Shown one piece after another: positions 1 to 64,000 of a stretch of DNA of 64,000 nt. The position numbers and the translations under genes are program-made. The number at the start of each line of letters is the position of its first letter. Position 1 is the first letter of the stretch. The DNA comes from Phaeobacter gallaeciensis (GTDB lineage: Bacteria > Pseudomonadota > Alphaproteobacteria > Rhodobacterales > Rhodobacteraceae), in NCBI RefSeq assembly GCF_001678945.1, contig NZ_CP015124.1, positions 3,572,001 through 3,636,000 on the forward strand. The letters run 5' to 3'. A model generated the notes under the pieces. That model was not told the origin of the DNA, did no database searches, and saw only the letters and a list, made by a program, of their open reading frames with translations.

Positions 1-321
1 CGCGGTGAGGATCGCGACAAGACGCTGATCTTTGACGAAATCGACCGCGGGGTCGGTGGTGCCACTGCTGATGCGGTGGGGCGGCGCCTTAAATCCCTTG
101 CCTCGGGCGGGCAGGTGCTGGTCGTCACCCATTCGCCGCAGGTCGCCGCCCAGGGCGCGCATCACTGGCGGGTGCAGAAACGCGTCACCGATGGCATGAC
201 CCTGTCGGAGGTGGTGCCGCTGAGCGAGACGGAACGGGTGGATGAAATCGCCCGGATGGTGTCTGGCGATACCATCACCAAAGAAGCGCGCGCCGCCGCC
301 GGAGCCTTGCTGACCGGCTGA
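1..321 (+). CDS. recN: DNA repair protein RecN, C-terminal end (5' truncated by window edge)
   Basis: The open frame runs from base 1 with no start codon in view, so only about 106 C-terminal residues are present. It opens with the RecN Walker B segment TLIFDEIDRGVGGATADAV, where the acidic DE pair activates water for ATP hydrolysis. The ABC-type H-loop VTHSPQVAAQ follows, where the histidine contacts the gamma phosphate. RecN is an SMC-like ATPase that acts in recombinational repair of double-strand breaks. The chain ends at a TGA followed by an 88-bp spacer to the chloride channel gene, with no clear terminator. Identification is firm because the Walker B/D-loop sequence is diagnostic; the coiled coil and Walker A lie outside the window. 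Confidence 0.93.
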   Translation, partial: RGEDRDKTLIFDEIDRGVGGATADAVGRRLKSLASGGQVLVVTHSPQVAAQGAHHWRVQKRVTDGMTLSEVVPLSETERVDEIARMVSGDTITKEARAAAGALLTG

Positions 322-409
322 CGCACGGGTCACGGTCCTGTGTGCTCAGTGTTGGTGGTTTGGCAACTTTTCTCTGCTTTGAGGGGGGGCAGGAAACTGA
401 AGGCGAACA

Positions 410-2116
410 ATGAAGCATAATTCCCGGACCGGGGCAAAGGTGCTGGCGATGCAGGGTCTTGCATGGCTGCGCGATGTCTGGCGTATTCTTTTGCATCGCG
501 GGCCAAGCCAGTTTCAATTCTGGATGATAGCCCTGCTGTTCGGTATCTTTGCCGGTTTTGCGGCCTTGCTGTTCCGAAAGGGGATTACCGCCTTTCAGGC
601 TTGGATCTATGGCGCCGAGGATATTCATTTTCTGCACAGTTTCGCGCAGGATCTGCCGTGGTACATGCTGCTGGTGATCCCCACCGTGGGTGGGCTGGTC
701 GTCGGAATCATCCTGCACAATTTCACCCCCGATGGGCGGGTGCGTTCGGTTGCCGATGTGATCGAAGGGGCGGCAATGCGCAATGGTCGCGTCGAAATCC
801 GCGCCGGGCTTGGGTCGGCCATGGCGTCCTTCCTGACGCTGTCGACCGGCGGATCGGCCGGCCGTGAAGGGCCAGTGGTGCACCTTGCAGGCGTCATTTC
901 CAGCTGGGTCAGCGACCGGATCAAGGCCGATGGCATCACCGGGCGCGATCTTTTGGGCTGTGCGGTGGCAGCGGCGGTTTCTGCCAGCTTTAACGCGCCT
1001 ATCGCCGGTGCGCTGTTCGCGCTTGAGGTGGTGTTGCGGCATTTTGCTGTGCATGCCTTTGCGCCCATCGCCATCGCCTCGGTCGCGGGCACGGTGATCA
1101 ACCGGTTGGAATATGGCGATGTCACGGAATTCACGCTGACCACGCCGGGCGCCTTGCAGTTCTATGTGGAGCTACCTGCCTTTTTGATGCTCGGGCTGAT
1201 TTGTGGACTGGTGGCCGTGGTGCTCATGCGCTCGATTTTTTGGGCAGATCGAGTGGGAACCGATATCCAGACAGCTCTATCGATCCCGCGCTGGCTGCGC
1301 CCGGCGGTCTCTGGCTTTCTTCTGGGGGCGATTGCGATCTGGTTTCCGCATATCATCGGGGTTGGCTATGAGACGACGGTGCTGGCGCTTACCGGTGGGT
1401 TGGTGTTGTCGCAGGCCATCCTGTTCACCGTGGTGAAAACAGCTGCCGTGGCCATCACCATGGGTGGACGCATGGGGGGCGGGGTGTTTTCACCGTCGCT
1501 GATGATCGGGGCGATGACCGGCCTGTCCTTTGGGCTGATCGCGACCTCGGTCCTGCCGGAAGTGTCAGGGACGCATACGCTTTATGCCTTTGCGGGCATG
1601 GGGGCGGTCGCGGCAGCCGTTCTAGGGGCGCCGATCTCGACCACGCTGATCGTGTTCGAGCTGACCGGAGACTGGCAGATCGGCCTTGCGGTCATGGTGT
1701 CGGTCTCCCTGTCGACGGCGCTGGCCTCGCGGCTGGTGGACCGGTCGTTCTTCCTGACCCAGCTGGAGCGGCGCAATCTGCATTGCGCGGCCGGGCCGCA
1801 GGCCTATCTGCTGGCGCTGCTGCAGGTGGGGGGATTGATGCGGCCGCTGGGGGATCCGCGCTGCGCCACGCCAGAGGACTGCGCGCCGCTGGTTGATCAG
1901 GGACTGATGCTGCGCCCCGATCAGTCGCTGGAGGCGGTGCTGCCTGTGTTCGACCGGGCGGATGTGCCGTTCTTGCCGGTGGTTGCTCCGGATGACGTGC
2001 CCGCGCCGAGCGATGCTGAGCAGCAGGGCCGCCTTCTTGGGGTGCTCTACCACGTGGATGCGCTGAAGGCCTATAACCGCGCCCTAGTGGCAACGGCTGC
2101 AGAGGAACACAGCTAA
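410..2116 (+). CDS. ClC-family chloride channel/transporter with C-terminal CBS-like region
   Basis: A 568-residue polytopic membrane protein of the voltage-gated ClC family. The anion-selectivity motif GREGP is at residues 151-155, with the gating glutamate at E153. Helix-N-type sequence MGGRMGGGVFSPSLMIGA is near residue 355. The tail from about residue 480 (LMLRPDQSLEAVLPVFDRAD) resembles a single CBS domain. In the conserved segment NAPIAGALFALEVV, E206 aligns with E202 of E. coli ClC-ec1. V207 sits where ClC-ec1 has its internal proton glutamate E203, so a channel-like or altered-coupling mechanism is possible. A weak GAAGG-like ribosome site precedes the ATG; an alternative ATG lies 13 codons in. 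It is convergent with the LysR gene across a 25-bp gap. Confidence 0.93.
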   Translation: MKHNSRTGAKVLAMQGLAWLRDVWRILLHRGPSQFQFWMIALLFGIFAGFAALLFRKGITAFQAWIYGAEDIHFLHSFAQDLPWYMLLVIPTVGGLVVGIILHNFTPDGRVRSVADVIEGAAMRNGRVEIRAGLGSAMASFLTLSTGGSAGREGPVVHLAGVISSWVSDRIKADGITGRDLLGCAVAAAVSASFNAPIAGALFALEVVLRHFAVHAFAPIAIASVAGTVINRLEYGDVTEFTLTTPGALQFYVELPAFLMLGLICGLVAVVLMRSIFWADRVGTDIQTALSIPRWLRPAVSGFLLGAIAIWFPHIIGVGYETTVLALTGGLVLSQAILFTVVKTAAVAITMGGRMGGGVFSPSLMIGAMTGLSFGLIATSVLPEVSGTHTLYAFAGMGAVAAAVLGAPISTTLIVFELTGDWQIGLAVMVSVSLSTALASRLVDRSFFLTQLERRNLHCAAGPQAYLLALLQVGGLMRPLGDPRCATPEDCAPLVDQGLMLRPDQSLEAVLPVFDRADVPFLPVVAPDDVPAPSDAEQQGRLLGVLYHVDALKAYNRALVATAAEEHS

Positions 2117-2141
2117 GACCCGGGGGCGGTTCTGATGTGCC

Positions 2142-3053
2142 TCAGTTGGCGGGCTGTTTCAGGGTTTCGGTGAGAATCTCACGCAGCCATGCCAATCTGG
2201 ATGATCCATCGAACCGGCGATGCCAGACCAGATCAAATTCTGCATCCGGAACGCTCAGCGGTAGCGGAGAACTGCTGAACCCCCGGAACGCAGAATTTAT
2301 TAGCATGGCCGGCAGGGTGGCAACCGTGTCGGTGCCACGGATCACTTCGGCCAGCAGCCAGACATTCGGCACGCTGACGGCAATGTCGCGTGACAGGTTG
2401 AGGGCCTCCAGCGCGCTCTGCACGGTGCTTTTGTAGGGGCCGCCGAAATCCAGCGTGGCATGGCTGGCGCCAGAGTAGTCGTAGACGTCCTTTATCGGTC
2501 CGCGCACCTCAGGATCGTAAAAGACCCGGAAGCCCTCGGAGAAAAGATGCGCATGGCACAGGGTCGCGGGATAGACTTCGGGGCGGGGGGCAATGGCAAA
2601 ATCGGCAATCCCACGCTCCAGAAGGTTTTCGGCATTCGCGCTGGGGCCTAGCTCGCGGAACACCATGCGTTTTCTGGGAACTTCCTGCCAGATGCGCGTG
2701 CACGTTCGGTTGACCTCGGGGACAAGAACGCCACCGTTTGTGGCGATCACAAAAGGATCGGGGTCATTGGCGGGGACGTATTCCCCATGGTCCACCAGCG
2801 CATCCATCTGGGCCAACAGGCGTCGGACCTTGGGCACCAGGCGTTCCGCGCGTGGGCTGGGAACGATCCCGCGCCCGGCCTGCACGAACAACTTGTCGCC
2901 TATGATGCAGCGCAGTTTTTCCAGGTTGTGACTGACGGTGGATTGGCTGATGTTCAGTCGCTCAGCGGCCTTGCTGACGGACATTTCATCGTAAACTGTT
3001 AAAAAGACCCGAAGCAGGCGACCACTCAACTGAGATGTATCTACGTCACGCAT
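2142..3053 (-). CDS. LysR-family transcriptional regulator
   Basis: A 303-residue LTTR. The N-terminal winged helix-turn-helix covers about residues 9-67 (LLRVFLTVYDEMSVSKAAER then LNISQSTVSHNLEKL), with the typical LysR spacing. The rest is a periplasmic-binding-like effector domain with ERGIADFAIAP near residue 150. The gene is divergent from a small acidic-protein gene, and the 91-bp AT-rich spacer between them probably holds its autoregulated promoter. Target genes and ligand cannot be inferred from the neighbours: it is convergent with the chloride channel gene and no metabolic operon abuts it. Confidence 0.92.
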   Translation of the reverse strand: MRDVDTSQLSGRLLRVFLTVYDEMSVSKAAERLNISQSTVSHNLEKLRCIIGDKLFVQAGRGIVPSPRAERLVPKVRRLLAQMDALVDHGEYVPANDPDPFVIATNGGVLVPEVNRTCTRIWQEVPRKRMVFRELGPSANAENLLERGIADFAIAPRPEVYPATLCHAHLFSEGFRVFYDPEVRGPIKDVYDYSGASHATLDFGGPYKSTVQSALEALNLSRDIAVSVPNVWLLAEVIRGTDTVATLPAMLINSAFRGFSSSPLPLSVPDAEFDLVWHRRFDGSSRLAWLREILTETLKQPAN

Positions 3054-3144
3054 TTATTAATTTTTTCTTTCGCTGGATTGGATGAACCGCTTTTTTAAGT
3101 AAAGTTAACGGCAACGGGCGTAAATGGGGTGCGGAAGGGAAAAT

Positions 3145-3336
3145 ATGCGTACTTATAAATTCGACCCGAAAGAGGTCGAAGTACAAAACAAAACGAGCGA
3201 GCAGGACAAAGAACAGGCGGCCCTCGAAGCGTTGGTCAACTACGCAATCGAATGCGCCAGAGACGCAAATGTCTTTGGGTCGGGGGAAGCTCTGGAACAG
3301 GCAAAACGGCATTTGGTCCGTTCTGTACTGTTGTAG
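3145..3336 (+). CDS. Small hypothetical charged protein (63 aa)
   Basis: A short open frame beginning MRTYKFDPKEVEVQNK. I chose the ATG at 3145 rather than the in-frame ATG at 3124 because GGAAGGGA lies about 5-8 bases upstream, inside the longer reading. The product is soluble, strongly charged in its first third (KEVEVQNKTSEQDKEQ), and then appears to form one amphipathic helix (AALEALVNYAIECARDA). There is no signal peptide, membrane segment or recognised motif. It is divergent from the LysR gene, so it may be that regulator's target; this is inference from position only. A real small gene is likely given the ribosome site and clean frame, but the function is unknown. Confidence 0.6.
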   Translation: MRTYKFDPKEVEVQNKTSEQDKEQAALEALVNYAIECARDANVFGSGEALEQAKRHLVRSVLL

Positions 3337-3668
3337 GGGTGATCTGCTTTCAGGCTGTTGGGCCACTTTGAAATCCTGATATCGGGGCGGTCCTGATGGG
3401 CCGCTTTGACCGGCCGTGGGCGCCGGAATAGGTGCCGACCGTGATCTAGCTTCGAGCCCCTCATTGGCAAGGGCACGGAAGTATAGGCGGTCCAAAATTT
3501 TGTATAATTGTTAATGATACGCGCAGGTCGCGCGGTACCGCTGTCGGTCAGTTTAAATTTAATGATTGCAATCGGTTCTTAGTGGCTTTGAAAACGGCAC
3601 AGCGCCGGTAAAACGCTGTGCCGCCTAGAAGCTGTGCCGTAAAAGGCGGCCCTGCTGACCCGGCAGAT
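3337..3668. other. 332-bp intergenic region with a three-copy GCTGTGCC repeat
   Basis: No convincing gene is present. The middle (about 3495-3590) is AT-rich. The right part holds the inverted repeat described separately, and the DUF427 gene ends at 3669 on the opposite strand. The two flanking genes converge here, so transcription termination is the likeliest role. Confidence 0.6.
3596..3622 (-). terminator. Perfect 9-bp inverted repeat, possible terminator of the DUF427 gene
   Basis: GGCACAGCG (3596-3604) pairs perfectly with CGCTGTGCC (3614-3622) over a 9-nt loop. Read on the minus strand the hairpin is followed by GTTTTC, a short U tract, so it could end the pepP/DUF427 transcript. A third partial copy, GCTGTGCCG, lies at 3631-3639 and could compete for pairing. 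Confidence 0.5.
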
Positions 3669-4010
3669 TCAAATCTGTTCGATCTTCACCGAGTCACTGG
3701 GATAAAACGCCAAATAGCCTTTTATTTCGCCCACGTCACTGATTGGGTCCTCATAGCTCCAGACAGCGTCTTCGGTCACCGAGGATTTGTTTACGATGGA
3801 AAAATAGGTGGCATCGCCCTTGTGCGGGCAATGCGTCGTCTTGCTGCTCGGATCGAGAAAGGCCATGGCGATGTCTTCGCGTGGGAAATAGATGACCGGC
3901 GCATGACCCTCTTCGCTCAGCTCTAGTGCGCGGCTGGTTTCGCCCAGAACGGCCCCGCCCGAGCGCACCACCCAGGTGCCATCTGCCTTGCGAATTCGGA
4001 TCTTGCTCAT
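3669..4010 (-). CDS. DUF427 domain protein
   Basis: 113 residues with the features of the DUF427 family: a short basic start (MSKIRIRKADGTWVVRSGG), the central VIYFPREDIAMAFL, and the signature THCPHKGDATYFS with conserved Cys-Pro-x-Lys-Gly, then AVWSYEDP and VGEIKGYLAFYP. DUF427 proteins are small beta-rich cytoplasmic proteins of unknown biochemical role. GGGGAAA upstream of the ATG serves as ribosome site. It follows the aminopeptidase gene on the same strand after 62 bp and may be the last gene of that transcript. Confidence 0.9.
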   Translation of the reverse strand: MSKIRIRKADGTWVVRSGGAVLGETSRALELSEEGHAPVIYFPREDIAMAFLDPSSKTTHCPHKGDATYFSIVNKSSVTEDAVWSYEDPISDVGEIKGYLAFYPSDSVKIEQI

Positions 4011-4072
4011 GTTATTTTCCCCATCTCGTCATTGGTATGCATGTCTTGCCCCGGCAATGTAACAGCCGGGTA

Positions 4073-5863
4073 TCAGATCGCCGCAGTCGCCACGTCCAGC
4101 CAGGCCTGTGCGGCAGGGCTGATCATTGGGCGGATTTTCTGGGCGACCTGCGCATGATAAGCATTCAGCCAGTCGCGTTCTTCCCTTGATAGCATATCTG
4201 CGTCAATCAGCCGCCGGTCGATCGGGACAAAGGTCAGGGTGCGCCAGTCCAGCATGTCCCGCTCTGCGTCGCCGCCGGGCAGGGCAGGGGCCTTTTGCGC
4301 GACGATCAGGTTCTCGATCCGGATGCCAAAGGCACCTTCGCGGTAATACCCCGGTTCATTGGACAGGATCATACCTGGCTGCAGCGGCACCGCAGAGGCG
4401 CGGCTGAGGCGCTGCGGGCCTTCGTGCACGCTGAGGTAGGCGCCGACGCCATGGCCCAGACCATGATTGAAATCCTGCCCGGCCAACCACAGCGGCATCC
4501 GCCCGATGGCCTCGATGTCGCGCCCGGCCAGTCCCTGTGGCCAGCGCAGGCGCGAGATTGCGATCATGCCCTGCAGCACGCGGGTAAAGGCGGCGCGCTC
4601 CTCGGCTCCCGGGGCGCCAATAGCAATGGTGCGGGTGATGTCAGTGGTGCCATCCAGATACTGCCCGCCGCTGTCCAGAACCAGCAGATCGCCGTCCTGC
4701 AGTACCGTGTCAGTCTCGACCGTGACGCGGTAGTGGATCACGGCGCCATTGGCGCCGGTGCCCGAAATGGTGTCAAAACTGATATCGCGCAGCCTGTCGT
4801 CCCGGCGGCGCAGCGTTTCCAGCTGTTTGACCACGTCGATTTCGGTGATGCTGCCCGGGGCCTGGTCGTCGAGCCAAGCCAACAGCTCCACCACAGCGGC
4901 GCCATCGCGCAGGTGGGCGGCGGCGCTGCCTTCGATCTCTGCCGCGTTCTTGCAGGCCTTGGGTAGGGCGCAGGGGTCGCCTGTCGGCTGAAGACGGTCG
5001 CCCAGAGTCTCGGCAACGATCTGCGGCAGGCTGTCCCGGTCCACCGCCACAGCGCCATTGAGCGCGCCCACGGCATTCAGGAAACCGGCAGGTGGATGTA
5101 CGGTTACGCCTGCGCCCAGATGATCCGCCAGCCCCTCCAGTTTCGACGGGTCCATGAACAGGTCCACACGCGCATCACTGTGCAGGATGGCAAAGCCATG
5201 GGCGACCGGATTGCGTGGAATGTCCGACCCGCGGATGTTCAGCAGCCACATGATGCTGTCGGGTAGGGTGATCAGGGCGGCCTCTTGTCCGGCCTCGCGC
5301 AGGCCCTTGGCCAGCCGTCCGCATTTGTCGGCGGCGCTTTCCCCAGCGTAGGCCTCGGGGTGGGCGATGACGCGCTCTGCGGGCGGTGCGGGCTGGTCCT
5401 CCCAGATCCGGTCCACCAGGTTTTCGCAATCCACAAGCATGATGCCGCTGCCGTCCAGCTTCCTGCGCAGGTCGGCGATCTGACCGGTGGCATGCAGCCA
5501 GGGATCAAACCCGACCCGCCCGCCGTCCGGCAGTTGGTCCTTCAGCCAGTCGTGCAGCTGGACCTCGGGCCAGGGCACCGGGGTATAGACATCGGCAACC
5601 TGCTGTTTCACCTGCGTGCGGTAGCGCCCGTCGATGAAAACGCCCGCGACATGGGACAAGGCCGCGCAGAACCCCGCAGAGCCGGTAAAGCCGGTCAACC
5701 AGGCAAGCCGGTCGTCCCGCGGGGCGACGTATTCACCCTGATGCGCATCGGCGCGGGGCACGAGGAATCCATCCAGCGCCTCTCGATCCAGCTCTGCGCG
5801 CAGCGCCTGCAGCCGGGGTGGCCCCTGATCCGGGCGGGCGGTGACGTCGAATGACTGAAACAT
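4073..5863 (-). CDS. pepP: Xaa-Pro aminopeptidase (M24B, aminopeptidase P family)
   Basis: 596 residues, the long three-domain form of aminopeptidase P. Two creatinase-like N-terminal domains (about 1-300) precede the pita-bread M24 catalytic domain. Its five metal ligands can be seen as two aspartates in LVLDSGGQYLDGTTDITRT, histidine in HGLGHGVGAYLSVHEGP, glutamate in SNEPGYY and glutamate in GIRIENLIV. It releases N-terminal residues ahead of proline, using a dinuclear metal centre in the cytoplasm. The start has a strong AGGAGG ribosome site 7 bases upstream. It lies 75 bp after the isomerase gene, downstream of cobT, and may be co-transcribed with it. Confidence 0.95.
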   Translation of the reverse strand: MFQSFDVTARPDQGPPRLQALRAELDREALDGFLVPRADAHQGEYVAPRDDRLAWLTGFTGSAGFCAALSHVAGVFIDGRYRTQVKQQVADVYTPVPWPEVQLHDWLKDQLPDGGRVGFDPWLHATGQIADLRRKLDGSGIMLVDCENLVDRIWEDQPAPPAERVIAHPEAYAGESAADKCGRLAKGLREAGQEAALITLPDSIMWLLNIRGSDIPRNPVAHGFAILHSDARVDLFMDPSKLEGLADHLGAGVTVHPPAGFLNAVGALNGAVAVDRDSLPQIVAETLGDRLQPTGDPCALPKACKNAAEIEGSAAAHLRDGAAVVELLAWLDDQAPGSITEIDVVKQLETLRRRDDRLRDISFDTISGTGANGAVIHYRVTVETDTVLQDGDLLVLDSGGQYLDGTTDITRTIAIGAPGAEERAAFTRVLQGMIAISRLRWPQGLAGRDIEAIGRMPLWLAGQDFNHGLGHGVGAYLSVHEGPQRLSRASAVPLQPGMILSNEPGYYREGAFGIRIENLIVAQKAPALPGGDAERDMLDWRTLTFVPIDRRLIDADMLSREERDWLNAYHAQVAQKIRPMISPAAQAWLDVATAAI

Positions 5864-5938
5864 GGGGAGCCTCCTGCGTTGGCGGGTGTCAACCGCGCCA
5901 GAGAACAGCGAAGCGGGGCCGGGTGCAACCCGGGAAAT

Positions 5939-6589
5939 TCAGGCCGCGCCGACAGGTGGGTTCTGAAAGGTGGTGTCGGGGAAGGGCTGGCGCAGGCCGA
6001 ATTCCAGCAGTTCCAGATGGTCCTGTCCGTAATAGGGATCCCCATCCAGCACATAGGTCGGTGATCCGAACAGATGCATCCGCAGGGCTGCATCTGTATT
6101 TGCCTGTAGAACCGCCTGCACATCGGGCGCCATCGCACCTTCAAGCAGCGGTTCGGGGTTAAGCCCGGCGTTTCGTGCAGCCTGTGACAGCTGCTCGGGG
6201 TTCATCAGGTCGATGTCATCGCGCCAATGCGCCTCAAGCAACCCATGGGCAAGGGCATCGACGTCCTGCCCCAGACGTTCGGCCATGATCACCATGCCGC
6301 TGGAAAGGGTCAGGGCGTTGTCATGGTAGGTCGGGCGGTAGGTAATGATCGGAACGCTGCGATAGGCGGCCCAGCGTTCGATCTCGCGTCCGAAGAAGTA
6401 ATCGACATGCGCCTGGTTGCGCCCGGCAAAGGGACGCCCGCCTGCCTGCTCCACCACCGGCGACAACAGAAAGGGACGATGGATCAGTTGGCAGTCATGG
6501 GCCGCGCAGATTTCTGCCAGCCGTCTGGAGCCAAGATAGGCATAGGCGGAATGGGTGGAGTAGAAATATTCGATCTTGCGCTGCGCCAT
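5939..6589 (-). CDS. 2-hydroxychromene-2-carboxylate isomerase / DsbA-like (GST kappa-type) protein
   Basis: 216 residues with a thioredoxin-fold, kappa-class GST-type architecture. The N-terminal strand is EYFYSTHSAYAYLGSRRL, where the serine or threonine replaces the DsbA CxxC. The C-terminal signature is HLFGSPTYVLDGDPYYGQD. I start at ATG 6589 because an earlier in-frame methionine would place 23 unrelated residues inside the cobT coding end. From 6589 the gene begins 13 bp after the cobT stop. Family members isomerise aromatic-degradation intermediates or act on glutathione adducts. Linkage to cobaltochelatase genes gives no substrate hint, so the specific activity is uncertain. Confidence 0.85.
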   Translation of the reverse strand: MAQRKIEYFYSTHSAYAYLGSRRLAEICAAHDCQLIHRPFLLSPVVEQAGGRPFAGRNQAHVDYFFGREIERWAAYRSVPIITYRPTYHDNALTLSSGMVIMAERLGQDVDALAHGLLEAHWRDDIDLMNPEQLSQAARNAGLNPEPLLEGAMAPDVQAVLQANTDAALRMHLFGSPTYVLDGDPYYGQDHLELLEFGLRQPFPDTTFQNPPVGAA

Positions 6590-6602
6590 GCCGGGGGCTC
6601 TC

Positions 6603-8480
6603 TTAACTGGCCTTCTTGATGCCCATGACACGGGCGCGGGCGCGCGGGTCGCTGTCAAACAGCGCCGCCAGCTGTTCGGTCATGGCACCGGCGAGTTGTT
6701 CGACATCCGTGATGGTCACCGCGCGGTCATAGTAGCGGGTGACGTCATGGCCGATGCCGATGGCCAGAAGCTCCACCTGCTTTTTCTTCTCCACCATGGC
6801 GATCACATCGCGCAGGTGTTTTTCCAGGAAGTTCGCCGGGTTCACCGAGAGGGTAGAATCATCTACCGGCGCGCCGTCGGAAATCACCATCAGGATCTTG
6901 CGCGCCTCGGGACGGCCGACCATCCGGCGGTGCGCCCATTCCAGTGCCTCACCGTCGATGTTCTCTTTCAACAGGCCCTCTTTCATCATCAGGCCAAGGT
7001 TCGGGTGCGCGCGGCGCCATGGTACATCGGCACCCTTGTAGATGATGTGGCGCAGATCGTTCAGACGACCAGGCTGCTGCGGGCGGCCTTCGTTCAGCCA
7101 GGCCTCGCGCGCCATGCCGCCCTTCCAGGCGCGGGTGGTAAAGCCGAGGATCTCGACCTTCACGTTGCAGCGCTCCAGTGTGCGCGCCAGCACGTCGGCG
7201 CAGATCGCCGCGATCGAGATCGGGCGCCCCCGCATCGAGCCGGAGTTGTCGAGAAGCAGCGTCACCACGGTGTCGCGGAACTCGGTATCCTTTTCGCGTT
7301 TGAACGACAGCGGGGTGGTCGGGTTGGCGACAACGCGCGCGAGACGTCCTGCGTCCAGAATGCCTTCCTCCAGGTCGAACTCCCAGGAGCGGTTCTGCTG
7401 CGCCTGAAGACGGCGCTGCAGCTTGTTGGCAAGGCGGGAAACGGCGCCCTTCAGCGGTTCCAGCTGCTGATCGAGATAGGCGCGCAGGCGCTCCAGCTCG
7501 GCTGGTTCGGCCAGATCTTCTGCGGCGATTTCCTCGTCGTGGGTGTCCAGGAACACCTTGTAGTCGGGATCCGCTTCTGAGGCAGGCGGCGGCGGGGGCG
7601 GGTCCAGCGGCGCCTCGCCATCGGGCATTTCGGTTTCTTCCGACAGCTCGTCCTCAGCCATCTCGTCCATCGAGACCTGGGCCTGGCTTTCGTCTTGCTG
7701 CTGCTCCTGCGCCTGTTCTGCATCCGCATCGGCCTGTTCGTCGTCGGAATCATCTTCGCCGGAGCTGTCGGGATCCTGCTGCTCTTCGGCGTCCTCTTCG
7801 GCCTGGTCTTCCTGATCCTCATCCGGCTGATCGGGGTCATCGCCCAGCTGGTCGCCATAGCCGAGATCGGTGATAATCTGGCGGGCAAAGCGGGCGAATT
7901 CCGCCTGATCGGCAATCTTCTCTTCGAGGTCGCCGAGCGTTTCACCGGCTTCGGCCTCGATATAACCGCGCCACAGCTCGGCCACGTTGGCGGCACCTTC
8001 GGGCAGCGGGCGGCCCGTGGCCATCTGCCGGACCAGATAGCCCGCAGCAGCAGCCAGCGGCGCCTCGGTCGAGGATTTCATCTGATCATAGCCGCGCCGG
8101 ATCGCCTCGTTGCGGATCTTGACGTCGATGTTCGATGCGGTGCCCGGCATGTGGCGTGCGCCCATCGCCTCGCAGCGGGCGGTTTCCATCGCCTCGTACA
8201 GATCACGGGCCATCTCGCCTTGCGGTGCGTATTTCGCGTGGACGGCATCGTCGTGGAACTTGTGGCGCAAAGCGAGCGCATCCGCAGTGCCGCGGGCCAA
8301 CAGCACTTCCTCGCGCGTCATCCGGCGGGAGACCTGCGGCAGGCGCATGGAATCGCCCGAAAGCCCGGCCGGGTCGACCGTGTAGCTGACCGACAGTTCG
8401 GAATCGTCGGCCATCACCTTGGTCGCTTCGGCCAGCGCCTTTTTGAACGGATCTGCCGGGTTGTCGGTCGGTTTGCTCAT
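6603..8480 (-). CDS. cobT: Aerobic cobaltochelatase subunit CobT
   Basis: 625 residues. CobT with CobS and CobN inserts Co2+ into hydrogenobyrinic acid a,c-diamide in the aerobic vitamin B12 route. The N-terminal third resembles other CobT proteins. A very acidic linker follows (many D, E and Q runs, roughly residues 210-300). The C-terminal von Willebrand A domain carries the MIDAS motif DNSGSMRG and ends in [17 protein letters not shown]. Its ATG overlaps the stop of the upstream racemase-like gene by 4 bp (ATGA), so translation is probably coupled. Order on the minus strand is cobS, racemase-like, cobT. No cobN is in the window. Confidence 0.96.
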
Positions 8481-9178
8481 ATTTTCGCTCTCACTTCATC
8501 GAGGTCGGCTTCATCGGCCGCCAGCCGCGCCAGCAGGTACACATGCACATCCAGCGCATCTACCACCCTATAGCCCGGATCCTGCCCGTCAAACGCCAGG
8601 TTGAGATCGGTGCCCGCCAGCACGATGGCATCGGCGCCCAGACCATCGACCATCCGCTGTCCTGCATCGAGGAACAGCGCCCGCTTTTGCGGCGTGCAGA
8701 CTCCGGCGACGGCCATGTCCTGATAGCTTTGGCCCAGATCCTCGATCTCATCCTCCAGCGCCACGGCGCGGGTTTTCTTCAATTGCCCATAAAGGCCCGT
8801 CTTCATCACCACGCGGGTGCCCAGCAGACCGACGGTGTTCAGCCCCTGTGCCGCAAAATAATCGTCCAGCGGCGTGACGGCCGAGACCAGCGGCAGGGAA
8901 GACAGCGCCACCGTTTCGTCGAAACAGAAATGCCCACCCAAAGAGGTGATGGCAACGCAATCGGCCCCGGCGCCGCGCAGACGGTCGATCAGCCCGGCGT
9001 AGATTTCGGCCTGAGCCGCGCGGTTGTCCGACAGGTTGTTGCGGATCAGCTCCTGCACATCGGCATGGACGATGGTCAGCTCCAGCGGCAGGCCCCGTGC
9101 GGTCATCGCCGCCGTCAGCCGCTGGTAATAGACCACCGTGGCTGCAACGCCGATTCCACCGATCAGGCCGATATGCAT
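8477..9178 (-). CDS. Aspartate/glutamate racemase-superfamily protein lacking the catalytic cysteines
   Basis: 233 residues starting [20 protein letters not shown], the glycine-rich opening of the Asp/Glu/hydantoin racemase superfamily. An upstream in-frame methionine would extend into the cobS spacer, so ATG 9178 is preferred; it lies 19 bp after the cobS stop. Active members use two cysteines, one in a CNT-type motif and one in a GCT motif. Here the first position reads AITSLGGHF (S79 by eye-alignment, H83 kept) and the second VLAGTDLNL (G189, T190 kept). Other cysteines (C74, C85, C161) are off-motif. Classical two-base racemisation is therefore unlikely. Placement between cobS and cobT, with a 4-bp overlap into cobT, suggests a cobalamin-linked job, which is inference. 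Confidence 0.88.
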
Positions 9179-9197
9179 GGGAGTGTCCTTACCGGGT

Positions 9198-10178
9198 TCA
9201 GGCGACGTTTGCCGCGCTTTCGGGCAGTTCCTCGTCAAAGCAACGCTGATAGAACTCGGCCACGGTCTGACGTTCCAGCTCGTCGCATTTGTTCAGGAAC
9301 GACAGGCGGAAGGCATAGCCCACATCGCGGAAGATCTCGGCGTTCTGCGACCAGTTGATCACGGTCCGCGGCGACATCACGGTGGACAGGTCGCCGTTCA
9401 TGAAGGCGGTCCGGGTCAGATCCGCAACGGTGACCATCTGGCTGACGATCTTGCGGCCCTTCTCGGTGTTGTAATGCGGTGCCTTGGACAGGACGATGGC
9501 GGTTTCGGCATCGTGGCTGAGGTAGTTCAGCGTGGAGACCAGCGACCAGCGGTCCATCTGGGCCTGGTTGATCTGCTGAGTACCGTGGTAAAGGCCCGTG
9601 GTATCGCCCAGACCGACGGTGTTCGCGGTGGCAAACAGGCGGAAGAAGGGGTTCGGGGTGATGATCTCGTTCTGGTCGAGCAGGGTCAGCTTGCCGTCAT
9701 GCTCCAGAACCCGCTGGATCACGAACATCACGTCGGCACGGCCCGCATCGTATTCGTCGAATACGATGGCAACCGGATTGCGCAGCGCCCAGGGCAAGAT
9801 GCCTTCGTGGAATTCGGTTACCTGCTTGCCGTCGCGCAGTTTGATCGCATCCTTACCGATCAGGTCGATCCGGGAGATGTGGCTGTCGAGATTGACGCGC
9901 ACCGAGGGCCAGTTGAGGCGGGAAGCGACCTGTTCGATGTGGGTCGATTTACCCGTGCCGTGATAGCCTTGGATCATCACGCGGCGGTTGTGGCTAAAGC
10001 CCGCAAGGATGGCCAGCGTAGTGTCGGGGTCGAACTTGTAGGTCGGATCCAGCGCCGGCACCCGGTCAGAGCCTTCGGCAAAGCCCTTGACGGTCATGTC
10101 GGTGTCAATCCCGAACACATCACGGACCGAAATGGTCTCGGTCGGTTTCGCATTCATATCCAGCATGCCGTCGCTCAT
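9198..10178 (-). CDS. cobS: Aerobic cobaltochelatase subunit CobS (AAA+ ATPase)
   Basis: 326 residues. An MoxR/AAA+ ATPase with Walker [11 protein letters not shown], Walker [15 protein letters not shown], sensor-1 type [12 protein letters not shown], and the CobS-typical start [14 protein letters not shown]. It drives cobalt insertion with CobT and CobN. AAGGA lies about 9 bases ahead of the ATG. It is the first gene of the probable cobS / racemase-like / cobT transcript. The J-domain protein upstream is separated by 274 bp and a terminator hairpin, which argues for an independent promoter in that gap. Confidence 0.96.
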
Positions 10179-10407
10179 AGCAGTCGATCCTTATCTCTGT
10201 GCCCCGGCGGTCTGGGGGCGTAATTCGGGGGATTGGTGCCCGATCTGGCGGAGAAGGGCAAGCGAAAGGTATGTGAGCGGTACAATTGCGCGACGTCTCA
10301 CCGCGGTGGATGCGTGTTTGGCGGGCTGTGGCAGAGGATATGAGCGTATACGGGGAGCGCTGAAAGGGGCTTAGAGCGAAGAATGTACGACGGCCAGATC
10401 CTGCACG

Positions 10408-10430
10408 AAAAAGGGCCCCGGTGGGGCCCT
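10408..10430 (-). terminator. Rho-independent terminator of the J-domain gene
   Basis: AGGGCCCC and GGGGCCCT form a stem over a 4-nt loop, followed on the minus strand by TTTTTCG. It lies 22 bp beyond the stop of the J-domain gene and before cobS, separating the two transcripts. Confidence 0.8.
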
Positions 10431-10452
10431 GATCACAAAATGCGCAGATCGG

Positions 10453-11076
10453 TTATTTGAAGCTGCGGCTCTCTTTCAGCTGGTCCCAGGCCCAGACAAC
10501 CTCTTGCAGCTGTTCTTCCTGACTGCGGTCGCCGCCGTTCATATCCGGGTGCAGAACCTTGATCAGTTTCTTGTAGGCCTTGCGGATCTCAGCCTTGGAC
10601 CAGTCGTCGCGGGCTTCCAGGATCTCAAGTGCGCGGCGCTCGGTGGCGGGCAGGCGGCGGCCGGATTTCGCGTTCTTGCCGGGGTTGCGGGTGGCATTGG
10701 CCCCCAGCACCTGATGCGGGTCCTCAATGCCCAGGCGCGCCCAGGCGCGGGCCTCGGGATCGCCCATCGGGCGGGTCTGACGTTCCCAGACCTTGTCTTT
10801 GGAGGCCTGTGCGTTCAATTCAGCCTCGGTCGTGCCCTGGAAGAAGTTCCATTTCTGGTTGTATTCCCGGATATGCTCCTGACAGAACCAGACGTATTCA
10901 TCCAGCACATCGGGGGCTTTGGGGGCGCGGAACTTGCCGGCTTCCTCGCAGCCGTCCTTGGCGCAGGTTCGCACCGATGTTTCTGAGGCTCCGGATACGG
11001 CACGTCGCCCGCGTGGGTTTTTCTTTTTCGCGGAGCGGACGGACATATCGAAACCAAAGGGATCTGATTTGCTCAT
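10453..11076 (-). CDS. J-domain co-chaperone with C-terminal DnaJ domain and N-terminal cysteine cluster
   Basis: 207 residues. The J domain is at the C-terminus (about 147-203), with the Hsp70-stimulating HPD triad at 176-178 (VLHPDMNGG). This is the reverse of classical DnaJ. The N-terminal half is basic (KKKNPRGRR). It then carries C38, C43, C65 and H68 in CAKDGC ... FCQEH, a plausible zinc site. Start 11076 is chosen because AGAAGGT lies 7 bases upstream; a GTG three codons earlier lacks this. It is divergent from bolA across 106 bp. It probably recruits DnaK to a specific client, unidentified here. Confidence 0.88.
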   Translation of the reverse strand: MSKSDPFGFDMSVRSAKKKNPRGRRAVSGASETSVRTCAKDGCEEAGKFRAPKAPDVLDEYVWFCQEHIREYNQKWNFFQGTTEAELNAQASKDKVWERQTRPMGDPEARAWARLGIEDPHQVLGANATRNPGKNAKSGRRLPATERRALEILEARDDWSKAEIRKAYKKLIKVLHPDMNGGDRSQEEQLQEVVWAWDQLKESRSFK

Positions 11077-11182
11077 GGGGCGCACCTTCTAGACGGATCT
11101 GCTCGACTCGGAGCAAGCAGTTTAGTCTAAGGGGCAGAAGATAGAAGGGGGGAGGGGAAATTTTTATGAGAGTGAGCGGAAA

Positions 11183-11437
11183 ATGAGCGTGAAGAGCGAA
11201 ATGGAAATGCGCCTGCAAGAGGCGTTTCAGCCCAGCCATCTGGAGGTCGTCGACGACAGCGACAGCCATATCGGACATGCCGGTCATGACGGCGCGGGTG
11301 AAAGTCACTTTAATGTGAAAATCCGCGCTGCGGCCTTCGCCGGGATGAACCGGGTTCAGCAGCACCGCGCGGTCCACAGGGCATTGGGCGATATCGTGCC
11401 GCGTATTCACGCGCTGGCGCTGGATATCGGCAGTTAA
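11183..11437 (+). CDS. bolA: BolA family protein
   Basis: 84 residues with the BolA alpha-beta-alpha-beta fold signature: LEVVDDSDSHIGHAGH, then GESHFNVKIRAAAFAGMNRVQQHRAVHRAL. The histidine (H in GESHF region or RAVHR) of this family coordinates [2Fe-2S] clusters together with monothiol glutaredoxins. Alphaproteobacterial BolA is linked to iron regulation, cluster trafficking and stress morphology. No glutaredoxin gene is adjacent. It is divergent from the J-domain gene and convergent with the DUF4177 gene, with only 36 bp between stops. Confidence 0.92.
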   Translation: MSVKSEMEMRLQEAFQPSHLEVVDDSDSHIGHAGHDGAGESHFNVKIRAAAFAGMNRVQQHRAVHRALGDIVPRIHALALDIGS

Positions 11438-11473
11438 GCACGGCTTATTGCGCCCCAGGCGGGCGCGGTATCC

Positions 11474-11977
11474 TCAGCGGGTTCCGGAGTTGTCTTCGGG
11501 ATCGCCTGTCGGTTTTTCAGGCAGATCGCGCGTCGCTGACAGGCTGGCCCGGGTTTTGAGCGCGGTCGTCACGCCCGAAACCGGGCTGAGTTCTTCGACA
11601 CCATCGTCGCCCTGCATCTGCGCTGCGCCGGGACCGGGGACTGGGGTTGCGCCTGTGGGGGCTTCGGGATCACCAGCCGTGGCCGTCAGCGGCGGGGCGG
11701 CCGCGGCTGTGTCCTCTGCCGGGGCCTGCTGCATGGGGGCAGGGGCCAGCGCACGGCGGAAGATCAGCACATTGCGCCAGTTGGTTGTCGATCCGGTCAG
11801 CCCGGAACGTTCGTCCGAGGGCAGCAGTTCTGCGCGCTGGTATTCCCAGCCTTCAGCGGCCATCTGGTTAAGGGTGATCTCGACCGAGTGGGCAAAGCGA
11901 TCCTCGGGGGTTTTCACGCCCTTAGCCTTGGTGCCCTTATGCGGGGCGGGAACCACTTTGTATTCATAAGGCTGCAT
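11474..11977 (-). CDS. DUF4177 domain protein with proline/alanine-rich tail
   Basis: 167 residues from ATG 11977 (MQPYEYKVVPAP). A longer frame upstream adds 18 residues with no family resemblance. The first 75 residues match the DUF4177 pattern: YEYKVVPAP, a basic loop, then LNQMAAEGWEYQRAELLPS and NVLIFRRAL. The remaining 90 residues are low-complexity (P, A, T, G rich), probably disordered, and vary in this family. Function is unknown; no signal peptide or membrane segment is seen. It lies downstream of pepT on the same strand, with a strong hairpin between them, so co-transcription is uncertain. Confidence 0.8.
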   Translation of the reverse strand: MQPYEYKVVPAPHKGTKAKGVKTPEDRFAHSVEITLNQMAAEGWEYQRAELLPSDERSGLTGSTTNWRNVLIFRRALAPAPMQQAPAEDTAAAAPPLTATAGDPEAPTGATPVPGPGAAQMQGDDGVEELSPVSGVTTALKTRASLSATRDLPEKPTGDPEDNSGTR

Positions 11978-12032
11978 GCCGGACTCCTGACGACTAGCCC
12001 GAAGGTTTAGCGGATGCAGGCGAGGGGTCAAG

Positions 12033-12056
12033 CTGCGCCGCCGGAACGCGGCGCAG
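12033..12056 (-). terminator. Hairpin between pepT and the DUF4177 gene
   Basis: CTGCGCCGC (12033-12041) and GCGGCGCAG (12048-12056) form a perfect 9-bp stem over 6 nt. No U tract follows on either strand, so it may be a 3' stabiliser or a Rho-assisted stop rather than a canonical terminator. Confidence 0.4.
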
Positions 12057-12113
12057 GCCGTGACATTCTCTCTACATCTGCGGCGGCGACAGGGCGCCGC
12101 GCGGTGGGGCCGG

Positions 12114-13352
12114 TTACTTCTTCGCAGCCAGCTGCGACAGAGTCAGGCAGACGTTCGTCGCCGCGGCCATATCCTGCACCGAAACCCATTCCAGCGGTCC
12201 GTGCACGCATTGCATGCCGCAGAAGATATTCGGCGTCGGCACGCCAAGCTCGGTCAGGCGCGATCCATCGGTGCCGCCGCGGATCGGGATGGAAATCGGC
12301 TTGATCCCATTCGCCTTGCAAGCCTCCAGCGCCAGATCCACCGGGGTCATGTCATCCTCCAGCCAGTAACGCATGTTGCGATACTGCGGGTAAATCTCGC
12401 AGGTGATCTCCGCGCGCGGCTCGCTTGCCTGCACGGCGTCGCAGACCTTGCGCAATAGATCGCCCTTGGCGGCCAGCCCGTCCCGCTCGAAATCGCGCAG
12501 GATCAGCTTGATCTCCATCTCGGAGGAACCACCGTTCATGTCGGTCACATGCAGGAAACCCTCGCGCTCATCGGTCGTTTCCGGCGTCATCGTGGCCTGG
12601 GGCAGGGTCTGGATGATCTTGGAGGCCAGATGCGCTGCGTTGACCATCTTCTCCTTGGCCCAGCCGGGGTGGATCGACACGCCCTTGATCGTCACCACGG
12701 CGCGGTCAGCCGAGAAGCTTTCATAAATGATCTCACCCACATCGCTGCCATCCAGCGTATAGGCGAAATCAACGCCCAGATCCTTGGGCAGTTGCGGATC
12801 GACGCCGCGGCCGATCTCTTCGTCCGGGGTAAAGGCGATGCGGATGGGGCCATGGGGGATGTCTGGATTGTCGATCAGGTGCTGCGCCAGCGTCATCACC
12901 ACGGCAACGCCCGCCTTGTCATCGGCGCCGAGCAGGGTGGTGCCCGAGGCGGTGATCAGGTCATGCCCTTCCTTGCCCGCCAGATAGGGGTGGTCCTTGG
13001 GCGAGAGCACCAGATCGGGATTGTCGGGATATGTGATGTCGCCGCCATTATAACCCTTGATCACGCGTGGCTTGACCCCTGTGGCGTTGAACTGCGGCGC
13101 GGTGTCCACATGGGCGAGGAACCCCACGGTCGGCCCCTCTGCCGTGCCGGGCACGGTGGCGAGTACCGTGCCGTATTCGGTCAGCTCCACATCCTGCGCG
13201 CCGATCTCTTTCAACTCCTCGACCATCAGGTTCAGCATATCGAATTGGATCGCGGTGCTGGGGGAGGAGGGCGAGGTCTCATCGCTTTGACTGTCGATGG
13301 CGGCATAGCGCACCAAGCGGTCCTGAAGGGCCTGATCGAATTGGGTTTTCAT
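12114..13352 (-). CDS. pepT: Peptidase T (tripeptide aminopeptidase, M20B)
   Basis: 412 residues from ATG 13352, the usual PepT length; the extra 21 codons upstream do not match the family. It removes N-terminal residues from tripeptides using two zinc ions. Visible motifs are FLAHVDTAPQFNATGV (metal histidine and catalytic aspartate), LLGADDKAGVAVV (bridging aspartate), FTPDEEIGRGVD (catalytic glutamate and metal glutamate) and YTLDGSDVGEIIYE. The dimerisation lid lies in between. The window is rich in peptidases (pepP, pepT, pepN, M20 set), which fits a bacterium living on proteinaceous matter. Confidence 0.95.
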   Translation of the reverse strand: MKTQFDQALQDRLVRYAAIDSQSDETSPSSPSTAIQFDMLNLMVEELKEIGAQDVELTEYGTVLATVPGTAEGPTVGFLAHVDTAPQFNATGVKPRVIKGYNGGDITYPDNPDLVLSPKDHPYLAGKEGHDLITASGTTLLGADDKAGVAVVMTLAQHLIDNPDIPHGPIRIAFTPDEEIGRGVDPQLPKDLGVDFAYTLDGSDVGEIIYESFSADRAVVTIKGVSIHPGWAKEKMVNAAHLASKIIQTLPQATMTPETTDEREGFLHVTDMNGGSSEMEIKLILRDFERDGLAAKGDLLRKVCDAVQASEPRAEITCEIYPQYRNMRYWLEDDMTPVDLALEACKANGIKPISIPIRGGTDGSRLTELGVPTPNIFCGMQCVHGPLEWVSVQDMAAATNVCLTLSQLAAKK

Positions 13353-13746
13353 GGGGTGCTCCGTTGAGAGGTGTTCGTTGGGCGGCAGGCTGGGCCAGAG
13401 CGCAGCAAGGGTCAAGGGCAGGCTTGTTACCTAAGGGGAGTGCGGGTGGCGCGAGTTGGGAGCGGCGGGAGACCTGGGGCGCGCCAATGTGATAGCCTGC
13501 AGTCCGCCATTGCAGGGAAATTGCAGGACCGCGTCAGAGTCCTGAACAGCCGCGGACCTAGGCCACTTGCTTGGCCAAAGGGGAAAGCAGTTGGAAAAAA
13601 AGCCTGTTGATGTCCGGCTATCAAACAAGAAGGGCAGTGCCCGACCGGGGGGCGGGCGGGGGCTGCCCGGTCTGGCGACCGGGCGTAAGGGTACAACGAA
13701 AAAGGCGCCCCGGATGGAGCGCCTTTCATAGTCGATGTACTTTGGC
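13353..13746. other. 394-bp intergenic region between pepT and gatB
   Basis: No supported gene. It contains a tandem ATTGCAGG pair at 13509-13516 and 13520-13527 (11-bp period, one helical turn), GC-rich imperfect inverted sequence around 13635-13685, and the gatB terminator at its right end. Both neighbours are on the minus strand, so the region must hold the pepT promoter. Confidence 0.55.
13698..13726 (-). terminator. Rho-independent terminator of gatB
   Basis: On the minus strand AAAGGCGC, a short GC-containing loop, and GCGCCTTTTT form a stem with a U tract. It lies about 20 bp past the gatB stop. Confidence 0.82.
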
Positions 13747-15255
13747 TTAGCCCAGTTTCTTGGCGACCAGCTCGTTCACCGCCTTGGGGTTGGCCTTGCC
13801 GCCGGTGGCCTTCATCACCTGACCAACGAACCAGCCCGCCAGTTTCGGGTTCACTTTGGCCTTTTCCACCTGCGCGGGGTTGGCGGCGATGATCTCGTCC
13901 AGGGCGGTCTCAATCGCACCTGTGTCGGTCACCTGCTTCATGCCGCGCTCTTCGACGATCTTCGCAGGGTCGCCACCTTCGGTGTAGACGATCTCGAACA
14001 GGTCCTTGGCGATCTTGCCGGAAATCGCATCCGAGGAAATCAGGTCAATGATTCCGCCCAGTTGCGCCGGGGAGACCGGGCTGTCGGTGATGTCGTGGTC
14101 TTCTTTTTTCAGGCGGCCGAACAGCTCGTTGATCACCCAGTTGGCGGCCAGCTTGCCGTTACGGCCCTTGGCGACCTCGTCGAAATAGGCGGCCGATTCC
14201 ACGTCTGCGGTCAGAACCGAGGCGTCATAATCGGTGAGGCCGAAGTCCGCGATGAAACGCGCTTTCTTCTCGTCCGGGAGCTCGGGCAGGTTGGCGGCGA
14301 TACCGTCTACCCAGTCCTGTTCGATCTCCAGCGGTAGCAGGTCGGGATCGGGGAAGTAGCGGTAATCATGCGCTTCTTCCTTGGAACGCATGGAGCGCGT
14401 CTCTCCCTTGTCCGGATCGTAAAGACGGGTTTCCTGCTCGACCTCTCCGCCAGCTTCGACGATGGCGATCTGACGGCGGGCTTCCACCTCGATTGCTTGC
14501 TGGATGAAGCGCATGGAGTTCATGTTCTTGATCTCGCAGCGGGTGCCGAGATGCGAGAAATCCTGGGTTTCCTGGTATTTCTCATAGGCGCCCGGCAGGC
14601 AGATCGACACGTTGACGTCGGCGCGCAGGTTGCCGTTCTGCATGTTGCCATCGCAGGTGCCGAGGTAACGCATGATCTGGCGCAGCTTGGTGATATAGGC
14701 GGCGGCTTCCTCGGGGCCACGGATGTCGGGGCGCGAGACGATCTCCATCAGGCAGACGCCGGTGCGGTTGAGGTCGACAAAAGACATGTTGGGGTCCATG
14801 TCGTGGATCGATTTACCCGCGTCCTGCTCCATGTGGATACGTTCGATGCGCACCATGCGCGCGGTGCCATCGCCCAGTTCCACCAGAACTTCGCCTTCGC
14901 CGACGATGGGGTGGTAGAGCTGCGAAATCTGATAGCCCTGCGGCAGGTCGGGGTAGAAGTAGTTCTTGCGGTCAAAGGCGGACCATAGGTTGATATCCGC
15001 CTTGAGGCCCAGCCCGGTGCGCACCGCCTGTTCGACGCAATATTCGTTGATCACCGGCAGCATGCCGGGCATCGCCGCATCCACGAAGGACACGTTGGAG
15101 TTCGGCTCGGCGCCGAATTGGGTCGAGGCACCGGAGAATAGCTTGGCATTGGAGCTGACCTGGGCATGCACCTCCATGCCGATGACCAGTTCCCAGTCAT
15201 GCTTGGCGCCCGAGATCACCTTGGGCTTGGGGAGTTCATATGTCAGGTCGAGCAT
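13747..15255 (-). CDS. gatB: Asp-tRNA(Asn)/Glu-tRNA(Gln) amidotransferase subunit B
   Basis: 502 residues. GatB binds misacylated tRNA and phosphorylates its carboxyl group before amidation by GatA-delivered ammonia. Diagnostic segments are [53 protein letters not shown] (ATP and metal site) and [17 protein letters not shown]. The C-terminal YqeY-like tRNA-binding tail contains [14 protein letters not shown]. The start has AGGAG 9 bases upstream. gatA and gatC are not adjacent. The gene is flanked by its own terminator. Confidence 0.97.
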
Positions 15256-15619
15256 GGGTGCCGGCTCCTAATATCTGGTTTGCCCAGCGTTCTAGGGCTG
15301 CCGGGCGCGAGGAGCAAGAGGCAATGGCGGCAGCGCCCCTGTGGCCTGCAGTTTAGTTTAAAGTGTCGATTTATTGCGGCGACCCGGATCGGCCTAAGTC
15401 GCGCCGTCTGCATCAGGCTTCGGCTCTCCTGACTGTACAAGAAAACTGGGGTCTTTCGACGTCTGGGCGATGTCTCTGTCCAGAATAGCGGCTCAACGCA
15501 AGCGGGAGTGCTAACCCAGGTGGTCTCGATATAGTTGTTGATATGTATGCAAGTGCATCTTATGCGGGTTTTTGCCGACACATGGCAAAAACCATATACT
15601 TCAGAGGATACAAGCCGAT
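15256..15619. other. 364-bp divergent intergenic region between gatB and the RTX gene
   Basis: No supported gene. The left part serves as the gatB promoter and leader. The right part becomes AT-rich and holds ATGCA-AG-TGCAT (15547-15558) and the perfect inverted repeat at 15567-15593, just before the RTX start. The two symmetrical elements, both within 75 bp of the RTX ATG, suggest regulated expression. Confidence 0.6.
15567..15593. promoter_or_regulatory. Perfect 10-bp inverted repeat upstream of the RTX gene
   Basis: GGTTTTTGCC (15567-15576) and GGCAAAAACC (15584-15593) are exact reverse complements separated by GACACAT. The element ends 26 bp before the RTX ATG. It could be a dimeric repressor operator or an mRNA hairpin over the leader. 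The first arm followed by its partner also gives a T-rich face on one strand only, so it is a poor Rho-independent terminator. Confidence 0.6.
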
Positions 15620-17374
15620 ATGGCGAATATTAAAACTGGAACAGACGCAGACGATATCCTTTTCGGAACCGCTTACGATGATGTGATCGATGGCGGTCTT
15701 GGCAACGACACCCTCTACGCGGGAAGTGGCTCTGACAGGCTGACTGGCGGTGCTGGTGCTAACCATTTTGCCTTCCGCTCCGGCGATGGGATGGACACCA
15801 TCACCGATTTTGTCGACGGACAGGATACGCTGGAAATTCGCGGTGCGGCCTGGTCTGACGTCGCGATTGCCTCGGTCGAGGGCGGTACCCTTGTGACCTA
15901 TGGCGAAGGTGACAGTGTCTTCCTGCAAAACGTCGATGCCGCCAATATCGACCAATCGGACTTTACCCTGGTGGACGCCGATAGCGCTGACGTGATCGAA
16001 TACAACACGCTTTACGGGCCTCTGAACACCGTCGTGATCGGCGGTGCCGGGATCGACACGCTGAGGTTCGCTGGCCCCTACAGTGCCTCCATCGGTGCGA
16101 ATGCGCAGCTGATCGACATCGAGCAGATCCAGCTGGGCGATGCAGAGACCCCAGGCCATTTGCGGCTTGAGTCCGGAGGCTCCTACAATTTCAGCGCAAT
16201 TACATTCCTCGACAGCACCGGCGATATCTTTGTCGATGGCACGTTGGCGACCAAGGTCACCGGCAGTGCCCAGAACGACAGTATCATCAGCAGCTACGGT
16301 GACGACACGTTGGATGGCGGCCTTGGCGATGACTACATCTGGGGTGATGCTGGCGATGATCGCATCTTTGGACGCGATGGCGATGATCACCTGGTTGGCA
16401 GCTCTGGCGACGACCTTCTCTCCGGCAGCAATGGCAGTGACACTCTGGATGGTGGCGAGGGCCGCGATTCCCTGTACGGGGGCGGCGGCGATGATCTCAT
16501 CCTGCACGAGACGGCGGACGGGCGCCTGGATGGCGTCGTGAGCGGTGGCTCCGGGATCGACACGCTGAAATTCACCGGCAGCGACAACAACCGCATCAGC
16601 GCGGAGGCAGAGCTGCGCGGTATCGAGCAGATCCAGCTGGGGGTTGCCGGGCAAGACGAAGGCCTGCGCCTGGAGGCCGGCGGCAGCTATGATTTCAGCG
16701 AGATGACATTCCTCTACAGCAACCGCTTCATCACCATCGACGGTATCGAGGCGAGCAACCTTATCGGCAGCGCCCAGGACGATATCATCTCCAGCAACTA
16801 TGGCGCTGACACGCTGGATGGCGGACTTGGCAATGACTACATTTGGGCCGATGGCGGCAACGATGTTGTTTATGGCCGATCGGGGAGTGACGAACTTCTG
16901 GGCAACTTTGGCGAGGATGCGCTGTTTGGTGGCGCGGGTCATGACAGCCTTGACGGGGGTGTTGGACACGACACGCTGGATGGCGGGGCTGGCGATGACA
17001 ATCTGCTTGGCGGGGATGGTAACGACGTTCTCACTGGTGGTGATGGCTTTGACTACCTGATTGGCGGTGACGGCGACGATGTGATCAGCGGCGGTGCCGA
17101 CTTTGACTATTTGGCTGGCGGTACCGGAAATGACATCCTGAGCGGCGGCGTCGGGTTCGATGTCTTCGCCTTTGAGCAAGGCGGCAACGCCGACGTCATC
17201 ACTGATTTCGAAGTGGGTGTCGACTTGCTGGAAATGCAGGTTGTGACCCAGGGGGACATCACCATCACCTCGGTGGTCGATGGCACGCTGGTTGGCTATG
17301 GCGCGGGCGATACGGTGCTGCTTGAAAATGTCAGTGCCTCTGAGCTCAGCTGGGATGACTTCATCTACTTCTGA
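15620..17374 (+). CDS. Secreted RTX (haemolysin-type Ca2+-binding repeat) protein
   Basis: 584 residues starting MANIKTGTDADDILFGTAYD. An ATG 16 codons earlier lies inside the upstream inverted repeat and is less likely. Nonapeptide repeats GGxGxDxLx occur near residues 20-45, 225-295 and 395-512, forming Ca2+ beta-rolls. No protease, lipase or toxin domain is seen. The architecture is mirror-like: a strand-rich module at about 47-117 (FAFRSGDGMDTITDF) recurs at 513-584 (FAFEQGGNADVITDF). A second module at 137-220 recurs at 308-386 (IEQIQLG and LESGGSY or LEAGGSY in each). The acidic, hydrophobic end DDFIYF fits an uncleaved type I secretion signal. No type I exporter genes are nearby. An extracellular or surface-layer role is inferred. 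Confidence 0.9.
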   Translation: MANIKTGTDADDILFGTAYDDVIDGGLGNDTLYAGSGSDRLTGGAGANHFAFRSGDGMDTITDFVDGQDTLEIRGAAWSDVAIASVEGGTLVTYGEGDSVFLQNVDAANIDQSDFTLVDADSADVIEYNTLYGPLNTVVIGGAGIDTLRFAGPYSASIGANAQLIDIEQIQLGDAETPGHLRLESGGSYNFSAITFLDSTGDIFVDGTLATKVTGSAQNDSIISSYGDDTLDGGLGDDYIWGDAGDDRIFGRDGDDHLVGSSGDDLLSGSNGSDTLDGGEGRDSLYGGGGDDLILHETADGRLDGVVSGGSGIDTLKFTGSDNNRISAEAELRGIEQIQLGVAGQDEGLRLEAGGSYDFSEMTFLYSNRFITIDGIEASNLIGSAQDDIISSNYGADTLDGGLGNDYIWADGGNDVVYGRSGSDELLGNFGEDALFGGAGHDSLDGGVGHDTLDGGAGDDNLLGGDGNDVLTGGDGFDYLIGGDGDDVISGGADFDYLAGGTGNDILSGGVGFDVFAFEQGGNADVITDFEVGVDLLEMQVVTQGDITITSVVDGTLVGYGAGDTVLLENVSASELSWDDFIYF

Positions 17375-17471
17375 GCGCCCTGACGGCTGAAAAATGGCGG
17401 ATGCGCGCAGGTGCATTCGTCACCCCCTTGGCGGCTCCTGTCGCCAAGGCTAAGAAGGGTCTCCCCGCGCC

Positions 17472-19868
17472 ATGACCGCGCCAAGGAAGAGGACCCCGCC
17501 CGTGGATACATCGCCCGAGATCAGCGCCCGCATCGCCCAGACCATCGCAACCGAAATTGGCGCTGCCGCCAAACAGGTCAGCGCCGCCGTGCAGTTGTTG
17601 GATGAGGGTGCGACGGTGCCCTTTGTCGCCCGCTACCGCAAAGAGGTGACTGGTGGGCTGGACGATACCCAGCTGCGGACCCTGGACGAGCGCCTGTCCT
17701 ACCTGCGCGAACTCGAAGCGCGCCGGGGAACCATCCTCGAGTCGATCCGCAGTCAGGACAAGCTGACCGACGATCTGGCTGCCAAGATTGCCAAGGCCGA
17801 GACCAAGGCGCAGCTTGAAGATATCTATCTGCCCTACAAGCCCAAGCGTCGTACCAAGGCGATGATCGCGCGGGAAAACGGGCTGGAACCATTGGCCGAG
17901 GCGATCCTTGCCGACCGCAACCTTGAGCCCGAGGCGTTGGCCGAAAGCTATATCACCGAGGCGGTGGCGACGGTGAAGGATGCCCTGAACGGTGCGCGCG
18001 ATATCCTGACCGAGCGCCTGACGGAAAACGCCGACCTTCTGGGTCGGCTCCGCGAGTTCTTGCAGCGCGACGCCTTGCTGACCGCACGGGTGGTCGAAGG
18101 CAAGGAGCAGGAAGGCGCCAAATTCTCTGATTACTTCGATCATCGCGAATGCTGGGCCGATGTACCCTCGCACCGGGCGCTGGCGATGCTGCGCGGCTCG
18201 AACGAAGGCGTGCTGACGCTGGATATCGGCCCCGACCCGGAAGAGGGCGTGGCAAAGGCCGAGGCCATGGTGGCCGCGGTTCTGGGGGCTGGCGGCGATG
18301 GGCCCGGCGACAAATGGCTGCGCAAGGTCGCAGGCTGGACCTGGAGGGTGAAACTGTCGCTGTCGATGATGCTGGAACTGATGGGCGATCTGCGCGCCCG
18401 GGCGCAGGAGGATGCGATCCAGGTCTTTGCCCGCAACCTCAAGGATCTCCTTTTTGCAGCGCCAGCCGGTGCGCGACCGACCCTCGGGCTGGACCCGGGC
18501 ATTCGCACCGGCGTCAAGGCGGCAGTGGTTGATGCGACCGGGAAGTTGGTGGCCACAGAGACGCTGTATCCGTTTCAGCCCAAGAACGATCTGCGCGGGG
18601 CGCAGGTATCGATCCTGAAGCTGATCGCGGAGCACGGCGTCGAGCTGATCGCCATCGGCAATGGTACCGCCTCTCGCGAGACCGAGCGGATGGTGGCCGA
18701 GGTGCTGAAGAATCTGCCGGCCAAGATCAAGGCGCCGACCAAGGTGGTGGTCTCCGAAGCGGGCGCCTCAGTCTACTCGGCTTCTGAACTGGCGGCGCGG
18801 GAATTTCCCGATCTCGATGTTTCCTTGCGCGGCGCGGTTTCCATTGCCCGCCGTCTGCAGGACCCGTTGGCCGAATTGGTGAAGATCGAGCCCAAGAGCA
18901 TCGGCGTTGGCCAGTACCAGCACGATGTCGATCAGCACAAACTGTCGAAATCACTGGAGGCGGTGATCGAGGATGTGGTGAACGCCGTCGGCGTCGACCT
19001 CAACATGGCTTCGGCGCCGCTTCTGGCGCATGTCTCGGGGCTTGGCCCCGGGCTGGCCGAGGCGATCGTGGCGCATCGGGATGCCGCCGGGGCGTTCCAG
19101 TCCCGCAAGGAGCTGTTGAAAGTTTCGCGGCTTGGTCCCAAGGCGTTTGAGCAATGCGCGGGCTTCCTGCGTATCCGCGACGGCAAGGAGCCGCTGGATG
19201 CGTCCTCTGTGCACCCGGAGGCCTATGGCGTGGCGCGCAAGATCGTGGCGGCCTGCGGGCGGGATATCCGCCAGATCATGGGGGATAACACGGCTCTTCG
19301 CGGCATCCGCGCCGAAGACTTCGTCGACGACAGCTTCGGCCTGCCCACGGTCCGCGACATCCTGAGCGAGCTGGAAAAACCCGGCCGCGATCCGCGTCCC
19401 AGCTTTGTCACCGCTTCCTTTACCGACGGGGTCGAAGAGATCACCGATCTGAAACCGGGCATGGTGCTGGAAGGCACGGTGACCAATGTAGCAGCCTTTG
19501 GCGCCTTCGTGGATATCGGCGTGCATCAGGACGGCCTGGTGCATGTCAGCCAGCTGGCTGACCGGTTCGTGAAGGACCCGCATGAGGTGGTGAAAGCCGG
19601 GCAGGTGGTGAAGGTCACCGTGACCGAGGTGGACGTGCCGCGTAAACGGATCGCCCTGACGATGAAAAAGGACGGCGGCGCGTCGGCCCGGGAAAACCGC
19701 AAGGAACGCAGCGCCGGTCCGGGGCAGGGGCCGGGCAACCGTCGCGGTGGCAAACCGCCTGCGCGGGGGAAGATGACGGCAGGCCCCAAGGGGAAACCGG
19801 CGCAGGAGAAAGGTGGCGCCACCGGCGCGCTGGGCGCAGCACTGATGGATGCCTTCAAGAAAACCTGA
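17472..19868 (+). CDS. tex: Tex family S1 RNA-binding transcription accessory protein
   Basis: 798 residues. Domains in order: helical Tex N-terminal region ([19 protein letters not shown]), YqgF/RNase H-like domain ([18 protein letters not shown]), helix-hairpin-helix tandem ([20 protein letters not shown]), and an S1 domain at about 660-730 ([20 protein letters not shown]). A basic, glycine-rich low-complexity tail ends in [10 protein letters not shown]. Tex binds RNA and influences transcription and stress tolerance; the precise role is unsettled in the family. It stands alone between the RTX gene and a bidirectional terminator. A long open frame opposite its start is a codon-bias shadow. 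Confidence 0.95.
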
Positions 19869-19890
19869 ACGCCGGGTGAAGCCGCAACGC

Positions 19891-19919
19891 AAAAGGCCGG
19901 GCATGTCCCGGCCTTTTCT
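19891..19919. terminator. Bidirectional Rho-independent terminator
   Basis: AAAAGGCCGGG, a 5-nt loop, and CCCGGCCTTTT form a strong stem with T tracts on both strands. It ends tex (plus) and the convergent unknown gene (minus). Confidence 0.9.
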
Positions 19920-19958
19920 GTGTCTGTTGACAGTGCTGCGTTGCCCGAGGGCGCGCGC

Positions 19959-21257
19959 CTAGCCGGTGGTCACATGCAGCCCGTCCGGTGTGATGGCGAT
20001 CTTCTGGCCATGGGCGATCTCATCCCGGAAAATCTGCGCGATAAAGCTCATAGCCTGTGCCTGCCCGCGGGCCGAGAAGCGGCGCAGCGAGGTAACTCGG
20101 GCGCTGTTGTCAAACCCGTTCGCCGCATGGGCCCAGATCAGCGGATGCACCTCGCGCAGGTGGTCGCGGATCAGCCAGCTGGCGGCGCTTGCGATTTCCT
20201 GCCGGGGCGTCTGCGGCGTCGTGCCATCCATCTGCGCGCCGCCCAGTGCCACCGCGCAATAGGCGCTGAGAAGGTTCGCCATATCCTGCGAGGGATGGGC
20301 GGCCAGGATGTCCTTCAGCCCGTCGATGAAAAACTGCGGATCGACCAGGGCCCCGGCTGCCGAGTCGGTAGCAAGGGCGTCGAAATAGACCCAAGTGTAG
20401 CCACCGGAGCCCCAGATATCCTGCGTGCGCGAAGCGGTGCGGCGGGCCTCCAGCTCCAGCGCCGGATAGGAACCGGAGCAGCGTGGCAGCATCTGAAGCC
20501 CAAGGGCGCGCATGGGGCGGTGGTTCTGCGGTGCCAGATCGATCAGCCGGGCATAGGCATCGGCCACATGCAGCGTTTCGGCGCGGCGGGCGGCAAAGAG
20601 CGCGCAGTCCGCCGCTGCAAGGAAGGCGCTGCCGGGCAGACCGGGCGCGATGCCCGATAGCAGCGTGGCAGCGCGTTCAAAATGGGCGGCGCAGCGCCGC
20701 AGGTGTACCTTGGAGACGGTTTCCTCAAGCCCCGGACCTCGCCAAACCCAGCCGATATCGATATGGGCCAGCGCGATCAGCGCGGTCAGATAGGGGTCTT
20801 TGCGGTGATCCTTGCGGATGGCCTCTAGTGCCATCACCCCGTCGATAAGCTGCCGTTGATCGCGGGGCTGCCCATCGTTCAGGGCATGCTCCACCGCGTT
20901 GACCACATCGGCGCGTGCGCCATAGGCCAGAAGCTCGGCCTCGGGCATGCCGCCGGGAGTGGTGAATCGTGCCTGATCGGCCTCTGCGATCCGGTCCGAG
21001 AGCTCCTGCCAGCGCTCTTGCCGGGCAAGGAACTGCCCCTCCTTCTGCAAGGCACAGCAGGCGGTATCCTCGTCGCTCTCAGTGCAGATCGAGATCGACA
21101 GGCTATCCTCCGGACGCGCATAGTGAGCCGCTGGCTCAGCGCGCACTGAGGCCGGTGCCGCAACGGCGGTCGAGGCGTCGCGTCGTTTCAGCCGGTCAGG
21201 CAGGGAAACGGGGAGGCGGGACAGGATATCCGAAAGTTGAAAGGGGGGTCTTGGCAT
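19959..21257 (-). CDS. Hypothetical protein, helical (432 aa)
   Basis: I do not recognise a named family. From ATG 21257 (MPRPPFQLSDILSRLPVSLP), with GGAAACGAG ahead of it, the product is 432 residues. The frame upstream is compositionally different and is left out. The first 100 residues are polar. The rest alternates short alanine- and leucine-rich helices (LTALIALAHIDIGWVWRGPG, HFERAATLLSGIAPGLPGSA, DAYARLIDLAPQNHRPMRAL) reminiscent of TPR-like or alpha-solenoid folds. There is no signal peptide or membrane span. The cysteine pair CC near residue 78 is unusual. Downstream of pepN and a membrane-protein gene, but separated by 160 bp, so it is probably expressed separately. Confidence 0.7.
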   Translation of the reverse strand: MPRPPFQLSDILSRLPVSLPDRLKRRDASTAVAAPASVRAEPAAHYARPEDSLSISICTESDEDTACCALQKEGQFLARQERWQELSDRIAEADQARFTTPGGMPEAELLAYGARADVVNAVEHALNDGQPRDQRQLIDGVMALEAIRKDHRKDPYLTALIALAHIDIGWVWRGPGLEETVSKVHLRRCAAHFERAATLLSGIAPGLPGSAFLAAADCALFAARRAETLHVADAYARLIDLAPQNHRPMRALGLQMLPRCSGSYPALELEARRTASRTQDIWGSGGYTWVYFDALATDSAAGALVDPQFFIDGLKDILAAHPSQDMANLLSAYCAVALGGAQMDGTTPQTPRQEIASAASWLIRDHLREVHPLIWAHAANGFDNSARVTSLRRFSARGQAQAMSFIAQIFRDEIAHGQKIAITPDGLHVTTG

Positions 21258-21417
21258 TCTCGTTTCCGGCGAATTGGTACTGCTTCGTCCCCCGCAAACT
21301 GATGGCGCATTGCGGCGCAAAAATGGCAGCTCTGGGGAACTGGAGGTGCCGATCCGGAAAAACGGGAGAGGTCCTTTCGAAAAGGTATAATGAACAGGGT
21401 AAACCTGTAAAATAATA

Positions 21418-21864
21418 CTAAAAAAGTGAGAAATGATGCCGCTCATGGGCGATGCCGCGCTGATCCAGCGCGTGGGTCAGTTCGGCCACAGGCGGCACGA
21501 CGGGCTGCGGCAGTCGCAGCTTGTTGCCCGTTGTCAGGATCAGAGTTGCGCGGATCGAAAGATCCAGCCGGGTATCAAGCCGCAGCTGCGCGATGCGTGA
21601 CAGCGGCAGGTCCGTACGCTCGCCGCCTGTGAACCAGACGATCTGCTCCGCCGTCACATCAAGGCCGGAGCCCGGGTTCTTTACCAGATCGAACAGGCCG
21701 GGAATGACCGGCAGGAACAACAGCGCAATCAGCCATGGCGTTGCCTGCGCATAGAAATACAGCCCGGCCAGCGCCGCAAGCCAGGCCGCGAGCGCCAGAA
21801 CCAGTGCGGGAGACCGCCCCTGCCGACGGAAGTGATAGTCTTCCACAGGGGCGGTTTTCGGCAT
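21418..21864 (-). CDS. Small membrane protein with two transmembrane segments and a PH-like tail
   Basis: 148 residues from ATG 21864, preceded by AAGGAG at 12-nt spacing. An alternative ATG at 21888 overlaps the pepN stop by 8 bp and lacks a clear ribosome site. Two hydrophobic helices (ALVLALAAWLAALAGLYFYA and WLIALLFLPVIPGLFDLV) are followed by a cytoplasmic beta-rich domain (LDVTAEQIVWFTGGERTDLP ... TLILTTGNKLRLP). This layout resembles bacterial PH-domain membrane proteins, though I cannot name a family. It directly follows pepN on the same strand and is probably co-transcribed. Function unknown. Confidence 0.75.
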   Translation of the reverse strand: MPKTAPVEDYHFRRQGRSPALVLALAAWLAALAGLYFYAQATPWLIALLFLPVIPGLFDLVKNPGSGLDVTAEQIVWFTGGERTDLPLSRIAQLRLDTRLDLSIRATLILTTGNKLRLPQPVVPPVAELTHALDQRGIAHERHHFSLF

Positions 21865-21880
21865 GGGAGGAGTGTTCTCC

Positions 21881-24445
21881 TTAGGCATCCAGGATCCGGG
21901 TCACCATTTCGGTGGTGTCACGGCTCAGCCCCTCGGTGCCCGCGATCCGCTCCAGCTCCGTCCGGATCAGCGCCTGACGGTCTGCGTCGTAGCGTTTCCA
22001 GGTCTGGAAGGCGGCGCACATGCGGGCGGTGGTCTGCGGGTTCAGCTTATCAAGGGCGATCAGGTTCTCGGCCAGCAACCGATAACCCGCGCCCGAGGCA
22101 TGGTGGAACCCGGCGTGATGGCCTGCCAGTGCCCCCATCACCGCGCGGAACCGGTTGGGGTTCTTCAGGGTGAACAATTCATGCTGGGTGAGATCGCGCG
22201 CAACGGACGCAGCGGTTTCCGGCGCTGCAGAGGCGATCTGCAAGGCAAACCATTTGTCCATCACCAGCCGGTCGCCTTTCCATTGCTCAAAGAAGGCCTG
22301 CGATTGCGCATCACCTTTTTCAGCCTTCAGCAGGCAGGTGAGGGCTGCGTATTGCTGGGTCATGTTGTCGGCGTCTTCATACTGGCGCGCCGCTTGCTGA
22401 CCGCCGTCAAGCCGGGTCAGAAGCGACAGGATGCGCCCGTTGAGATCACGCTTGCCGCTGCTTATCGCATCCGGGGAATAGGCGCCTGAAACGGTGGTGT
22501 CCGCATAAAGCCTGGGCAGGCTGTCGGCGAGCTGCTGTGCCAACGTCTGAGCAAAGGTTTCCGCCGCATCAAAGATCTTTTGCGGATCCGGCACATGGCC
22601 GCGCTCAAACAGGGTCTGGGCGATGTCGGACTGGCTGGGTGGCGACAGTACCAGCGCGCGAAATGCCGGATCCTGGCTGTCGTCGCGCAGCAGTTTCTGT
22701 AGCGCATCCAGGTAATCGGCATCCGGCGCGGCGCCTTCGAGCACCATGGCAACCCGCGCTTCGCGGGCAAGCGCATTGCCGGCCTCCCAGCGGTTGAAGG
22801 GATCGGTGTCATGGGCCAGCAAAAAGGCGCGTTCGGCGTTGGATGTCTCGCGTTCCAGGATCACCGGCGCAGAGAATTCGCGCAGGATCGAAGGAACCGG
22901 CTTTGCGGCCAACCCGTCGAAGGTAAAGCTTTGCTTTGCCTCGGTCATTTCCAGCACCCGTGTGGCGCAGACTTCATCGCCGTTCGGACCGAGCAGGCCG
23001 ACCGCGATGGGGATCACACGGGGATCCTTGTCCGGCTGACCTGGGGTGGGGGGCGTGCTTTGCTCAAAGGTCAGCGTGTAGGTGCCATCGGCATAGTCTT
23101 CCGACACTTTCAGATGCGGCGTGCCTGCCTGGCTGTACCAGCGTTTGAATTGCGACAGATCGCGTCCGGTGGCGTCCTCAAAAACTTTCAGCCAGTCTTC
23201 GATGGTGCAGGCCTGCCCGTCGTGGCGGTCGAAATACAGCGTCACCGCCTTGGCGTAATCTTCATCGCCCACCAGACGTTTCAGCATGCCGATCACCTCG
23301 GCGCCTTTTTCGTAGATGGTGGCGGTGTAGAAGTTGTTGATTTCCTGGAACTGTTCGGGGCGCACCGGGTGGGCGAGAGGACCGCCGTCCTCGGGGAACT
23401 GGCGGGCGCGCAGGTCGATCACGTCCGAAATCCGCTTGACCGGAGCGGAGCGCATATCGGCGGTGAACTGGGCGTCGCGGAAGACGGTCAGACCTTCTTT
23501 CAGGCAGAGCTGGAACCAGTCGCGGCAGGTGATGCGGTTGCCGGTCCAGTTGTGGAAATACTCATGCGCGATGATCGCCTCGATGCGTTCGAAATTGGCA
23601 TCGGTCGAGGTCTCGGGCGAGGCCAGCACACAGGAGGAGTTGAAGATATTGAGGCCCTTGTTCTCCATCGCACCCATGTTGAAGTCATCCACGGCCACGA
23701 TGTTGAAGATATCTAGGTCATATTCGCGGCCATAGGCATCCTCGTCCCATTTCATGGACTTCTTCAGCGCCTCCATGCCAAAGGCGCATTTGCCCTCGTC
23801 CCCCGGGCGCACCCAGATGTTGAGTTCGACCTCCTTGCCGGACATGGTGGTGAAACTGTCGGGATGGTTGACCAGATCGCCGGCCACCAGAGCAAAGAGA
23901 TAGGCAGGTTTGGGCCAGGGGTCGTGCCATTCGGCCCAGCCCGCACCGCTGGCGGTCGGGTTGCCGTTGGAAAGTTTTACCGGCTCATCCCCTTCGATGC
24001 GGACCTTGAAGGTGGACATCACATCCGGGCGGTCGGGGTAATAGGTAATCTTGCGAAATCCCTCGGCCTCGCACTGGGTGCAATACATGCCGTTCGACAT
24101 ATAAAGCCCTTCGAGCGCGGTGTTCCCCTGTGGGTCGATCTCGACCTCCGCCTCCCAGACAAAGGGCTGGTCTGGCACATTGCAGGTCAGACCGCCCTCG
24201 GTAAGTGTGGGGGTCACGGGGGCGCCATCCACTGCTGCGCTGATCAGGCTCAGCTGTTCGCCGTGCAGGAAGAATTCGGGGTTTGCCGCGCCGGGCTTCG
24301 GGGCAAAGTGGATCCGGCTCTGAACCCGTGTTGCCCCGGGCGCCAGCCTGAAGGTCAGCTCGACGCTCTGCACCTCGAACCCGAAGGGCGTGTAGTCCTT
24401 CAGATAGAATGTCTCGGGCGCGGTTTCGGGTGCGGCATCTTTCAT
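21881..24445 (-). CDS. pepN: Aminopeptidase N (M1 zinc metallopeptidase)
   Basis: 854 residues from ATG 24445, with AGGAG six bases upstream. The 74 upstream in-frame codons overlap the divergent promoter and are rejected. It removes N-terminal amino acids with broad specificity. The exopeptidase motif MGAMENKGLNIF and zinc motif HEYFHNW (about residues 293-299) are intact, with the downstream zinc glutamate in LKEGLTVFRDAQF. A C-terminal helical superdomain contains repeats ending EMVTRILDA. It is divergent from the photolyase-like gene, with 184 bp between starts. Confidence 0.95.
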   Translation of the reverse strand: MKDAAPETAPETFYLKDYTPFGFEVQSVELTFRLAPGATRVQSRIHFAPKPGAANPEFFLHGEQLSLISAAVDGAPVTPTLTEGGLTCNVPDQPFVWEAEVEIDPQGNTALEGLYMSNGMYCTQCEAEGFRKITYYPDRPDVMSTFKVRIEGDEPVKLSNGNPTASGAGWAEWHDPWPKPAYLFALVAGDLVNHPDSFTTMSGKEVELNIWVRPGDEGKCAFGMEALKKSMKWDEDAYGREYDLDIFNIVAVDDFNMGAMENKGLNIFNSSCVLASPETSTDANFERIEAIIAHEYFHNWTGNRITCRDWFQLCLKEGLTVFRDAQFTADMRSAPVKRISDVIDLRARQFPEDGGPLAHPVRPEQFQEINNFYTATIYEKGAEVIGMLKRLVGDEDYAKAVTLYFDRHDGQACTIEDWLKVFEDATGRDLSQFKRWYSQAGTPHLKVSEDYADGTYTLTFEQSTPPTPGQPDKDPRVIPIAVGLLGPNGDEVCATRVLEMTEAKQSFTFDGLAAKPVPSILREFSAPVILERETSNAERAFLLAHDTDPFNRWEAGNALAREARVAMVLEGAAPDADYLDALQKLLRDDSQDPAFRALVLSPPSQSDIAQTLFERGHVPDPQKIFDAAETFAQTLAQQLADSLPRLYADTTVSGAYSPDAISSGKRDLNGRILSLLTRLDGGQQAARQYEDADNMTQQYAALTCLLKAEKGDAQSQAFFEQWKGDRLVMDKWFALQIASAAPETAASVARDLTQHELFTLKNPNRFRAVMGALAGHHAGFHHASGAGYRLLAENLIALDKLNPQTTARMCAAFQTWKRYDADRQALIRTELERIAGTEGLSRDTTEMVTRILDA

Positions 24446-24629
24446 GGCGGGCTCCTGTGGATCTGTGGCGCGGCGCGTTTCCTGCCCGGATTGTTTTGAA
24501 CCGGCAGGCAGGGGCGCGCGTATCTTGAGCATAGTGGTATGCAATGCAGCCCGGAGCAGCAAGCGCAGAGCGCGCAAATCGCGCCCGGCCCTTGGCGCGG
24601 GGCAGCAGACAAGGAGGCGCCGCCCGGCA

Positions 24630-26138
24630 ATGACGACAATCCTGTGGTTCAAGCGCGACCTGCGCATCGAGGATCATCCGGCGCTGGCACATGCGGTCAC
24701 CTTGGGCGGGCCGGTCCTGTGCCTATATGTTGTCGAACCGGAATTGTGGCGGCAGCAGGATGCCTCTGCCCGACAGTATGATTTCCTGCGACAAAGCCTG
24801 CCCGGCCTGCGTGAGGCGCTGCGCCGCCGGGGCGCGGATCTGGTTCTTCGTGTCGGAGATGCAGTTGAGGTGCTGGAAGGGCTGGCGGGGCAGTACGCTG
24901 TCGACCATCTGGTCAGCCATGAGGAAACCGGAAACGGTTGGACCTATTCGCGTGATAAGCGTGTCGCGGGGTGGGCGCGGGCGCGCGGCATCCGCTGGAC
25001 CGAGTTGCGGCAATGCGGAGTGGTGCGCGGTCTGACGGCGCGGGAAGGCTGGCAGCGGGCGCGGAACGGTTTCATGGGGCAGGCACCGGTCATTGCGCCC
25101 GATCACGTCGAGGGGATACGCTGCGACAGCGATCCGATGCCTGCGGCCGCAGACCTTGGGCTGATGCCTGACGGGATTGTCGATGCGCAGCCGGGCGGAC
25201 GCCGGGCGGGGTTGCGCTGCCTTGACAGTTTTTTGGACCATCGCGGCCAGCACTATCGCCGCGCCATGTCATCGCCTCTGGAGGGGGCGACGGCCTGTTC
25301 CCGCCTGTCGCCGCATTTCGCCTTTGGCACGCTCTCCGTGCGCGAGGTGGTGCAGGCCACGAAAGCCCGGCAAGAGGTGGGGCGCAAGGCCGGTTGGTCC
25401 GGGTCGTTGAAATCCTTTCAGGCGCGTCTGGCCTGGCGCGATCACTTCATGCAGAAGCTGGAGGACCAGCCTGATATCGAACACCGCTGCCTGCATCCGG
25501 CGTTTGAAGGGCTCAGGCCCATGGAGCCGGATGCCGCTCGATTGGCGGCCTGGCAGAGGGGCGAAACCGGGCTGCCCTTTGTTGATGCCTGCATGCGCAG
25601 CCTGACCGCCACCGGATGGCTCAATTTCCGTATGCGGGCGATGGTGATGTCGGTAGCCTCTTACCATCTGTGGCTCGATTGGCGGGCAACCGGCCGACAT
25701 CTGGCGCGCATGTTCACCGATTACGAGCCGGGCATCCATTGGAGCCAGGTGCAGATGCAATCGGGGACCACTGGGATGAACACCCTGCGGATCTACAACC
25801 CGGTGAAACAGGGGCTGGATCAGGACCCCACAGGCGCCTTTACCCGGGCATGGTTGCCGGAACTGGCCGAGGTGCCGGACCGGTTCCTGCAGGAGCCGTG
25901 GAAGTGGCAGGGTGCTGGGCGGCTGCTGGGGCAGGCATATCCGGCGCCTATCGTCGATGTGCAGATGGCGGCACGGGCGGCGCGCGAGGCGGTCTGGGCT
26001 GTGCGGCAGCAGGACGGATTTCGCCCCGTCGCCCGCCGTATCGTGAAGAAACACGCCAGCCGCAAATCCCCGCGCGCCCGGGGCAGGCAGGTAAAGCAGC
26101 CTGCGAAGGGCGCTGATCAGCTGAGTTTTGATTTCTGA
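24630..26138 (+). CDS. Photolyase/cryptochrome-family flavoprotein (FAD-binding domain)
   Basis: 502 residues from ATG 24630, with AAGGAGG 12 bases upstream. An N-terminal alpha/beta antenna domain ([18 protein letters not shown]) is followed by a helical FAD domain ([54 protein letters not shown]). Family members use blue light to repair pyrimidine dimers or to signal. The flavin pocket differs from E. coli photolyase. In [17 protein letters not shown] (from residue 364), the positions of N378 and W382 of the E. coli enzyme read G and S by ungapped alignment, with a Trp one residue away. Distal Trp candidates W351 and W308 are kept. Substrate class is therefore uncertain. Its stop overlaps the next start. 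Confidence 0.9.
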
Positions 26139-26302
26139 TGGCACGTATGAGGAAGAAAGAAGATCTGCCGACGAAGACCTGCCCGGTTTGCGCGCGCCCC
26201 TTTGCCTGGCGGCGCAAATGGGCGCGGGACTGGGAGCAGGTCATCTACTGCTCGGCCCGCTGCCGCAGCATGGCAAAGTGCGCATCTGCAAAGAAGATTT
26301 GA
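26138..26302 (+). CDS. DUF2256 small zinc-finger-like protein (54 aa)
   Basis: An ATG overlaps the photolyase stop in TGATG and opens a 54-residue frame beginning [15 protein letters not shown]. The pattern is CPVC, then [13 protein letters not shown], then YCSARC. These are the four cysteines and the tryptophan-rich core of DUF2256. DUF2256 genes commonly sit beside, or are fused to, photolyase genes, which supports the call. The four cysteines probably bind one zinc ion. The role is unknown; translational coupling suggests it works with the flavoprotein, perhaps as a nucleic-acid contact. A longer overlapping frame in the same stretch has no family features. Confidence 0.88.
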
Positions 26303-26319
26303 AACAGCTGCGCCTAAAT

Positions 26320-26338
26320 TGGTAAAAAAGGTTTACCA
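26320..26338. promoter_or_regulatory. Inverted repeat upstream of malate synthase G
   Basis: TGGTAAA and TTTACCA form a perfect 7-bp inverted repeat over a 5-nt spacer, 72 bp upstream of the glcB ATG. TGGT...ACCA half-sites are typical of FadR-subfamily GntR regulators, which include GlcC. A second GTTTACC lies near 26389. An operator role is inferred. Confidence 0.5.
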
Positions 26339-26410
26339 CCCTTGTTGCCGATAGGAAACTTTTCCTGTATCGGGGAAACTGACCAACGTTTACCTGCGAG
26401 GAGAGAGCCG

Positions 26411-28543
26411 ATGGCAGACATGAAAGACATTCACGGGATGCAGGTCGCATCCGAGCTGGCTGACTTTATCGAAGCCAAGGCTTTGCCGGGCACTGGCGTC
26501 AGCGCCGATGCTTTCTGGGCGGGGCTGTCCGGCCTTGTGAATGGCATGGGCGATGAAAACCGCGCGCTGCTGGCCAAACGCGAAGACATCCAGGGCCGCA
26601 TCGACGCCTGGCACGTGGAGCGTCGCGGCCAACCGCATGACGCCGAGGCCTATACCGCCTTCCTGCGCGAGCTGGGCTACCTGGTGCCCGAAGGCGATGA
26701 TTTCGAAATCGAGACCGAGAACGTCGACCCCGAGATCGCCCATACCCCGGGCCCGCAGTTGGTGGTGCCGATCACCAATGCGCGCTTTGCGCTCAATGCG
26801 GCGAACGCCCGCTGGGGTTCGCTTTACGATGCGCTTTACGGCACCGATGCCATGGGCGATCTGCCTGCGGCGGGCGGTTATGATGCGGCGCGCGGCGACC
26901 GGGTGATTGCCTGGGGGCGGGCGTTTCTGGATGAAACCTTCCCGCTGGCCGCTGGCTCCTGGTCCGATATCGACGCCCTGTCGGTCGCGGATGGTGCGCT
27001 GGTTCCGGCGCTGAAGGATGCGGCGCAATTCGCGGGCCACGCCGGCGAGGCTTCGGCCCCGTCGCGGATTTTCCTGAAAAACAACGGGTTGCACGCGATT
27101 ATCGAGATCGACGCCACCGGCAATATCGGCAAGGGCGATAGCGCAGGTATCAACGACATCACCCTGGAATCGGCGCTTTCCACCATTATGGACTGTGAAG
27201 ATTCCGTCGCCTGCGTCGATGCAGCGGACAAGGTTCAGGCTTATTCCAACTGGCTGGGCCTGATGAAGCGCGATCTGGCCGAAGAGGTCAGCAAGGGAGG
27301 TAAATCCTTCACCCGCGTACTCAACGATGACATCTCCTACACCACGCCCGCGGGCGAGGCGGCTGTGCTGAAAGGCCGTTCGCTGCTGCTGATCCGCAAC
27401 GTGGGCCACCTGATGACCAACCCGGCGGTTCTGGACAGCGCAGGCCGCGAAGCGGGCGAGGGCTTTCTGGACGCCATGATCACCGTGCTGATCGCCATGC
27501 ATGACCTGAAGTCCGAAGGCGGTAACTCGCTGCACGGCTCGGTCTACGTGGTCAAGCCGAAGATGCACGGGCCGGAAGAGGTCGCCTTTGCGGTGAAGAT
27601 CTTCGACCATGTCGAGGACGCGCTGGGCCTGCCGCGCAACACCGTCAAGATCGGCATCATGGACGAGGAACGCCGCACCTCTGTGAACCTGAAGGAATGC
27701 ATCCGCGCCGCCAAATCCCGCGTCGCCTTTATCAATACAGGCTTCCTTGACCGGACCGGCGACGAGATCCACACCTCGATGGAAGCAGGCGCCATGCTGC
27801 GCAAGGGTGAGATGAAATCGACCCCTTGGATCGCGTCCTATGAGGATCGCAACGTCGATATCGGTCTGGCCTGTGGTCTGAAGGGCCGCGCGCAGATCGG
27901 CAAAGGCATGTGGGCTATGCCCGACCGCATGGGTGAAATGCTGGAGGCCAAGATTGGCCATCCGCAATCAGGCGCCACCTGTGCCTGGGTCCCGTCTCCC
28001 ACTGCTGCGACCCTGCACGCCACGCACTATCACAAGGTTGATGTGCTGGCGCGTCAGGACGAACTAAAGGCAGGCGGTGCCCGTGGCAGCCTCGCGGACC
28101 TGCTGACCATCCCGGTGATGGAAAGGCAGAACCTGTCGGATGATGAGATCGCCAAGGAAATCGAGAACAACGCTCAGGGCATCCTTGGCTATGTGGTGCG
28201 CTGGGTCGATCAGGGCGTCGGCTGCTCCAAGGTGCCGGACATCAACAACGTTGGCCTGATGGAAGACCGCGCGACCTGCCGGATTTCCTCGCAGGCGCTG
28301 GCCAACTGGCTGCACCACGGCATCGTGGACGAGGCGCAGGTGATGGCAGCGATGCAGAAAATGGCTGCTGTGGTGGATGGGCAGAACAAGGGTGATCCGG
28401 CCTATCGTCCGATGGCGCCTGGATTTGACGGCATCGCCTTCCAGGCGGCCTGCGATCTGGTCTTCAAGGGCCGCATCCAGCCCTCTGGCTATACCGAGCC
28501 GGTGCTGCACGCACGTCGGCTTGAACTGAAGGCGGCTGGCTGA
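26411..28543 (+). CDS. glcB: Malate synthase G
   Basis: 710 residues, the length of the single-chain G isoform. It condenses glyoxylate with acetyl-CoA to malate, the last step of glycolate use and of the glyoxylate bypass. Recognisable parts are the N-terminal clasp ([20 protein letters not shown]), the beta/alpha barrel with [20 protein letters not shown] (metal-binding acidic residues), [19 protein letters not shown], and the C-terminal plug with [28 protein letters not shown] precedes the ATG. glcG follows after a terminator-like hairpin, so the pair may be partly uncoupled. Confidence 0.97.
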
Positions 28544-28559
28544 CCCACACGGATTGATC

Positions 28560-28588
28560 GGACCGGGGCCTGTCCCCGGTCCTTTTCT
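28560..28588 (+). terminator. Terminator-like hairpin after glcB
   Basis: GGACCGGGG, a 4-nt loop, and CCCCGGTCC are followed by TTTTCTTT. It lies between glcB and glcG on the same strand, so it probably attenuates rather than abolishes glcG transcription from the glcB promoter. Confidence 0.8.
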
Positions 28589-28619
28589 TTGAAACTCACT
28601 CATCAGAAGGAAACCGCAG

Positions 28620-29045
28620 ATGACGATTTCACTCAGACGCGCACGTACCATCATCCGCAAGGCGCTGGAAAAGGGCCGCGAGCTGAACCTCAAACCGCTG
28701 TCGGTGGTGGTGCTGGATGCGGGCGGGCACGTCCAAGCCTTTGAACGCGAAGACGGTGCCGCACCGGGTCGCTTTGCCATCGCCCACGGCAAGGCCTATG
28801 GCGCCGTCATGCTGGGCATGTCTGGTTCGGCGCAGATGGCCCGGGCTGAACAGCAGGCCTATTTCATGGCGGCGGTGAACGGTGTTTACGGCGGTCAGGT
28901 CGTGCCTGTTCCCGGCGGCGTTCTGCTGCGCGACAAGAAGGGCGCCGTGCTGGGCGCCGTGGGCGTCACCGGCGATACCTCGGACAACGATGCCGCAGCG
29001 GCGCTGGCTGGGATCGAGGCCGTGGGGCTGGTCGGCGAGGCCTGA
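28620..29045 (+). CDS. glcG: GlcG/HbpS-family protein
   Basis: 141 residues of the GlcG/HbpS-like fold: LKPLSVVVLDAGGHVQAFER, AIAHGKAYGAVMLGMSGS, and the glycine-rich end VVPVPGGVLLRDKKGAVLGA. Family members bind haem or small ligands; GlcG is a long-standing companion of glycolate and malate synthase genes with no proven role. AAGGAAAC serves as ribosome site. Position after glcB supports the symbol. The N-terminus (RRARTIIRKALEKGRELN) is cytoplasmic in character, with no signal peptide, unlike secreted HbpS. Confidence 0.9.
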   Translation: MTISLRRARTIIRKALEKGRELNLKPLSVVVLDAGGHVQAFEREDGAAPGRFAIAHGKAYGAVMLGMSGSAQMARAEQQAYFMAAVNGVYGGQVVPVPGGVLLRDKKGAVLGAVGVTGDTSDNDAAAALAGIEAVGLVGEA

Positions 29046-29077
29046 TCTCCCGCCTTTGTGCAATGGCGAACAATGAA

Positions 29078-29117
29078 CCGGCCTGTCCCCGTTCCGGGGT
29101 GCGGGCCGTTTCGTTTT
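29078..29117 (+). terminator. Probable terminator after glcG
   Basis: CGGCC...CCCC pairs with CGGGG...GGGCCG, followed by TTTCGTTTTG. The stem has small internal mismatches. It lies about 30 bp past the glcG stop. Confidence 0.6.
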
Positions 29118-29263
29118 GACGCGGCGTTACCGCAGGATTGCGTTAAAAATCACCGCTTTGCCCCCTGTGCGTACCTGAACAAGCGCCTGCGCCACCCTGA
29201 CGAGTTGAATGCCTGGCGCTGCGCCGCTAGGGTCACCAAAAGGCAACAACTCGCGAGTGGATC

Positions 29264-30043
29264 ATGGCGCGGCCCAAAGTTGGCATTATCGGCAATTCCT
29301 ATCTGATGAACGATCAGTATCCCACCCACGCCGGTGGAACTATGAACTCCGAAGCGGTGGCCGACGTGTCCGGCTGCATGCCGCTGCTGATCCCCTCGGA
29401 TCCGCGTTTCCTTTCGGTGGAAGAACTGCTTGAGACCTTTGACGGTTTCCTGCTGACTGGTGGGCGTCCGAACGTGCATCCCAACGAATACGGCGAGGAA
29501 GAGACCGAAGCCCACGGCGCCTTTGACCGCGCCCGCGATGCCATCGTCCTACCGCTGGTGCGCGCCTGCGTCGAGCGGGGCCAACCCTTCCTCGGCATCT
29601 GCCGCGGCTTTCAGGAGGTGAACGTCGCCATGGGTGGTACGCTATACCCCGAGATCCGCGATCTGCCGGGCCGGATGAACCACCGCATGCCCCCCGATGG
29701 CACCCTGGAAGAGAAATTCGCCCTGCGCCATTCGGTAAAGCTGACCAGCGGCGGCGTGTTCCACCGCCTGTTCGGCGCCGAAGAGGTGATGACCAACACC
29801 CTGCACGGGCAGGGCATCAAACAGCCGGGCACCCGCATCGTGATCGACGGCTACGCCCCTGATGGCACGCCCGAGGCCATCTATGTCGAGGATGCGCCCG
29901 GATTTACCCTCGCGGTGCAATGGCACCCGGAATGGGACGCAGCGAACGACCCAGTGTCGCGCCCTCTGTTCCAGGCCTTTGGCGAAGCGGCAAGCGACTG
30001 GGCAGGCGGCGCCCGCCCGAAGCCGTTGCAGAAGTCGGCCTGA
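29264..30043 (+). CDS. Gamma-glutamyl-gamma-aminobutyrate hydrolase (PuuD)-family class I GATase
   Basis: 259 residues of the peptidase C26 family. The nucleophile elbow is GQPFLGICRGFQEVNVAMGG (catalytic Cys in GICRG). The His-Glu pair is in LAVQWHPEWD, and a conserved oxyanion segment is DGFLLTGGRPNVHP. PuuD frees GABA from gamma-glutamyl-GABA in putrescine catabolism; relatives cleave other gamma-glutamyl amides. No puuABC genes are adjacent, so the substrate is open. The upstream 147 bp lack a strong Shine-Dalgarno; ATG 29264 is the first start that matches the family (MARPKVGIIGN). Confidence 0.9.
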   Translation: MARPKVGIIGNSYLMNDQYPTHAGGTMNSEAVADVSGCMPLLIPSDPRFLSVEELLETFDGFLLTGGRPNVHPNEYGEEETEAHGAFDRARDAIVLPLVRACVERGQPFLGICRGFQEVNVAMGGTLYPEIRDLPGRMNHRMPPDGTLEEKFALRHSVKLTSGGVFHRLFGAEEVMTNTLHGQGIKQPGTRIVIDGYAPDGTPEAIYVEDAPGFTLAVQWHPEWDAANDPVSRPLFQAFGEAASDWAGGARPKPLQKSA

Positions 30044-30175
30044 TCGGGAGCTCGTCTCAGTCGAACGTGGGGGAGAGGGTGAACGAAATATCCCCTCCCA
30101 ATCGCGTTGGTCCGCTTTGAGCCCAAAGAAGAATTGCTTTCCGGGGCATCTCGACTCCGCCATCGATTGAACTTG

Positions 30176-30451
30176 TCAACTCATGGTAGACCATGACGCA
30201 ATGAGAACGGCGGCACCCCAAATCAATGCCACTGTCCCGAATACCATTGCCAACACACGATAAGCGACCATCGACACAAAGTGAAACCTTGGCGATTTGT
30301 TCGACAGATACCTGTATATAGGGTTGATTTTCAAAGATTTTTTGTCACACTGAAGCCAAACAGTCTTTATTGACGTCAAGCATAATATTGACCCCACGAG
30401 AAACAAAATAGATCCAAAAGCTAATGTGAAGAACTGGTCCAAGCCGCTCAA
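30176..30451 (-). CDS. Possible small membrane protein in an AT-rich patch
   Basis: An open frame of 91 codons whose only plausible full-length start is TTG at 30451, with a weak ACAGGA ribosome site. The translation has two hydrophobic segments (FFTLAFGSILFLVGSILCL and a C-terminal VLAMVFGTVALIWGAAVLIA) separated by a basic loop. Base composition is visibly more AT-rich than the flanking genes, and codon use is unlike them. No family is recognised. It could be a recently acquired orphan gene, the remnant of one, or spurious. Confidence 0.4.
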   Translation of the reverse strand: MSGLDQFFTLAFGSILFLVGSILCLTSIKTVWLQCDKKSLKINPIYRYLSNKSPRFHFVSMVAYRVLAMVFGTVALIWGAAVLIASWSTMS

Positions 30452-30555
30452 ATCCTGTCGGTGAAGATTTGCGCAAAGGGTAAGGAGATCACGTAGTCAG
30501 TGCAACCATGTTGGTCGGTTAGGTGCAGATTGCCGACCATCAAGGCTAGCACGCA

Positions 30556-30583
30556 GAAAAAGCCCGCCGGATCAGCGGCGGGC
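30556..30583 (-). terminator. Rho-independent terminator of the iorA-iorB operon
   Basis: AGCCCGCCG and CGGCGGGCT form a 9-bp stem; on the minus strand it is followed by TTTTTC. It lies 31 bp beyond the iorB-type stop. Confidence 0.85.
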
Positions 30584-30613
30584 TCTTCTTGTTCATAGTC
30601 TCGCCACGCCGGT

Positions 30614-32854
30614 TCAAACCAGCAAGTCGAACTCGTGCATCAACGGCAGGCTGCGGGCGCGTTTGCCGGTGAGGTCGAATAGCGCATTCGCCAGCGCCGG
30701 GGCTGCCGGGGGCGTGCCCGGTTCACCTGCGCCGCCCATGTGGGTCTGGTTTTGCAGAACCGCCACCTCGACCGCAGGCATGGTATGCATGCGCATGGCT
30801 TCGTAGTCGGGGAAGTTCTGCTGCTCCACCGCGCCGCCGTCAAAGGTGATCTCGCCAAAACAGGCCGCTGACAGACCGTAGGCGAGGCCGCTGAACATCT
30901 GCGCCTCGACGTTGCTCGGGTCGATGGCGCGGCCGATGTCGGCGGCGATCCAGGCCTTGTTGAGACGGATCTGGCCGTCTTCATCGACCACCTCGATCAC
31001 CTCTGCCACGGGGGTGCCGAAACTATAGGCCAGCGCCACGCCGCGTCCGACGCCTTCCGGCGTCTCTCCTGTCCAGCCGGACATCTCGCCCACCTTTTCC
31101 AGGACTTTGGCCGCTGGTTCCCATTCTGCGCGGGCCAACTCCAGACGGAACTCCAGCGGATCGCGGCCTGCGGCATGGGCCATCTCATCCAGAATGGTGT
31201 CCGAAAAGAAGCCGTTGAACGACGCCGCAACCGAGCGCCAGAACCCGACCGGGATCATTGGTTTCACCAGATAGCCTTCGACGCGGAAATTCGGGATCGC
31301 CAGCGGTTGGTTGAAGGCGGCATCGACGTGGCCCTTGTCCGGTCCACCCATCGGCAGGCCAAGCATGCGGCCTGCGCCCTCCACCGTGGTGGACTGGGCA
31401 GCGATCTTGCCGTGTACCATCACCGCCTTGCCGTCCTTCACCGCCGCGCGATAGCGCGCCACGGCGCCGGGGCGGTAGAAGTCATGGGTCATGTCTTCTT
31501 CGCGGCTCCAGGTCAGCTGGACGGGCGTGCCGCGCATCTGCATCGCGATCTCTACCGCGCGGTTGGTGTAATCCACCTCGATCCGACGTCCGAAACCACC
31601 ACCCAGATAGGTGGTGTGGACCTGCACGGCTTCTTTCGGCAGGCCAGCAAGGTCGGCTGCGGATTTCTGCACCACTGTCGGACCCTGATTGGGGGCCCAG
31701 ATTTGCAAGGCGTCACCGGTATAAAGCGCGGTGGCATTCATCGGCTCCATGGTAGCATGGGCCAGATAGGGCAGGCGGTATTCGGCCTCGATGATCTGCG
31801 CCCCCTCGGGGAGGCCGTTGACATCGCCATCGTCGCGCAGGACGGAGTTTGAGCTGTCCTCGAATGCGCGGTCGATTTCGGCAAAGATCGCATCAGTGGT
31901 TTCAGGGTAGGGGGCGGGCTCCCATGTCACGTCGATCGCATCCACGGCCTGTTGCGCCAGCCAGGTGTTACTCGCCACCACGGCAACTGCATCGCCCAGA
32001 TCCAGAACCTTTTCCACGCCCGGCATGCCTTCGGCGGCGCTGGCATCAAAGGCACTCTTGCCGGTGCCAAAATGCGGACTTTGCCGGATGGCGGCGAACT
32101 TCATGCCGTCAAGCCGCACATCGACGCCAAAGCCCGCGGTGCCGGTGACCTTGGGAACCATATCAAGGCGCGGCATGTCCTTGCCGACGTATTTCCACTG
32201 CGCCGCCGGGCGCAGCTCGGCATCCTGCGGGTCAACCCCGGCGGCCTCGACCGCCAGTTCGGTATATGGGATGCGGCTGCCGTCCGGGGCGATCACATGG
32301 CCGTCCTCGGTATCCAGCAGCGCACGCGAGGTGCCAAGGCGCTGGGCCGCAGCCTCTTTCAGGGTTTCGCGTGCGGTGGCGCCGGCCATCCGCATGCGGT
32401 CGAACCCGTCTTTCATGGATGAGGATCCGCCGGTGACCTGCAGGTCGAGGAATTTCGACATATGGCCGACGATCTGCCCCAGCGAGTGCTGGAAGTTGCT
32501 GGCGTCATAACCGCGCCCGGGCAGGGCCTCGGCCATCATGGCGCTGTTGTAATAAGCCTTAGCGGCGGGGCCGTGGATGACCTGTACCGCTTCGGGGCGC
32601 ACATCCAGTTCCTCGGCGATCAGCGCTGCCCAGGAGGTGCGCACCCCCTGACCCATTTCGGCGCGGGGGGCGACCAGGGTCACGCCGGACTGATCCACCA
32701 TCACAAACGGGTTGAGGGCGGCCTGCCCTTCTTTCGGCGACAGGGGATTGGGCGCGGGCTGATGGTATTTATAGGTGCCAAAGGCCACGCCACCCAGGAT
32801 GGCGGCAGAGCCGATCAGGAAACTGCGGCGGGCGATTTTCTTGAAGCTGGCCAT
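30614..32854 (-). CDS. Molybdopterin-binding dehydrogenase large subunit (IorB-type, Tat-exported)
   Basis: 746 residues of the xanthine dehydrogenase family in the isoquinoline 1-oxidoreductase beta branch. The N-terminus KKIARRSFLIGSAAILGGVA is a twin-arginine signal or anchor, so the mature enzyme faces the periplasm. Molybdenum-cofactor regions include EMGQGVRTSWAALIAEELDV, QIWAPNQGPTVVQKSAADLA, TTYLGGGFGRRIEVDYT and the end GEPGTPPAAPALANALFDLT with a conserved Glu. IorB-type enzymes oxidise N-heterocycles or aldehydes and pass electrons to cytochromes without an FAD subunit; none is present here. Substrate unknown. It lies 3 bp after the iron-sulfur subunit gene. Confidence 0.9.
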   Translation of the reverse strand: MASFKKIARRSFLIGSAAILGGVAFGTYKYHQPAPNPLSPKEGQAALNPFVMVDQSGVTLVAPRAEMGQGVRTSWAALIAEELDVRPEAVQVIHGPAAKAYYNSAMMAEALPGRGYDASNFQHSLGQIVGHMSKFLDLQVTGGSSSMKDGFDRMRMAGATARETLKEAAAQRLGTSRALLDTEDGHVIAPDGSRIPYTELAVEAAGVDPQDAELRPAAQWKYVGKDMPRLDMVPKVTGTAGFGVDVRLDGMKFAAIRQSPHFGTGKSAFDASAAEGMPGVEKVLDLGDAVAVVASNTWLAQQAVDAIDVTWEPAPYPETTDAIFAEIDRAFEDSSNSVLRDDGDVNGLPEGAQIIEAEYRLPYLAHATMEPMNATALYTGDALQIWAPNQGPTVVQKSAADLAGLPKEAVQVHTTYLGGGFGRRIEVDYTNRAVEIAMQMRGTPVQLTWSREEDMTHDFYRPGAVARYRAAVKDGKAVMVHGKIAAQSTTVEGAGRMLGLPMGGPDKGHVDAAFNQPLAIPNFRVEGYLVKPMIPVGFWRSVAASFNGFFSDTILDEMAHAAGRDPLEFRLELARAEWEPAAKVLEKVGEMSGWTGETPEGVGRGVALAYSFGTPVAEVIEVVDEDGQIRLNKAWIAADIGRAIDPSNVEAQMFSGLAYGLSAACFGEITFDGGAVEQQNFPDYEAMRMHTMPAVEVAVLQNQTHMGGAGEPGTPPAAPALANALFDLTGKRARSLPLMHEFDLLV

Positions 32855-32857
32855 GGA

Positions 32858-33322
32858 TCACGCCTCCTGCATCAACTTGGCGGCGGTATGGATGGCAGCG
32901 CGGATGCGGGGATAGGTGCCGCAGCGGCACAGGTTCCCCTGCATGGCGTCGTCGATATCGCTGTCGCTAGGCGCTGGGTTCTCGGCCAGCAGGCTTGCAG
33001 CCTGCATGATCTGCCCGGACTGGCAATAGCCACATTGTGCCACCTGATGATCGACCCAGGCTTGCTGGATTGCAGCCATGGCTTCGGGTGTGCCGACGCC
33101 TTCGATGGTGGTGACCTCACCCCAGACATCGCCAAGCGCCACCTGGCAGGAGCGCGTCGCCACCCCGTCGATATGCACGGTGCAGGCACCGCAGGCCGCA
33201 ATGCCGCAGCCGAACTTGGTGCCCGTAAGGCCGATTTCATCACGCAGGACCCAGAGCAGGGGTACATCCTGCGGCAGATCCACCTCGTGGTCGCTTCCGT
33301 TGATCCTGAGCGTGGTTGGCAT
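32858..33322 (-). CDS. [2Fe-2S] small subunit of the molybdenum dehydrogenase (IorA-type)
   Basis: 154 residues from ATG 33322 ([19 protein letters not shown]). Eleven extra codons upstream reach into the regulatory palindrome zone and are rejected. Two [2Fe-2S] clusters are predicted. The plant-ferredoxin type is in [17 protein letters not shown] plus a later Cys. The all-helical type is in [12 protein letters not shown] and [13 protein letters not shown]. It carries electrons from the Mo site. First gene of a two-gene operon with the large subunit, divergent from the TetR gene. Confidence 0.93.
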
Positions 33323-33376
33323 TGGGCTGACCCCTGTTTGTGGATGTTGTGACAAAATGCGTTAATTGTGTCAGCG

Positions 33377-33388
33377 TGTCAATTGACA
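33377..33388. promoter_or_regulatory. Palindromic operator candidate in the iorA/tetR divergent promoter
   Basis: TGTCAATTGACA is a perfect 12-bp palindrome that contains the -35 hexamer TTGACA on both strands. Reading toward iorA, 17 bp separate TTGACA from CATTTT, a usable -10. Extra TGTC/GACA half-sites lie at about 33350, 33370 and 33403. A TetR dimer bound here would block both promoters. Confidence 0.6.
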
Positions 33389-33419
33389 AAATCAGGCAAT
33401 AGTGTCAGTAGCCTTGGGT

Positions 33420-34007
33420 ATGAACCGTCTTACCGCTGATCCCATGTTGTCCGACCCAAAGGCCCAGACCATACTCGAGTCTGCCTGGCAGGCTTTTTCG
33501 GCCTATGGGTTCCGCAAAACCTCGATGGACGACATAGCGCGTGGGGCAGGGATGTCCCGTCCGGCGGTCTATCTTCACTTTCGCAACAAGGAAGCGATCT
33601 TCACGGCTCTGGTCGAAGCCTATTACCGGCAGGCGCGCGAAGACATCCGCGCGGCGCTAGAGGGAGAGGGCACTCAGGCCGACCGCGTTGCGTATGCCTT
33701 TGCCGCCCATGGCGGGGCAACGATGGAGGCGATGATGTCTTCGGCGCATGGGCTGGAACTGTTCGAGGCAGGTATGAGCGTCGCGCCAGAGGCCATCGAG
33801 GCGGGCGAGGTGGCGCTGGCTGGGGCCTATGCCGAATGGCTGCAGAAAAGAGATCTGCCCGAAGCCGTCGGAACGGCCGCAGAGGTGGCGCAGGTGTTTT
33901 GCGCCGCGCTCAAAGGGATCAAGCATACGGCGCCCGATTACCCAACTTATCGCATGCGTGTTTCGCAGCTTGCCGCGCTGATGGTACGGGCGCTCGAAGG
34001 CCTTTAA
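33420..34007 (+). CDS. TetR/AcrR-family transcriptional regulator
   Basis: About 195 residues. The N-terminal helix-turn-helix is LESAWQAFSAYGFRKTSMDD then IARGAGMSRPAVYLHFRNKE, the TetR signature. The helical remainder forms the ligand pocket and dimer face. The start is uncertain: a GTG at 33402, ATG at 33420 and ATG at 33444 are all in frame, and none has a strong Shine-Dalgarno; 33420 leaves the palindrome outside the coding region. Divergent position relative to the molybdenum dehydrogenase makes that operon the likely target, with its substrate as possible inducer. Confidence 0.9.
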   Translation: MNRLTADPMLSDPKAQTILESAWQAFSAYGFRKTSMDDIARGAGMSRPAVYLHFRNKEAIFTALVEAYYRQAREDIRAALEGEGTQADRVAYAFAAHGGATMEAMMSSAHGLELFEAGMSVAPEAIEAGEVALAGAYAEWLQKRDLPEAVGTAAEVAQVFCAALKGIKHTAPDYPTYRMRVSQLAALMVRALEGL

Positions 34008-34101
34008 TAACAGATGAGCAATCGCGGGGTGTGCTGCAGAAGGAGCAGGAGGCTCCCGCGGCTGACGCAGACCCTGCCTCTGGCAGAGCCCGCTTACAGT
34101 C

Positions 34102-34142
34102 TTGGGCCCGGCGCCGCGCCTATGGCGCGGCGCCGGGCCCAA
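34102..34142. repeat. Perfect 19-bp stem hairpin between convergent tetR and kynA
   Basis: TTGGGCCCGGCGCCGCGCC (34102-34120), loop TAT, and the exact reverse complement (34124-34142). It is exceptionally stable and entirely GC in its core, with no T tract beyond. Convergent gene ends flank it, so it may stop both transcripts or be a member of a dispersed palindromic repeat family. Confidence 0.75.
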
Positions 34143-34212
34143 CTGGTCGAGGGTTTCGCATGAAATCCGAGACCGGGCGGGAGAGCTCCCTGACCTGCGG
34201 TGGGGACCGGGC

Positions 34213-35061
34213 TTACAGCTCGGTGCGCAGGTGCCAGAGTTCGGGGAACAGCTCCACTTCCAGCATGCGTTTCAGATAGCTGACCCCGCCGGTGCCGCCG
34301 GTACCGCGTTTGAAGCCGATCACTCGTTCCACGGTGGTCACATGGTTGAACCGCCAGCGGCGGAAGTAATCCTCGAAATCGACTAGTTTTTCGGCCAGCT
34401 CATACAGCTCCCAATGGGTCTCGGGGGCCTGATAGATAGTGGTCCAAGCCTGCATAACCGCGTCGCTGGCTTGGTAGGGCAAGGAGACATCCCGGCTCAG
34501 CACCTGGGCAGGCAGCGGCAGGCTGTTCGACAGAAGCCGCAGGGCCACATCGTAAAGCGAGGGCTGCGACAGTTCATTCTCCAAGAGGGCTGTCACATCC
34601 GCATCATGGGCGTGGGGGCGCAGCATGGCTTTGTTCCGGTTGCCCAGCATGAACTCAATCAACCGGTACTGATAGGATTGAAAGCCCGAACTCTGCCCCA
34701 GTGAATCCCGGAAATGAGTGTAGTCCGAGGGCGTCATCGTGCGCAGCACATCCCAGGCCGAATTCAGCTGCTCAAAGATCCGGGCCACTCGGGCCAGCAT
34801 CTTGAACGCCTGCCGGGAATCACCGGCCAGCAGGCAATCGCGGGCGGCGTGCAACTCGTGCACCGCAAGGCGCATCCACAATTCGCTGGTCTGATGCTGG
34901 ATGATGAACAGCATCTCGTCATGGGCGTCGCTCAGCGGCTTTTGCGCTGTCAGGATCGCGTCCAGCGACAGGTAGTCGCCATAGGACATGCGCCCGTCAA
35001 AGGACATTTCGGCGCCGTCCTCGGCCGGGTCAAAGGGAGAGTTAAGAGGGCATTTGCTCAT
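34213..35061 (-). CDS. kynA: Tryptophan 2,3-dioxygenase
   Basis: 282 residues from ATG 35061 ([12 protein letters not shown]), with AGGAAAG upstream; the longer frame adds 39 unrelated residues. A haem enzyme that opens the indole ring of L-tryptophan to N-formylkynurenine. Family signatures: [37 protein letters not shown] (proximal substrate-site region), [20 protein letters not shown], and the cofactor loop [13 protein letters not shown]. kynU lies upstream on the same strand with a 148-bp gap; kynB formamidase is not seen here. Confidence 0.96.
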
Positions 35062-35209
35062 TGGATCTTTCCTGTTCCTTGGTCTTTTATACATCAGGGA
35101 AAGGAAAGCGTCCTCCGGTTTAACCGGCAGCACTGAGCCAGGCGCCGCCAGAGCGCCACCCAGCCCGCAGGTCTGCACAAAGGAAGGATATGCGTCGCCC
35201 CACTCACGA

Positions 35210-36403
35210 TCAGGTCACGGCGGCGCGTTGTTTGTAGGCGTCATTGTCCCACAGATCGTTGGTCATCACGTCTTTCACGATCGCCACGGCGGCGCGCACG
35301 TCATCGGCGTCGATATATAGCGGGGTAAAGCCAAAGCGCATGATGTCCGGGGCACGGAAATCACCGATCACGCCGCGTTCGATCAGAGCCTGCATCGCGG
35401 CATAGCCTTCGCGGAAGCGGAAGGAGACCTGGCTGCCACGCTGGTCGCCATCGCGCGGCGAGGCAAGCTCCAGCTCGGGACAGGCGGCTTCGACCTCGGC
35501 GATGAACAGATCACAGAGCTCGATGGATTTTGCCCGCAGATCCTGCATGTCGACCTGGTCCCAGATGTCCATCGCTGCTTCCAGCGAGGTCAGCTGGATC
35601 ACCGGTGGCGTGCCGACCCGCATGCGTTCGATGCCGCGGCCTGGCCGGTAATCAAGTTCAAAGGCAAAGGGTGCCTCGTGTCCCAGCCAGCCAGAGAGCG
35701 CCGGGCGGGCAACCTCGGCGTGGCGCGGCGCCACATAGATGAAGGCAGGGCCGCCGGGGCCGCTGTTGAGGTATTTGTAGGTGCAGCCGACCGCGAAATC
35801 AGCCTTGCAGCCTGCCAGATCCACCGGAAGGGCACCTGCGGAATGCGCCAGATCCCAGACGGTCAGGGCGCCTGCCTCATGGGCCTTGGCGGTGAGGGTC
35901 TTCATGTCGTGCTTGCGTCCGGTGCGGTAATCCACCTCGGTCAGCATCAGCACAGCGACATCATCGGTGATGTTCTCGGCCACCACCTCGGGGTCGACGA
36001 CGCGCAGTTCATACTCGGCGCCAAGCGATTTGAGCAGCCCCTGCACGATGTAGAGGTCAGACGGGAAGTTGCCGTTGTCCGACAGAACCACCTTGCGGCT
36101 CGGGTTCATTTCCAGCGCCGAGGCGACGGCCTGATAGACCTTGATCGACAGGGTATCCCCCATGATCACGTGATCTTCTTCGGCGCCGATCAGCCGGGCG
36201 ATGCGGTTGCCGACAGCGGTGGATTTCTGCATCCATCCGGCCTTGTTCCAGCCGGTGATCAGCATCTTGCCCCATTCCTCGGTCATCATGTTGGCGACGC
36301 GGTCCTTGGCGGCGCTGGGCAGGGGGCCGAGTGAGTTGCCATCGAGGTAGATCACCCCTTCGGGCAGGTCGAACATGGCCTTGGTGGCGGCAAAATCGGT
36401 CAT
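35210..36403 (-). CDS. kynU: Kynureninase
   Basis: 397 residues, a PLP-dependent fold-type I enzyme that cleaves kynurenine to anthranilate and alanine. The start is [14 protein letters not shown]. The PLP lysine is in [17 protein letters not shown], with the preceding [20 protein letters not shown] holding the cofactor aspartate. [20 protein letters not shown] is in the C-terminal part. GAGG precedes the ATG. Together with kynA it gives the anthranilate route of tryptophan breakdown. An inverted repeat about 60 bp upstream is a regulator-site candidate. Confidence 0.96.
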
Positions 36404-36461
36404 CGGAACCTCGTCTGGCGGGCTGAAAAGAAGGGCCTGAACTGTTTCAAGCTTGAAGGTT

Positions 36462-36478
36462 TCGGATTTTGTATCCGA
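36462..36478. promoter_or_regulatory. Inverted repeat upstream of kynU
   Basis: TCGGAT and ATCCGA are perfect complements around TTTGT, 59 bp upstream of the kynU ATG in an AT-rich stretch. Size and position fit a dimeric repressor or activator site for the kynU-kynA transcript; the regulator is not in the window. Confidence 0.5.
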
Positions 36479-36524
36479 TATTCAAAAACCTGTCCAGTGC
36501 GTGTGGTATTTCTGTAGGACACGC

Positions 36525-36552
36525 AAAAACGCCGCCGGAAATCCGGCGGCGC
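36525..36552 (-). terminator. Rho-independent terminator of the SDR gene
   Basis: CGCCGCCGG and CCGGCGGCG form a stem; the minus strand continues TTTTTGCG. It ends the SDR transcript before the kynU promoter. Confidence 0.87.
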
Positions 36553-36578
36553 AATCTGGTGCGAGGCTATTGCTGCGA

Positions 36579-37349
36579 TCAGGTCTGGCCGCCGGAGATT
36601 TCGATGGTCTGCCCGTTGATGGATTGTGATCCGGGCCCGCAGAGCCACATGGCCGCAGCCGAGACTTCTTCCGGCTCGATCAGACGCTGGTGGCGGTTGG
36701 CGTGGGTCATGATCTTCAGCGCTTCATCTTCGCTGACACCGGCTCGGGCCGAGATCGAGGTGATGTTTCGCTCCACGATGGGGGTATCTACGTAGCCCGG
36801 GCAGATCGCGTTGAAGGTGAAGGGGGTGCCGAGGTAATCCTCGCTCAGCGCGCGGGTGAGGCCGATCATGCCGTGTTTGCTGGCGGAATAGCAGGCACCG
36901 CCCTTGAGCCCGCGCAGACCCGCGATCGAGGAAACGGTGATGACCCGGCCCCAATCGGTTTCGCGCATGGATTTCAGACACTCGCGGATGGTCAGGAAGG
37001 CACCGTCCAGATTGGTCGCCATCATGTTGCGCCAGAAATCGAGCGTGGTCTTGTGTAGCGCTTTGCCCTCGGCAACGCCGGCATTTGCGACGCAGATCTG
37101 GATCGGGCCCCGCGCATCGACGGCGGCCTGGATCTTGGTCACGATGTCGTCTTCGTCGCGCACATCCATCGCCATGGGGTGCAGCCCCTTGGTGGCGACC
37201 TCCTCCAGCACCTCCTGTCGCCGTCCGGTGATGGTGACTTCGGCGCCTTGCGCGGCCAGGGCGCGGGCGATGGCCAGGCCGATCCCGGTGCCGCCGCCCG
37301 TGACCAGCGCATGTTTTCCTGCCAGCGATGTCGTGTCTTGTGATGTCAT
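36579..37349 (-). CDS. Short-chain dehydrogenase/reductase (SDR), 3-hydroxyacyl/3-hydroxybutyrate dehydrogenase-like
   Basis: 256 residues, classical SDR. The nucleotide motif TGGGTGIGLAIA at about 16-27, cofactor-selecting DVRD, NAG motif (CVANAGVAEG), catalytic Ser in ITVSSIAGLRG, and Tyr/Lys in YSASKHGMIG are all intact. The end GQTIEISGGQT is typical of beta-hydroxyacid reductases. TGRRQE after strand 2 favours NADP or relaxed cofactor use. It is divergent from the secreted metallo-beta-lactamase-fold gene, and both have GGGAGGA ribosome sites. Substrate unknown; similarity to 3-hydroxybutyrate dehydrogenases is by pattern only. Confidence 0.88.
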   Translation of the reverse strand: MTSQDTTSLAGKHALVTGGGTGIGLAIARALAAQGAEVTITGRRQEVLEEVATKGLHPMAMDVRDEDDIVTKIQAAVDARGPIQICVANAGVAEGKALHKTTLDFWRNMMATNLDGAFLTIRECLKSMRETDWGRVITVSSIAGLRGLKGGACYSASKHGMIGLTRALSEDYLGTPFTFNAICPGYVDTPIVERNITSISARAGVSEDEALKIMTHANRHQRLIEPEEVSAAAMWLCGPGSQSINGQTIEISGGQT

Positions 37350-37522
37350 GTCGTTCGGTCCTCCCGTGTTTGTGCCCAGCCTAACGGCCTGCCGGGGCAG
37401 GGCAAGAAAGCCGTCCCGTCACAATTCCGTGTCGGCACTCTTGGGCAAAGGTTTTCCACCGGGACCATTTACAATCATATTCATAAGTGTGAATTGTTGC
37501 GCAGCTGTTTTGGGAGGACACC

Positions 37523-38476
37523 ATGAAACCGATTTTTACCGCCGCATTGATTGCGACATTTAGCGCGGGCGCCGCATGGGCCAGCGAAGACATTGCCGAT
37601 CAGTACCCGCAATCCGAGCTATATTCCAAACCGGTCGAGGTGATCCCGCATGTGTTTTCCGCCATCGGAGCCACCGCGCCGCCGACCTACGAGAACTCAG
37701 GACACAACAACAATTTGTCATTTATCGTGACCGACGAGGGCGTCGTGGTCATCAACGGCGGCGCTTCGGTGCGTCTGGCGGCGGCGCTGCACGATGAGAT
37801 CAAGGCGGTGACCGATCAGCCGGTGGTTCTTGTGATCAATGAAAACGGCCAGGGCCATGCGATGCTTGGTAATTCCTACTGGGTCGATCAGGGCGTCGAT
37901 ATTCTGGCGCATGTGGATGCGATCGAAGCCTTCACCGAAGAAGCCGATTTCATCCTGCAGGGCATGGAGGGCTACAACCGCGACAAGGCCGAAGGCACCC
38001 GGGTCGTGACGCCAAACCTAAGTTTTGAAGACAATTACGACCTGACTCTTGGCGGGGTAGAGATCAAGGTCATGCACATGGGGCCCGCGCATGACCCGGG
38101 GGATACGCAGGTCTGGCTGCCGCAATGGAACATGCTGATTGCCGGTGACATGGCCTTTCACGAACGCATGCTGCCGATCTTTGAAGGGACCTGTACCTCC
38201 TGCTGGCTGGAAACCTGGGAGACCAAGATGGAGCCGCTGAACCCGACCTATGTGATCCCGGGGCACGGCCATCCGACCAACCTCGCGCAGGTGCGCCGCT
38301 ACACCTACGACTACCTCACGGATCTGCGAGCGAAGATCGGCGCCCATATCGACGAGGGTGGTGATCTGGCTGGCGCTTACTATGTGGACCAGGAACGCTG
38401 GAAGGGGCTCGATACCTTCGAGGAACTCGCCACCAAGAACGCCGGGCGGGTCTTCGAGGAAATGGAGTGGGAATGA
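37523..38476 (+). CDS. Secreted metallo-beta-lactamase-fold protein with degenerate first zinc motif
   Basis: 317 residues. The N-terminal MKPIFTAALIATFSAGAAWA is a Sec signal peptide cut after the second AWA-type site, so the protein is periplasmic. The fold is recognisable from LSFIVTDEGVVVINGGAS, MHMGPAHDPGDTQVWLPQWN (motif His), MLIAGDMAF (bridging Asp) and VIPGHGHPTN (last His). The usual HxHxDH reads NENGQGHAMLGN, keeping only the final His. A mononuclear site or a non-hydrolytic role is possible. GGGAGGA lies ahead of the ATG. Related secreted proteins occur with quinoprotein systems, but none is adjacent. Confidence 0.85.
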   Translation: MKPIFTAALIATFSAGAAWASEDIADQYPQSELYSKPVEVIPHVFSAIGATAPPTYENSGHNNNLSFIVTDEGVVVINGGASVRLAAALHDEIKAVTDQPVVLVINENGQGHAMLGNSYWVDQGVDILAHVDAIEAFTEEADFILQGMEGYNRDKAEGTRVVTPNLSFEDNYDLTLGGVEIKVMHMGPAHDPGDTQVWLPQWNMLIAGDMAFHERMLPIFEGTCTSCWLETWETKMEPLNPTYVIPGHGHPTNLAQVRRYTYDYLTDLRAKIGAHIDEGGDLAGAYYVDQERWKGLDTFEELATKNAGRVFEEMEWE

Positions 38477-38701
38477 CCCCGCACCCGGTCAGCATGCAAA
38501 AGTATACGTAGGAAAGCCCGTAGAATTGTGCAGGATCATGCCGCATCCCGGAACAGATTCGCCGTTTCCGGGCCATTTTGGACATTTTGTCCTTTTCTTT
38601 GCGCACAACGGCGCCGCGGGCTGGACCTGTCGGCCGGATAAGAGGACTTTGCGCCCGATGAACTTGTACTCTGCCCCGGATATCGCGATGGTGTGCGCCT
38701 G

Positions 38702-39151
38702 ATGCGCTGGATTGATATGCCCCCCGTCTGGTTGTTTGCCTGCCTTATCCTGGCGTGGCTACAGGCCAGCTATCTGACCTATGGGCTGACCTTTGGCGGG
38801 GCGTGGGCGGATTTCCTTGGTGGAATATTGGTCGGGGGGGGCATCCTTCTGATGCTGCTTGCGGTGGTCGAGATGCGGCGCCAGCACACCACCATCATTC
38901 CCCACCAGACACCAAGCCGCTTGGTGCAATCGGGGATCTTCAGCCGCAGCCGCAATCCCATTTATCTGGGCGACATCCTGGTTCTGGCCGGGCTTATCCT
39001 TCGGTTTGACGCGGTGCTGTCCTTGCCGCTGGTGCCGATATTCGTCTGGATTCTGGAACGGCGATTCATCGAACCCGAAGAAAACAGAATGCGGCGGACA
39101 TTCCGTCAGGACTGGGCGCGCTACGAAGGAAAGGTACGCCGCTGGGTCTAA
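38702..39151 (+). CDS. Isoprenylcysteine carboxyl methyltransferase (ICMT/PEMT)-like membrane protein
   Basis: 149 residues with three or four hydrophobic helices ([60 protein letters not shown]). The family signature [20 protein letters not shown] carries the RNPIY and GxFxxxRNP pattern that binds S-adenosylmethionine. The C-terminal end [20 protein letters not shown] completes the active site. Bacterial homologues methylate lipid-like or unknown substrates; the real one here is unknown. Its ATG sits in TGATG, where the TGA closes a 14-codon mini-frame (ATG 38659), so upstream coupling is possible but weakly supported. Confidence 0.85.
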
Positions 39152-39156
39152 AGTTC

Positions 39157-39195
39157 ATGCGGCGTCGCGGCAAAATGATGCGGCGACGCGGCGAA
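39157..39195. repeat. Tandem 18-bp imperfect direct repeats upstream of pntA
   Basis: ATGCGGCGTCGCGGCAAA (39157-39174) recurs as ATGCGGCGACGCGGCGAAA-type sequence from 39178, a 21-bp period equal to two helical turns. TTGCGCA is also duplicated at 39200 and 39213. They lie 95-135 bp before the pntA start and may be activator sites. Confidence 0.45.
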
Positions 39196-39290
39196 ACGCT
39201 TGCGCAAAAATGTTGCGCAGGATAATCAAAATATTTGCGATCCGTACCCGGTGCTTTGCTGGCACGGGCAAGACGAGGGGGACCGACAAG

Positions 39291-40865
39291 GTGAGAATAG
39301 GTACACCAAAGGAAGTAATGAAAGGCGAGGCGCGCGTCGCGATGACGCCGGACTCTGCCAAGCAGCTGCAAAAGCTCGGCTATGACTGCGCCATCGAAAC
39401 CGGTGCCGGTCAACTGGCTGGTTTCAGCGATGCCGCCTATGAAGAGGCTGGAGTCGAAATCGTGAAAACCGCAGCCGCGCTGTGGAAGACATCGGATATC
39501 GTCGCCAAGGTGCGCATTCCGACTGACACCGAATTGAAGCGGATGACAGCGGGTAAGACGCTGATCTCCTTCTTCAACCCCGGTGGCAACGAGGAAGGCC
39601 TGGAACTGGCGCGCTCCAAGGGCGCCAATGTCATCGCCATGGAAATGGTGCCGCGCATCAGCCGCGCGCAGAAGATGGACGCGCTGTCCTCGATGGCGAA
39701 TATCGCCGGCTACCGTGCCGTGATCGAGGCGGGCAACAACTTTGGCCGCTTCTTCACCGGTCAGATCACTGCTGCGGGCAAGGTGCCCCCGGCCAAGGTT
39801 CTGGTCGTTGGCGCAGGTGTGGCCGGTCTGGCAGCCATCGGCGCCTCCACCAGCCTGGGCGCTGTGACCTATGCGTTTGACGTGCGCCCGGAAGTGGCAG
39901 AGCAGGTCGAATCGATGGGCGCTGAGTTCGTCTACCTCGATTTCGAAGAGGAACAGCAGGACGGCGCGGCGACCGGCGGCTATGCGGCTGTCTCCAGCCC
40001 CGAGTTCCGCGAAGCACAGCTCGCAAAGTTCCGCGAACTGGCCCCCGAAGTGGACATCGTGATCACCACCGCGCTGATCCCCAACCGCGAAGCGCCCAAG
40101 CTCTGGCTTGAGGACATGGTTGCGGCGATGAAGCCGGGTTCGGTCATCGTCGACCTTGCAGCCGAAAAGGGCGGTAACGTCGAAGGCACCGTGATGGATG
40201 AGAAAGTTGTCACCGACAACGGCGTCACCATTATCGGCTACACTGACTTCCCGAGCCGTATGGCCGCGCAGTCCTCGACGCTTTATGCCACCAACATCCG
40301 TCACATGATGACCGACCTGACCCCTGAAAAGGACGGTCAGATCGTGCATGACATGGAAGACGACGTGATCCGTGGCGCAACGGTGACTTTCGACAAGGAA
40401 ATCACCTTCCCGCCGCCGCCGCCAAAGGTTCAGGCCATCGCGGCGCAGAAGAAACCCGAAGCGCCGAAAGAACTGACCGCGGAAGAAAAGCGCGCGCAGG
40501 AAATCGCCGCCTTCAAACAGCAGACCAAGCAACAGGTCACCCTCTTGGTGATCGGTGCGGCGCTACTCTTGGGCGTGGGTCTCGTGGCTCCGGCCAGCTT
40601 CATGCAGCACTTTATCGTCTTCGTTCTGGCGGTCTTTGTCGGCTTCCAGGTGATCTGGGGCGTGGCGCACAGCCTGCACACACCTCTGATGGCGGTGACC
40701 AACGCGATCTCCTCGATCATCATCCTGGGCGCGCTGATGCAGATCGGCTCTGGCTCGTTCCTGGTGATCCTGCTGGCAGCGCTCTCGGTCTTCATGGCCG
40801 GTATCAATATTTTCGGCGGCTTCCTTGTGACACGGCGCATGCTCGCCATGTTCCAGAAGTCTTAA
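39291..40865 (+). CDS. pntA: NAD(P) transhydrogenase alpha subunit
   Basis: 524 residues if translation starts at the GTG at 39291 ([20 protein letters not shown]), preceded by GAGGGGGA. The longer open frame further upstream overlaps the ICMT-like gene in another frame and is not coding. PntA holds domain I, which binds NAD(H): [19 protein letters not shown] and [20 protein letters not shown]. Four C-terminal membrane helices follow ([18 protein letters not shown] to [19 protein letters not shown]), so this is the single-chain alpha form. With PntB it uses the proton gradient to make NADPH from NADH. pntB follows after 16 bp. Confidence 0.96.
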
Positions 40866-40881
40866 GAGCGAGGGAAAACAG

Positions 40882-42315
40882 ATGGAATACGGATTTACCA
40901 CGGCGGCCTATGTGGTCGCGGCTGTTCTCTTCATCCTCTCGCTGGGTGGTCTGTCGGGACAGGAAAGCGCAAAACGTGCGGTCTGGTACGGGATCGCGGG
41001 CATGGCGCTGGCGGTTTTCGCCACGCTGATCGGCCCCGGTTCGGGCCTGTGGCTGCTGTCGCTGGTGCTGATCGCAGGTGGCGGCATCATCGGCTATTTC
41101 CTGGCCAACCGGGTGCAGATGACCCAAATGCCGGAACTGGTTGCGGCGATGCACTCGCTGGTCGGTCTGGCGGCGGTTTTCGTGGGCTTTATCGCCCATG
41201 TAGAACTGGGGCGCGTTATGGCCATGGACGACAGCGCCAAAGCCTCGCTTGATGGCTTTGCCAAGCTGCTGGCCAAGAAGGACGGCGTCGAGATTGCTAT
41301 CCTGCGGGTCGAGCTGTTCCTCGGTATCTTCATTGGTGCTGTGACCTTTACCGGCTCTGTCATTGCCTATGGCAAACTGGCGGGCAAGGTTGGCTCGGCA
41401 GCGACGAAACTGCCCGGCGGTCACATGCTGAATGCAGGCGCGGCGGCGATCTCTTTGCTGGCTCTGATCTGGTACTTCAACACCGGCGCGCTGTTGCCGC
41501 TGTTCCTGATGACCCTGATGGCGCTGTTCATCGGCTACCACCTGATCATGGGCATCGGCGGCGCCGACATGCCGGTGGTTGTTTCGATGCTGAACAGCTA
41601 CTCGGGCTGGGCTGCGGCTGCGATCGGTTTCTCCCTTGGCAACGACCTGCTGATCGTTGTGGGTGCGCTGGTTGGCTCCTCGGGTGCGATCCTCTCTTAC
41701 ATCATGTGTAAGGCGATGAACCGCTCCTTCATCTCGGTGATCCTGGGCGGCTTTGGCGGCACTTCGGGTCCTGCGATGGAAGTCGAGGGCGAACAGGTTG
41801 CGATCGACGCCGACGGTGTTGCGCAGGCTCTGGAAGAGGCCGACAACATCATCATCATCCCGGGCTACGGCATGGCCGTTGCACAGGCACAGCAGTCGGT
41901 TTCCGAGCTGACCAAGCGTCTGCGCGCCAAGGGCAAGAACGTGCGCTTTGCGATTCACCCGGTTGCGGGTCGTCTGCCGGGCCACATGAACGTTCTCTTG
42001 GCCGAAGCGAAGGTGCCTTATGACATCGTTCTGGAAATGGACGAGATCAACGAGGACTTCCCGGAAACTGATGTGGCCATCGTTATTGGTTCCAATGACA
42101 TCGTGAACCCTGCTGCGCAGGAAGACCCCAACAGCCCCATCGCCGGTATGCCGGTTCTAGAATGCTGGAAGGCGAAGCAGGTCTTCGTGTCCAAGCGCGG
42201 CCAGGGCACCGGCTACTCCGGCATCGAGAACCCGCTGTTCTACAAAGAGAACACCCGGATGTTCTACGGCGATGCGAAAAAATCGCTGGACGATCTGCTG
42301 ACCAAGATCAGCTGA
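40882..42315 (+). CDS. pntB: NAD(P) transhydrogenase beta subunit
   Basis: 477 residues. The first 280 residues form the nine-helix proton-conducting domain II ([58 protein letters not shown]). The C-terminal part is NADPH-binding domain III ([60 protein letters not shown]). The conserved membrane His in MHSLVGLA and Asn/Ser residues of the proton path are present. GAGGGAAAA precedes the ATG. Ends the pntAB operon, followed by a terminator. Confidence 0.97.
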
Positions 42316-42349
42316 TCAACTCCACAGGCCTGCGGGCTGTAACACTCGG

Positions 42350-42378
42350 GAAAGGCGTCTCTTGTGGGGCGCCTTTTC
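42350..42378 (+). terminator. Rho-independent terminator of pntAB
   Basis: AAAGGCG and CGCCTTTT form the stem around an 11-nt loop, followed by T-rich sequence, 35 bp past the pntB stop. Confidence 0.8.
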
Positions 42379-42460
42379 TGCATTCTGCGGCTAGCCTGTG
42401 CTGCATGCGGCCGCGTTGTATACTGTTGTATCCTGATAAGGTATTGAATTACATGCATTC

Positions 42461-42489
42461 TTTACAGGTCTTGTGGTTTTGGCTATGGT
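42461..42489 (+). promoter_or_regulatory. Candidate sigma-70 promoter of the DUF3422 gene
   Basis: TTTACA (42461-42466), 17 bp, then TATGGT (42484-42489). The predicted start point lies about 17 bp before the chosen ATG. An upstream GTTGTAT pair (42414 and 42424) is a possible extra element. Confidence 0.45.
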
Positions 42490-42513
42490 CGCCCTGTACC
42501 AGTGGAGACCGTG

Positions 42514-43794
42514 ATGCCCCCGATCCAGGATCACCCGTTGCGCTATCAGCTTGCCAATGAGCTGCACGCGCGTCCTTTTCCGACCATGAAAAGCCCAAGC
42601 ACCGTGATCTATCTGGCGGTGAAACAGCCCGAGGAAGCCGTGCACCGGGACCGCGGCTTGGATCTTGCGCATCTGATCGATCTGCTGGACCGCCACGGCG
42701 CGCCGCACCCGAAACCGGGCGCCACCCATCATGCGGCCCAGCTGGGGCGCCACACCCTGAAGTGGGAACAGCACACCGAATTCGTCAGCTACACGCTCTA
42801 CAGTGACGGTGTCAGCGAACGGCCCTTTGACCCGGTTGATTTCGAGGTGCTGCCTGGCGATTGGCTGGAACAGGCGCCGGGGCAGCGGATCACCTCACTG
42901 ATGCTCCGTGTCCTGCCACGTCCTGACACGGCGGAGATCAAATCAAAGCTGCAGGACTGGCTGGTGCCCGAAAGCATGGCGGTGTCGCAGGTGCTGGATG
43001 ACAATGCGGTGGTGGCCGGGGATTTCCGGATCGATCCGGCGGGGCACATGCGGTTTGCTGCCTTCGTGAACCGCGAAACCGGCAGCCGCAGGATTGGCCG
43101 CATCGTGCAGCGCCTGTGCGAGATCGAGACCTATCGCGCCATGTCGATGCTGGGCTTTTCCCGTGCCCGGGGACTGTCGCCCACCATCGGCGGGCTTGAC
43201 ACCCATCTGAGTGAAATTATGGCGGAAATGACCGGCAGCAGCGTTCCGGCAGAACAGACCCTGTCGCACCTTCTGACGGTCTCGGCCGAGCTGGAGGCGA
43301 TGGCCGCCCGGGCGGCCTTCCGCTTTGGCGCCACCGGCGCTTATGAGGCGCTGGTGAACCAGCGGATCAGGCTGTTGCGGGAGGAACGTCTGGAAGGCTT
43401 CCAGACCTTCGCGGAATTCATGCTGCGCCGCTATGAGCCGGCCATGCGTACGGTGAAGTCCACCGAAAAGCGGCTGGTGACGCTGGCTGATCGGGCACGC
43501 AGGGCGGGGGAGCTTTTGCGCACCCGGGTGGATGTGGAGCGCAGCGCGCAGAATCAGGCCTTGCTGGAAAGCATGGACCGCCGCGCCGATATGGCGCTGC
43601 GGCTTCAGCATACGGTCGAGGGGCTGTCTGTGGTGGCAATCAGCTACTATGCGGTGTCGCTGGCGTCCTATGCGCTTTATCCCCTTGCCGGGCCGCTGGG
43701 GCTCAGCAAGGGGATGATGACCGCGCTGATCACTCTGCCGGTTGTGGGGCTGGTGTGGCTCGCCGTCCGGCGGATCCGGAAGGGTCTGCACTGA
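42514..43794 (+). CDS. DUF3422 family inner-membrane protein
   Basis: 426 residues from ATG 42514, with GGAG six bases ahead; a GTG four codons earlier is also in frame. The family start HPLRYQLANELHARPFPTM is diagnostic of DUF3422. The centre is soluble (KWEQHTEFVSYTLYSDGVSE), then helical and probably coiled coil at about 240-370 (LREERLEGFQTFAEFMLRRY). Two C-terminal membrane helices follow (VEGLSVVAISYYAVSLASYA and MMTALITLPVVGLVWLAV). Function unknown; the layout resembles membrane-anchored signal or septum proteins. Its last 65 bp overlap the convergent transporter gene. Confidence 0.92.
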   Translation: MPPIQDHPLRYQLANELHARPFPTMKSPSTVIYLAVKQPEEAVHRDRGLDLAHLIDLLDRHGAPHPKPGATHHAAQLGRHTLKWEQHTEFVSYTLYSDGVSERPFDPVDFEVLPGDWLEQAPGQRITSLMLRVLPRPDTAEIKSKLQDWLVPESMAVSQVLDDNAVVAGDFRIDPAGHMRFAAFVNRETGSRRIGRIVQRLCEIETYRAMSMLGFSRARGLSPTIGGLDTHLSEIMAEMTGSSVPAEQTLSHLLTVSAELEAMAARAAFRFGATGAYEALVNQRIRLLREERLEGFQTFAEFMLRRYEPAMRTVKSTEKRLVTLADRARRAGELLRTRVDVERSAQNQALLESMDRRADMALRLQHTVEGLSVVAISYYAVSLASYALYPLAGPLGLSKGMMTALITLPVVGLVWLAVRRIRKGLH

Positions 43795-44803
43795 GCAGCG
43801 CTTGGGTGAGGCTGCCGCCCAGCAGGATCGACAAGATCGCCAGCAGGGCAGCCACGCCAAGGGTGGGAACCCCGGCCAGACCGGCGCCAACGGTGCAGCC
43901 ACCGGCCAGCACGCCGCCGATGCCCATTAGTACGGCACCTGCCAGATAGCGTCCTGTCTGGGCGGGGCTTTCAAAGCTCTGCCACTTGAACTGTCCGGTC
44001 AGCAGGGCCGCAACAAGTGCGCCGACCAGAACGCCACCCACCAGACCGGTGCCAAAGCTGCCGGAGACGGCGCTGGAGGCGACGACGTAGAACAGGGTGT
44101 CAGCAGACGGCGCGGTGAAGGACAGGCTTTCCATCGCGATGGGATCGAATTCGTCAAACAGCACAAAGCCAGTGCCGACCCAGGCCAGCGGGACCAGCAG
44201 GCCAATCACAGCCGCGCCAACCAGCACAGGGATACGGTTGCCAGAGCGCAGGGCAATGGCAAGTGCGGCGAGCGCAATCAGCAGGCCCCAGACGAGCGCG
44301 CCGCCGGGCAGGGCCGCCAGCGTGGCGTAATCGCCAAGCGGAACAGTGACGGCGCCAAGGCTGGTGCGCAGTGGCGCCAGAACACCCTTCAGCGTGGCAT
44401 GGGCGGTGATCGCAAAGACCGAGATGACCAGCAGGGCGCGCAGGTTGCCACTGCCGCTGAGAACCATTAGCCGGGACACGCAGCCCCGGGTCAGGATCAT
44501 GCCGGCACCGAACATCAGACCTCCGGCGATGACGGCCAGCACCGGCAGATCTGCGGCGAGTAGGCGGTGATCGTCAAAGCTGATCCAGCCCTGCAGGACA
44601 GCGGCCTGGGTGCCGAGCACAGCAATGGCCAGCGCCATGGCCCAGACGCCAGCGGCTTCGCGGCGGTCACTGCCGTCGATGGTGCGACGCAGGCAGAACC
44701 GGGTCAATTGCGCCAGCGCGCCAAAGACAAGGCCCAGCCCCAACGCGAACAGGACAGAAGCCTGGCGTGCGGTGGTCTCTTCAAAACCGAACGTTTCGAA
44801 CAT
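43730..44803 (-). CDS. YeeE/YedE family thiosulfate/sulfur transport protein
   Basis: 357 residues, about ten membrane helices. It contains the two YeeE motifs with conserved cysteines: FGAGMILTRGCVSRLMVLSG and GIGGVLAGGCTVGAGLAG. A further cysteine is in LTRFCLRRTIDGS. In characterised YeeE proteins these cysteines relay thiosulfate across the inner membrane. ATG 44803 is chosen because GGAG lies eight bases upstream; four earlier codons are also in frame. The C-terminal tail SADPSGSAGRRATPAPQPAE extends 65 bp into the 3' end of the DUF3422 gene on the other strand. No tusA-like gene is adjacent. Confidence 0.92.
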   Translation of the reverse strand: MFETFGFEETTARQASVLFALGLGLVFGALAQLTRFCLRRTIDGSDRREAAGVWAMALAIAVLGTQAAVLQGWISFDDHRLLAADLPVLAVIAGGLMFGAGMILTRGCVSRLMVLSGSGNLRALLVISVFAITAHATLKGVLAPLRTSLGAVTVPLGDYATLAALPGGALVWGLLIALAALAIALRSGNRIPVLVGAAVIGLLVPLAWVGTGFVLFDEFDPIAMESLSFTAPSADTLFYVVASSAVSGSFGTGLVGGVLVGALVAALLTGQFKWQSFESPAQTGRYLAGAVLMGIGGVLAGGCTVGAGLAGVPTLGVAALLAILSILLGGSLTQALLSADPSGSAGRRATPAPQPAE

Positions 44804-44965
44804 GATACTCTCCATACCGGAAATCGGAACTTTTTCCCGAAATGGCGCGAAATATCCAAGCGAGCAAGGCCATTATCGCAGTTGTCGACGGGTATCTGCA
44901 GGACAAAGTTCCCGGTAGCGGAGGGCTGGCAGAAAATGAATCCAGATGGGGCGGGGTGCCCCAAA

Positions 44966-44996
44966 ACAAACCGGCCGCCCTGTTGGGGCGGCCGGT
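44966..44996 (-). terminator. Rho-independent terminator of the peptide permease operon
   Basis: CCGGCCGCCC and GGGCGGCCGG form a 10-bp stem; on the minus strand TTTGTTTTGG follows. It lies about 50 bp past the dppC-type stop. Confidence 0.87.
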
Positions 44997-45047
44997 GGTT
45001 ATGTTCTTATTTGAATATGTGCGGGTGTGTCCCGTCTGACTTGCGGC

Positions 45048-45959
45048 TCAGCGGCCCCGGATACGCGGATCCAGCGCATCACGCAGGCCGTCACCCAGAT
45101 AGTTGACGCTGAGAACGGTCAGCGAGATCGCCATACCGGGCCAGAACACGCGCTCAGGGTACTGCTGCAGATAGTCGGTGGCATCAAACAGCAGACGGCC
45201 CCAGGTTGGGAAGTCCGGCGGGAAGCCAAGACCAAGGAACGACAGCGAGCTTTCGGTGATGATCGCGGTGGCGATCCCCAGCGTCGCGGACACCATGATC
45301 GGCGACAGCACGTTCGGCAGGATGTGCCGGGTGATCAGCTTGCCATCCGAGGTGCCGATGGAGCGGGCCGCCAGAACGAATTCACGTTCCTTGATGGCCA
45401 GCACATCGCCGCGCACGATCCGTGCCGTGGGCATCCAGCTGGTCACGCCGATCGAGGTCACGATCAGGATGAAAATCCCCTGTTCGGGGCCGAAGGCCGC
45501 GTTCAGCGGTTCGCGGAACAGCAGCATCATCACCAGCAGCAGCGGCAGCAGGGGCAGCGCCAGGAACAGGTCCGTAAGGCGCATCAGCGGCCCGTCGAGC
45601 TTTTTGAAGAAGCCCGCGATAACGCCCACGAAGGAGCCCAGGAACAGCGCCAGCAGCATGGCCGTCAGACCTACCGAAACGGAGGTCGATCCACCGGCCA
45701 TCATCCGGGCCAGCATATCGCGGCCCAATTGGTCGGTGCCGAAGGGATGCGCCCAGCTTGGACCCTGGTTCCGCGCGCGGATATCGATCCTGGTGGCTTC
45801 GATATCCCAGAACATGGGGCCTAGATACACGGCCAGAATGATGAACAGGAACAGCGCCCCGCCCATCAGGGCGCCACGGTGAGATTTGAACTGATCCCAC
45901 ACGTCCAGCCATTGGCTGCGCGGCGGGTTGCTCGGGACAGGATTGCTCAGCTCAGTCAT
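45048..45959 (-). CDS. Peptide ABC transporter permease (DppC/OppC type)
   Basis: 303 residues from ATG 45959 (MTELSNPVPSNPP), overlapping the upstream permease stop by 8 bp. It carries the OppC N-terminal domain (WDQFKSHRGALMGGALFLFI) and the HPFGTDQLGRDMLARMMAGG motif. About six membrane helices are present. The EAA-type loop contacting the ATPase is EREFVLAARSIGTSDGKLIT. The end is SVNYLGDGLRDALDPRIRGR, standard for the family. It forms a heterodimeric pore with the next protein for di- or oligopeptide import. Confidence 0.94.
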   Translation of the reverse strand: MTELSNPVPSNPPRSQWLDVWDQFKSHRGALMGGALFLFIILAVYLGPMFWDIEATRIDIRARNQGPSWAHPFGTDQLGRDMLARMMAGGSTSVSVGLTAMLLALFLGSFVGVIAGFFKKLDGPLMRLTDLFLALPLLPLLLVMMLLFREPLNAAFGPEQGIFILIVTSIGVTSWMPTARIVRGDVLAIKEREFVLAARSIGTSDGKLITRHILPNVLSPIMVSATLGIATAIITESSLSFLGLGFPPDFPTWGRLLFDATDYLQQYPERVFWPGMAISLTVLSVNYLGDGLRDALDPRIRGR

Positions 45960-46959
45960 AGCGGATCCTTGGGTCAAGAATGCCGTACAGTACGTCGGCG
46001 ATCAGATTGAACATCACGATCAGCACCGCGAAGATGAAGGTCAGGGTTTGCACCATCGGCAGGTCGTTGGCCTGAATGGCGCCGATCAGTAGCTGACCGA
46101 TTCCGTTCACCTTGAACACCTGCTCGGTGATGATAGCGCCGCCGAAGATCGCCGGGATCCCCAGTGCGATCACAGTGACAACCGGGATCATCGAGTTGCG
46201 CAGCACGTGCACCATGACCACGGTATATTCGCTCAGACCCTTGGCACGGGCGGTGCGCACGTAGTCCTGATTGAGGTTGTCCAGCATCGAGGCCCGCATG
46301 AAGCGGCTCAGCTGGGCGGTGATCTGCAGTGCCAGCACCATGACTGGCATGATCATCTGTTGCAGCTGTTTGACGAAGGCGTCCCAGCTGTCAACGACCA
46401 GGGTGGTGTCATAGATCGACGGGAACCATCCAAGCTGCACCGAGAAGATCACGATGACCAGCACGCCGGAGAAGAACGGCGGCACGGAGAAGCCGACCAT
46501 GGACACGAAGGTGCCCATCTGGTCGAACCAGCTGTATTGGCGGTAGGCCGAGTAGATCCCGATGGGCAGGGCGATCAGGATTGCAACCACATAGGCGGTA
46601 CCGACAACCCACAGGGTCTGCGGCATACGCTGGATCACGATGTCCATGACGGGCGAGCGGGTCTGCCAGGAGATCACGCGCAGATCGCCTTCGGAAAAAT
46701 TGGAGCCGAAGTAGTGGTCAATCATGACCTGCGGCTCGATCCAGAAGAACTGCACAAGCCACTTCCAGAACCGGATATGGGCGGGTTGGCCAAGGCCAAG
46801 GGCCTCGCGCATCTTTTCTTTTACTTCGGGGGGGACGGTCAGCGGGACCTGCGCCATGGGATCGCCAGGGGCGAGCTCCAGCAGCAGGAAAATCACGAGG
46901 CTGATGAACAGCAGCGTCGGAACCGATAGGATCAGTCGCCTGATTGTAAAGGTCAGCAT
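45952..46959 (-). CDS. Peptide ABC transporter permease (DppB/OppB type)
   Basis: 335 residues. OppB features are the start TFTIRRLILSVPTLLFISLV, then the long periplasmic insert, and the permease domain with RTARAKGLSEYTVVMVHVLR as EAA loop. The end FNLIADVLYGILDPRIRYD is typical. The insert (residues about 45-110, APGDPMAQVPLTVPPEVKEK) is typical of the subfamily. It follows the binding-protein gene on the minus strand after 149 bp and a hairpin, so it is probably expressed at a lower level than the binding protein. Confidence 0.94.
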   Translation of the reverse strand: MLTFTIRRLILSVPTLLFISLVIFLLLELAPGDPMAQVPLTVPPEVKEKMREALGLGQPAHIRFWKWLVQFFWIEPQVMIDHYFGSNFSEGDLRVISWQTRSPVMDIVIQRMPQTLWVVGTAYVVAILIALPIGIYSAYRQYSWFDQMGTFVSMVGFSVPPFFSGVLVIVIFSVQLGWFPSIYDTTLVVDSWDAFVKQLQQMIMPVMVLALQITAQLSRFMRASMLDNLNQDYVRTARAKGLSEYTVVMVHVLRNSMIPVVTVIALGIPAIFGGAIITEQVFKVNGIGQLLIGAIQANDLPMVQTLTFIFAVLIVMFNLIADVLYGILDPRIRYD

Positions 46960-47063
46960 CAGGTGGGCGCCTTTGATGTTCGATTTCAGAATTAGGAAGC
47001 AGGGCCGGAGGCCTCGGGTCCATTATGCCCGCGCGCTAAAGCGGATCTGGGCGTAAATGGCAA

Positions 47064-47090
47064 GAGGCCCCGGTGGAACACCGGGGCCTC
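47064..47090 (-). terminator. 12-bp perfect stem between the binding-protein and permease genes
   Basis: GAGGCCCCGGTG and CACCGGGGCCTC with loop GAA. Only two T follow on the minus strand. It is a likely partial terminator or 3' stabiliser that keeps binding-protein mRNA in excess. Confidence 0.65.
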
Positions 47091-47108
47091 AGGAGAGGCT
47101 AGCCTGCC

Positions 47109-48809
47109 TTACTTGATGCGGTACCAGTCAGCCGCATCCCAGAGTTCGCTGTCCCAGACGTTCAGGACGTGGCCACCCAGGGTGTTGGATTGACCGGACA
47201 GACGACCACGGTGAACCAGCGGGATCATGCCACCTTTTTCGAAGATCATCGTGTTCAGCTGCTGACCGATTTCGGCGCGCTTGCCTGCATCGGCAGTCTT
47301 GGTCAGCTCAGCGTGCAGGGCGTCGAACTCTTCGTCACAGAAGCGGGAGATGTTCTCACCCTGCCACTGGGATGCCGGAGTCGGTGCCTTGTCGCACAGG
47401 CCGTTGCCGAAGTAGGACTGCGGGTCGGTGCCGTTGAAGGTGTTGGCGTACATTTCCACGTCCGCGTAGAACTTCTGGAAGGTGTCCGGGGAACCCGGGT
47501 CGCCACCGAAGAAGACGGATGCGTTGACGTTACGCAGTTCGGTTTCGATACCGATCTCGCTCCACCACTGTTTGATCAGGGCCTGGAAGTCCTGACGCAC
47601 GGCGTTGGTCGAAGTCTGGTACAGAACCTTCATCGGCTTGCCATCCGGAGTTTCGCGAACGCCGTCACCGTTGGTGTCTTTGTAGCCTGCTTCGTCCAGC
47701 ATCTTGTTGGCGCCAGCGATGTCCTGAACGTCACAGCCAGCAATATCTGCTGCGTAGACGGCAGGTGCGGGAACCCAGTTACAGGTCACTTTACCGGCTT
47801 TGCCGTAACCGATTTCAACCAGCAGCGGGCGGTCGATCGCCATGGACATGGCTTTGTAAACCGCAGGATCGCTCAGGAAGGGGTGCGGGCGTACAACCGA
47901 ACGCTCGTCCGGGCCAAGCGCCGGATCAGGGTTGGTGTTGTTCAGCATGATGCGCTCAACCAGCGGGCCAAAGCCTGCCACAGCAACGCCTTTGCCGCCT
48001 GCTTCCATCTGGGCAATCACATCGGGTGCCAGCTGCAGGTTCCAGGCGTAATCGAATTCGCCGGTTTCCATCACGGCACGACCGGCCGCAGTTGCGTCGC
48101 CGCCACCTTTGAACAGTACCTTGGCGAAGGCCGGTTTGGCCGGGTCACGGTAGTTCGGGTTGGCCGACAGGGTGATCACGTCGTTCGGTTTGAACTCGTC
48201 GACCACGAAGGGACCGGTGCCGATCGGGCTGAAGTTGGCCTCGGTGCACTCGGGGGCTTTGGCGCCCAGGCATTCGGCGAACTGAGCGGCCTGGATGATC
48301 GGGCTTTCACCGCCAACGAAGGGGCCGTAAGGGAAGGGGGTCGGGCCTTCGAAAGTGACCTTGACGGTCAGATCGTCGGGGGTTTCGACCGAGGTCACGC
48401 CTTCGAATTTGGTGACCTGCGCGCAGCCGCCTTCGGGATGGGTACAGTAGTCGTAGGTGAACTTCACGTCTTTGGAGGTGAAGGGGGTACCATCAGACCA
48501 GGTGAGGCCCGCCTTGATCTTCCAGGTGATGGAAGTCAGGTCCTCGCTCACACCGCCATTGGCGACGGTCGGGATCTCTTCGGCCAGGAAGGGAACCATT
48601 GCACCGTTGGGGTCGTAGCGCGCCAGAGGTTCGATGACCAGCGAGGAGGCTTCAACGTCTTTGGTGCCGCCCGACAGGAACGGGTTCATGATCGAGGGCG
48701 CCTGCCAGTAGATGATGTTCACCTGACCGTCGGCGCCGCGCTCGGCAAACGCTGCCGGAGCAAGCGCTGCAGAAGCAATAGCCCCCATCAAAAGGGTCTT
48801 GAGTTTCAT
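47109..48809 (-). CDS. Peptide ABC transporter substrate-binding protein (family 5)
   Basis: 566 residues from ATG 48809, with AAGGAGAG nine bases upstream; 88 earlier in-frame codons have no family character. The signal peptide MKLKTLLMGAIASAALAPAA, ending AFA before ERG, directs it to the periplasm. The mature protein has the SBP_bac_5 pattern: IIYWQAPSIMNPFLSGGTKD, LVIEPLARYDPNGAMVPFLA, GLTWSDGTPFTSKDVKFTYD (the family signature), and IGTGPFVVDEFKPNDVITLS. The ligand is probably a peptide or modified amino acid, suggested by the peptidase genes on the opposite strand. Confidence 0.94.
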   Translation of the reverse strand: MKLKTLLMGAIASAALAPAAFAERGADGQVNIIYWQAPSIMNPFLSGGTKDVEASSLVIEPLARYDPNGAMVPFLAEEIPTVANGGVSEDLTSITWKIKAGLTWSDGTPFTSKDVKFTYDYCTHPEGGCAQVTKFEGVTSVETPDDLTVKVTFEGPTPFPYGPFVGGESPIIQAAQFAECLGAKAPECTEANFSPIGTGPFVVDEFKPNDVITLSANPNYRDPAKPAFAKVLFKGGGDATAAGRAVMETGEFDYAWNLQLAPDVIAQMEAGGKGVAVAGFGPLVERIMLNNTNPDPALGPDERSVVRPHPFLSDPAVYKAMSMAIDRPLLVEIGYGKAGKVTCNWVPAPAVYAADIAGCDVQDIAGANKMLDEAGYKDTNGDGVRETPDGKPMKVLYQTSTNAVRQDFQALIKQWWSEIGIETELRNVNASVFFGGDPGSPDTFQKFYADVEMYANTFNGTDPQSYFGNGLCDKAPTPASQWQGENISRFCDEEFDALHAELTKTADAGKRAEIGQQLNTMIFEKGGMIPLVHRGRLSGQSNTLGGHVLNVWDSELWDAADWYRIK

Positions 48810-49170
48810 TTTCACACTCTCCTTGTCGAACACAGAAACGGTGTTCTTGTGTCTTTTTGCGGCCGGGCGATGCGTGGCCCAGCCTGTTGCCGCAAGATTG
48901 CGGATGGTTCGTCGTTCCGCCCCACGCGTTAAACGATTGAAATCTAATGCGCCAGCTTCGGCCATGGCCGGTCCTGCGCGCCAGATTGCCCGGGCAGACA
49001 CTGGGAGGTATCGAAACAGAGTTTGCGGAAATTGCAAGCCTTCGGATCCAAAATTTCGCTTAACGCCGCCCATTGGTTTGACGAAGCTTCAATGATCAGC
49101 TTACATCTCGGCCTTGAAAGACTGCCAACGATGCAGCGGATAACGATTTACCGATAAGGGGACGACTGGG
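48810..49170. other. 361-bp divergent promoter region of the peptide-uptake locus
   Basis: No supported gene. It separates the binding-protein start from the ATPase start. On the binding-protein side the leader holds GAACAC/GTGTTC (48828-48846) and a longer TTGCGGC/GCCGCAA pair, so the mRNA leader is structured. A candidate ATPase promoter lies at its right end. A shared regulator site is plausible, but none stands out. Confidence 0.55.
49078..49106 (+). promoter_or_regulatory. Candidate sigma-70 promoter of the ATPase / argE transcript
   Basis: TTGACG (49078-49083), 17 bp, TTACAT (49101-49106); about 58 bp of leader would precede the GTG start. Confidence 0.4.
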
Positions 49171-50991
49171 GTGCTGGACCAACCAATTGCACAAATTAAG
49201 GGCTTGCGGGTCGAATTTCAGACCAAGGACGGCCCGGTCGTCGGGGTTGAGGATGTCTCGTTTGACGTCAACCCGGGCGAAACCGTTTGTATCGTGGGCG
49301 AATCCGGTTCGGGGAAATCGGTTTCTTCCCTCTCCCTGATGCGTCTCGTCGAGTTCGGCGGCGGCGAAATCGCGGGTGGGGAACTGCTGTTCAATGGCCG
49401 TGGAGGTGAAACCACCGACCTGGCCAAGGCCGAACAGGAGATGATGAAGCAGATTCGCGGCAACGAGATCGGAATGATCTTCCAGGAGCCGATGACTGCG
49501 CTCAATCCGGTGTTCACTGTGGGGCGCCAACTGACCGAAGGTCTGCGCATCCACAAGAACATGACTAAAAAACAGGCAGAAGAGCGGGCGCTGGAACTTT
49601 TGCGTCAGGTGCGCATCCCCGAACCCGAACGGCGCCTGAAGCAATACCCGCATGAGCTGTCCGGGGGTATGCGTCAGCGTGTGGTGATCGCGATGGCGAT
49701 GGCCTGTGAGCCGCGCCTTCTCATCGCGGATGAGCCGACCACCGCGCTTGATGTGACCATTCAGGCCGAAATTCTGGCCCTGATGGACCGGCTGAAACGG
49801 GAAACCGGCACTGCGGTGATGTTCATCACCCACGATATGGCGGTTGTGGCGCAAATGGCGGACCGCGTGGTGGTTATGTTCCGCGGCAACAAGGTCGAAG
49901 AAGGCACCGTCACCGAGATCTTTGAAAACCCGCAGCACGACTATACCCGCGCCCTGCTGGCCGCCGTGCCAAAACTGGGCGAAATGATCGGTAAGGACTA
50001 CCCCGAACCGATGAAACTGATGGGCGTCGAGGACCAGAAGATCGAACCGATCAAGGGCACCGATGAGGTGCTTCTTGAGGTTAAGAACCTGACCACCCGT
50101 TTCCCGGTCAAAGGCGGGGTGCTGCGCCGTACCGTTGCCAATGTGCACGCGGTCGAGGACGTCTCGTTCAAGGTGTTCAAGGGCCAGACCCTGTCGCTGG
50201 TCGGCGAATCCGGTTGTGGTAAATCCAGCGCGGGACGCTCGATTCTCCGTCTGGTCGAACCCATGTCGGGGCAGGTAAATTTCGAGGGGCGCGATATTCT
50301 GGGGCTCAGCAATTCGCAGATGCACAAGGCGCGTCTCGACATGCAGATGATCTTCCAGGATCCCTTTGCCTCGCTCAATCCGCAGATGCAGCTCTTGGAT
50401 CAAGTGGCTGAACCGATGCGCAACTACGGGCTCGCCTCGGGCTCGGAACTGCAGGATCGCGTTGCCTCGCTGTTCGACCGTGTGCACCTGCCGCGCAGCT
50501 TCATGCGCCGCTATCCGCATGAAATGTCCGGTGGTCAGCGGCAGCGGATCGCCATTGCCCGGGCGCTGGCGCTCAATCCCAAACTGATCGTCGCGGACGA
50601 GGCGGTCTCGGCGCTGGACGTGTCGGTGCAGGCGCAGGTTCTGAACCTGATGATGGAACTGCAGGCCGAATTGGGGCTGTCCTTCTTGTTCATCAGCCAC
50701 GACATGGCCGTCGTCGAACGCGTCAGCCATCAGGTGGGCGTGATGTATCTGGGCCGGATCGTTGAAATCGGCCCGCGCGACCGCGTCTTTGCCAACCCGC
50801 TGCACGCCTATACCCAGGCGCTGATGAAGGCCGTGCCTATCGCCGATCCGCGCAAGCGTAAGAGCGAAAAGGATCTGAACTTCAAACCGATTCCCTCGCC
50901 CATTCACGGCACCGACTACAAGCCGGAGCCGTCAGAGTACCTTGAGCTAGAGCCGGGCCATTTCGTTCTGACCACCGACAGTGGGTATTGA
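49171..50991 (+). CDS. Peptide ABC transporter ATP-binding protein, fused DppD-DppF type
   Basis: 606 residues from GTG 49171 (AAGGGGA nine bases upstream). Two complete nucleotide-binding domains in one chain. Domain 1 has Walker A GESGSGKS at 43-50, signature LSGGMRQR and Walker B LLIADEPTTALD. Domain 2 has Walker A GESGCGKS at 345-352, signature MSGGQRQR and Walker B LIVADEAVSALD, with alanine replacing the usual proline. Both H-loops (FITHDMAVV, FISHDMAVV) are intact, so both sites look active. It would power the DppB/C pore encoded across the divergent promoter. argE follows after 4 bp. Confidence 0.95.
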   Translation: MLDQPIAQIKGLRVEFQTKDGPVVGVEDVSFDVNPGETVCIVGESGSGKSVSSLSLMRLVEFGGGEIAGGELLFNGRGGETTDLAKAEQEMMKQIRGNEIGMIFQEPMTALNPVFTVGRQLTEGLRIHKNMTKKQAEERALELLRQVRIPEPERRLKQYPHELSGGMRQRVVIAMAMACEPRLLIADEPTTALDVTIQAEILALMDRLKRETGTAVMFITHDMAVVAQMADRVVVMFRGNKVEEGTVTEIFENPQHDYTRALLAAVPKLGEMIGKDYPEPMKLMGVEDQKIEPIKGTDEVLLEVKNLTTRFPVKGGVLRRTVANVHAVEDVSFKVFKGQTLSLVGESGCGKSSAGRSILRLVEPMSGQVNFEGRDILGLSNSQMHKARLDMQMIFQDPFASLNPQMQLLDQVAEPMRNYGLASGSELQDRVASLFDRVHLPRSFMRRYPHEMSGGQRQRIAIARALALNPKLIVADEAVSALDVSVQAQVLNLMMELQAELGLSFLFISHDMAVVERVSHQVGVMYLGRIVEIGPRDRVFANPLHAYTQALMKAVPIADPRKRKSEKDLNFKPIPSPIHGTDYKPEPSEYLELEPGHFVLTTDSGY

Positions 50992-50995
50992 TCCT

Positions 50996-52162
50996 GTGGC
51001 TGATATTCTGACGCCGCTGGAGCTGATGGAGAAACTGGTTTCCTTTCCCACCGTCAGCCGGGACACGAATCTGCCGCTGGTCGAATGGGTCGAAGAGTAC
51101 CTGAGCAGCCATGGCATCACGCCGCACCGCTGGGTCGATCCCGATCAGCCGCACAAGGCTGCGGTCTTTGCCCATGCCGGACCGAAGGTCGAAGGGGCGG
51201 TGGTCCTGTCCGGCCATACCGATGTGGTGCCGGTCGACGGCCAGCCCTGGGACAGCGATCCTTTCACTGTGGTGGAGCGTGACGGCAAATACTACGGGCG
51301 CGGCTGCTGCGATATGAAAGGCTTCGACGCGCTGGCGATCTGGGCTCTGGTCGAGGCGCACCGGCGCGGCGTAAATCGTCCGCTGCAACTGGCGCTTTCC
51401 TTTGACGAGGAAATCGGCTGCACCGGCGCCCCGCCGATGATCGAAGCGATGCAGCCCGTGCTGCCCAAGGGCGGCGCGGTCATCGTCGGCGAGCCGTCGA
51501 TGATGAAGGCGGTGACCGGCCACAAAGGCGGCATTGGCTATGACACCCATCTGATCGGCTTTGAGGTGCACAGCTCGCTGATGCACACCGGGGTCAGCGC
51601 GGTGATGCAGGGGGCGCGGTTGATCGACTGGGCTAACCACCGTAATGCGGAAAATGCGGCTGCCGAGCCGGAGGAGATCCCGGCGATGTTCACGCCGCCC
51701 TATACCACCTGCCACGTCGGCATGATCGAAGGTGGCACGGCTCATAACATCACCGCCAAGGATTGCCGGTTCGTGATGGATTTCCGCGTGGTGCCCGGCG
51801 AAAACGCTGCCGATTGGGAAGAAGCTTATCTGGCCGAAGTGCGCCGCATCGAAGCCGAGATGCAGGCGGTGCATCCGGAGGCGCGAATCGAGATCGAAAA
51901 GAAGTTCAACGTTCCGGGGCTCGTCCCCGAACAGGAGGGCGCAGCGGAAACACTGGTGCGGATGATCACCGGGGACAATGGCACCCACGTTGTCAGCTAT
52001 GGCACCGAAGCGGGGCAATTCCAGGAAGCGGGCTATTCCGCTGTCATCTGTGGCCCCGGCGATATTGCCCAGGCGCATCAGCCGAATGAATTCATCACCG
52101 TCGCCCAGTTCAACGCCGGTCACGATTTCATGCGGCAGTTGGTGGACCGGCTGGCGGCCTGA
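50996..52162 (+). CDS. argE: Acetylornithine deacetylase / succinyl-diaminopimelate-type M20A hydrolase (ArgE-like)
   Basis: About 388 residues from GTG 50996, which leaves a 4-bp gap after the ATPase; a GTG at 50981 would overlap it by 11 bp. Zinc motifs: VVLSGHTDVVPVDGQPWDSD (metal His and catalytic Asp), GRGCCDMKGFDALAIWA, SFDEEIGCTGAPPM (general-base Glu and metal Glu), and the end AQAHQPNEFITVAQF (last metal His). The dimerisation lid has HKGGIGYDTHLIGFEVHSSL. ArgE hydrolyses N-acetylornithine, but membership in a peptide-uptake operon suggests a catabolic N-acyl amino acid or peptide substrate. The gene symbol is a family label. Confidence 0.85.
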   Translation: MADILTPLELMEKLVSFPTVSRDTNLPLVEWVEEYLSSHGITPHRWVDPDQPHKAAVFAHAGPKVEGAVVLSGHTDVVPVDGQPWDSDPFTVVERDGKYYGRGCCDMKGFDALAIWALVEAHRRGVNRPLQLALSFDEEIGCTGAPPMIEAMQPVLPKGGAVIVGEPSMMKAVTGHKGGIGYDTHLIGFEVHSSLMHTGVSAVMQGARLIDWANHRNAENAAAEPEEIPAMFTPPYTTCHVGMIEGGTAHNITAKDCRFVMDFRVVPGENAADWEEAYLAEVRRIEAEMQAVHPEARIEIEKKFNVPGLVPEQEGAAETLVRMITGDNGTHVVSYGTEAGQFQEAGYSAVICGPGDIAQAHQPNEFITVAQFNAGHDFMRQLVDRLAA

Positions 52163-52503
52163 TCCAAGGGCGCGGTGCTTGAGCGCCTGATGCATATTCT
52201 GAACACGGACGGGCTGTATCGCAGGGCGATGCAGCCCGTTTTCATTAGCCCACTCCCTAGGCCGCTATTTTGTGCAAATACAAATATTTTTTCGGGGGCG
52301 AACCAATGCAGCAGTGCAAATCTGCAAATTGGTTCGGGTTAAACCATTGATTTAATGGGGGTGAAATTTCGGAGGCCAAAATTGGTTCGCTTTGACGCGT
52401 TTTGCATGGCAGCTCGTCTGCTTGTGATACTTGCTAACGCAACTTAATTGACTGACAGTGCCCCGGAACCGCAGCCGTGCGGGCACAACGCAAGAGGAAC
52501 AGG
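52163..52503. promoter_or_regulatory. 341-bp structured leader/promoter region with TGCAAAT and ATTGGTTCG repeats
   Basis: No gene is seen. It is AT-richer than its surroundings. TGCAAAT occurs at 52273, 52315 and 52323. CGAACCAAT (52299-52307) can pair with ATTGGTTCG at 52328-52336 or with the second copy at 52381-52389. Between the two copies CCATT-gattt-AATGG (52344-52358) forms another small hairpin. This would allow either regulator binding sites or mutually exclusive mRNA structures ahead of the amidohydrolase genes. It also implies the three M20 genes have their own promoter, separate from argE. Confidence 0.6.
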
Positions 52504-53670
52504 ATGCCAGTCAAAAACCGTTTTGCCGATCTGCAGGATGAAATCACCAAATGGCGCCGTCACCTGCATGAGAATCCGGAACTGATGTACGAGGTTCACA
52601 AGACCGCCGGATTTGTGGAGGAACGGCTGAAGGAATTTGGTCTCACCGATATCACCACCGGCATCGGCCGCACTGGCGTCGTCGCGGTGATCGAAGGCAA
52701 GACCAACACCTCGGGACGGGTGATCGGGTTGCGCGCCGACATGGATGCGCTGCCCATCACCGAAGCCTCGGGTGTCGATTATGCCTCGAAAACGCCGGGC
52801 GTGATGCACGCCTGTGGCCACGATGGTCACACCTCGATCCTGCTGGGGGCAGCGAAATACCTGTCCGAGACGCGCAACTTTGATGGCAAGGTCGTGCTGA
52901 TCTTCCAGCCTGCCGAAGAAGGCGGCGCTGGCGGCAAGGCGATGTGCGATGACGGGCTGATGGAGCGCTGGGGTATTCAGGAAGTCTATGGTCTCCACAA
53001 TATGCCGGGCCTGCCTGTCGGGCAGTTTGCTATCCGCCCCGGGGCCCTGCTGGCGTCCTCGGATGAATTCGAAATCACCGTGACCGGCAAGGGCGGCCAT
53101 GCGGCGGCGCCGCATGATGCCATCGACACGACTTTGGTGGCGTCGCAGATCGTGGTGTCGCTGCATTCCATCGTGTCGCGCAACGTGAACCCGGTGAAAC
53201 GCGTGGTCCTGACCGTCGGCACCTTTGAAACCGACAGCACCGCGTCGAACGTGATAGCGCATACCGCCCGTCTGCAGGGCACCGTGCGCACCCTTGATAC
53301 CGAGTACCGTCAGCAGGCCGAAGGCTGGGTGCGCCAGATCGCGGAAAACGTCGCTGCCGCCTATGGCGCCGAGGCAAAGGTCGAATGGTCGCCGGGCTAT
53401 CCCGTCACCATCAACACCGAAGAGGAGACGGGTTACGCCGTCGAAGCTGCCCGTGTAGTCTCTGCGGATGTGGTCGACAACACCGACCCGATCATGCCGT
53501 CCGAGGATTTCGCCTATATGCTGGAAGAGCGCCCCGGCGCGTATATGTTCCTCGGCAATGGCGACACCGCCATGTGCCACCACCCGGCCTATGTGTTTGA
53601 CGACAATGCCATCCCGCTGGGGTGCAGCTGGTTCGCCGAACTGGTCGAACGACGTATGCCCGCCGCCTGA
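52504..53670 (+). CDS. M20D amidohydrolase paralogue 1 (hippurate/IAA-amino acid hydrolase family)
   Basis: 388 residues from ATG 52504 (MPVKNRFADLQDEITKWRRH); the frame extends nine codons upstream without family character. The dinuclear metal site is complete: GVMHACGHDGHTSILLGAAK, FQPAEEGGAGGKAMCDDG, EVYGLHNMPG and the end MCHHPAYVFDDNAIP. These enzymes cleave N-acyl or aromatic-acyl amino acids. Differences from its two neighbours: HNMPG in the substrate loop, and PSEDFAYML where they have GGEDF. First of three tandem copies; the next starts 11 bp on. Confidence 0.92.
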   Translation: MPVKNRFADLQDEITKWRRHLHENPELMYEVHKTAGFVEERLKEFGLTDITTGIGRTGVVAVIEGKTNTSGRVIGLRADMDALPITEASGVDYASKTPGVMHACGHDGHTSILLGAAKYLSETRNFDGKVVLIFQPAEEGGAGGKAMCDDGLMERWGIQEVYGLHNMPGLPVGQFAIRPGALLASSDEFEITVTGKGGHAAAPHDAIDTTLVASQIVVSLHSIVSRNVNPVKRVVLTVGTFETDSTASNVIAHTARLQGTVRTLDTEYRQQAEGWVRQIAENVAAAYGAEAKVEWSPGYPVTINTEEETGYAVEAARVVSADVVDNTDPIMPSEDFAYMLEERPGAYMFLGNGDTAMCHHPAYVFDDNAIPLGCSWFAELVERRMPAA

Positions 53671-53681
53671 GGAGATCGATA

Positions 53682-54842
53682 ATGCCAGTCAAGAACCGCG
53701 CCGCAGAGTTTCAGAAAGAGGTCGCAGCCTGGCGCCGCGACATCCACGAAAACCCCGAGATCCTTTACGACACCCACCGCACCTCTGCCCTGGTGGCGGA
53801 AAAGCTGAAAGAATTTGGCTGTGATGAGGTCGTGACAGGGATCGGCCGTACCGGCGTCGTTGCGGTGATCCGGGGCAAGAGCGACAGCAAGGGGCGTGCC
53901 ATCGGTCTGCGCGCCGATATGGACGCGCTGCCAATGCAGGAACAGACCGGCCTGCCGCATGCCTCCAAGATCCCCAACGCGATGCACGCCTGCGGCCATG
54001 ACGGTCACACCGCAATGCTGCTGGGGGCAGCCAAATACCTCGCGGAGACCCGCAATTTTGACGGTACTGCTGTGATGATTTTCCAGCCTGCCGAAGAAGG
54101 CGGCAATGGCGGCGAGGCCATGGTCAAAGACGGGATGATGGAGCGTTTCAGCATCGACGAAGTCTATGCCATCCACAACAGTCCCGGCATTGAGGCAGGC
54201 ACATTCGCCATTCGCCCCGGGCCGATCCTGGCCTCGGTCGACGAATTCACCCTGCATCTGAGCGGGCGGGGCGGCCACGGGGCCAAGCCGAACATGACCG
54301 TCGATACCACGGTGATGATGTGCCATATGATCACCGCGTTGCAGACCATCGTGTCGCGCAACATGGATCCGGTGGAGAAGGCGGTGATGTCGCTGACCAG
54401 CGCCGAGACCTCTTCCAAGGCGTTCAACGTGATCCCCGACAAGGCAGAGGTCCGCGGCACCATCCGCACCCACTCCGAAGACGTGCGCGCGATGATCCCA
54501 AAGCGGATCAAGGAAATCGCTGAAGGCGTGGCGGCGACCTTTGGCGGCTCGGTCGAACTGGAAATGCGCATCGGCGTGCCGGTCACCATCAACGACGATG
54601 CGGCCACGGAATACGCCCGCGCCGCGGCGCAGGCGGTTGGTATCTGCGATGATGTGCCGATCCTGATGGGCGGTGAGGACTTTTCCTTTATGCTGCAGGA
54701 GCGCCCCGGGGCGATGATCCGTCTGGGCAACGGCCCCAGCGCGGGCCTGCATCACCCCGAATACGATTTCAACGACGAGATCATCCCGGCCGGCATCAGC
54801 TGGTTCGCGGAAATCGTCGAAGGCAGAATGCCCGCGGCCTGA
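53682..54842 (+). CDS. M20D amidohydrolase paralogue 2
   Basis: 386 residues from ATG 53682, with AGGAGA six bases upstream. It starts with the same MPVKNR and ends with the same RMPAA as the flanking copies. Metal-site motifs are complete: NAMHACGHDGHTAMLLGAAK, FQPAEEGGNGGEAMVKDG, EVYAIHNSPG and GLHHPEYDFNDEIIP. HNSPG, EAMVKDG and the acidic or small-residue changes in the dimerisation domain set it apart, so specificity has probably diverged. Closer to copy 3 than to copy 1 by eye. A 96-bp spacer precedes copy 3. Confidence 0.92.
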   Translation: MPVKNRAAEFQKEVAAWRRDIHENPEILYDTHRTSALVAEKLKEFGCDEVVTGIGRTGVVAVIRGKSDSKGRAIGLRADMDALPMQEQTGLPHASKIPNAMHACGHDGHTAMLLGAAKYLAETRNFDGTAVMIFQPAEEGGNGGEAMVKDGMMERFSIDEVYAIHNSPGIEAGTFAIRPGPILASVDEFTLHLSGRGGHGAKPNMTVDTTVMMCHMITALQTIVSRNMDPVEKAVMSLTSAETSSKAFNVIPDKAEVRGTIRTHSEDVRAMIPKRIKEIAEGVAATFGGSVELEMRIGVPVTINDDAATEYARAAAQAVGICDDVPILMGGEDFSFMLQERPGAMIRLGNGPSAGLHHPEYDFNDEIIPAGISWFAEIVEGRMPAA

Positions 54843-54938
54843 TCCGGCCACGGACCCTCGCGGGAGCCTATGGCGCCTGCGACAGCAAACCCGGCGGCGC
54901 ATTTGGCGCCGCACATGATAAAAACAAGGAGTGACACT

Positions 54939-56102
54939 ATGCCGGTCAAGAACCGTTTTGCCGAGCTTCAGGAGGAAATCACCGCCTGGCGCCGTGATCT
55001 TCACGAGAACCCCGAAATCCTGTTCGAAACCCACCGCACTTCGGCGCTGGTGGCAGACAAGCTGAAGGAATTCGGCTGCGACGAGATTGTCACCGGCATC
55101 GGCCGCACCGGCGTTGTCGGCGTGATCAAGGGCAAGTCCGACACCTCGGGCAAGGTCATCGGGTTGCGCGCCGATATGGACGCGCTGCCGATCCACGAAC
55201 AGACCGGGCTTGAGTATGCCTCCAAAACCGCCAATGCCATGCACGCCTGCGGCCATGACGGCCACACCGCGATGCTGCTGGGCGCTGCCAAATACCTGTC
55301 CGAGACCCGCAACTTTGATGGCACCGTTGTGGTGATCTTCCAGCCCGCCGAAGAAGGCGGCGGCGGCGGCAAAGAGATGTGCGACGACGGCATGATGGAG
55401 CGCTGGAACATCCAGGAAGTCTACGGCATGCACAACTGGCCGGGTAAACCGATCGGCAGCTTCTCGATCCGCCCCGGTGCCTTTTTTGCCGCGACCGACA
55501 CCTTTGACATCACCTTTGAGGGACGCGGCGGCCATGCGGCGAAACCGCATGAGACCATCGACACCACCGTGATGACCGCTCAGGCGGTTCTGGCGCTGCA
55601 GACCATCGCATCGCGCAATGCCGATCCGGTGGATCGCGTGGTTGTCTCGGTGACCTCATTCGAAACCTCTTCCAAGGCATTCAACGTGATCCCGCAGCGG
55701 GTTCAGATCAAAGGCACCGTGCGCACCATGTCGAAAGAGATGCGCGATCTGGCCGAAAAGCGGATCAAGGAAATCTGCGCAGGCGTTGCAGCGACCTTTG
55801 GCGGCACGGCCGACGTCACCTACAACCGCGGTTATCCGGTCATGGTAAACCACGAAGAGCAGACCGAATTCGCAGCCAAGGTTGCTTCCGATATCTCCGG
55901 CAACTGCGATGAAGCGCCGCTGGTCATGGGCGGCGAAGACTTCGCTTATATGCTGGAAGAGCGTCCCGGCGCCTATATCCTGGTTGGCAACGGCGACAGC
56001 GCCGATGTGCACCACCCGGAATACAACTTCAACGACGAGGCCATTCCGGCTGGTTGCAGCTGGTGGGCCGGTATCGTCGAGCAGCGCATGCCCGCCGCCT
56101 GA
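54939..56102 (+). CDS. M20D amidohydrolase paralogue 3
   Basis: 387 residues from ATG 54939, with AAGGAG nine bases upstream. Metal motifs: NAMHACGHDGHTAMLLGAAK, FQPAEEGGGGGKEMCDDG, EVYGMHNWPG and DVHHPEYNFNDEAIP. HNWPG, with Trp, is the form common in characterised hippurate and indole-acetyl-amino-acid hydrolases, so this copy is the best candidate for the ancestral activity. A 23-codon upstream frame is rejected. A strong terminator follows, ending the M20 cluster. Confidence 0.92.
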   Translation: MPVKNRFAELQEEITAWRRDLHENPEILFETHRTSALVADKLKEFGCDEIVTGIGRTGVVGVIKGKSDTSGKVIGLRADMDALPIHEQTGLEYASKTANAMHACGHDGHTAMLLGAAKYLSETRNFDGTVVVIFQPAEEGGGGGKEMCDDGMMERWNIQEVYGMHNWPGKPIGSFSIRPGAFFAATDTFDITFEGRGGHAAKPHETIDTTVMTAQAVLALQTIASRNADPVDRVVVSVTSFETSSKAFNVIPQRVQIKGTVRTMSKEMRDLAEKRIKEICAGVAATFGGTADVTYNRGYPVMVNHEEQTEFAAKVASDISGNCDEAPLVMGGEDFAYMLEERPGAYILVGNGDSADVHHPEYNFNDEAIPAGCSWWAGIVEQRMPAA

Positions 56103-56127
56103 TAGAGGCTGAGTTTTTTGAAAGAAG

Positions 56128-56157
56128 AAGGCCCGGCAGATCGTCGGGCCTTTTTCA
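56128..56157. terminator. Bidirectional terminator
   Basis: AAGGCCCG and CGGGCCTTTTT form the stem over a 9-nt loop; the other strand ends TTCTTCTTTC. It closes the M20 cluster (plus) and the moaA-waaA-glycosyltransferase run (minus). Confidence 0.88.
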
Positions 56158-56160
56158 TGT

Positions 56161-57204
56161 TCAGCCTTCGGACCAGAGCGCCTGATAGACCGCCTCGATC
56201 CCATCTGCTTCAGCGCGGGCGCTGAAACTGTGCAGGGCGATGTTGCGGGCATCCCGTGCCATCTGGGCATGGCGCGCCGGATCGCTCAGGATCGCGCGGG
56301 CAGCTTCGGCTGCGGCTTGCGCGGCCTCAAGCGGTACGATCAACCCGCTTTTGCTCTGGGCCGAAAAGGCGCGGTAGTACCCAGCCTCGGCCCCCACAAA
56401 GGGCACACCGCTGGCCATACCTTCCAGCGGAGCCATGCCGTAGCCTTCGTAGCGGGGCAGTTGCATCACCAGTGACAACGCCCGCATCAGCGGCGGCAGA
56501 TCTGCGGCGGGGATTTCGCCGGGAAACAGGATACGATCACCTAGACCCGCAGCAGCGATGCGGGATTTCAAATCCTTTAGAAATCCCTGATGTTCGCGCG
56601 CCGCGCGGCCAATCACCAGCGCGACCGCGCCGGGCAGGGTGGGCAAGAGGTCGATCATCGCATCGACAAAAATATCGGTGCCCTTTTCTGGGCGGATACG
56701 GCCAATCGTAGCGATGCCGCGGGTTCCGCCATATCCCAGCGCCGCCCAGGCGGTGTCGCGGTTGTCTGCTGGCTGGAACAGATCGGTGTCTACCCCATGC
56801 GGCACCACCGCGCGCACGTGCGGTACGAATTCAGCAGCCTTGTCCGTGGTGGCCACGACCGCATCCATCCGGCTGATCAGCCAGCGCGGCAGGGCCGAAT
56901 GCCGCCGCTGCGCCGCCGAGGTAAAGACGATGCGGATCGGAAGGCGCAGCACATCCCGCGCCCAGATCGCCGCGCGCATTTCCGTATTGCGCCGCACGTG
57001 CCAGATGGCGAAGGGTTTGCCGTCCGGGGCGTTTCTGCACAGGCGCCGCGCCTCGGCCGTGGTAATCGGGTCCGGGCAGCCGGGCAGGGGGCGGCCCACC
57101 AGCCGCAGATCATGGGTGTTTGCCTGCTGGCGGATCACATTGGCGGCCGTGGCCGAAACCCCGGTGAAATTACGGTTGAAATTGGTGACGAAGAGCTCAG
57201 GCAT
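56161..57204 (-). CDS. Glycosyltransferase family 4, probable lipopolysaccharide core enzyme
   Basis: 347 residues from ATG 57204 (MPELFVTNFNRNFTG), overlapping the waaA stop by 8 bp. It has the two-Rossmann GT-B fold. A central GTRGIATIGRIRPEKGTDIF sits at the donor domain, and the EX7E retaining-GT4 motif is EGYGMAPLE, followed by GMASGVPFVGAEAG. The acceptor domain has AVVPHGVDTDLFQPADN. Coupling to waaA (Kdo transferase) points to inner-core sugar addition, possibly mannose. The exact sugar is inferred from context only. Confidence 0.88.
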   Translation of the reverse strand: MPELFVTNFNRNFTGVSATAANVIRQQANTHDLRLVGRPLPGCPDPITTAEARRLCRNAPDGKPFAIWHVRRNTEMRAAIWARDVLRLPIRIVFTSAAQRRHSALPRWLISRMDAVVATTDKAAEFVPHVRAVVPHGVDTDLFQPADNRDTAWAALGYGGTRGIATIGRIRPEKGTDIFVDAMIDLLPTLPGAVALVIGRAAREHQGFLKDLKSRIAAAGLGDRILFPGEIPAADLPPLMRALSLVMQLPRYEGYGMAPLEGMASGVPFVGAEAGYYRAFSAQSKSGLIVPLEAAQAAAEAARAILSDPARHAQMARDARNIALHSFSARAEADGIEAVYQALWSEG

Positions 57205-58537
57205 CGGGATGTGTCCCTTTGGCCCCAAGCCCCAGCCGGTCGATCAGAAGATCCGCCACGCCATCCAGCTCCTGCGCTTGTGATTTGGCAAAGCCGGAGG
57301 CAGCCGTGCAGGCGGTCTGCAGGGCTTTGGGGTCATCCAGCCAGTGCTGTACGGCATGCGCCAGTTGGGGTGCGTCCTGCACTTCGACCGCACCGCCAGC
57401 GGCGATCAGCGGCGGGAAGGTCTCGGTAAAATTGCTGGTGCCGGGACCGGTGATCACGGCGGCGCCTGCCTGTGCCACTTCAAACGGATTATGCCCGCCA
57501 ATGGGCCGTAGCGAGCCGCCTAGAAACACCAGCGGAGACAGCGCGTAGAATGTGCCCAGCTCGCCCAGCGTGTCGGCCAGATAGACCTGCGTCTGCGGGG
57601 TGATCGCTTCTCCCTTGCTGCGCCGCGCGAAGGTCAACTCGGCGTCGCGGATGAGTTCGGCAACCTTGTCACTGCGTTCCGGATGGCGCGGGATCAGCAC
57701 CAGGCACAAGTCGGGAAAACGGTACAGCAGGGTGCGATGCGCTGCAAGAATAGTCTCTTCCTCGCCGTCGTGGGTCGATGAGGCAATCCACACCGGCCGC
57801 GCACCGACGTCGGATCGCAGTGCCTCCACCACCGCCGCGTCAACCGGCAGGGCGGCAGCCCCGGCCTTGAGGTTGCCACCGGGCTGCACCCGCGCGGTAT
57901 CGGCGCCAAGCGAAATAAGGTTCTGTGCCATGTGATCGTTCTGGCTTAGCAGCAGATCGAAACGCGACAGGATGAAACGGGCGGTAGCGGCGCGTTTCTG
58001 CCAGCTGCGGACCGAGCGGTCGGACAGGCGGGCATTGACCAGCGCCAGCCGGGTGCCGCGCTTATGAGCGGCGCTGAGGGTGACAGGCCAGAGTTCGCTT
58101 TCGACGAAGATCCCGGCATCGGGCCGCCAGTGATCGAGGAACCTGCGCACCGGTCCGGCCGCATCCAGTGGGGCAAACTGATGTATCGCGCCCTTTGGTA
58201 GCCGCGTTTCAGCCATCGCAGCCGAGGTGGCGGTACCCGAGGTCAGAAGGAAGCGTGCGTCGCTGCGTTTTTCCGCGAGCCGGTTGATCAGGGTGATCGC
58301 GGCCAGGCTCTCCCCAACCGAGGCGCCGTGAAACCAGATCAGCGGCGCATCGGAGGGCAGGGTGGGGCGTGGCTGGCTGGCATGGCCCAGACGCTCGCGC
58401 TGGCGCTGCGGGGACACACCCTGCGCCGCCAGTTTTGCGGCAACCTTGCGGTAGGCAAAGGGCGCAATCAGCGCGGTGACGGCCCGGTAGGCGTGAAACA
58501 GAGCCGTCGCCTTGCCGCCAGAACCTTGGCTGGTCAT
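57197..58537 (-). CDS. waaA: 3-deoxy-D-manno-octulosonic acid (Kdo) transferase
   Basis: 446 residues. WaaA adds Kdo from CMP-Kdo to lipid A at the inner membrane. It has an N-terminal membrane-proximal helix (FHAYRAVTALIAPFAYRKVA), the catalytic-glutamate motif PLIWFHGASVGESLAAITLI, and GIFVESELWPVTLSAAHKRG. The donor domain has STHDGEEETILAAHRTL and VFLGGSLRPIGGHNPFEVAQ, all diagnostic. It begins 1 bp after the moaA stop and overlaps the glycosyltransferase start, so moaA-waaA-gt looks like one transcript, although moaA is functionally unrelated. Confidence 0.95.
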   Translation of the reverse strand: MTSQGSGGKATALFHAYRAVTALIAPFAYRKVAAKLAAQGVSPQRQRERLGHASQPRPTLPSDAPLIWFHGASVGESLAAITLINRLAEKRSDARFLLTSGTATSAAMAETRLPKGAIHQFAPLDAAGPVRRFLDHWRPDAGIFVESELWPVTLSAAHKRGTRLALVNARLSDRSVRSWQKRAATARFILSRFDLLLSQNDHMAQNLISLGADTARVQPGGNLKAGAAALPVDAAVVEALRSDVGARPVWIASSTHDGEEETILAAHRTLLYRFPDLCLVLIPRHPERSDKVAELIRDAELTFARRSKGEAITPQTQVYLADTLGELGTFYALSPLVFLGGSLRPIGGHNPFEVAQAGAAVITGPGTSNFTETFPPLIAAGGAVEVQDAPQLAHAVQHWLDDPKALQTACTAASGFAKSQAQELDGVADLLIDRLGLGAKGTHPDA

Positions 58538-58538
58538 C

Positions 58539-59546
58539 TCAGCCGCCGGTGTGGCTCATGTGGCGGGACATCTGGCCGCCGGGCGTCTGCCGGGAGTAAT
58601 CGAAATCATGGCCCTTGGGTTTGAGGTTGATCGCGGCGCGGATCGCCTCTTCGAGAGGGGCCTCGCTGTCCGGGTGGTCGCGCAGGGGCGCGCGCAGATC
58701 GGCCATGTCTTCCTGACCCAGGCACATGTAAAGCTCGCCGGTGCAGGTCAGGCGCACCCGGTTACAGCTTTCGCAGAAATTATGGCTGAGCGGGGTGATG
58801 AAACCGATCTTCTGACCGGTCTCTTCCAGCCGCACATAGCGGGCCGGGCCGCCGCTGCGTTCCGCCAGATCGGTCACGGTATAGTGATTTTCGTATTCGC
58901 GCCGCACGTCCTTGAGCGACCAGTATTGGTCCAGGCGGTCCTCATTGCCGATATCGCCCATCGGCATGACCTCGATCCAGGTGAGGTCAATATCACGCGA
59001 GGCGCACCAGCGGGTGATCTCGGGCAGCTCCGGTTCGTTAAAACCTTTCAGCGCCACGGCGTTGATCTTGACCCTGAGGCCCGCTTTTTGCGCCGCATCG
59101 ATGCCACGCATGACCTGCGGCAGGCGGCCCCAGCGGGTGACTGCCGCGAATTTCTGCTCGTCCAGCGTATCGAGCGAGATATTGACCCGGCGTACCCCGG
59201 CATCAAACAGATCCTGGGCGTATTTCTCCAGCTGCGAGCCGTTGGTGGTCAGCGTCAGTTCCTTGAGGGCGCCGCTGTCCAGATGCCGGGTCATGCCGCG
59301 GAAGAAGGTCATGATATCGCGCCGCACCAGAGGCTCACCGCCGGTGATGCGTAGCTTTTCCACGCCCATGCCGACAAAGGTCGAACACAGCCGGTCCAGT
59401 TCCTCCAGCGTCAGCAGTTCTTTCTTGGGTAGAAAGGTCATGTTTTCCGACATGCAATAGACGCAACGGAAGTCACAACGGTCAGTAACCGAGACGCGCA
59501 GGTAGGTGATGGCGCGGGCGAAGGGATCGATCAGCGGAGCAGTCAT
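58539..59546 (-). CDS. moaA: GTP 3',8-cyclase MoaA
   Basis: 335 residues from ATG 59546. A radical-SAM enzyme that converts GTP to the cyclic precursor of molybdopterin. The first cluster motif is C24-x3-C28-x2-C31 in [11 protein letters not shown]. The C-terminal cluster is [18 protein letters not shown]. The essential C-terminal Gly-Gly is present (MSHTGG). The molybdenum dehydrogenase at 30.6-33.3 kb needs this cofactor. Twelve earlier codons are in frame, but the family start is MTAPLIDPF. First gene of the moaA-waaA-glycosyltransferase run. Confidence 0.97.
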
Positions 59547-59639
59547 GACTGCATAGGTAAAGCGGCGCCTTGCCTGCGACAAGAGGGGAGTGCATTTTCC
59601 TGCTGGTAAAGATCTGTGTGCGCCAATAGATTTACGGCC

Positions 59640-60122
59640 ATGCGTATCACAGTCTCATGCTCCGCCGCCCTGCCATTGTCCCTGCTGCTGCTTGCCGGTT
59701 GCGGGAATTTGGACTTTCCCGACCTGCGTGGACAGGCCGCAAGCAGCACCCCGGCGCCGACCGCAGCGCCCGTGACTGGCGCGCCGCTGGATGCAACCGG
59801 TGGCGCCCTGACGGTGCCGGATGCTGTGGAGGAGGATATGGTGTCCGAGGCTGAGGCGCCTGCGGCGTCCTCAATCTTCACCGGCACCGAGCAGGTGGTC
59901 GCCTCGCTGGGGGATCCGGCGGTTCCGGGACTGTGGATGGAGACCTCTTTGGTCGGCACCGAGCAACAGGCGGTATTGCGCAGCGCCAGCGGTGCAGAGG
60001 TGCAGGTGACGCTGAAACCGGCGGCAAACGGGGGCAGCGCCCGGGTGTCCATCGCTGCAATGCGGGCGCTTGGTCTGCCTTTGACCGAGCTGGTTGAGCT
60101 ACAGGTGCGCCCGGCCAACTGA
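59640..60122 (+). CDS. Hypothetical lipoprotein (160 aa)
   Basis: From ATG 59640 the product begins [20 protein letters not shown], a lipoprotein signal with lipobox LLAGC, so Cys21 or 22 is probably acylated. A Pro/Ala/Thr-rich linker follows ([15 protein letters not shown]), then a C-terminal domain of about 85 residues ([20 protein letters not shown] and [20 protein letters not shown]). That domain looks SPOR- or D-galactarate-dehydratase-like only in its small size, and I do not recognise it. It is divergent from moaA and convergent with alkD. A 12-bp tandem duplication covers the stop. Confidence 0.75.
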
Positions 60123-60155
60123 CGGGCCAACTGACCGGTGAACCAAACCCGTGGA

Positions 60156-60854
60156 TTAGCCTGCCTTTGGCGCCTCGTTGCGAAGGTATTTCCCGGCTTC
60201 CTTGCGGGCAAAGGGTTTCATCGCATCGCCATGGGTCGCCAGAAAGATACGGGTGGCCTCTGCATCGTGTTTGCTAAGATCGCGCAGCCACCAAGCGATG
60301 GCTTTCTGAATGAACCAGTCGCGGTCTGGCACATAGCCTGCCGCCCATGTGATGATCCGCGCCCGCCGGGCCTGATCGGCGGGTTTGAGATTGTTCATTT
60401 TGGCCCAGGGCAGGGTGGCGACCAATGCGGCCCGGCGGGTCCACATATGTTCGGACTGCGTCCAGGTCTCAACATCGTCCAGCCGGGCGGGATCCGCCAC
60501 CAGCCGTTTCTGCGCCGCCATGCAGGCATGGTCGGCGATGGCCCAGCTATCGAACTGCGGCACCCAGGAGCAGATCAACGCCCAGGCGGCGTCGTCGCCC
60601 TTGATCCGGGCCTGGGTTAGCAGTTTGGCGGCAGCGAGGCGCGCCTCGAAGATGTCCGTATTCCACAGGGCATCGGCAAGGGCGACGCGCTCTTCCACCG
60701 TGAGGCTCTGCCGCCAGCCCTTGGTCAACTCGTTGAGCGCCGGGTTCGGGATACCCAGAACCTCCCGGTTCTGCTTGTGATAGGCCGCCATCTGCTCGGC
60801 GCGGCCCGGTTCGATCAGGGCGCGCAGCTGCCCCAGCGCCTCGTCCAGCGCCAT
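60156..60854 (-). CDS. DNA alkylation repair protein (AlkD-like HEAT-repeat DNA glycosylase)
   Basis: 232 residues made of HEAT-like helical repeats. Signatures are NREVLGIPNPALNELTKGWR, LWNTDIFEARLAAAKLL, VPQFDSWAIADHACM, WTRRAALVATLPWAKMNN and WFIQKAIAWWLRDLSKHD, with the conserved Trp and Asp residues that line the AlkD active cleft. It removes cationic alkylated purines without base flipping. It lies 4 bp after glmS on the same strand, so it is probably co-expressed with cell-wall genes. The link is positional, not functional. Confidence 0.9.
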   Translation of the reverse strand: MALDEALGQLRALIEPGRAEQMAAYHKQNREVLGIPNPALNELTKGWRQSLTVEERVALADALWNTDIFEARLAAAKLLTQARIKGDDAAWALICSWVPQFDSWAIADHACMAAQKRLVADPARLDDVETWTQSEHMWTRRAALVATLPWAKMNNLKPADQARRARIITWAAGYVPDRDWFIQKAIAWWLRDLSKHDAEATRIFLATHGDAMKPFARKEAGKYLRNEAPKAG

Positions 60855-60858
60855 CGGA

Positions 60859-62681
<1,823 letters not shown>

Positions 62682-62682
<1 letters not shown>

Positions 62683-64000
62683 TACGCGCCTCCTTTTGCC
62701 TTGCGGGCCTTCTTGGCACGCAGCATGTCCATCAGTTTTCGCGCGCGGCCGGGTTTGTTTTCCTGGGCGCTGCGCGAGATTGCCAGATCACCATCGTCGA
62801 CATTTTTTGTCACCACGGTGCCGCTGGCGGTCATCGCCTCATCGCCGATGCGCACCGGTGCCACCAGAAGGGTGTTGGAGCCGATAAAGCTGCGGGCGCC
62901 GATTTCGGTCCGGTGCTTCATTACGCCATCATAGTTGCAGGTGATGGTGCCGGCCCCGATATTGGTGGCTTCGCCGACCGAGGCATCGCCCACGTAAGAA
63001 AGATGATTGACCTTGGCGCCAGCAGCGATTTCGGCGTTCTTGATCTCGACGAAGTTGCCGATATGGGTGTCTTCTGCCAGTTCGGCGCCGGGGCGCAGGC
63101 GGGCATAGGGGCCGACCTTGGCGCCGCGGCTGACGTGGCAGCCTTCGAGATGCGAAAAGGCGCGGATCAACGCGCCGCTTTCTACCGTGACGCCAGGGCC
63201 GAACACCACGTTGGGTTCGATGACCGCATCGCGGCCGACCACGGTGTCAAAGGCGAAATAGACGGTTTCCGGCGCCATCAGGGTGACGCCATTTTCCAGC
63301 GCCTCGGCGCGGGCGCGGCTCTGGAACAGCGCATCGGCCTGGGCCAGTTCCGCGCGGCTGTTAATGCCCAGCGTTTCGGCCTCGTCACAGGCTACGGCGG
63401 TGACGCGCAGGCCCTTGGCGCGGGCCAGTTCCACCAAATCGGTGAGATAGTATTCGCCCGCCGCATTGTCGTTGCCGATCTCGGCGATCAGTTCGAACAT
63501 CAGCTGCGATGCGCAGGCCATCAGGCCGGAATTGCAGAAGGTGATTGCGCGTTCGGTCTCGCTCGCGTCCTTGAACTCGACGATCCGCTCCAGACTGTCG
63601 CCGTCCATCACAAGCCGCCCATAGCGGCCAGGGTCAGCAGCCTCAAAGCCCAGAACCACCAGATCGGCCTTGGCGCGCGCTTCGATCATGCGGGTGATGG
63701 TCTCGCCGCTGACAAAAGGCGTGTCGCCATAAAGAACCACCGCATCGCCATCAAACCCGGCCAGCGCCTCCCTTGCCTGATCCACTGCGTGACCTGTGCC
63801 CAGCTGTTCATCTTGCAGCACAACCTCGGCGCTCACGTCGATGTCGGCCACGGCGGCGCGCACTGCTTCGGCGCCATGACCGGCAACCACGACGATCCGC
63901 TCCGGCTCCAAAGCGCGCCCGGCGGACATGGCGTGTTCCAGCATGGGGGCCTGGGCGATGGGATGCAGGACCTTAGGCAGATCCGAATTCATCCGCGTGC
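62682..64000 (-). CDS. glmU: Bifunctional GlmU uridylyltransferase/acetyltransferase (N-terminus beyond window)
   Basis: About 439 residues are visible and the frame stays open to the window edge. The start of GlmU (LAAGKGTRMNS) is cut: the edge reads T-R-M-N-S-D-L-P, matching GTRMNSDLP, so roughly ten residues are missing and the internal ATG at 63992 is not the start. The pyrophosphorylase domain has DEQLGTGHAVDQAREALAGF, VLYGDTPFVS and LEAAD-like binding residues. The left-handed beta-helix has VNHLSYVGDASVGEATNIGA and GTVVTKNVDDGDLAI, the acetyltransferase site. Makes UDP-GlcNAc with glmS downstream. Confidence 0.96.

Follow-up and report, generated by a model that had tools for sequence, protein, structure and literature searches.

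A racemase-family protein lacking the catalytic cysteine pair, encoded between cobS and cobT in Phaeobacter gallaeciensis

Within a 64,000-nucleotide stretch of the Phaeobacter gallaeciensis genome (contig NZ_CP015124.1, positions 3,572,001 to 3,636,000, referred to as the window), a small gene of the Asp/Glu racemase superfamily, here called x, is embedded between two subunit genes of the aerobic cobaltochelatase. This raises the question of what such a protein does at this site and whether its position reflects a part in cobalamin synthesis. The coordinates of the open reading frames agree with the earlier note, which had described a 233-residue protein between cobS and cobT that shares a 4-bp overlap with the latter:

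6603-8480, minus strand: cobT, cobaltochelatase subunit (open reading frame with Pfam and NCBIfam profile matches)
8477-9178, minus strand: gene x, ATG at 9178, 233 amino acids, a member of the Asp/Glu racemase superfamily in which the catalytic pair is missing
9186-9190, minus strand: AAGGA, 7 nt 5' of the ATG, the likely ribosome-binding site of x, read from the sequence
9198-10178, minus strand: cobS, cobaltochelatase AAA+ subunit (open reading frame with Pfam and NCBIfam profile matches)

The cobS gene lies upstream of x, with 19 bp between its stop codon and the ATG of x, and the stop of x and the start of cobT share the four bases ATGA at 8477-8480. CobT and CobS matched their Pfam models and scored above the cut-offs of NCBIfam TIGR01651 and TIGR01650. 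The genome is a single contig of 4.06 Mb, on which cobN maps near 1.22 Mb and the cobS-x-cobT group near 3.58 Mb. A scan for sigma-70 promoters found none and is uninformative here. Downstream of this group, a DsbA-like thioredoxin-fold open reading frame (PF01323) occupies window positions 5939-6658; with the mechanically assigned TTG start it runs into the end of cobT, and the true start probably lies further in.

Profile comparison places x in PF01177, with 70.6 bits against a curated cut-off of 31. The three NCBIfam racemase models that x matches all stayed far below their cut-offs, namely the CuyB equivalog (60.1 bits, cut-off 190), the asp_race subfamily (57.6 bits, cut-off 93.1), and the PRK10200 equivalog (35.2 bits, cut-off 417). 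The protein is predicted to adopt the two-lobed racemase fold, with a racemase as the top fold match of the model. Elsewhere in the same genome (C1), PF01177 also matches at 1267866-1268471, 72130-72729, 2999280-2999837, and 998087-998524, two of these matches being above and two below the cut-off.

Alignment of x to solved racemases revealed that S79 occupies the position of Thr83 in EcL-DER (numbering of the E. coli chain), while G189 stands at the second catalytic cysteine, Cys197 (residue names as given in the available text of PMC12661438 and PMC12838360). The claim that both family cysteine positions are replaced is thereby borne out, although the epithet "cysteine-less" attached to it is wrong: x contains C74, C85, and C161, and C85 is invariant in all 53 aligned sequences. 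A realignment that would move any of C74, C85, and C161 to a catalytic site, which the earlier note had named as fatal to its reading, is rejected on the basis of the profile alignments together with the secondary structure of the AlphaFold model, in which strand 74-77 ends directly before residues 78-79 and C85 falls within helix 80-92. The codons concerned are as follows:

8942-8944, minus strand: codon for S79, first catalytic position, read by hand from the sequence
8924-8926, minus strand: codon for C85, an invariant residue (53 of 53 aligned sequences)
8612-8614, minus strand: codon for G189, second catalytic position, read by hand from the sequence
8606-8608, minus strand: codon for D191, which is Glu in the canonical relatives seen

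The substitutions at S79 and G189, whose conservation had been left as a question, proved to be a shared state. In an alignment of 53 sequences including x, whose members were found by whole-protein similarity (35-81% identity to x) and which carries no search-pattern bias for the state of residues 189 and 191, T78, C85, G189, D191, D207, and H212 are invariant. At residue 79, Ser (48 sequences) predominates over Ala (4) and Leu (1); position 80 holds Leu, Ile, Met, or Val and position 81 Gly, Ala, or Thr, while H83 and C161 are retained in 48 and 38 sequences, respectively. A second set comprises 80 named relatives, the best 80 of 378, chosen by closeness and found with two peptide patterns; S79, C85, G189, and D191 are kept in all 80, a count biased towards that state for G189 and D191 because one pattern spans G189-T190-D191. 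At residue 78, 74 of these best 80 of 378 have Thr and the other 6 have Ser.

Canonical relatives from other groups (L214-L224) look different. The Asn-Thr motif, which helps to hold the substrate carboxylate, stands in all 11 of them where x has L80-G81; they carry Cys at the position of G189, Thr at position 124 where x has Val, and at position 79 Thr in ten and Ser in one (L223, which keeps the second Cys). Five sequences from other alphaproteobacterial families (L203-L207, 33-36% identity to x) share Gly189 and have Ala79 throughout, with Pro at 82, Cys (two) or Ala (three) at residue 85, and Asp (two) or Glu (three) at residue 191. By their residues, these five are an intermediate kind, that is, a second kind of PF01177 protein without both cysteines. 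Since they also lack the catalytic pair, its loss extends beyond gene x, while C85 marks the x branch. Judged from these alignments, the missing catalytic pair is no local accident: x falls in a coherent branch of PF01177 that lacks it. Among the matches listed in the open-licence literature (titles and abstract openings), no paper was found to describe either a racemase gene set between cobS and cobT or a branch of PF01177 devoid of the cysteine pair.

How much such replacements cost can be gauged from characterized enzymes. According to the available parts of PMC12661438 and PMC12838360, Cys, Thr, and Ala are all tolerated in active enzymes at the first position, S79 in x. RacX from Halocola ammonii is an active racemase with Ala79/Cys193 (PMC12838360), EcL-DER has Thr83/Cys197, its Thr being also mentioned in the review PMC8142540, and the related decarboxylase AMDase (arylmalonate decarboxylase) carries Gly74/Cys188 (PMC4996985), so far as these sources were accessible; the premise that superfamily racemases need both cysteines is contradicted by these examples. 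All active wild-type enzymes mentioned in the accessible portions of PMC12661438, PMC12838360, PMC8142540, and PMC4996985 have the second cysteine, and x is without it, a loss outside the range seen in the enzymes compared there. As stated in the excerpts of PMC12838360, Cys197 to Ser inactivates EcL-DER, and the corresponding text of PMC12661438 reports that OpaE retains 4.8% activity as C90S and 0.3% or less as C199S. In RacX, Cys193 to Ser markedly reduced activity and did not abolish it (PMC12838360, in part), so the second cysteine is no absolute need in every relative. The same RacX study, in the part available, assigns the Asn-Thr motif a substrate-binding role by docking.

It is against this background that x might still be a stereoisomerase or related lyase, drawing its acid and base from S79, T78, C85, and D191. 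The tolerance of Thr or Ala at the first position in active racemases (PMC12661438, PMC12838360, as available) would suit such a reading, as would the Ser beside a kept second Cys in L223, the retention of S79 in 48 and of C85 and D191 in all 53 aligned sequences, and a racemase as the best predicted fold match. However, the second cysteine is Gly in all 53, at the very position where Cys to Ser kills EcL-DER or leaves OpaE with at most 0.3%; the Asn-Thr motif is gone; S79 itself gives way to Ala in four sequences and Leu in one, and T78 to Ser in 6 of the best 80 of 378; and in the model C85 lies six residues past S79, in the following helix. We consider this reading unlikely. Because the second cysteine and the Asn-Thr motif are both lost, racemisation of free amino acids by the known route is unlikely, and the conserved absence of the catalytic pair likewise argues against a two-base racemase. 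Thus, x probably does not racemise by the known two-base mechanism, and to that extent the earlier note's verdict that it is not a racemase appears sound.

Loss of catalytic residues could also mark a decaying racemase remnant. This is largely contradicted by a median dN/dS of 0.109 over 82 pairs (less than 22% amino-acid difference, dS 0 to 3; the set for this analysis and the Mantel test below comprised 59 stop-free loci in which the cobS match was long). The gene is under purifying selection. Residues stay invariant across 35-81% identity to x, and in 40 of 42 family copies the match is uninterrupted by a stop, the stops in the other two (L010, L013) lying near the C-terminal end; a remnant in decay is therefore very improbable.

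A hint of a shared function comes from gene order. Among the best 80 of 378 relatives, 60 show cobS-x-cobT, 3 have cobT only, 1 has cobS only, and 16 have neither in the examined flank, these last including several short contigs and several Bosea. All 60 linked loci keep the three genes on one strand; x lies within 60 bp of cobS in 33, of cobT in 30, of both in 19, and of neither in 16, and it overlaps the cobT start in 26, by exactly 4 bp in 20. The order is far from random, and its retention could reflect selection for co-expression. It was suggested in the earlier note that x may serve cobalamin synthesis as a scaffold, a substrate-binding accessory, or an amidase-like partner. On a reading of this kind, x would be translated together with cobT and assist the aerobic pathway (as a scaffold, a corrinoid or cobalt binder, or a regulator of CobST assembly), in keeping with the conserved order and strand, the 4-bp overlaps, and the short spacing to cobS.

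Distribution points the other way. In a family sample of 248 genomes, some of which also contribute to the best 80 of 378 loci, x occurs in 41 (42 copies) and is absent from 207, whereas cobS is found in 236 and cobT in 238, so that nearly all x-less genomes keep the chelatase genes and the presence of x does not follow that of the pathway. The earlier note would have taken homologues unlinked to cobST in most genomes as evidence against its proposal; within the family this is not the case, cobS being found in the examined flank of 34 of the 42 copies (in G034 x remains beside cobS with cobT about 140 kb distant), and neither gene in the examined stretches of the other eight (L018, L028, L031, L036, L037, L040, L041, L042). 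Outside the family, however, all 13 loci examined in other alphaproteobacterial families (43-66% identity to x) have no cobS or cobT within 8-11 kb, and these unlinked relatives carry the same signature residues. In a class-wide sample, 19 of 385 genomes match x at 1e-15. In addition, cobN lies about 2.36 Mb from cobS-x-cobT in contig coordinates, and CobN, CobS, and CobT suffice for cobalt insertion in vitro, with proteins of organisms that may or may not carry x (PMC6249242, PMC10449867, in the parts available).

Where neighbours of unlinked homologues recur, they are confined to single groups (L101/L103, L100/L106, and L104/L109/L110); no function for x follows from them, and the idea of a partner among them was rejected. 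Ten neighbours scanned were a GMC oxidoreductase, MdoG, a SpoIIAA-like protein, a phage integrase, a glycosyltransferase, a transglutaminase, an ATP-grasp protein, a periplasmic binding protein, a CoA-transferase, and a NYN-LOTUS protein. In L104, L109, and L110 the homologue adjoins an FAD-binding oxidase, an iron-sulfur CCG protein, and further genes common to all three, a set that looks like a catabolic operon. A phage-type integrase gene (L098:3458-4507) lies beside one unlinked copy (4915-5616). No match to x was found in a plasmid collection at 1e-20.

A further point against a cobalamin accessory is that the cobS-cobT interval hosts other genes. The matches listed for the gap survey were 150 each for cobS and cobT (of 236 and 238 genomes), with 112 genomes in both; exclusion of seven with the genes on different contigs and of G034, with its very large gap, left 104, of which 88 are x-less and 16 have x somewhere in the genome. 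Among these listed matches, the gap in the x-less genomes is at most 200 bp in 30 and larger in 58. Open reading frames from 40 of the 48 gaps above 600 bp form many unrelated clusters, and the x profile gave zero matches among them. The dnaJ-cobS interval is also loose (above 600 bp in 37 of 50), while the cobT-M24 interval is tighter (at most 200 bp in 35 of 58). The cobS-cobT interval is permissive. An NADPH-dependent FMN reductase (PF03358), the only cargo family covered by the Pfam scan, recurs in 12 of the 40 x-less gaps (for example L061:615-1202); in 15 of the best 80 of 378 loci it is found close to x, in opposite orientation. Cobalt reduction comes after cobalt insertion in the cobalamin pathway, so a link of this reductase to the pathway is conceivable. 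Taken together, the conserved order among close relatives stands, while absence from most family genomes, other genes in the interval, unlinked homologues elsewhere, and in vitro insertion by CobNST make the accessory role likewise unlikely; a part in B12 synthesis is a possible but weaker reading than that of a selected, exchanged small-molecule protein.

Inheritance was compared through pairwise distances. Those of x correlate weakly with cobS, cobT, dnaJ, and the M24 peptidase gene (Spearman 0.05, 0.135, 0.05, and 0.212), as against 0.369 to 0.789 among these four. Such weak agreement fits separate exchange of x, to which faster evolution of x could contribute. A Mantel test against cobS (r 0.222, 1 of 2000 permutations as high) indicates some shared signal. 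A tree built from cobS covered 69 genomes, in 29 of which x adjoins cobS and 40 of which are x-less; it is poorly resolved (4 of 66 inner branches starred). The presence of x required 22 changes on it against 22.4 when shuffled, and no clustering of presence was seen on this weakly resolved tree.

Most likely, then, x is a protein under selection, subject to lateral exchange, that acts on a small molecule. More specifically, we favour, with somewhat better than even confidence, a racemase-fold branch with a rebuilt pocket that carries out a small-molecule reaction or binding, its place between cobS and cobT reflecting cargo exchange and not cobalt insertion. The basis is the predicted fold, the fixed replacements, purifying selection, and the heterogeneous neighbourhoods outside the cobST locus. 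Briefly, this branch has lost the two residues that transfer protons as well as the Asn-Thr amino-acid anchor, with fixed or nearly fixed replacements at S79, hydrophobic 80, small 81, C85, V/A124, G189, and D191. The pocket between the two lobes may still accept a small molecule that does not need the anchor, and x would either transform it, with C85, D191, and H83 as candidate residues, by chemistry other than a two-base 1,1-proton shift, or simply bind it. In Rhodobacterales the loosely packed interval would swap cargo by recombination between conserved flanks, and translation of x may be coupled to cobT where the genes overlap. A bolder and distinctly improbable version envisages a new class of enzyme on the racemase fold: C85, a cysteine outside both classical positions, would act together with D191 and H83 to catalyse some other reaction, its substrate being a corrinoid or an amino-acid-derived compound, and the gene would travel as a ready-made cobS-cobT insert, so that the protein is produced along with the chelatase. 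For annotation, the matches of x to PF01177 and to NCBIfam racemase models are good enough to earn it a racemase-family label, yet the residues on which racemisation depends are missing, and the racemase name is not trustworthy for this branch. The conserved replacements offer a concrete set for mutation, and the interval warns that genes kept in fixed order next to a pathway gene may owe this to cargo exchange and not to shared function.

Among known systems, EcL-DER/YgeA (PDB 5ELL, 5ELM; 5HRA is by sequence the same or a near-identical protein) aligns structurally with x at about 20% identity and differs in having Cys197 for G189 and Asn-Thr for Leu-Gly. The L203-L207 group resembles x in lacking both catalytic cysteines and in Gly189, and departs from it in Ala79, Pro82, and Cys or Ala at residue 85. 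RacX shares the missing first cysteine, Ala79 standing in its place, but unlike x retains Cys193 and the Asn80-Thr81 motif and is an active racemase (PMC12838360, as far as available). AMDase is the same-superfamily protein with a glycine at one catalytic position; its glycine, however, sits at the opposite position and Cys188 is retained (PMC4996985, in the accessible text), whereas x has neither cysteine.
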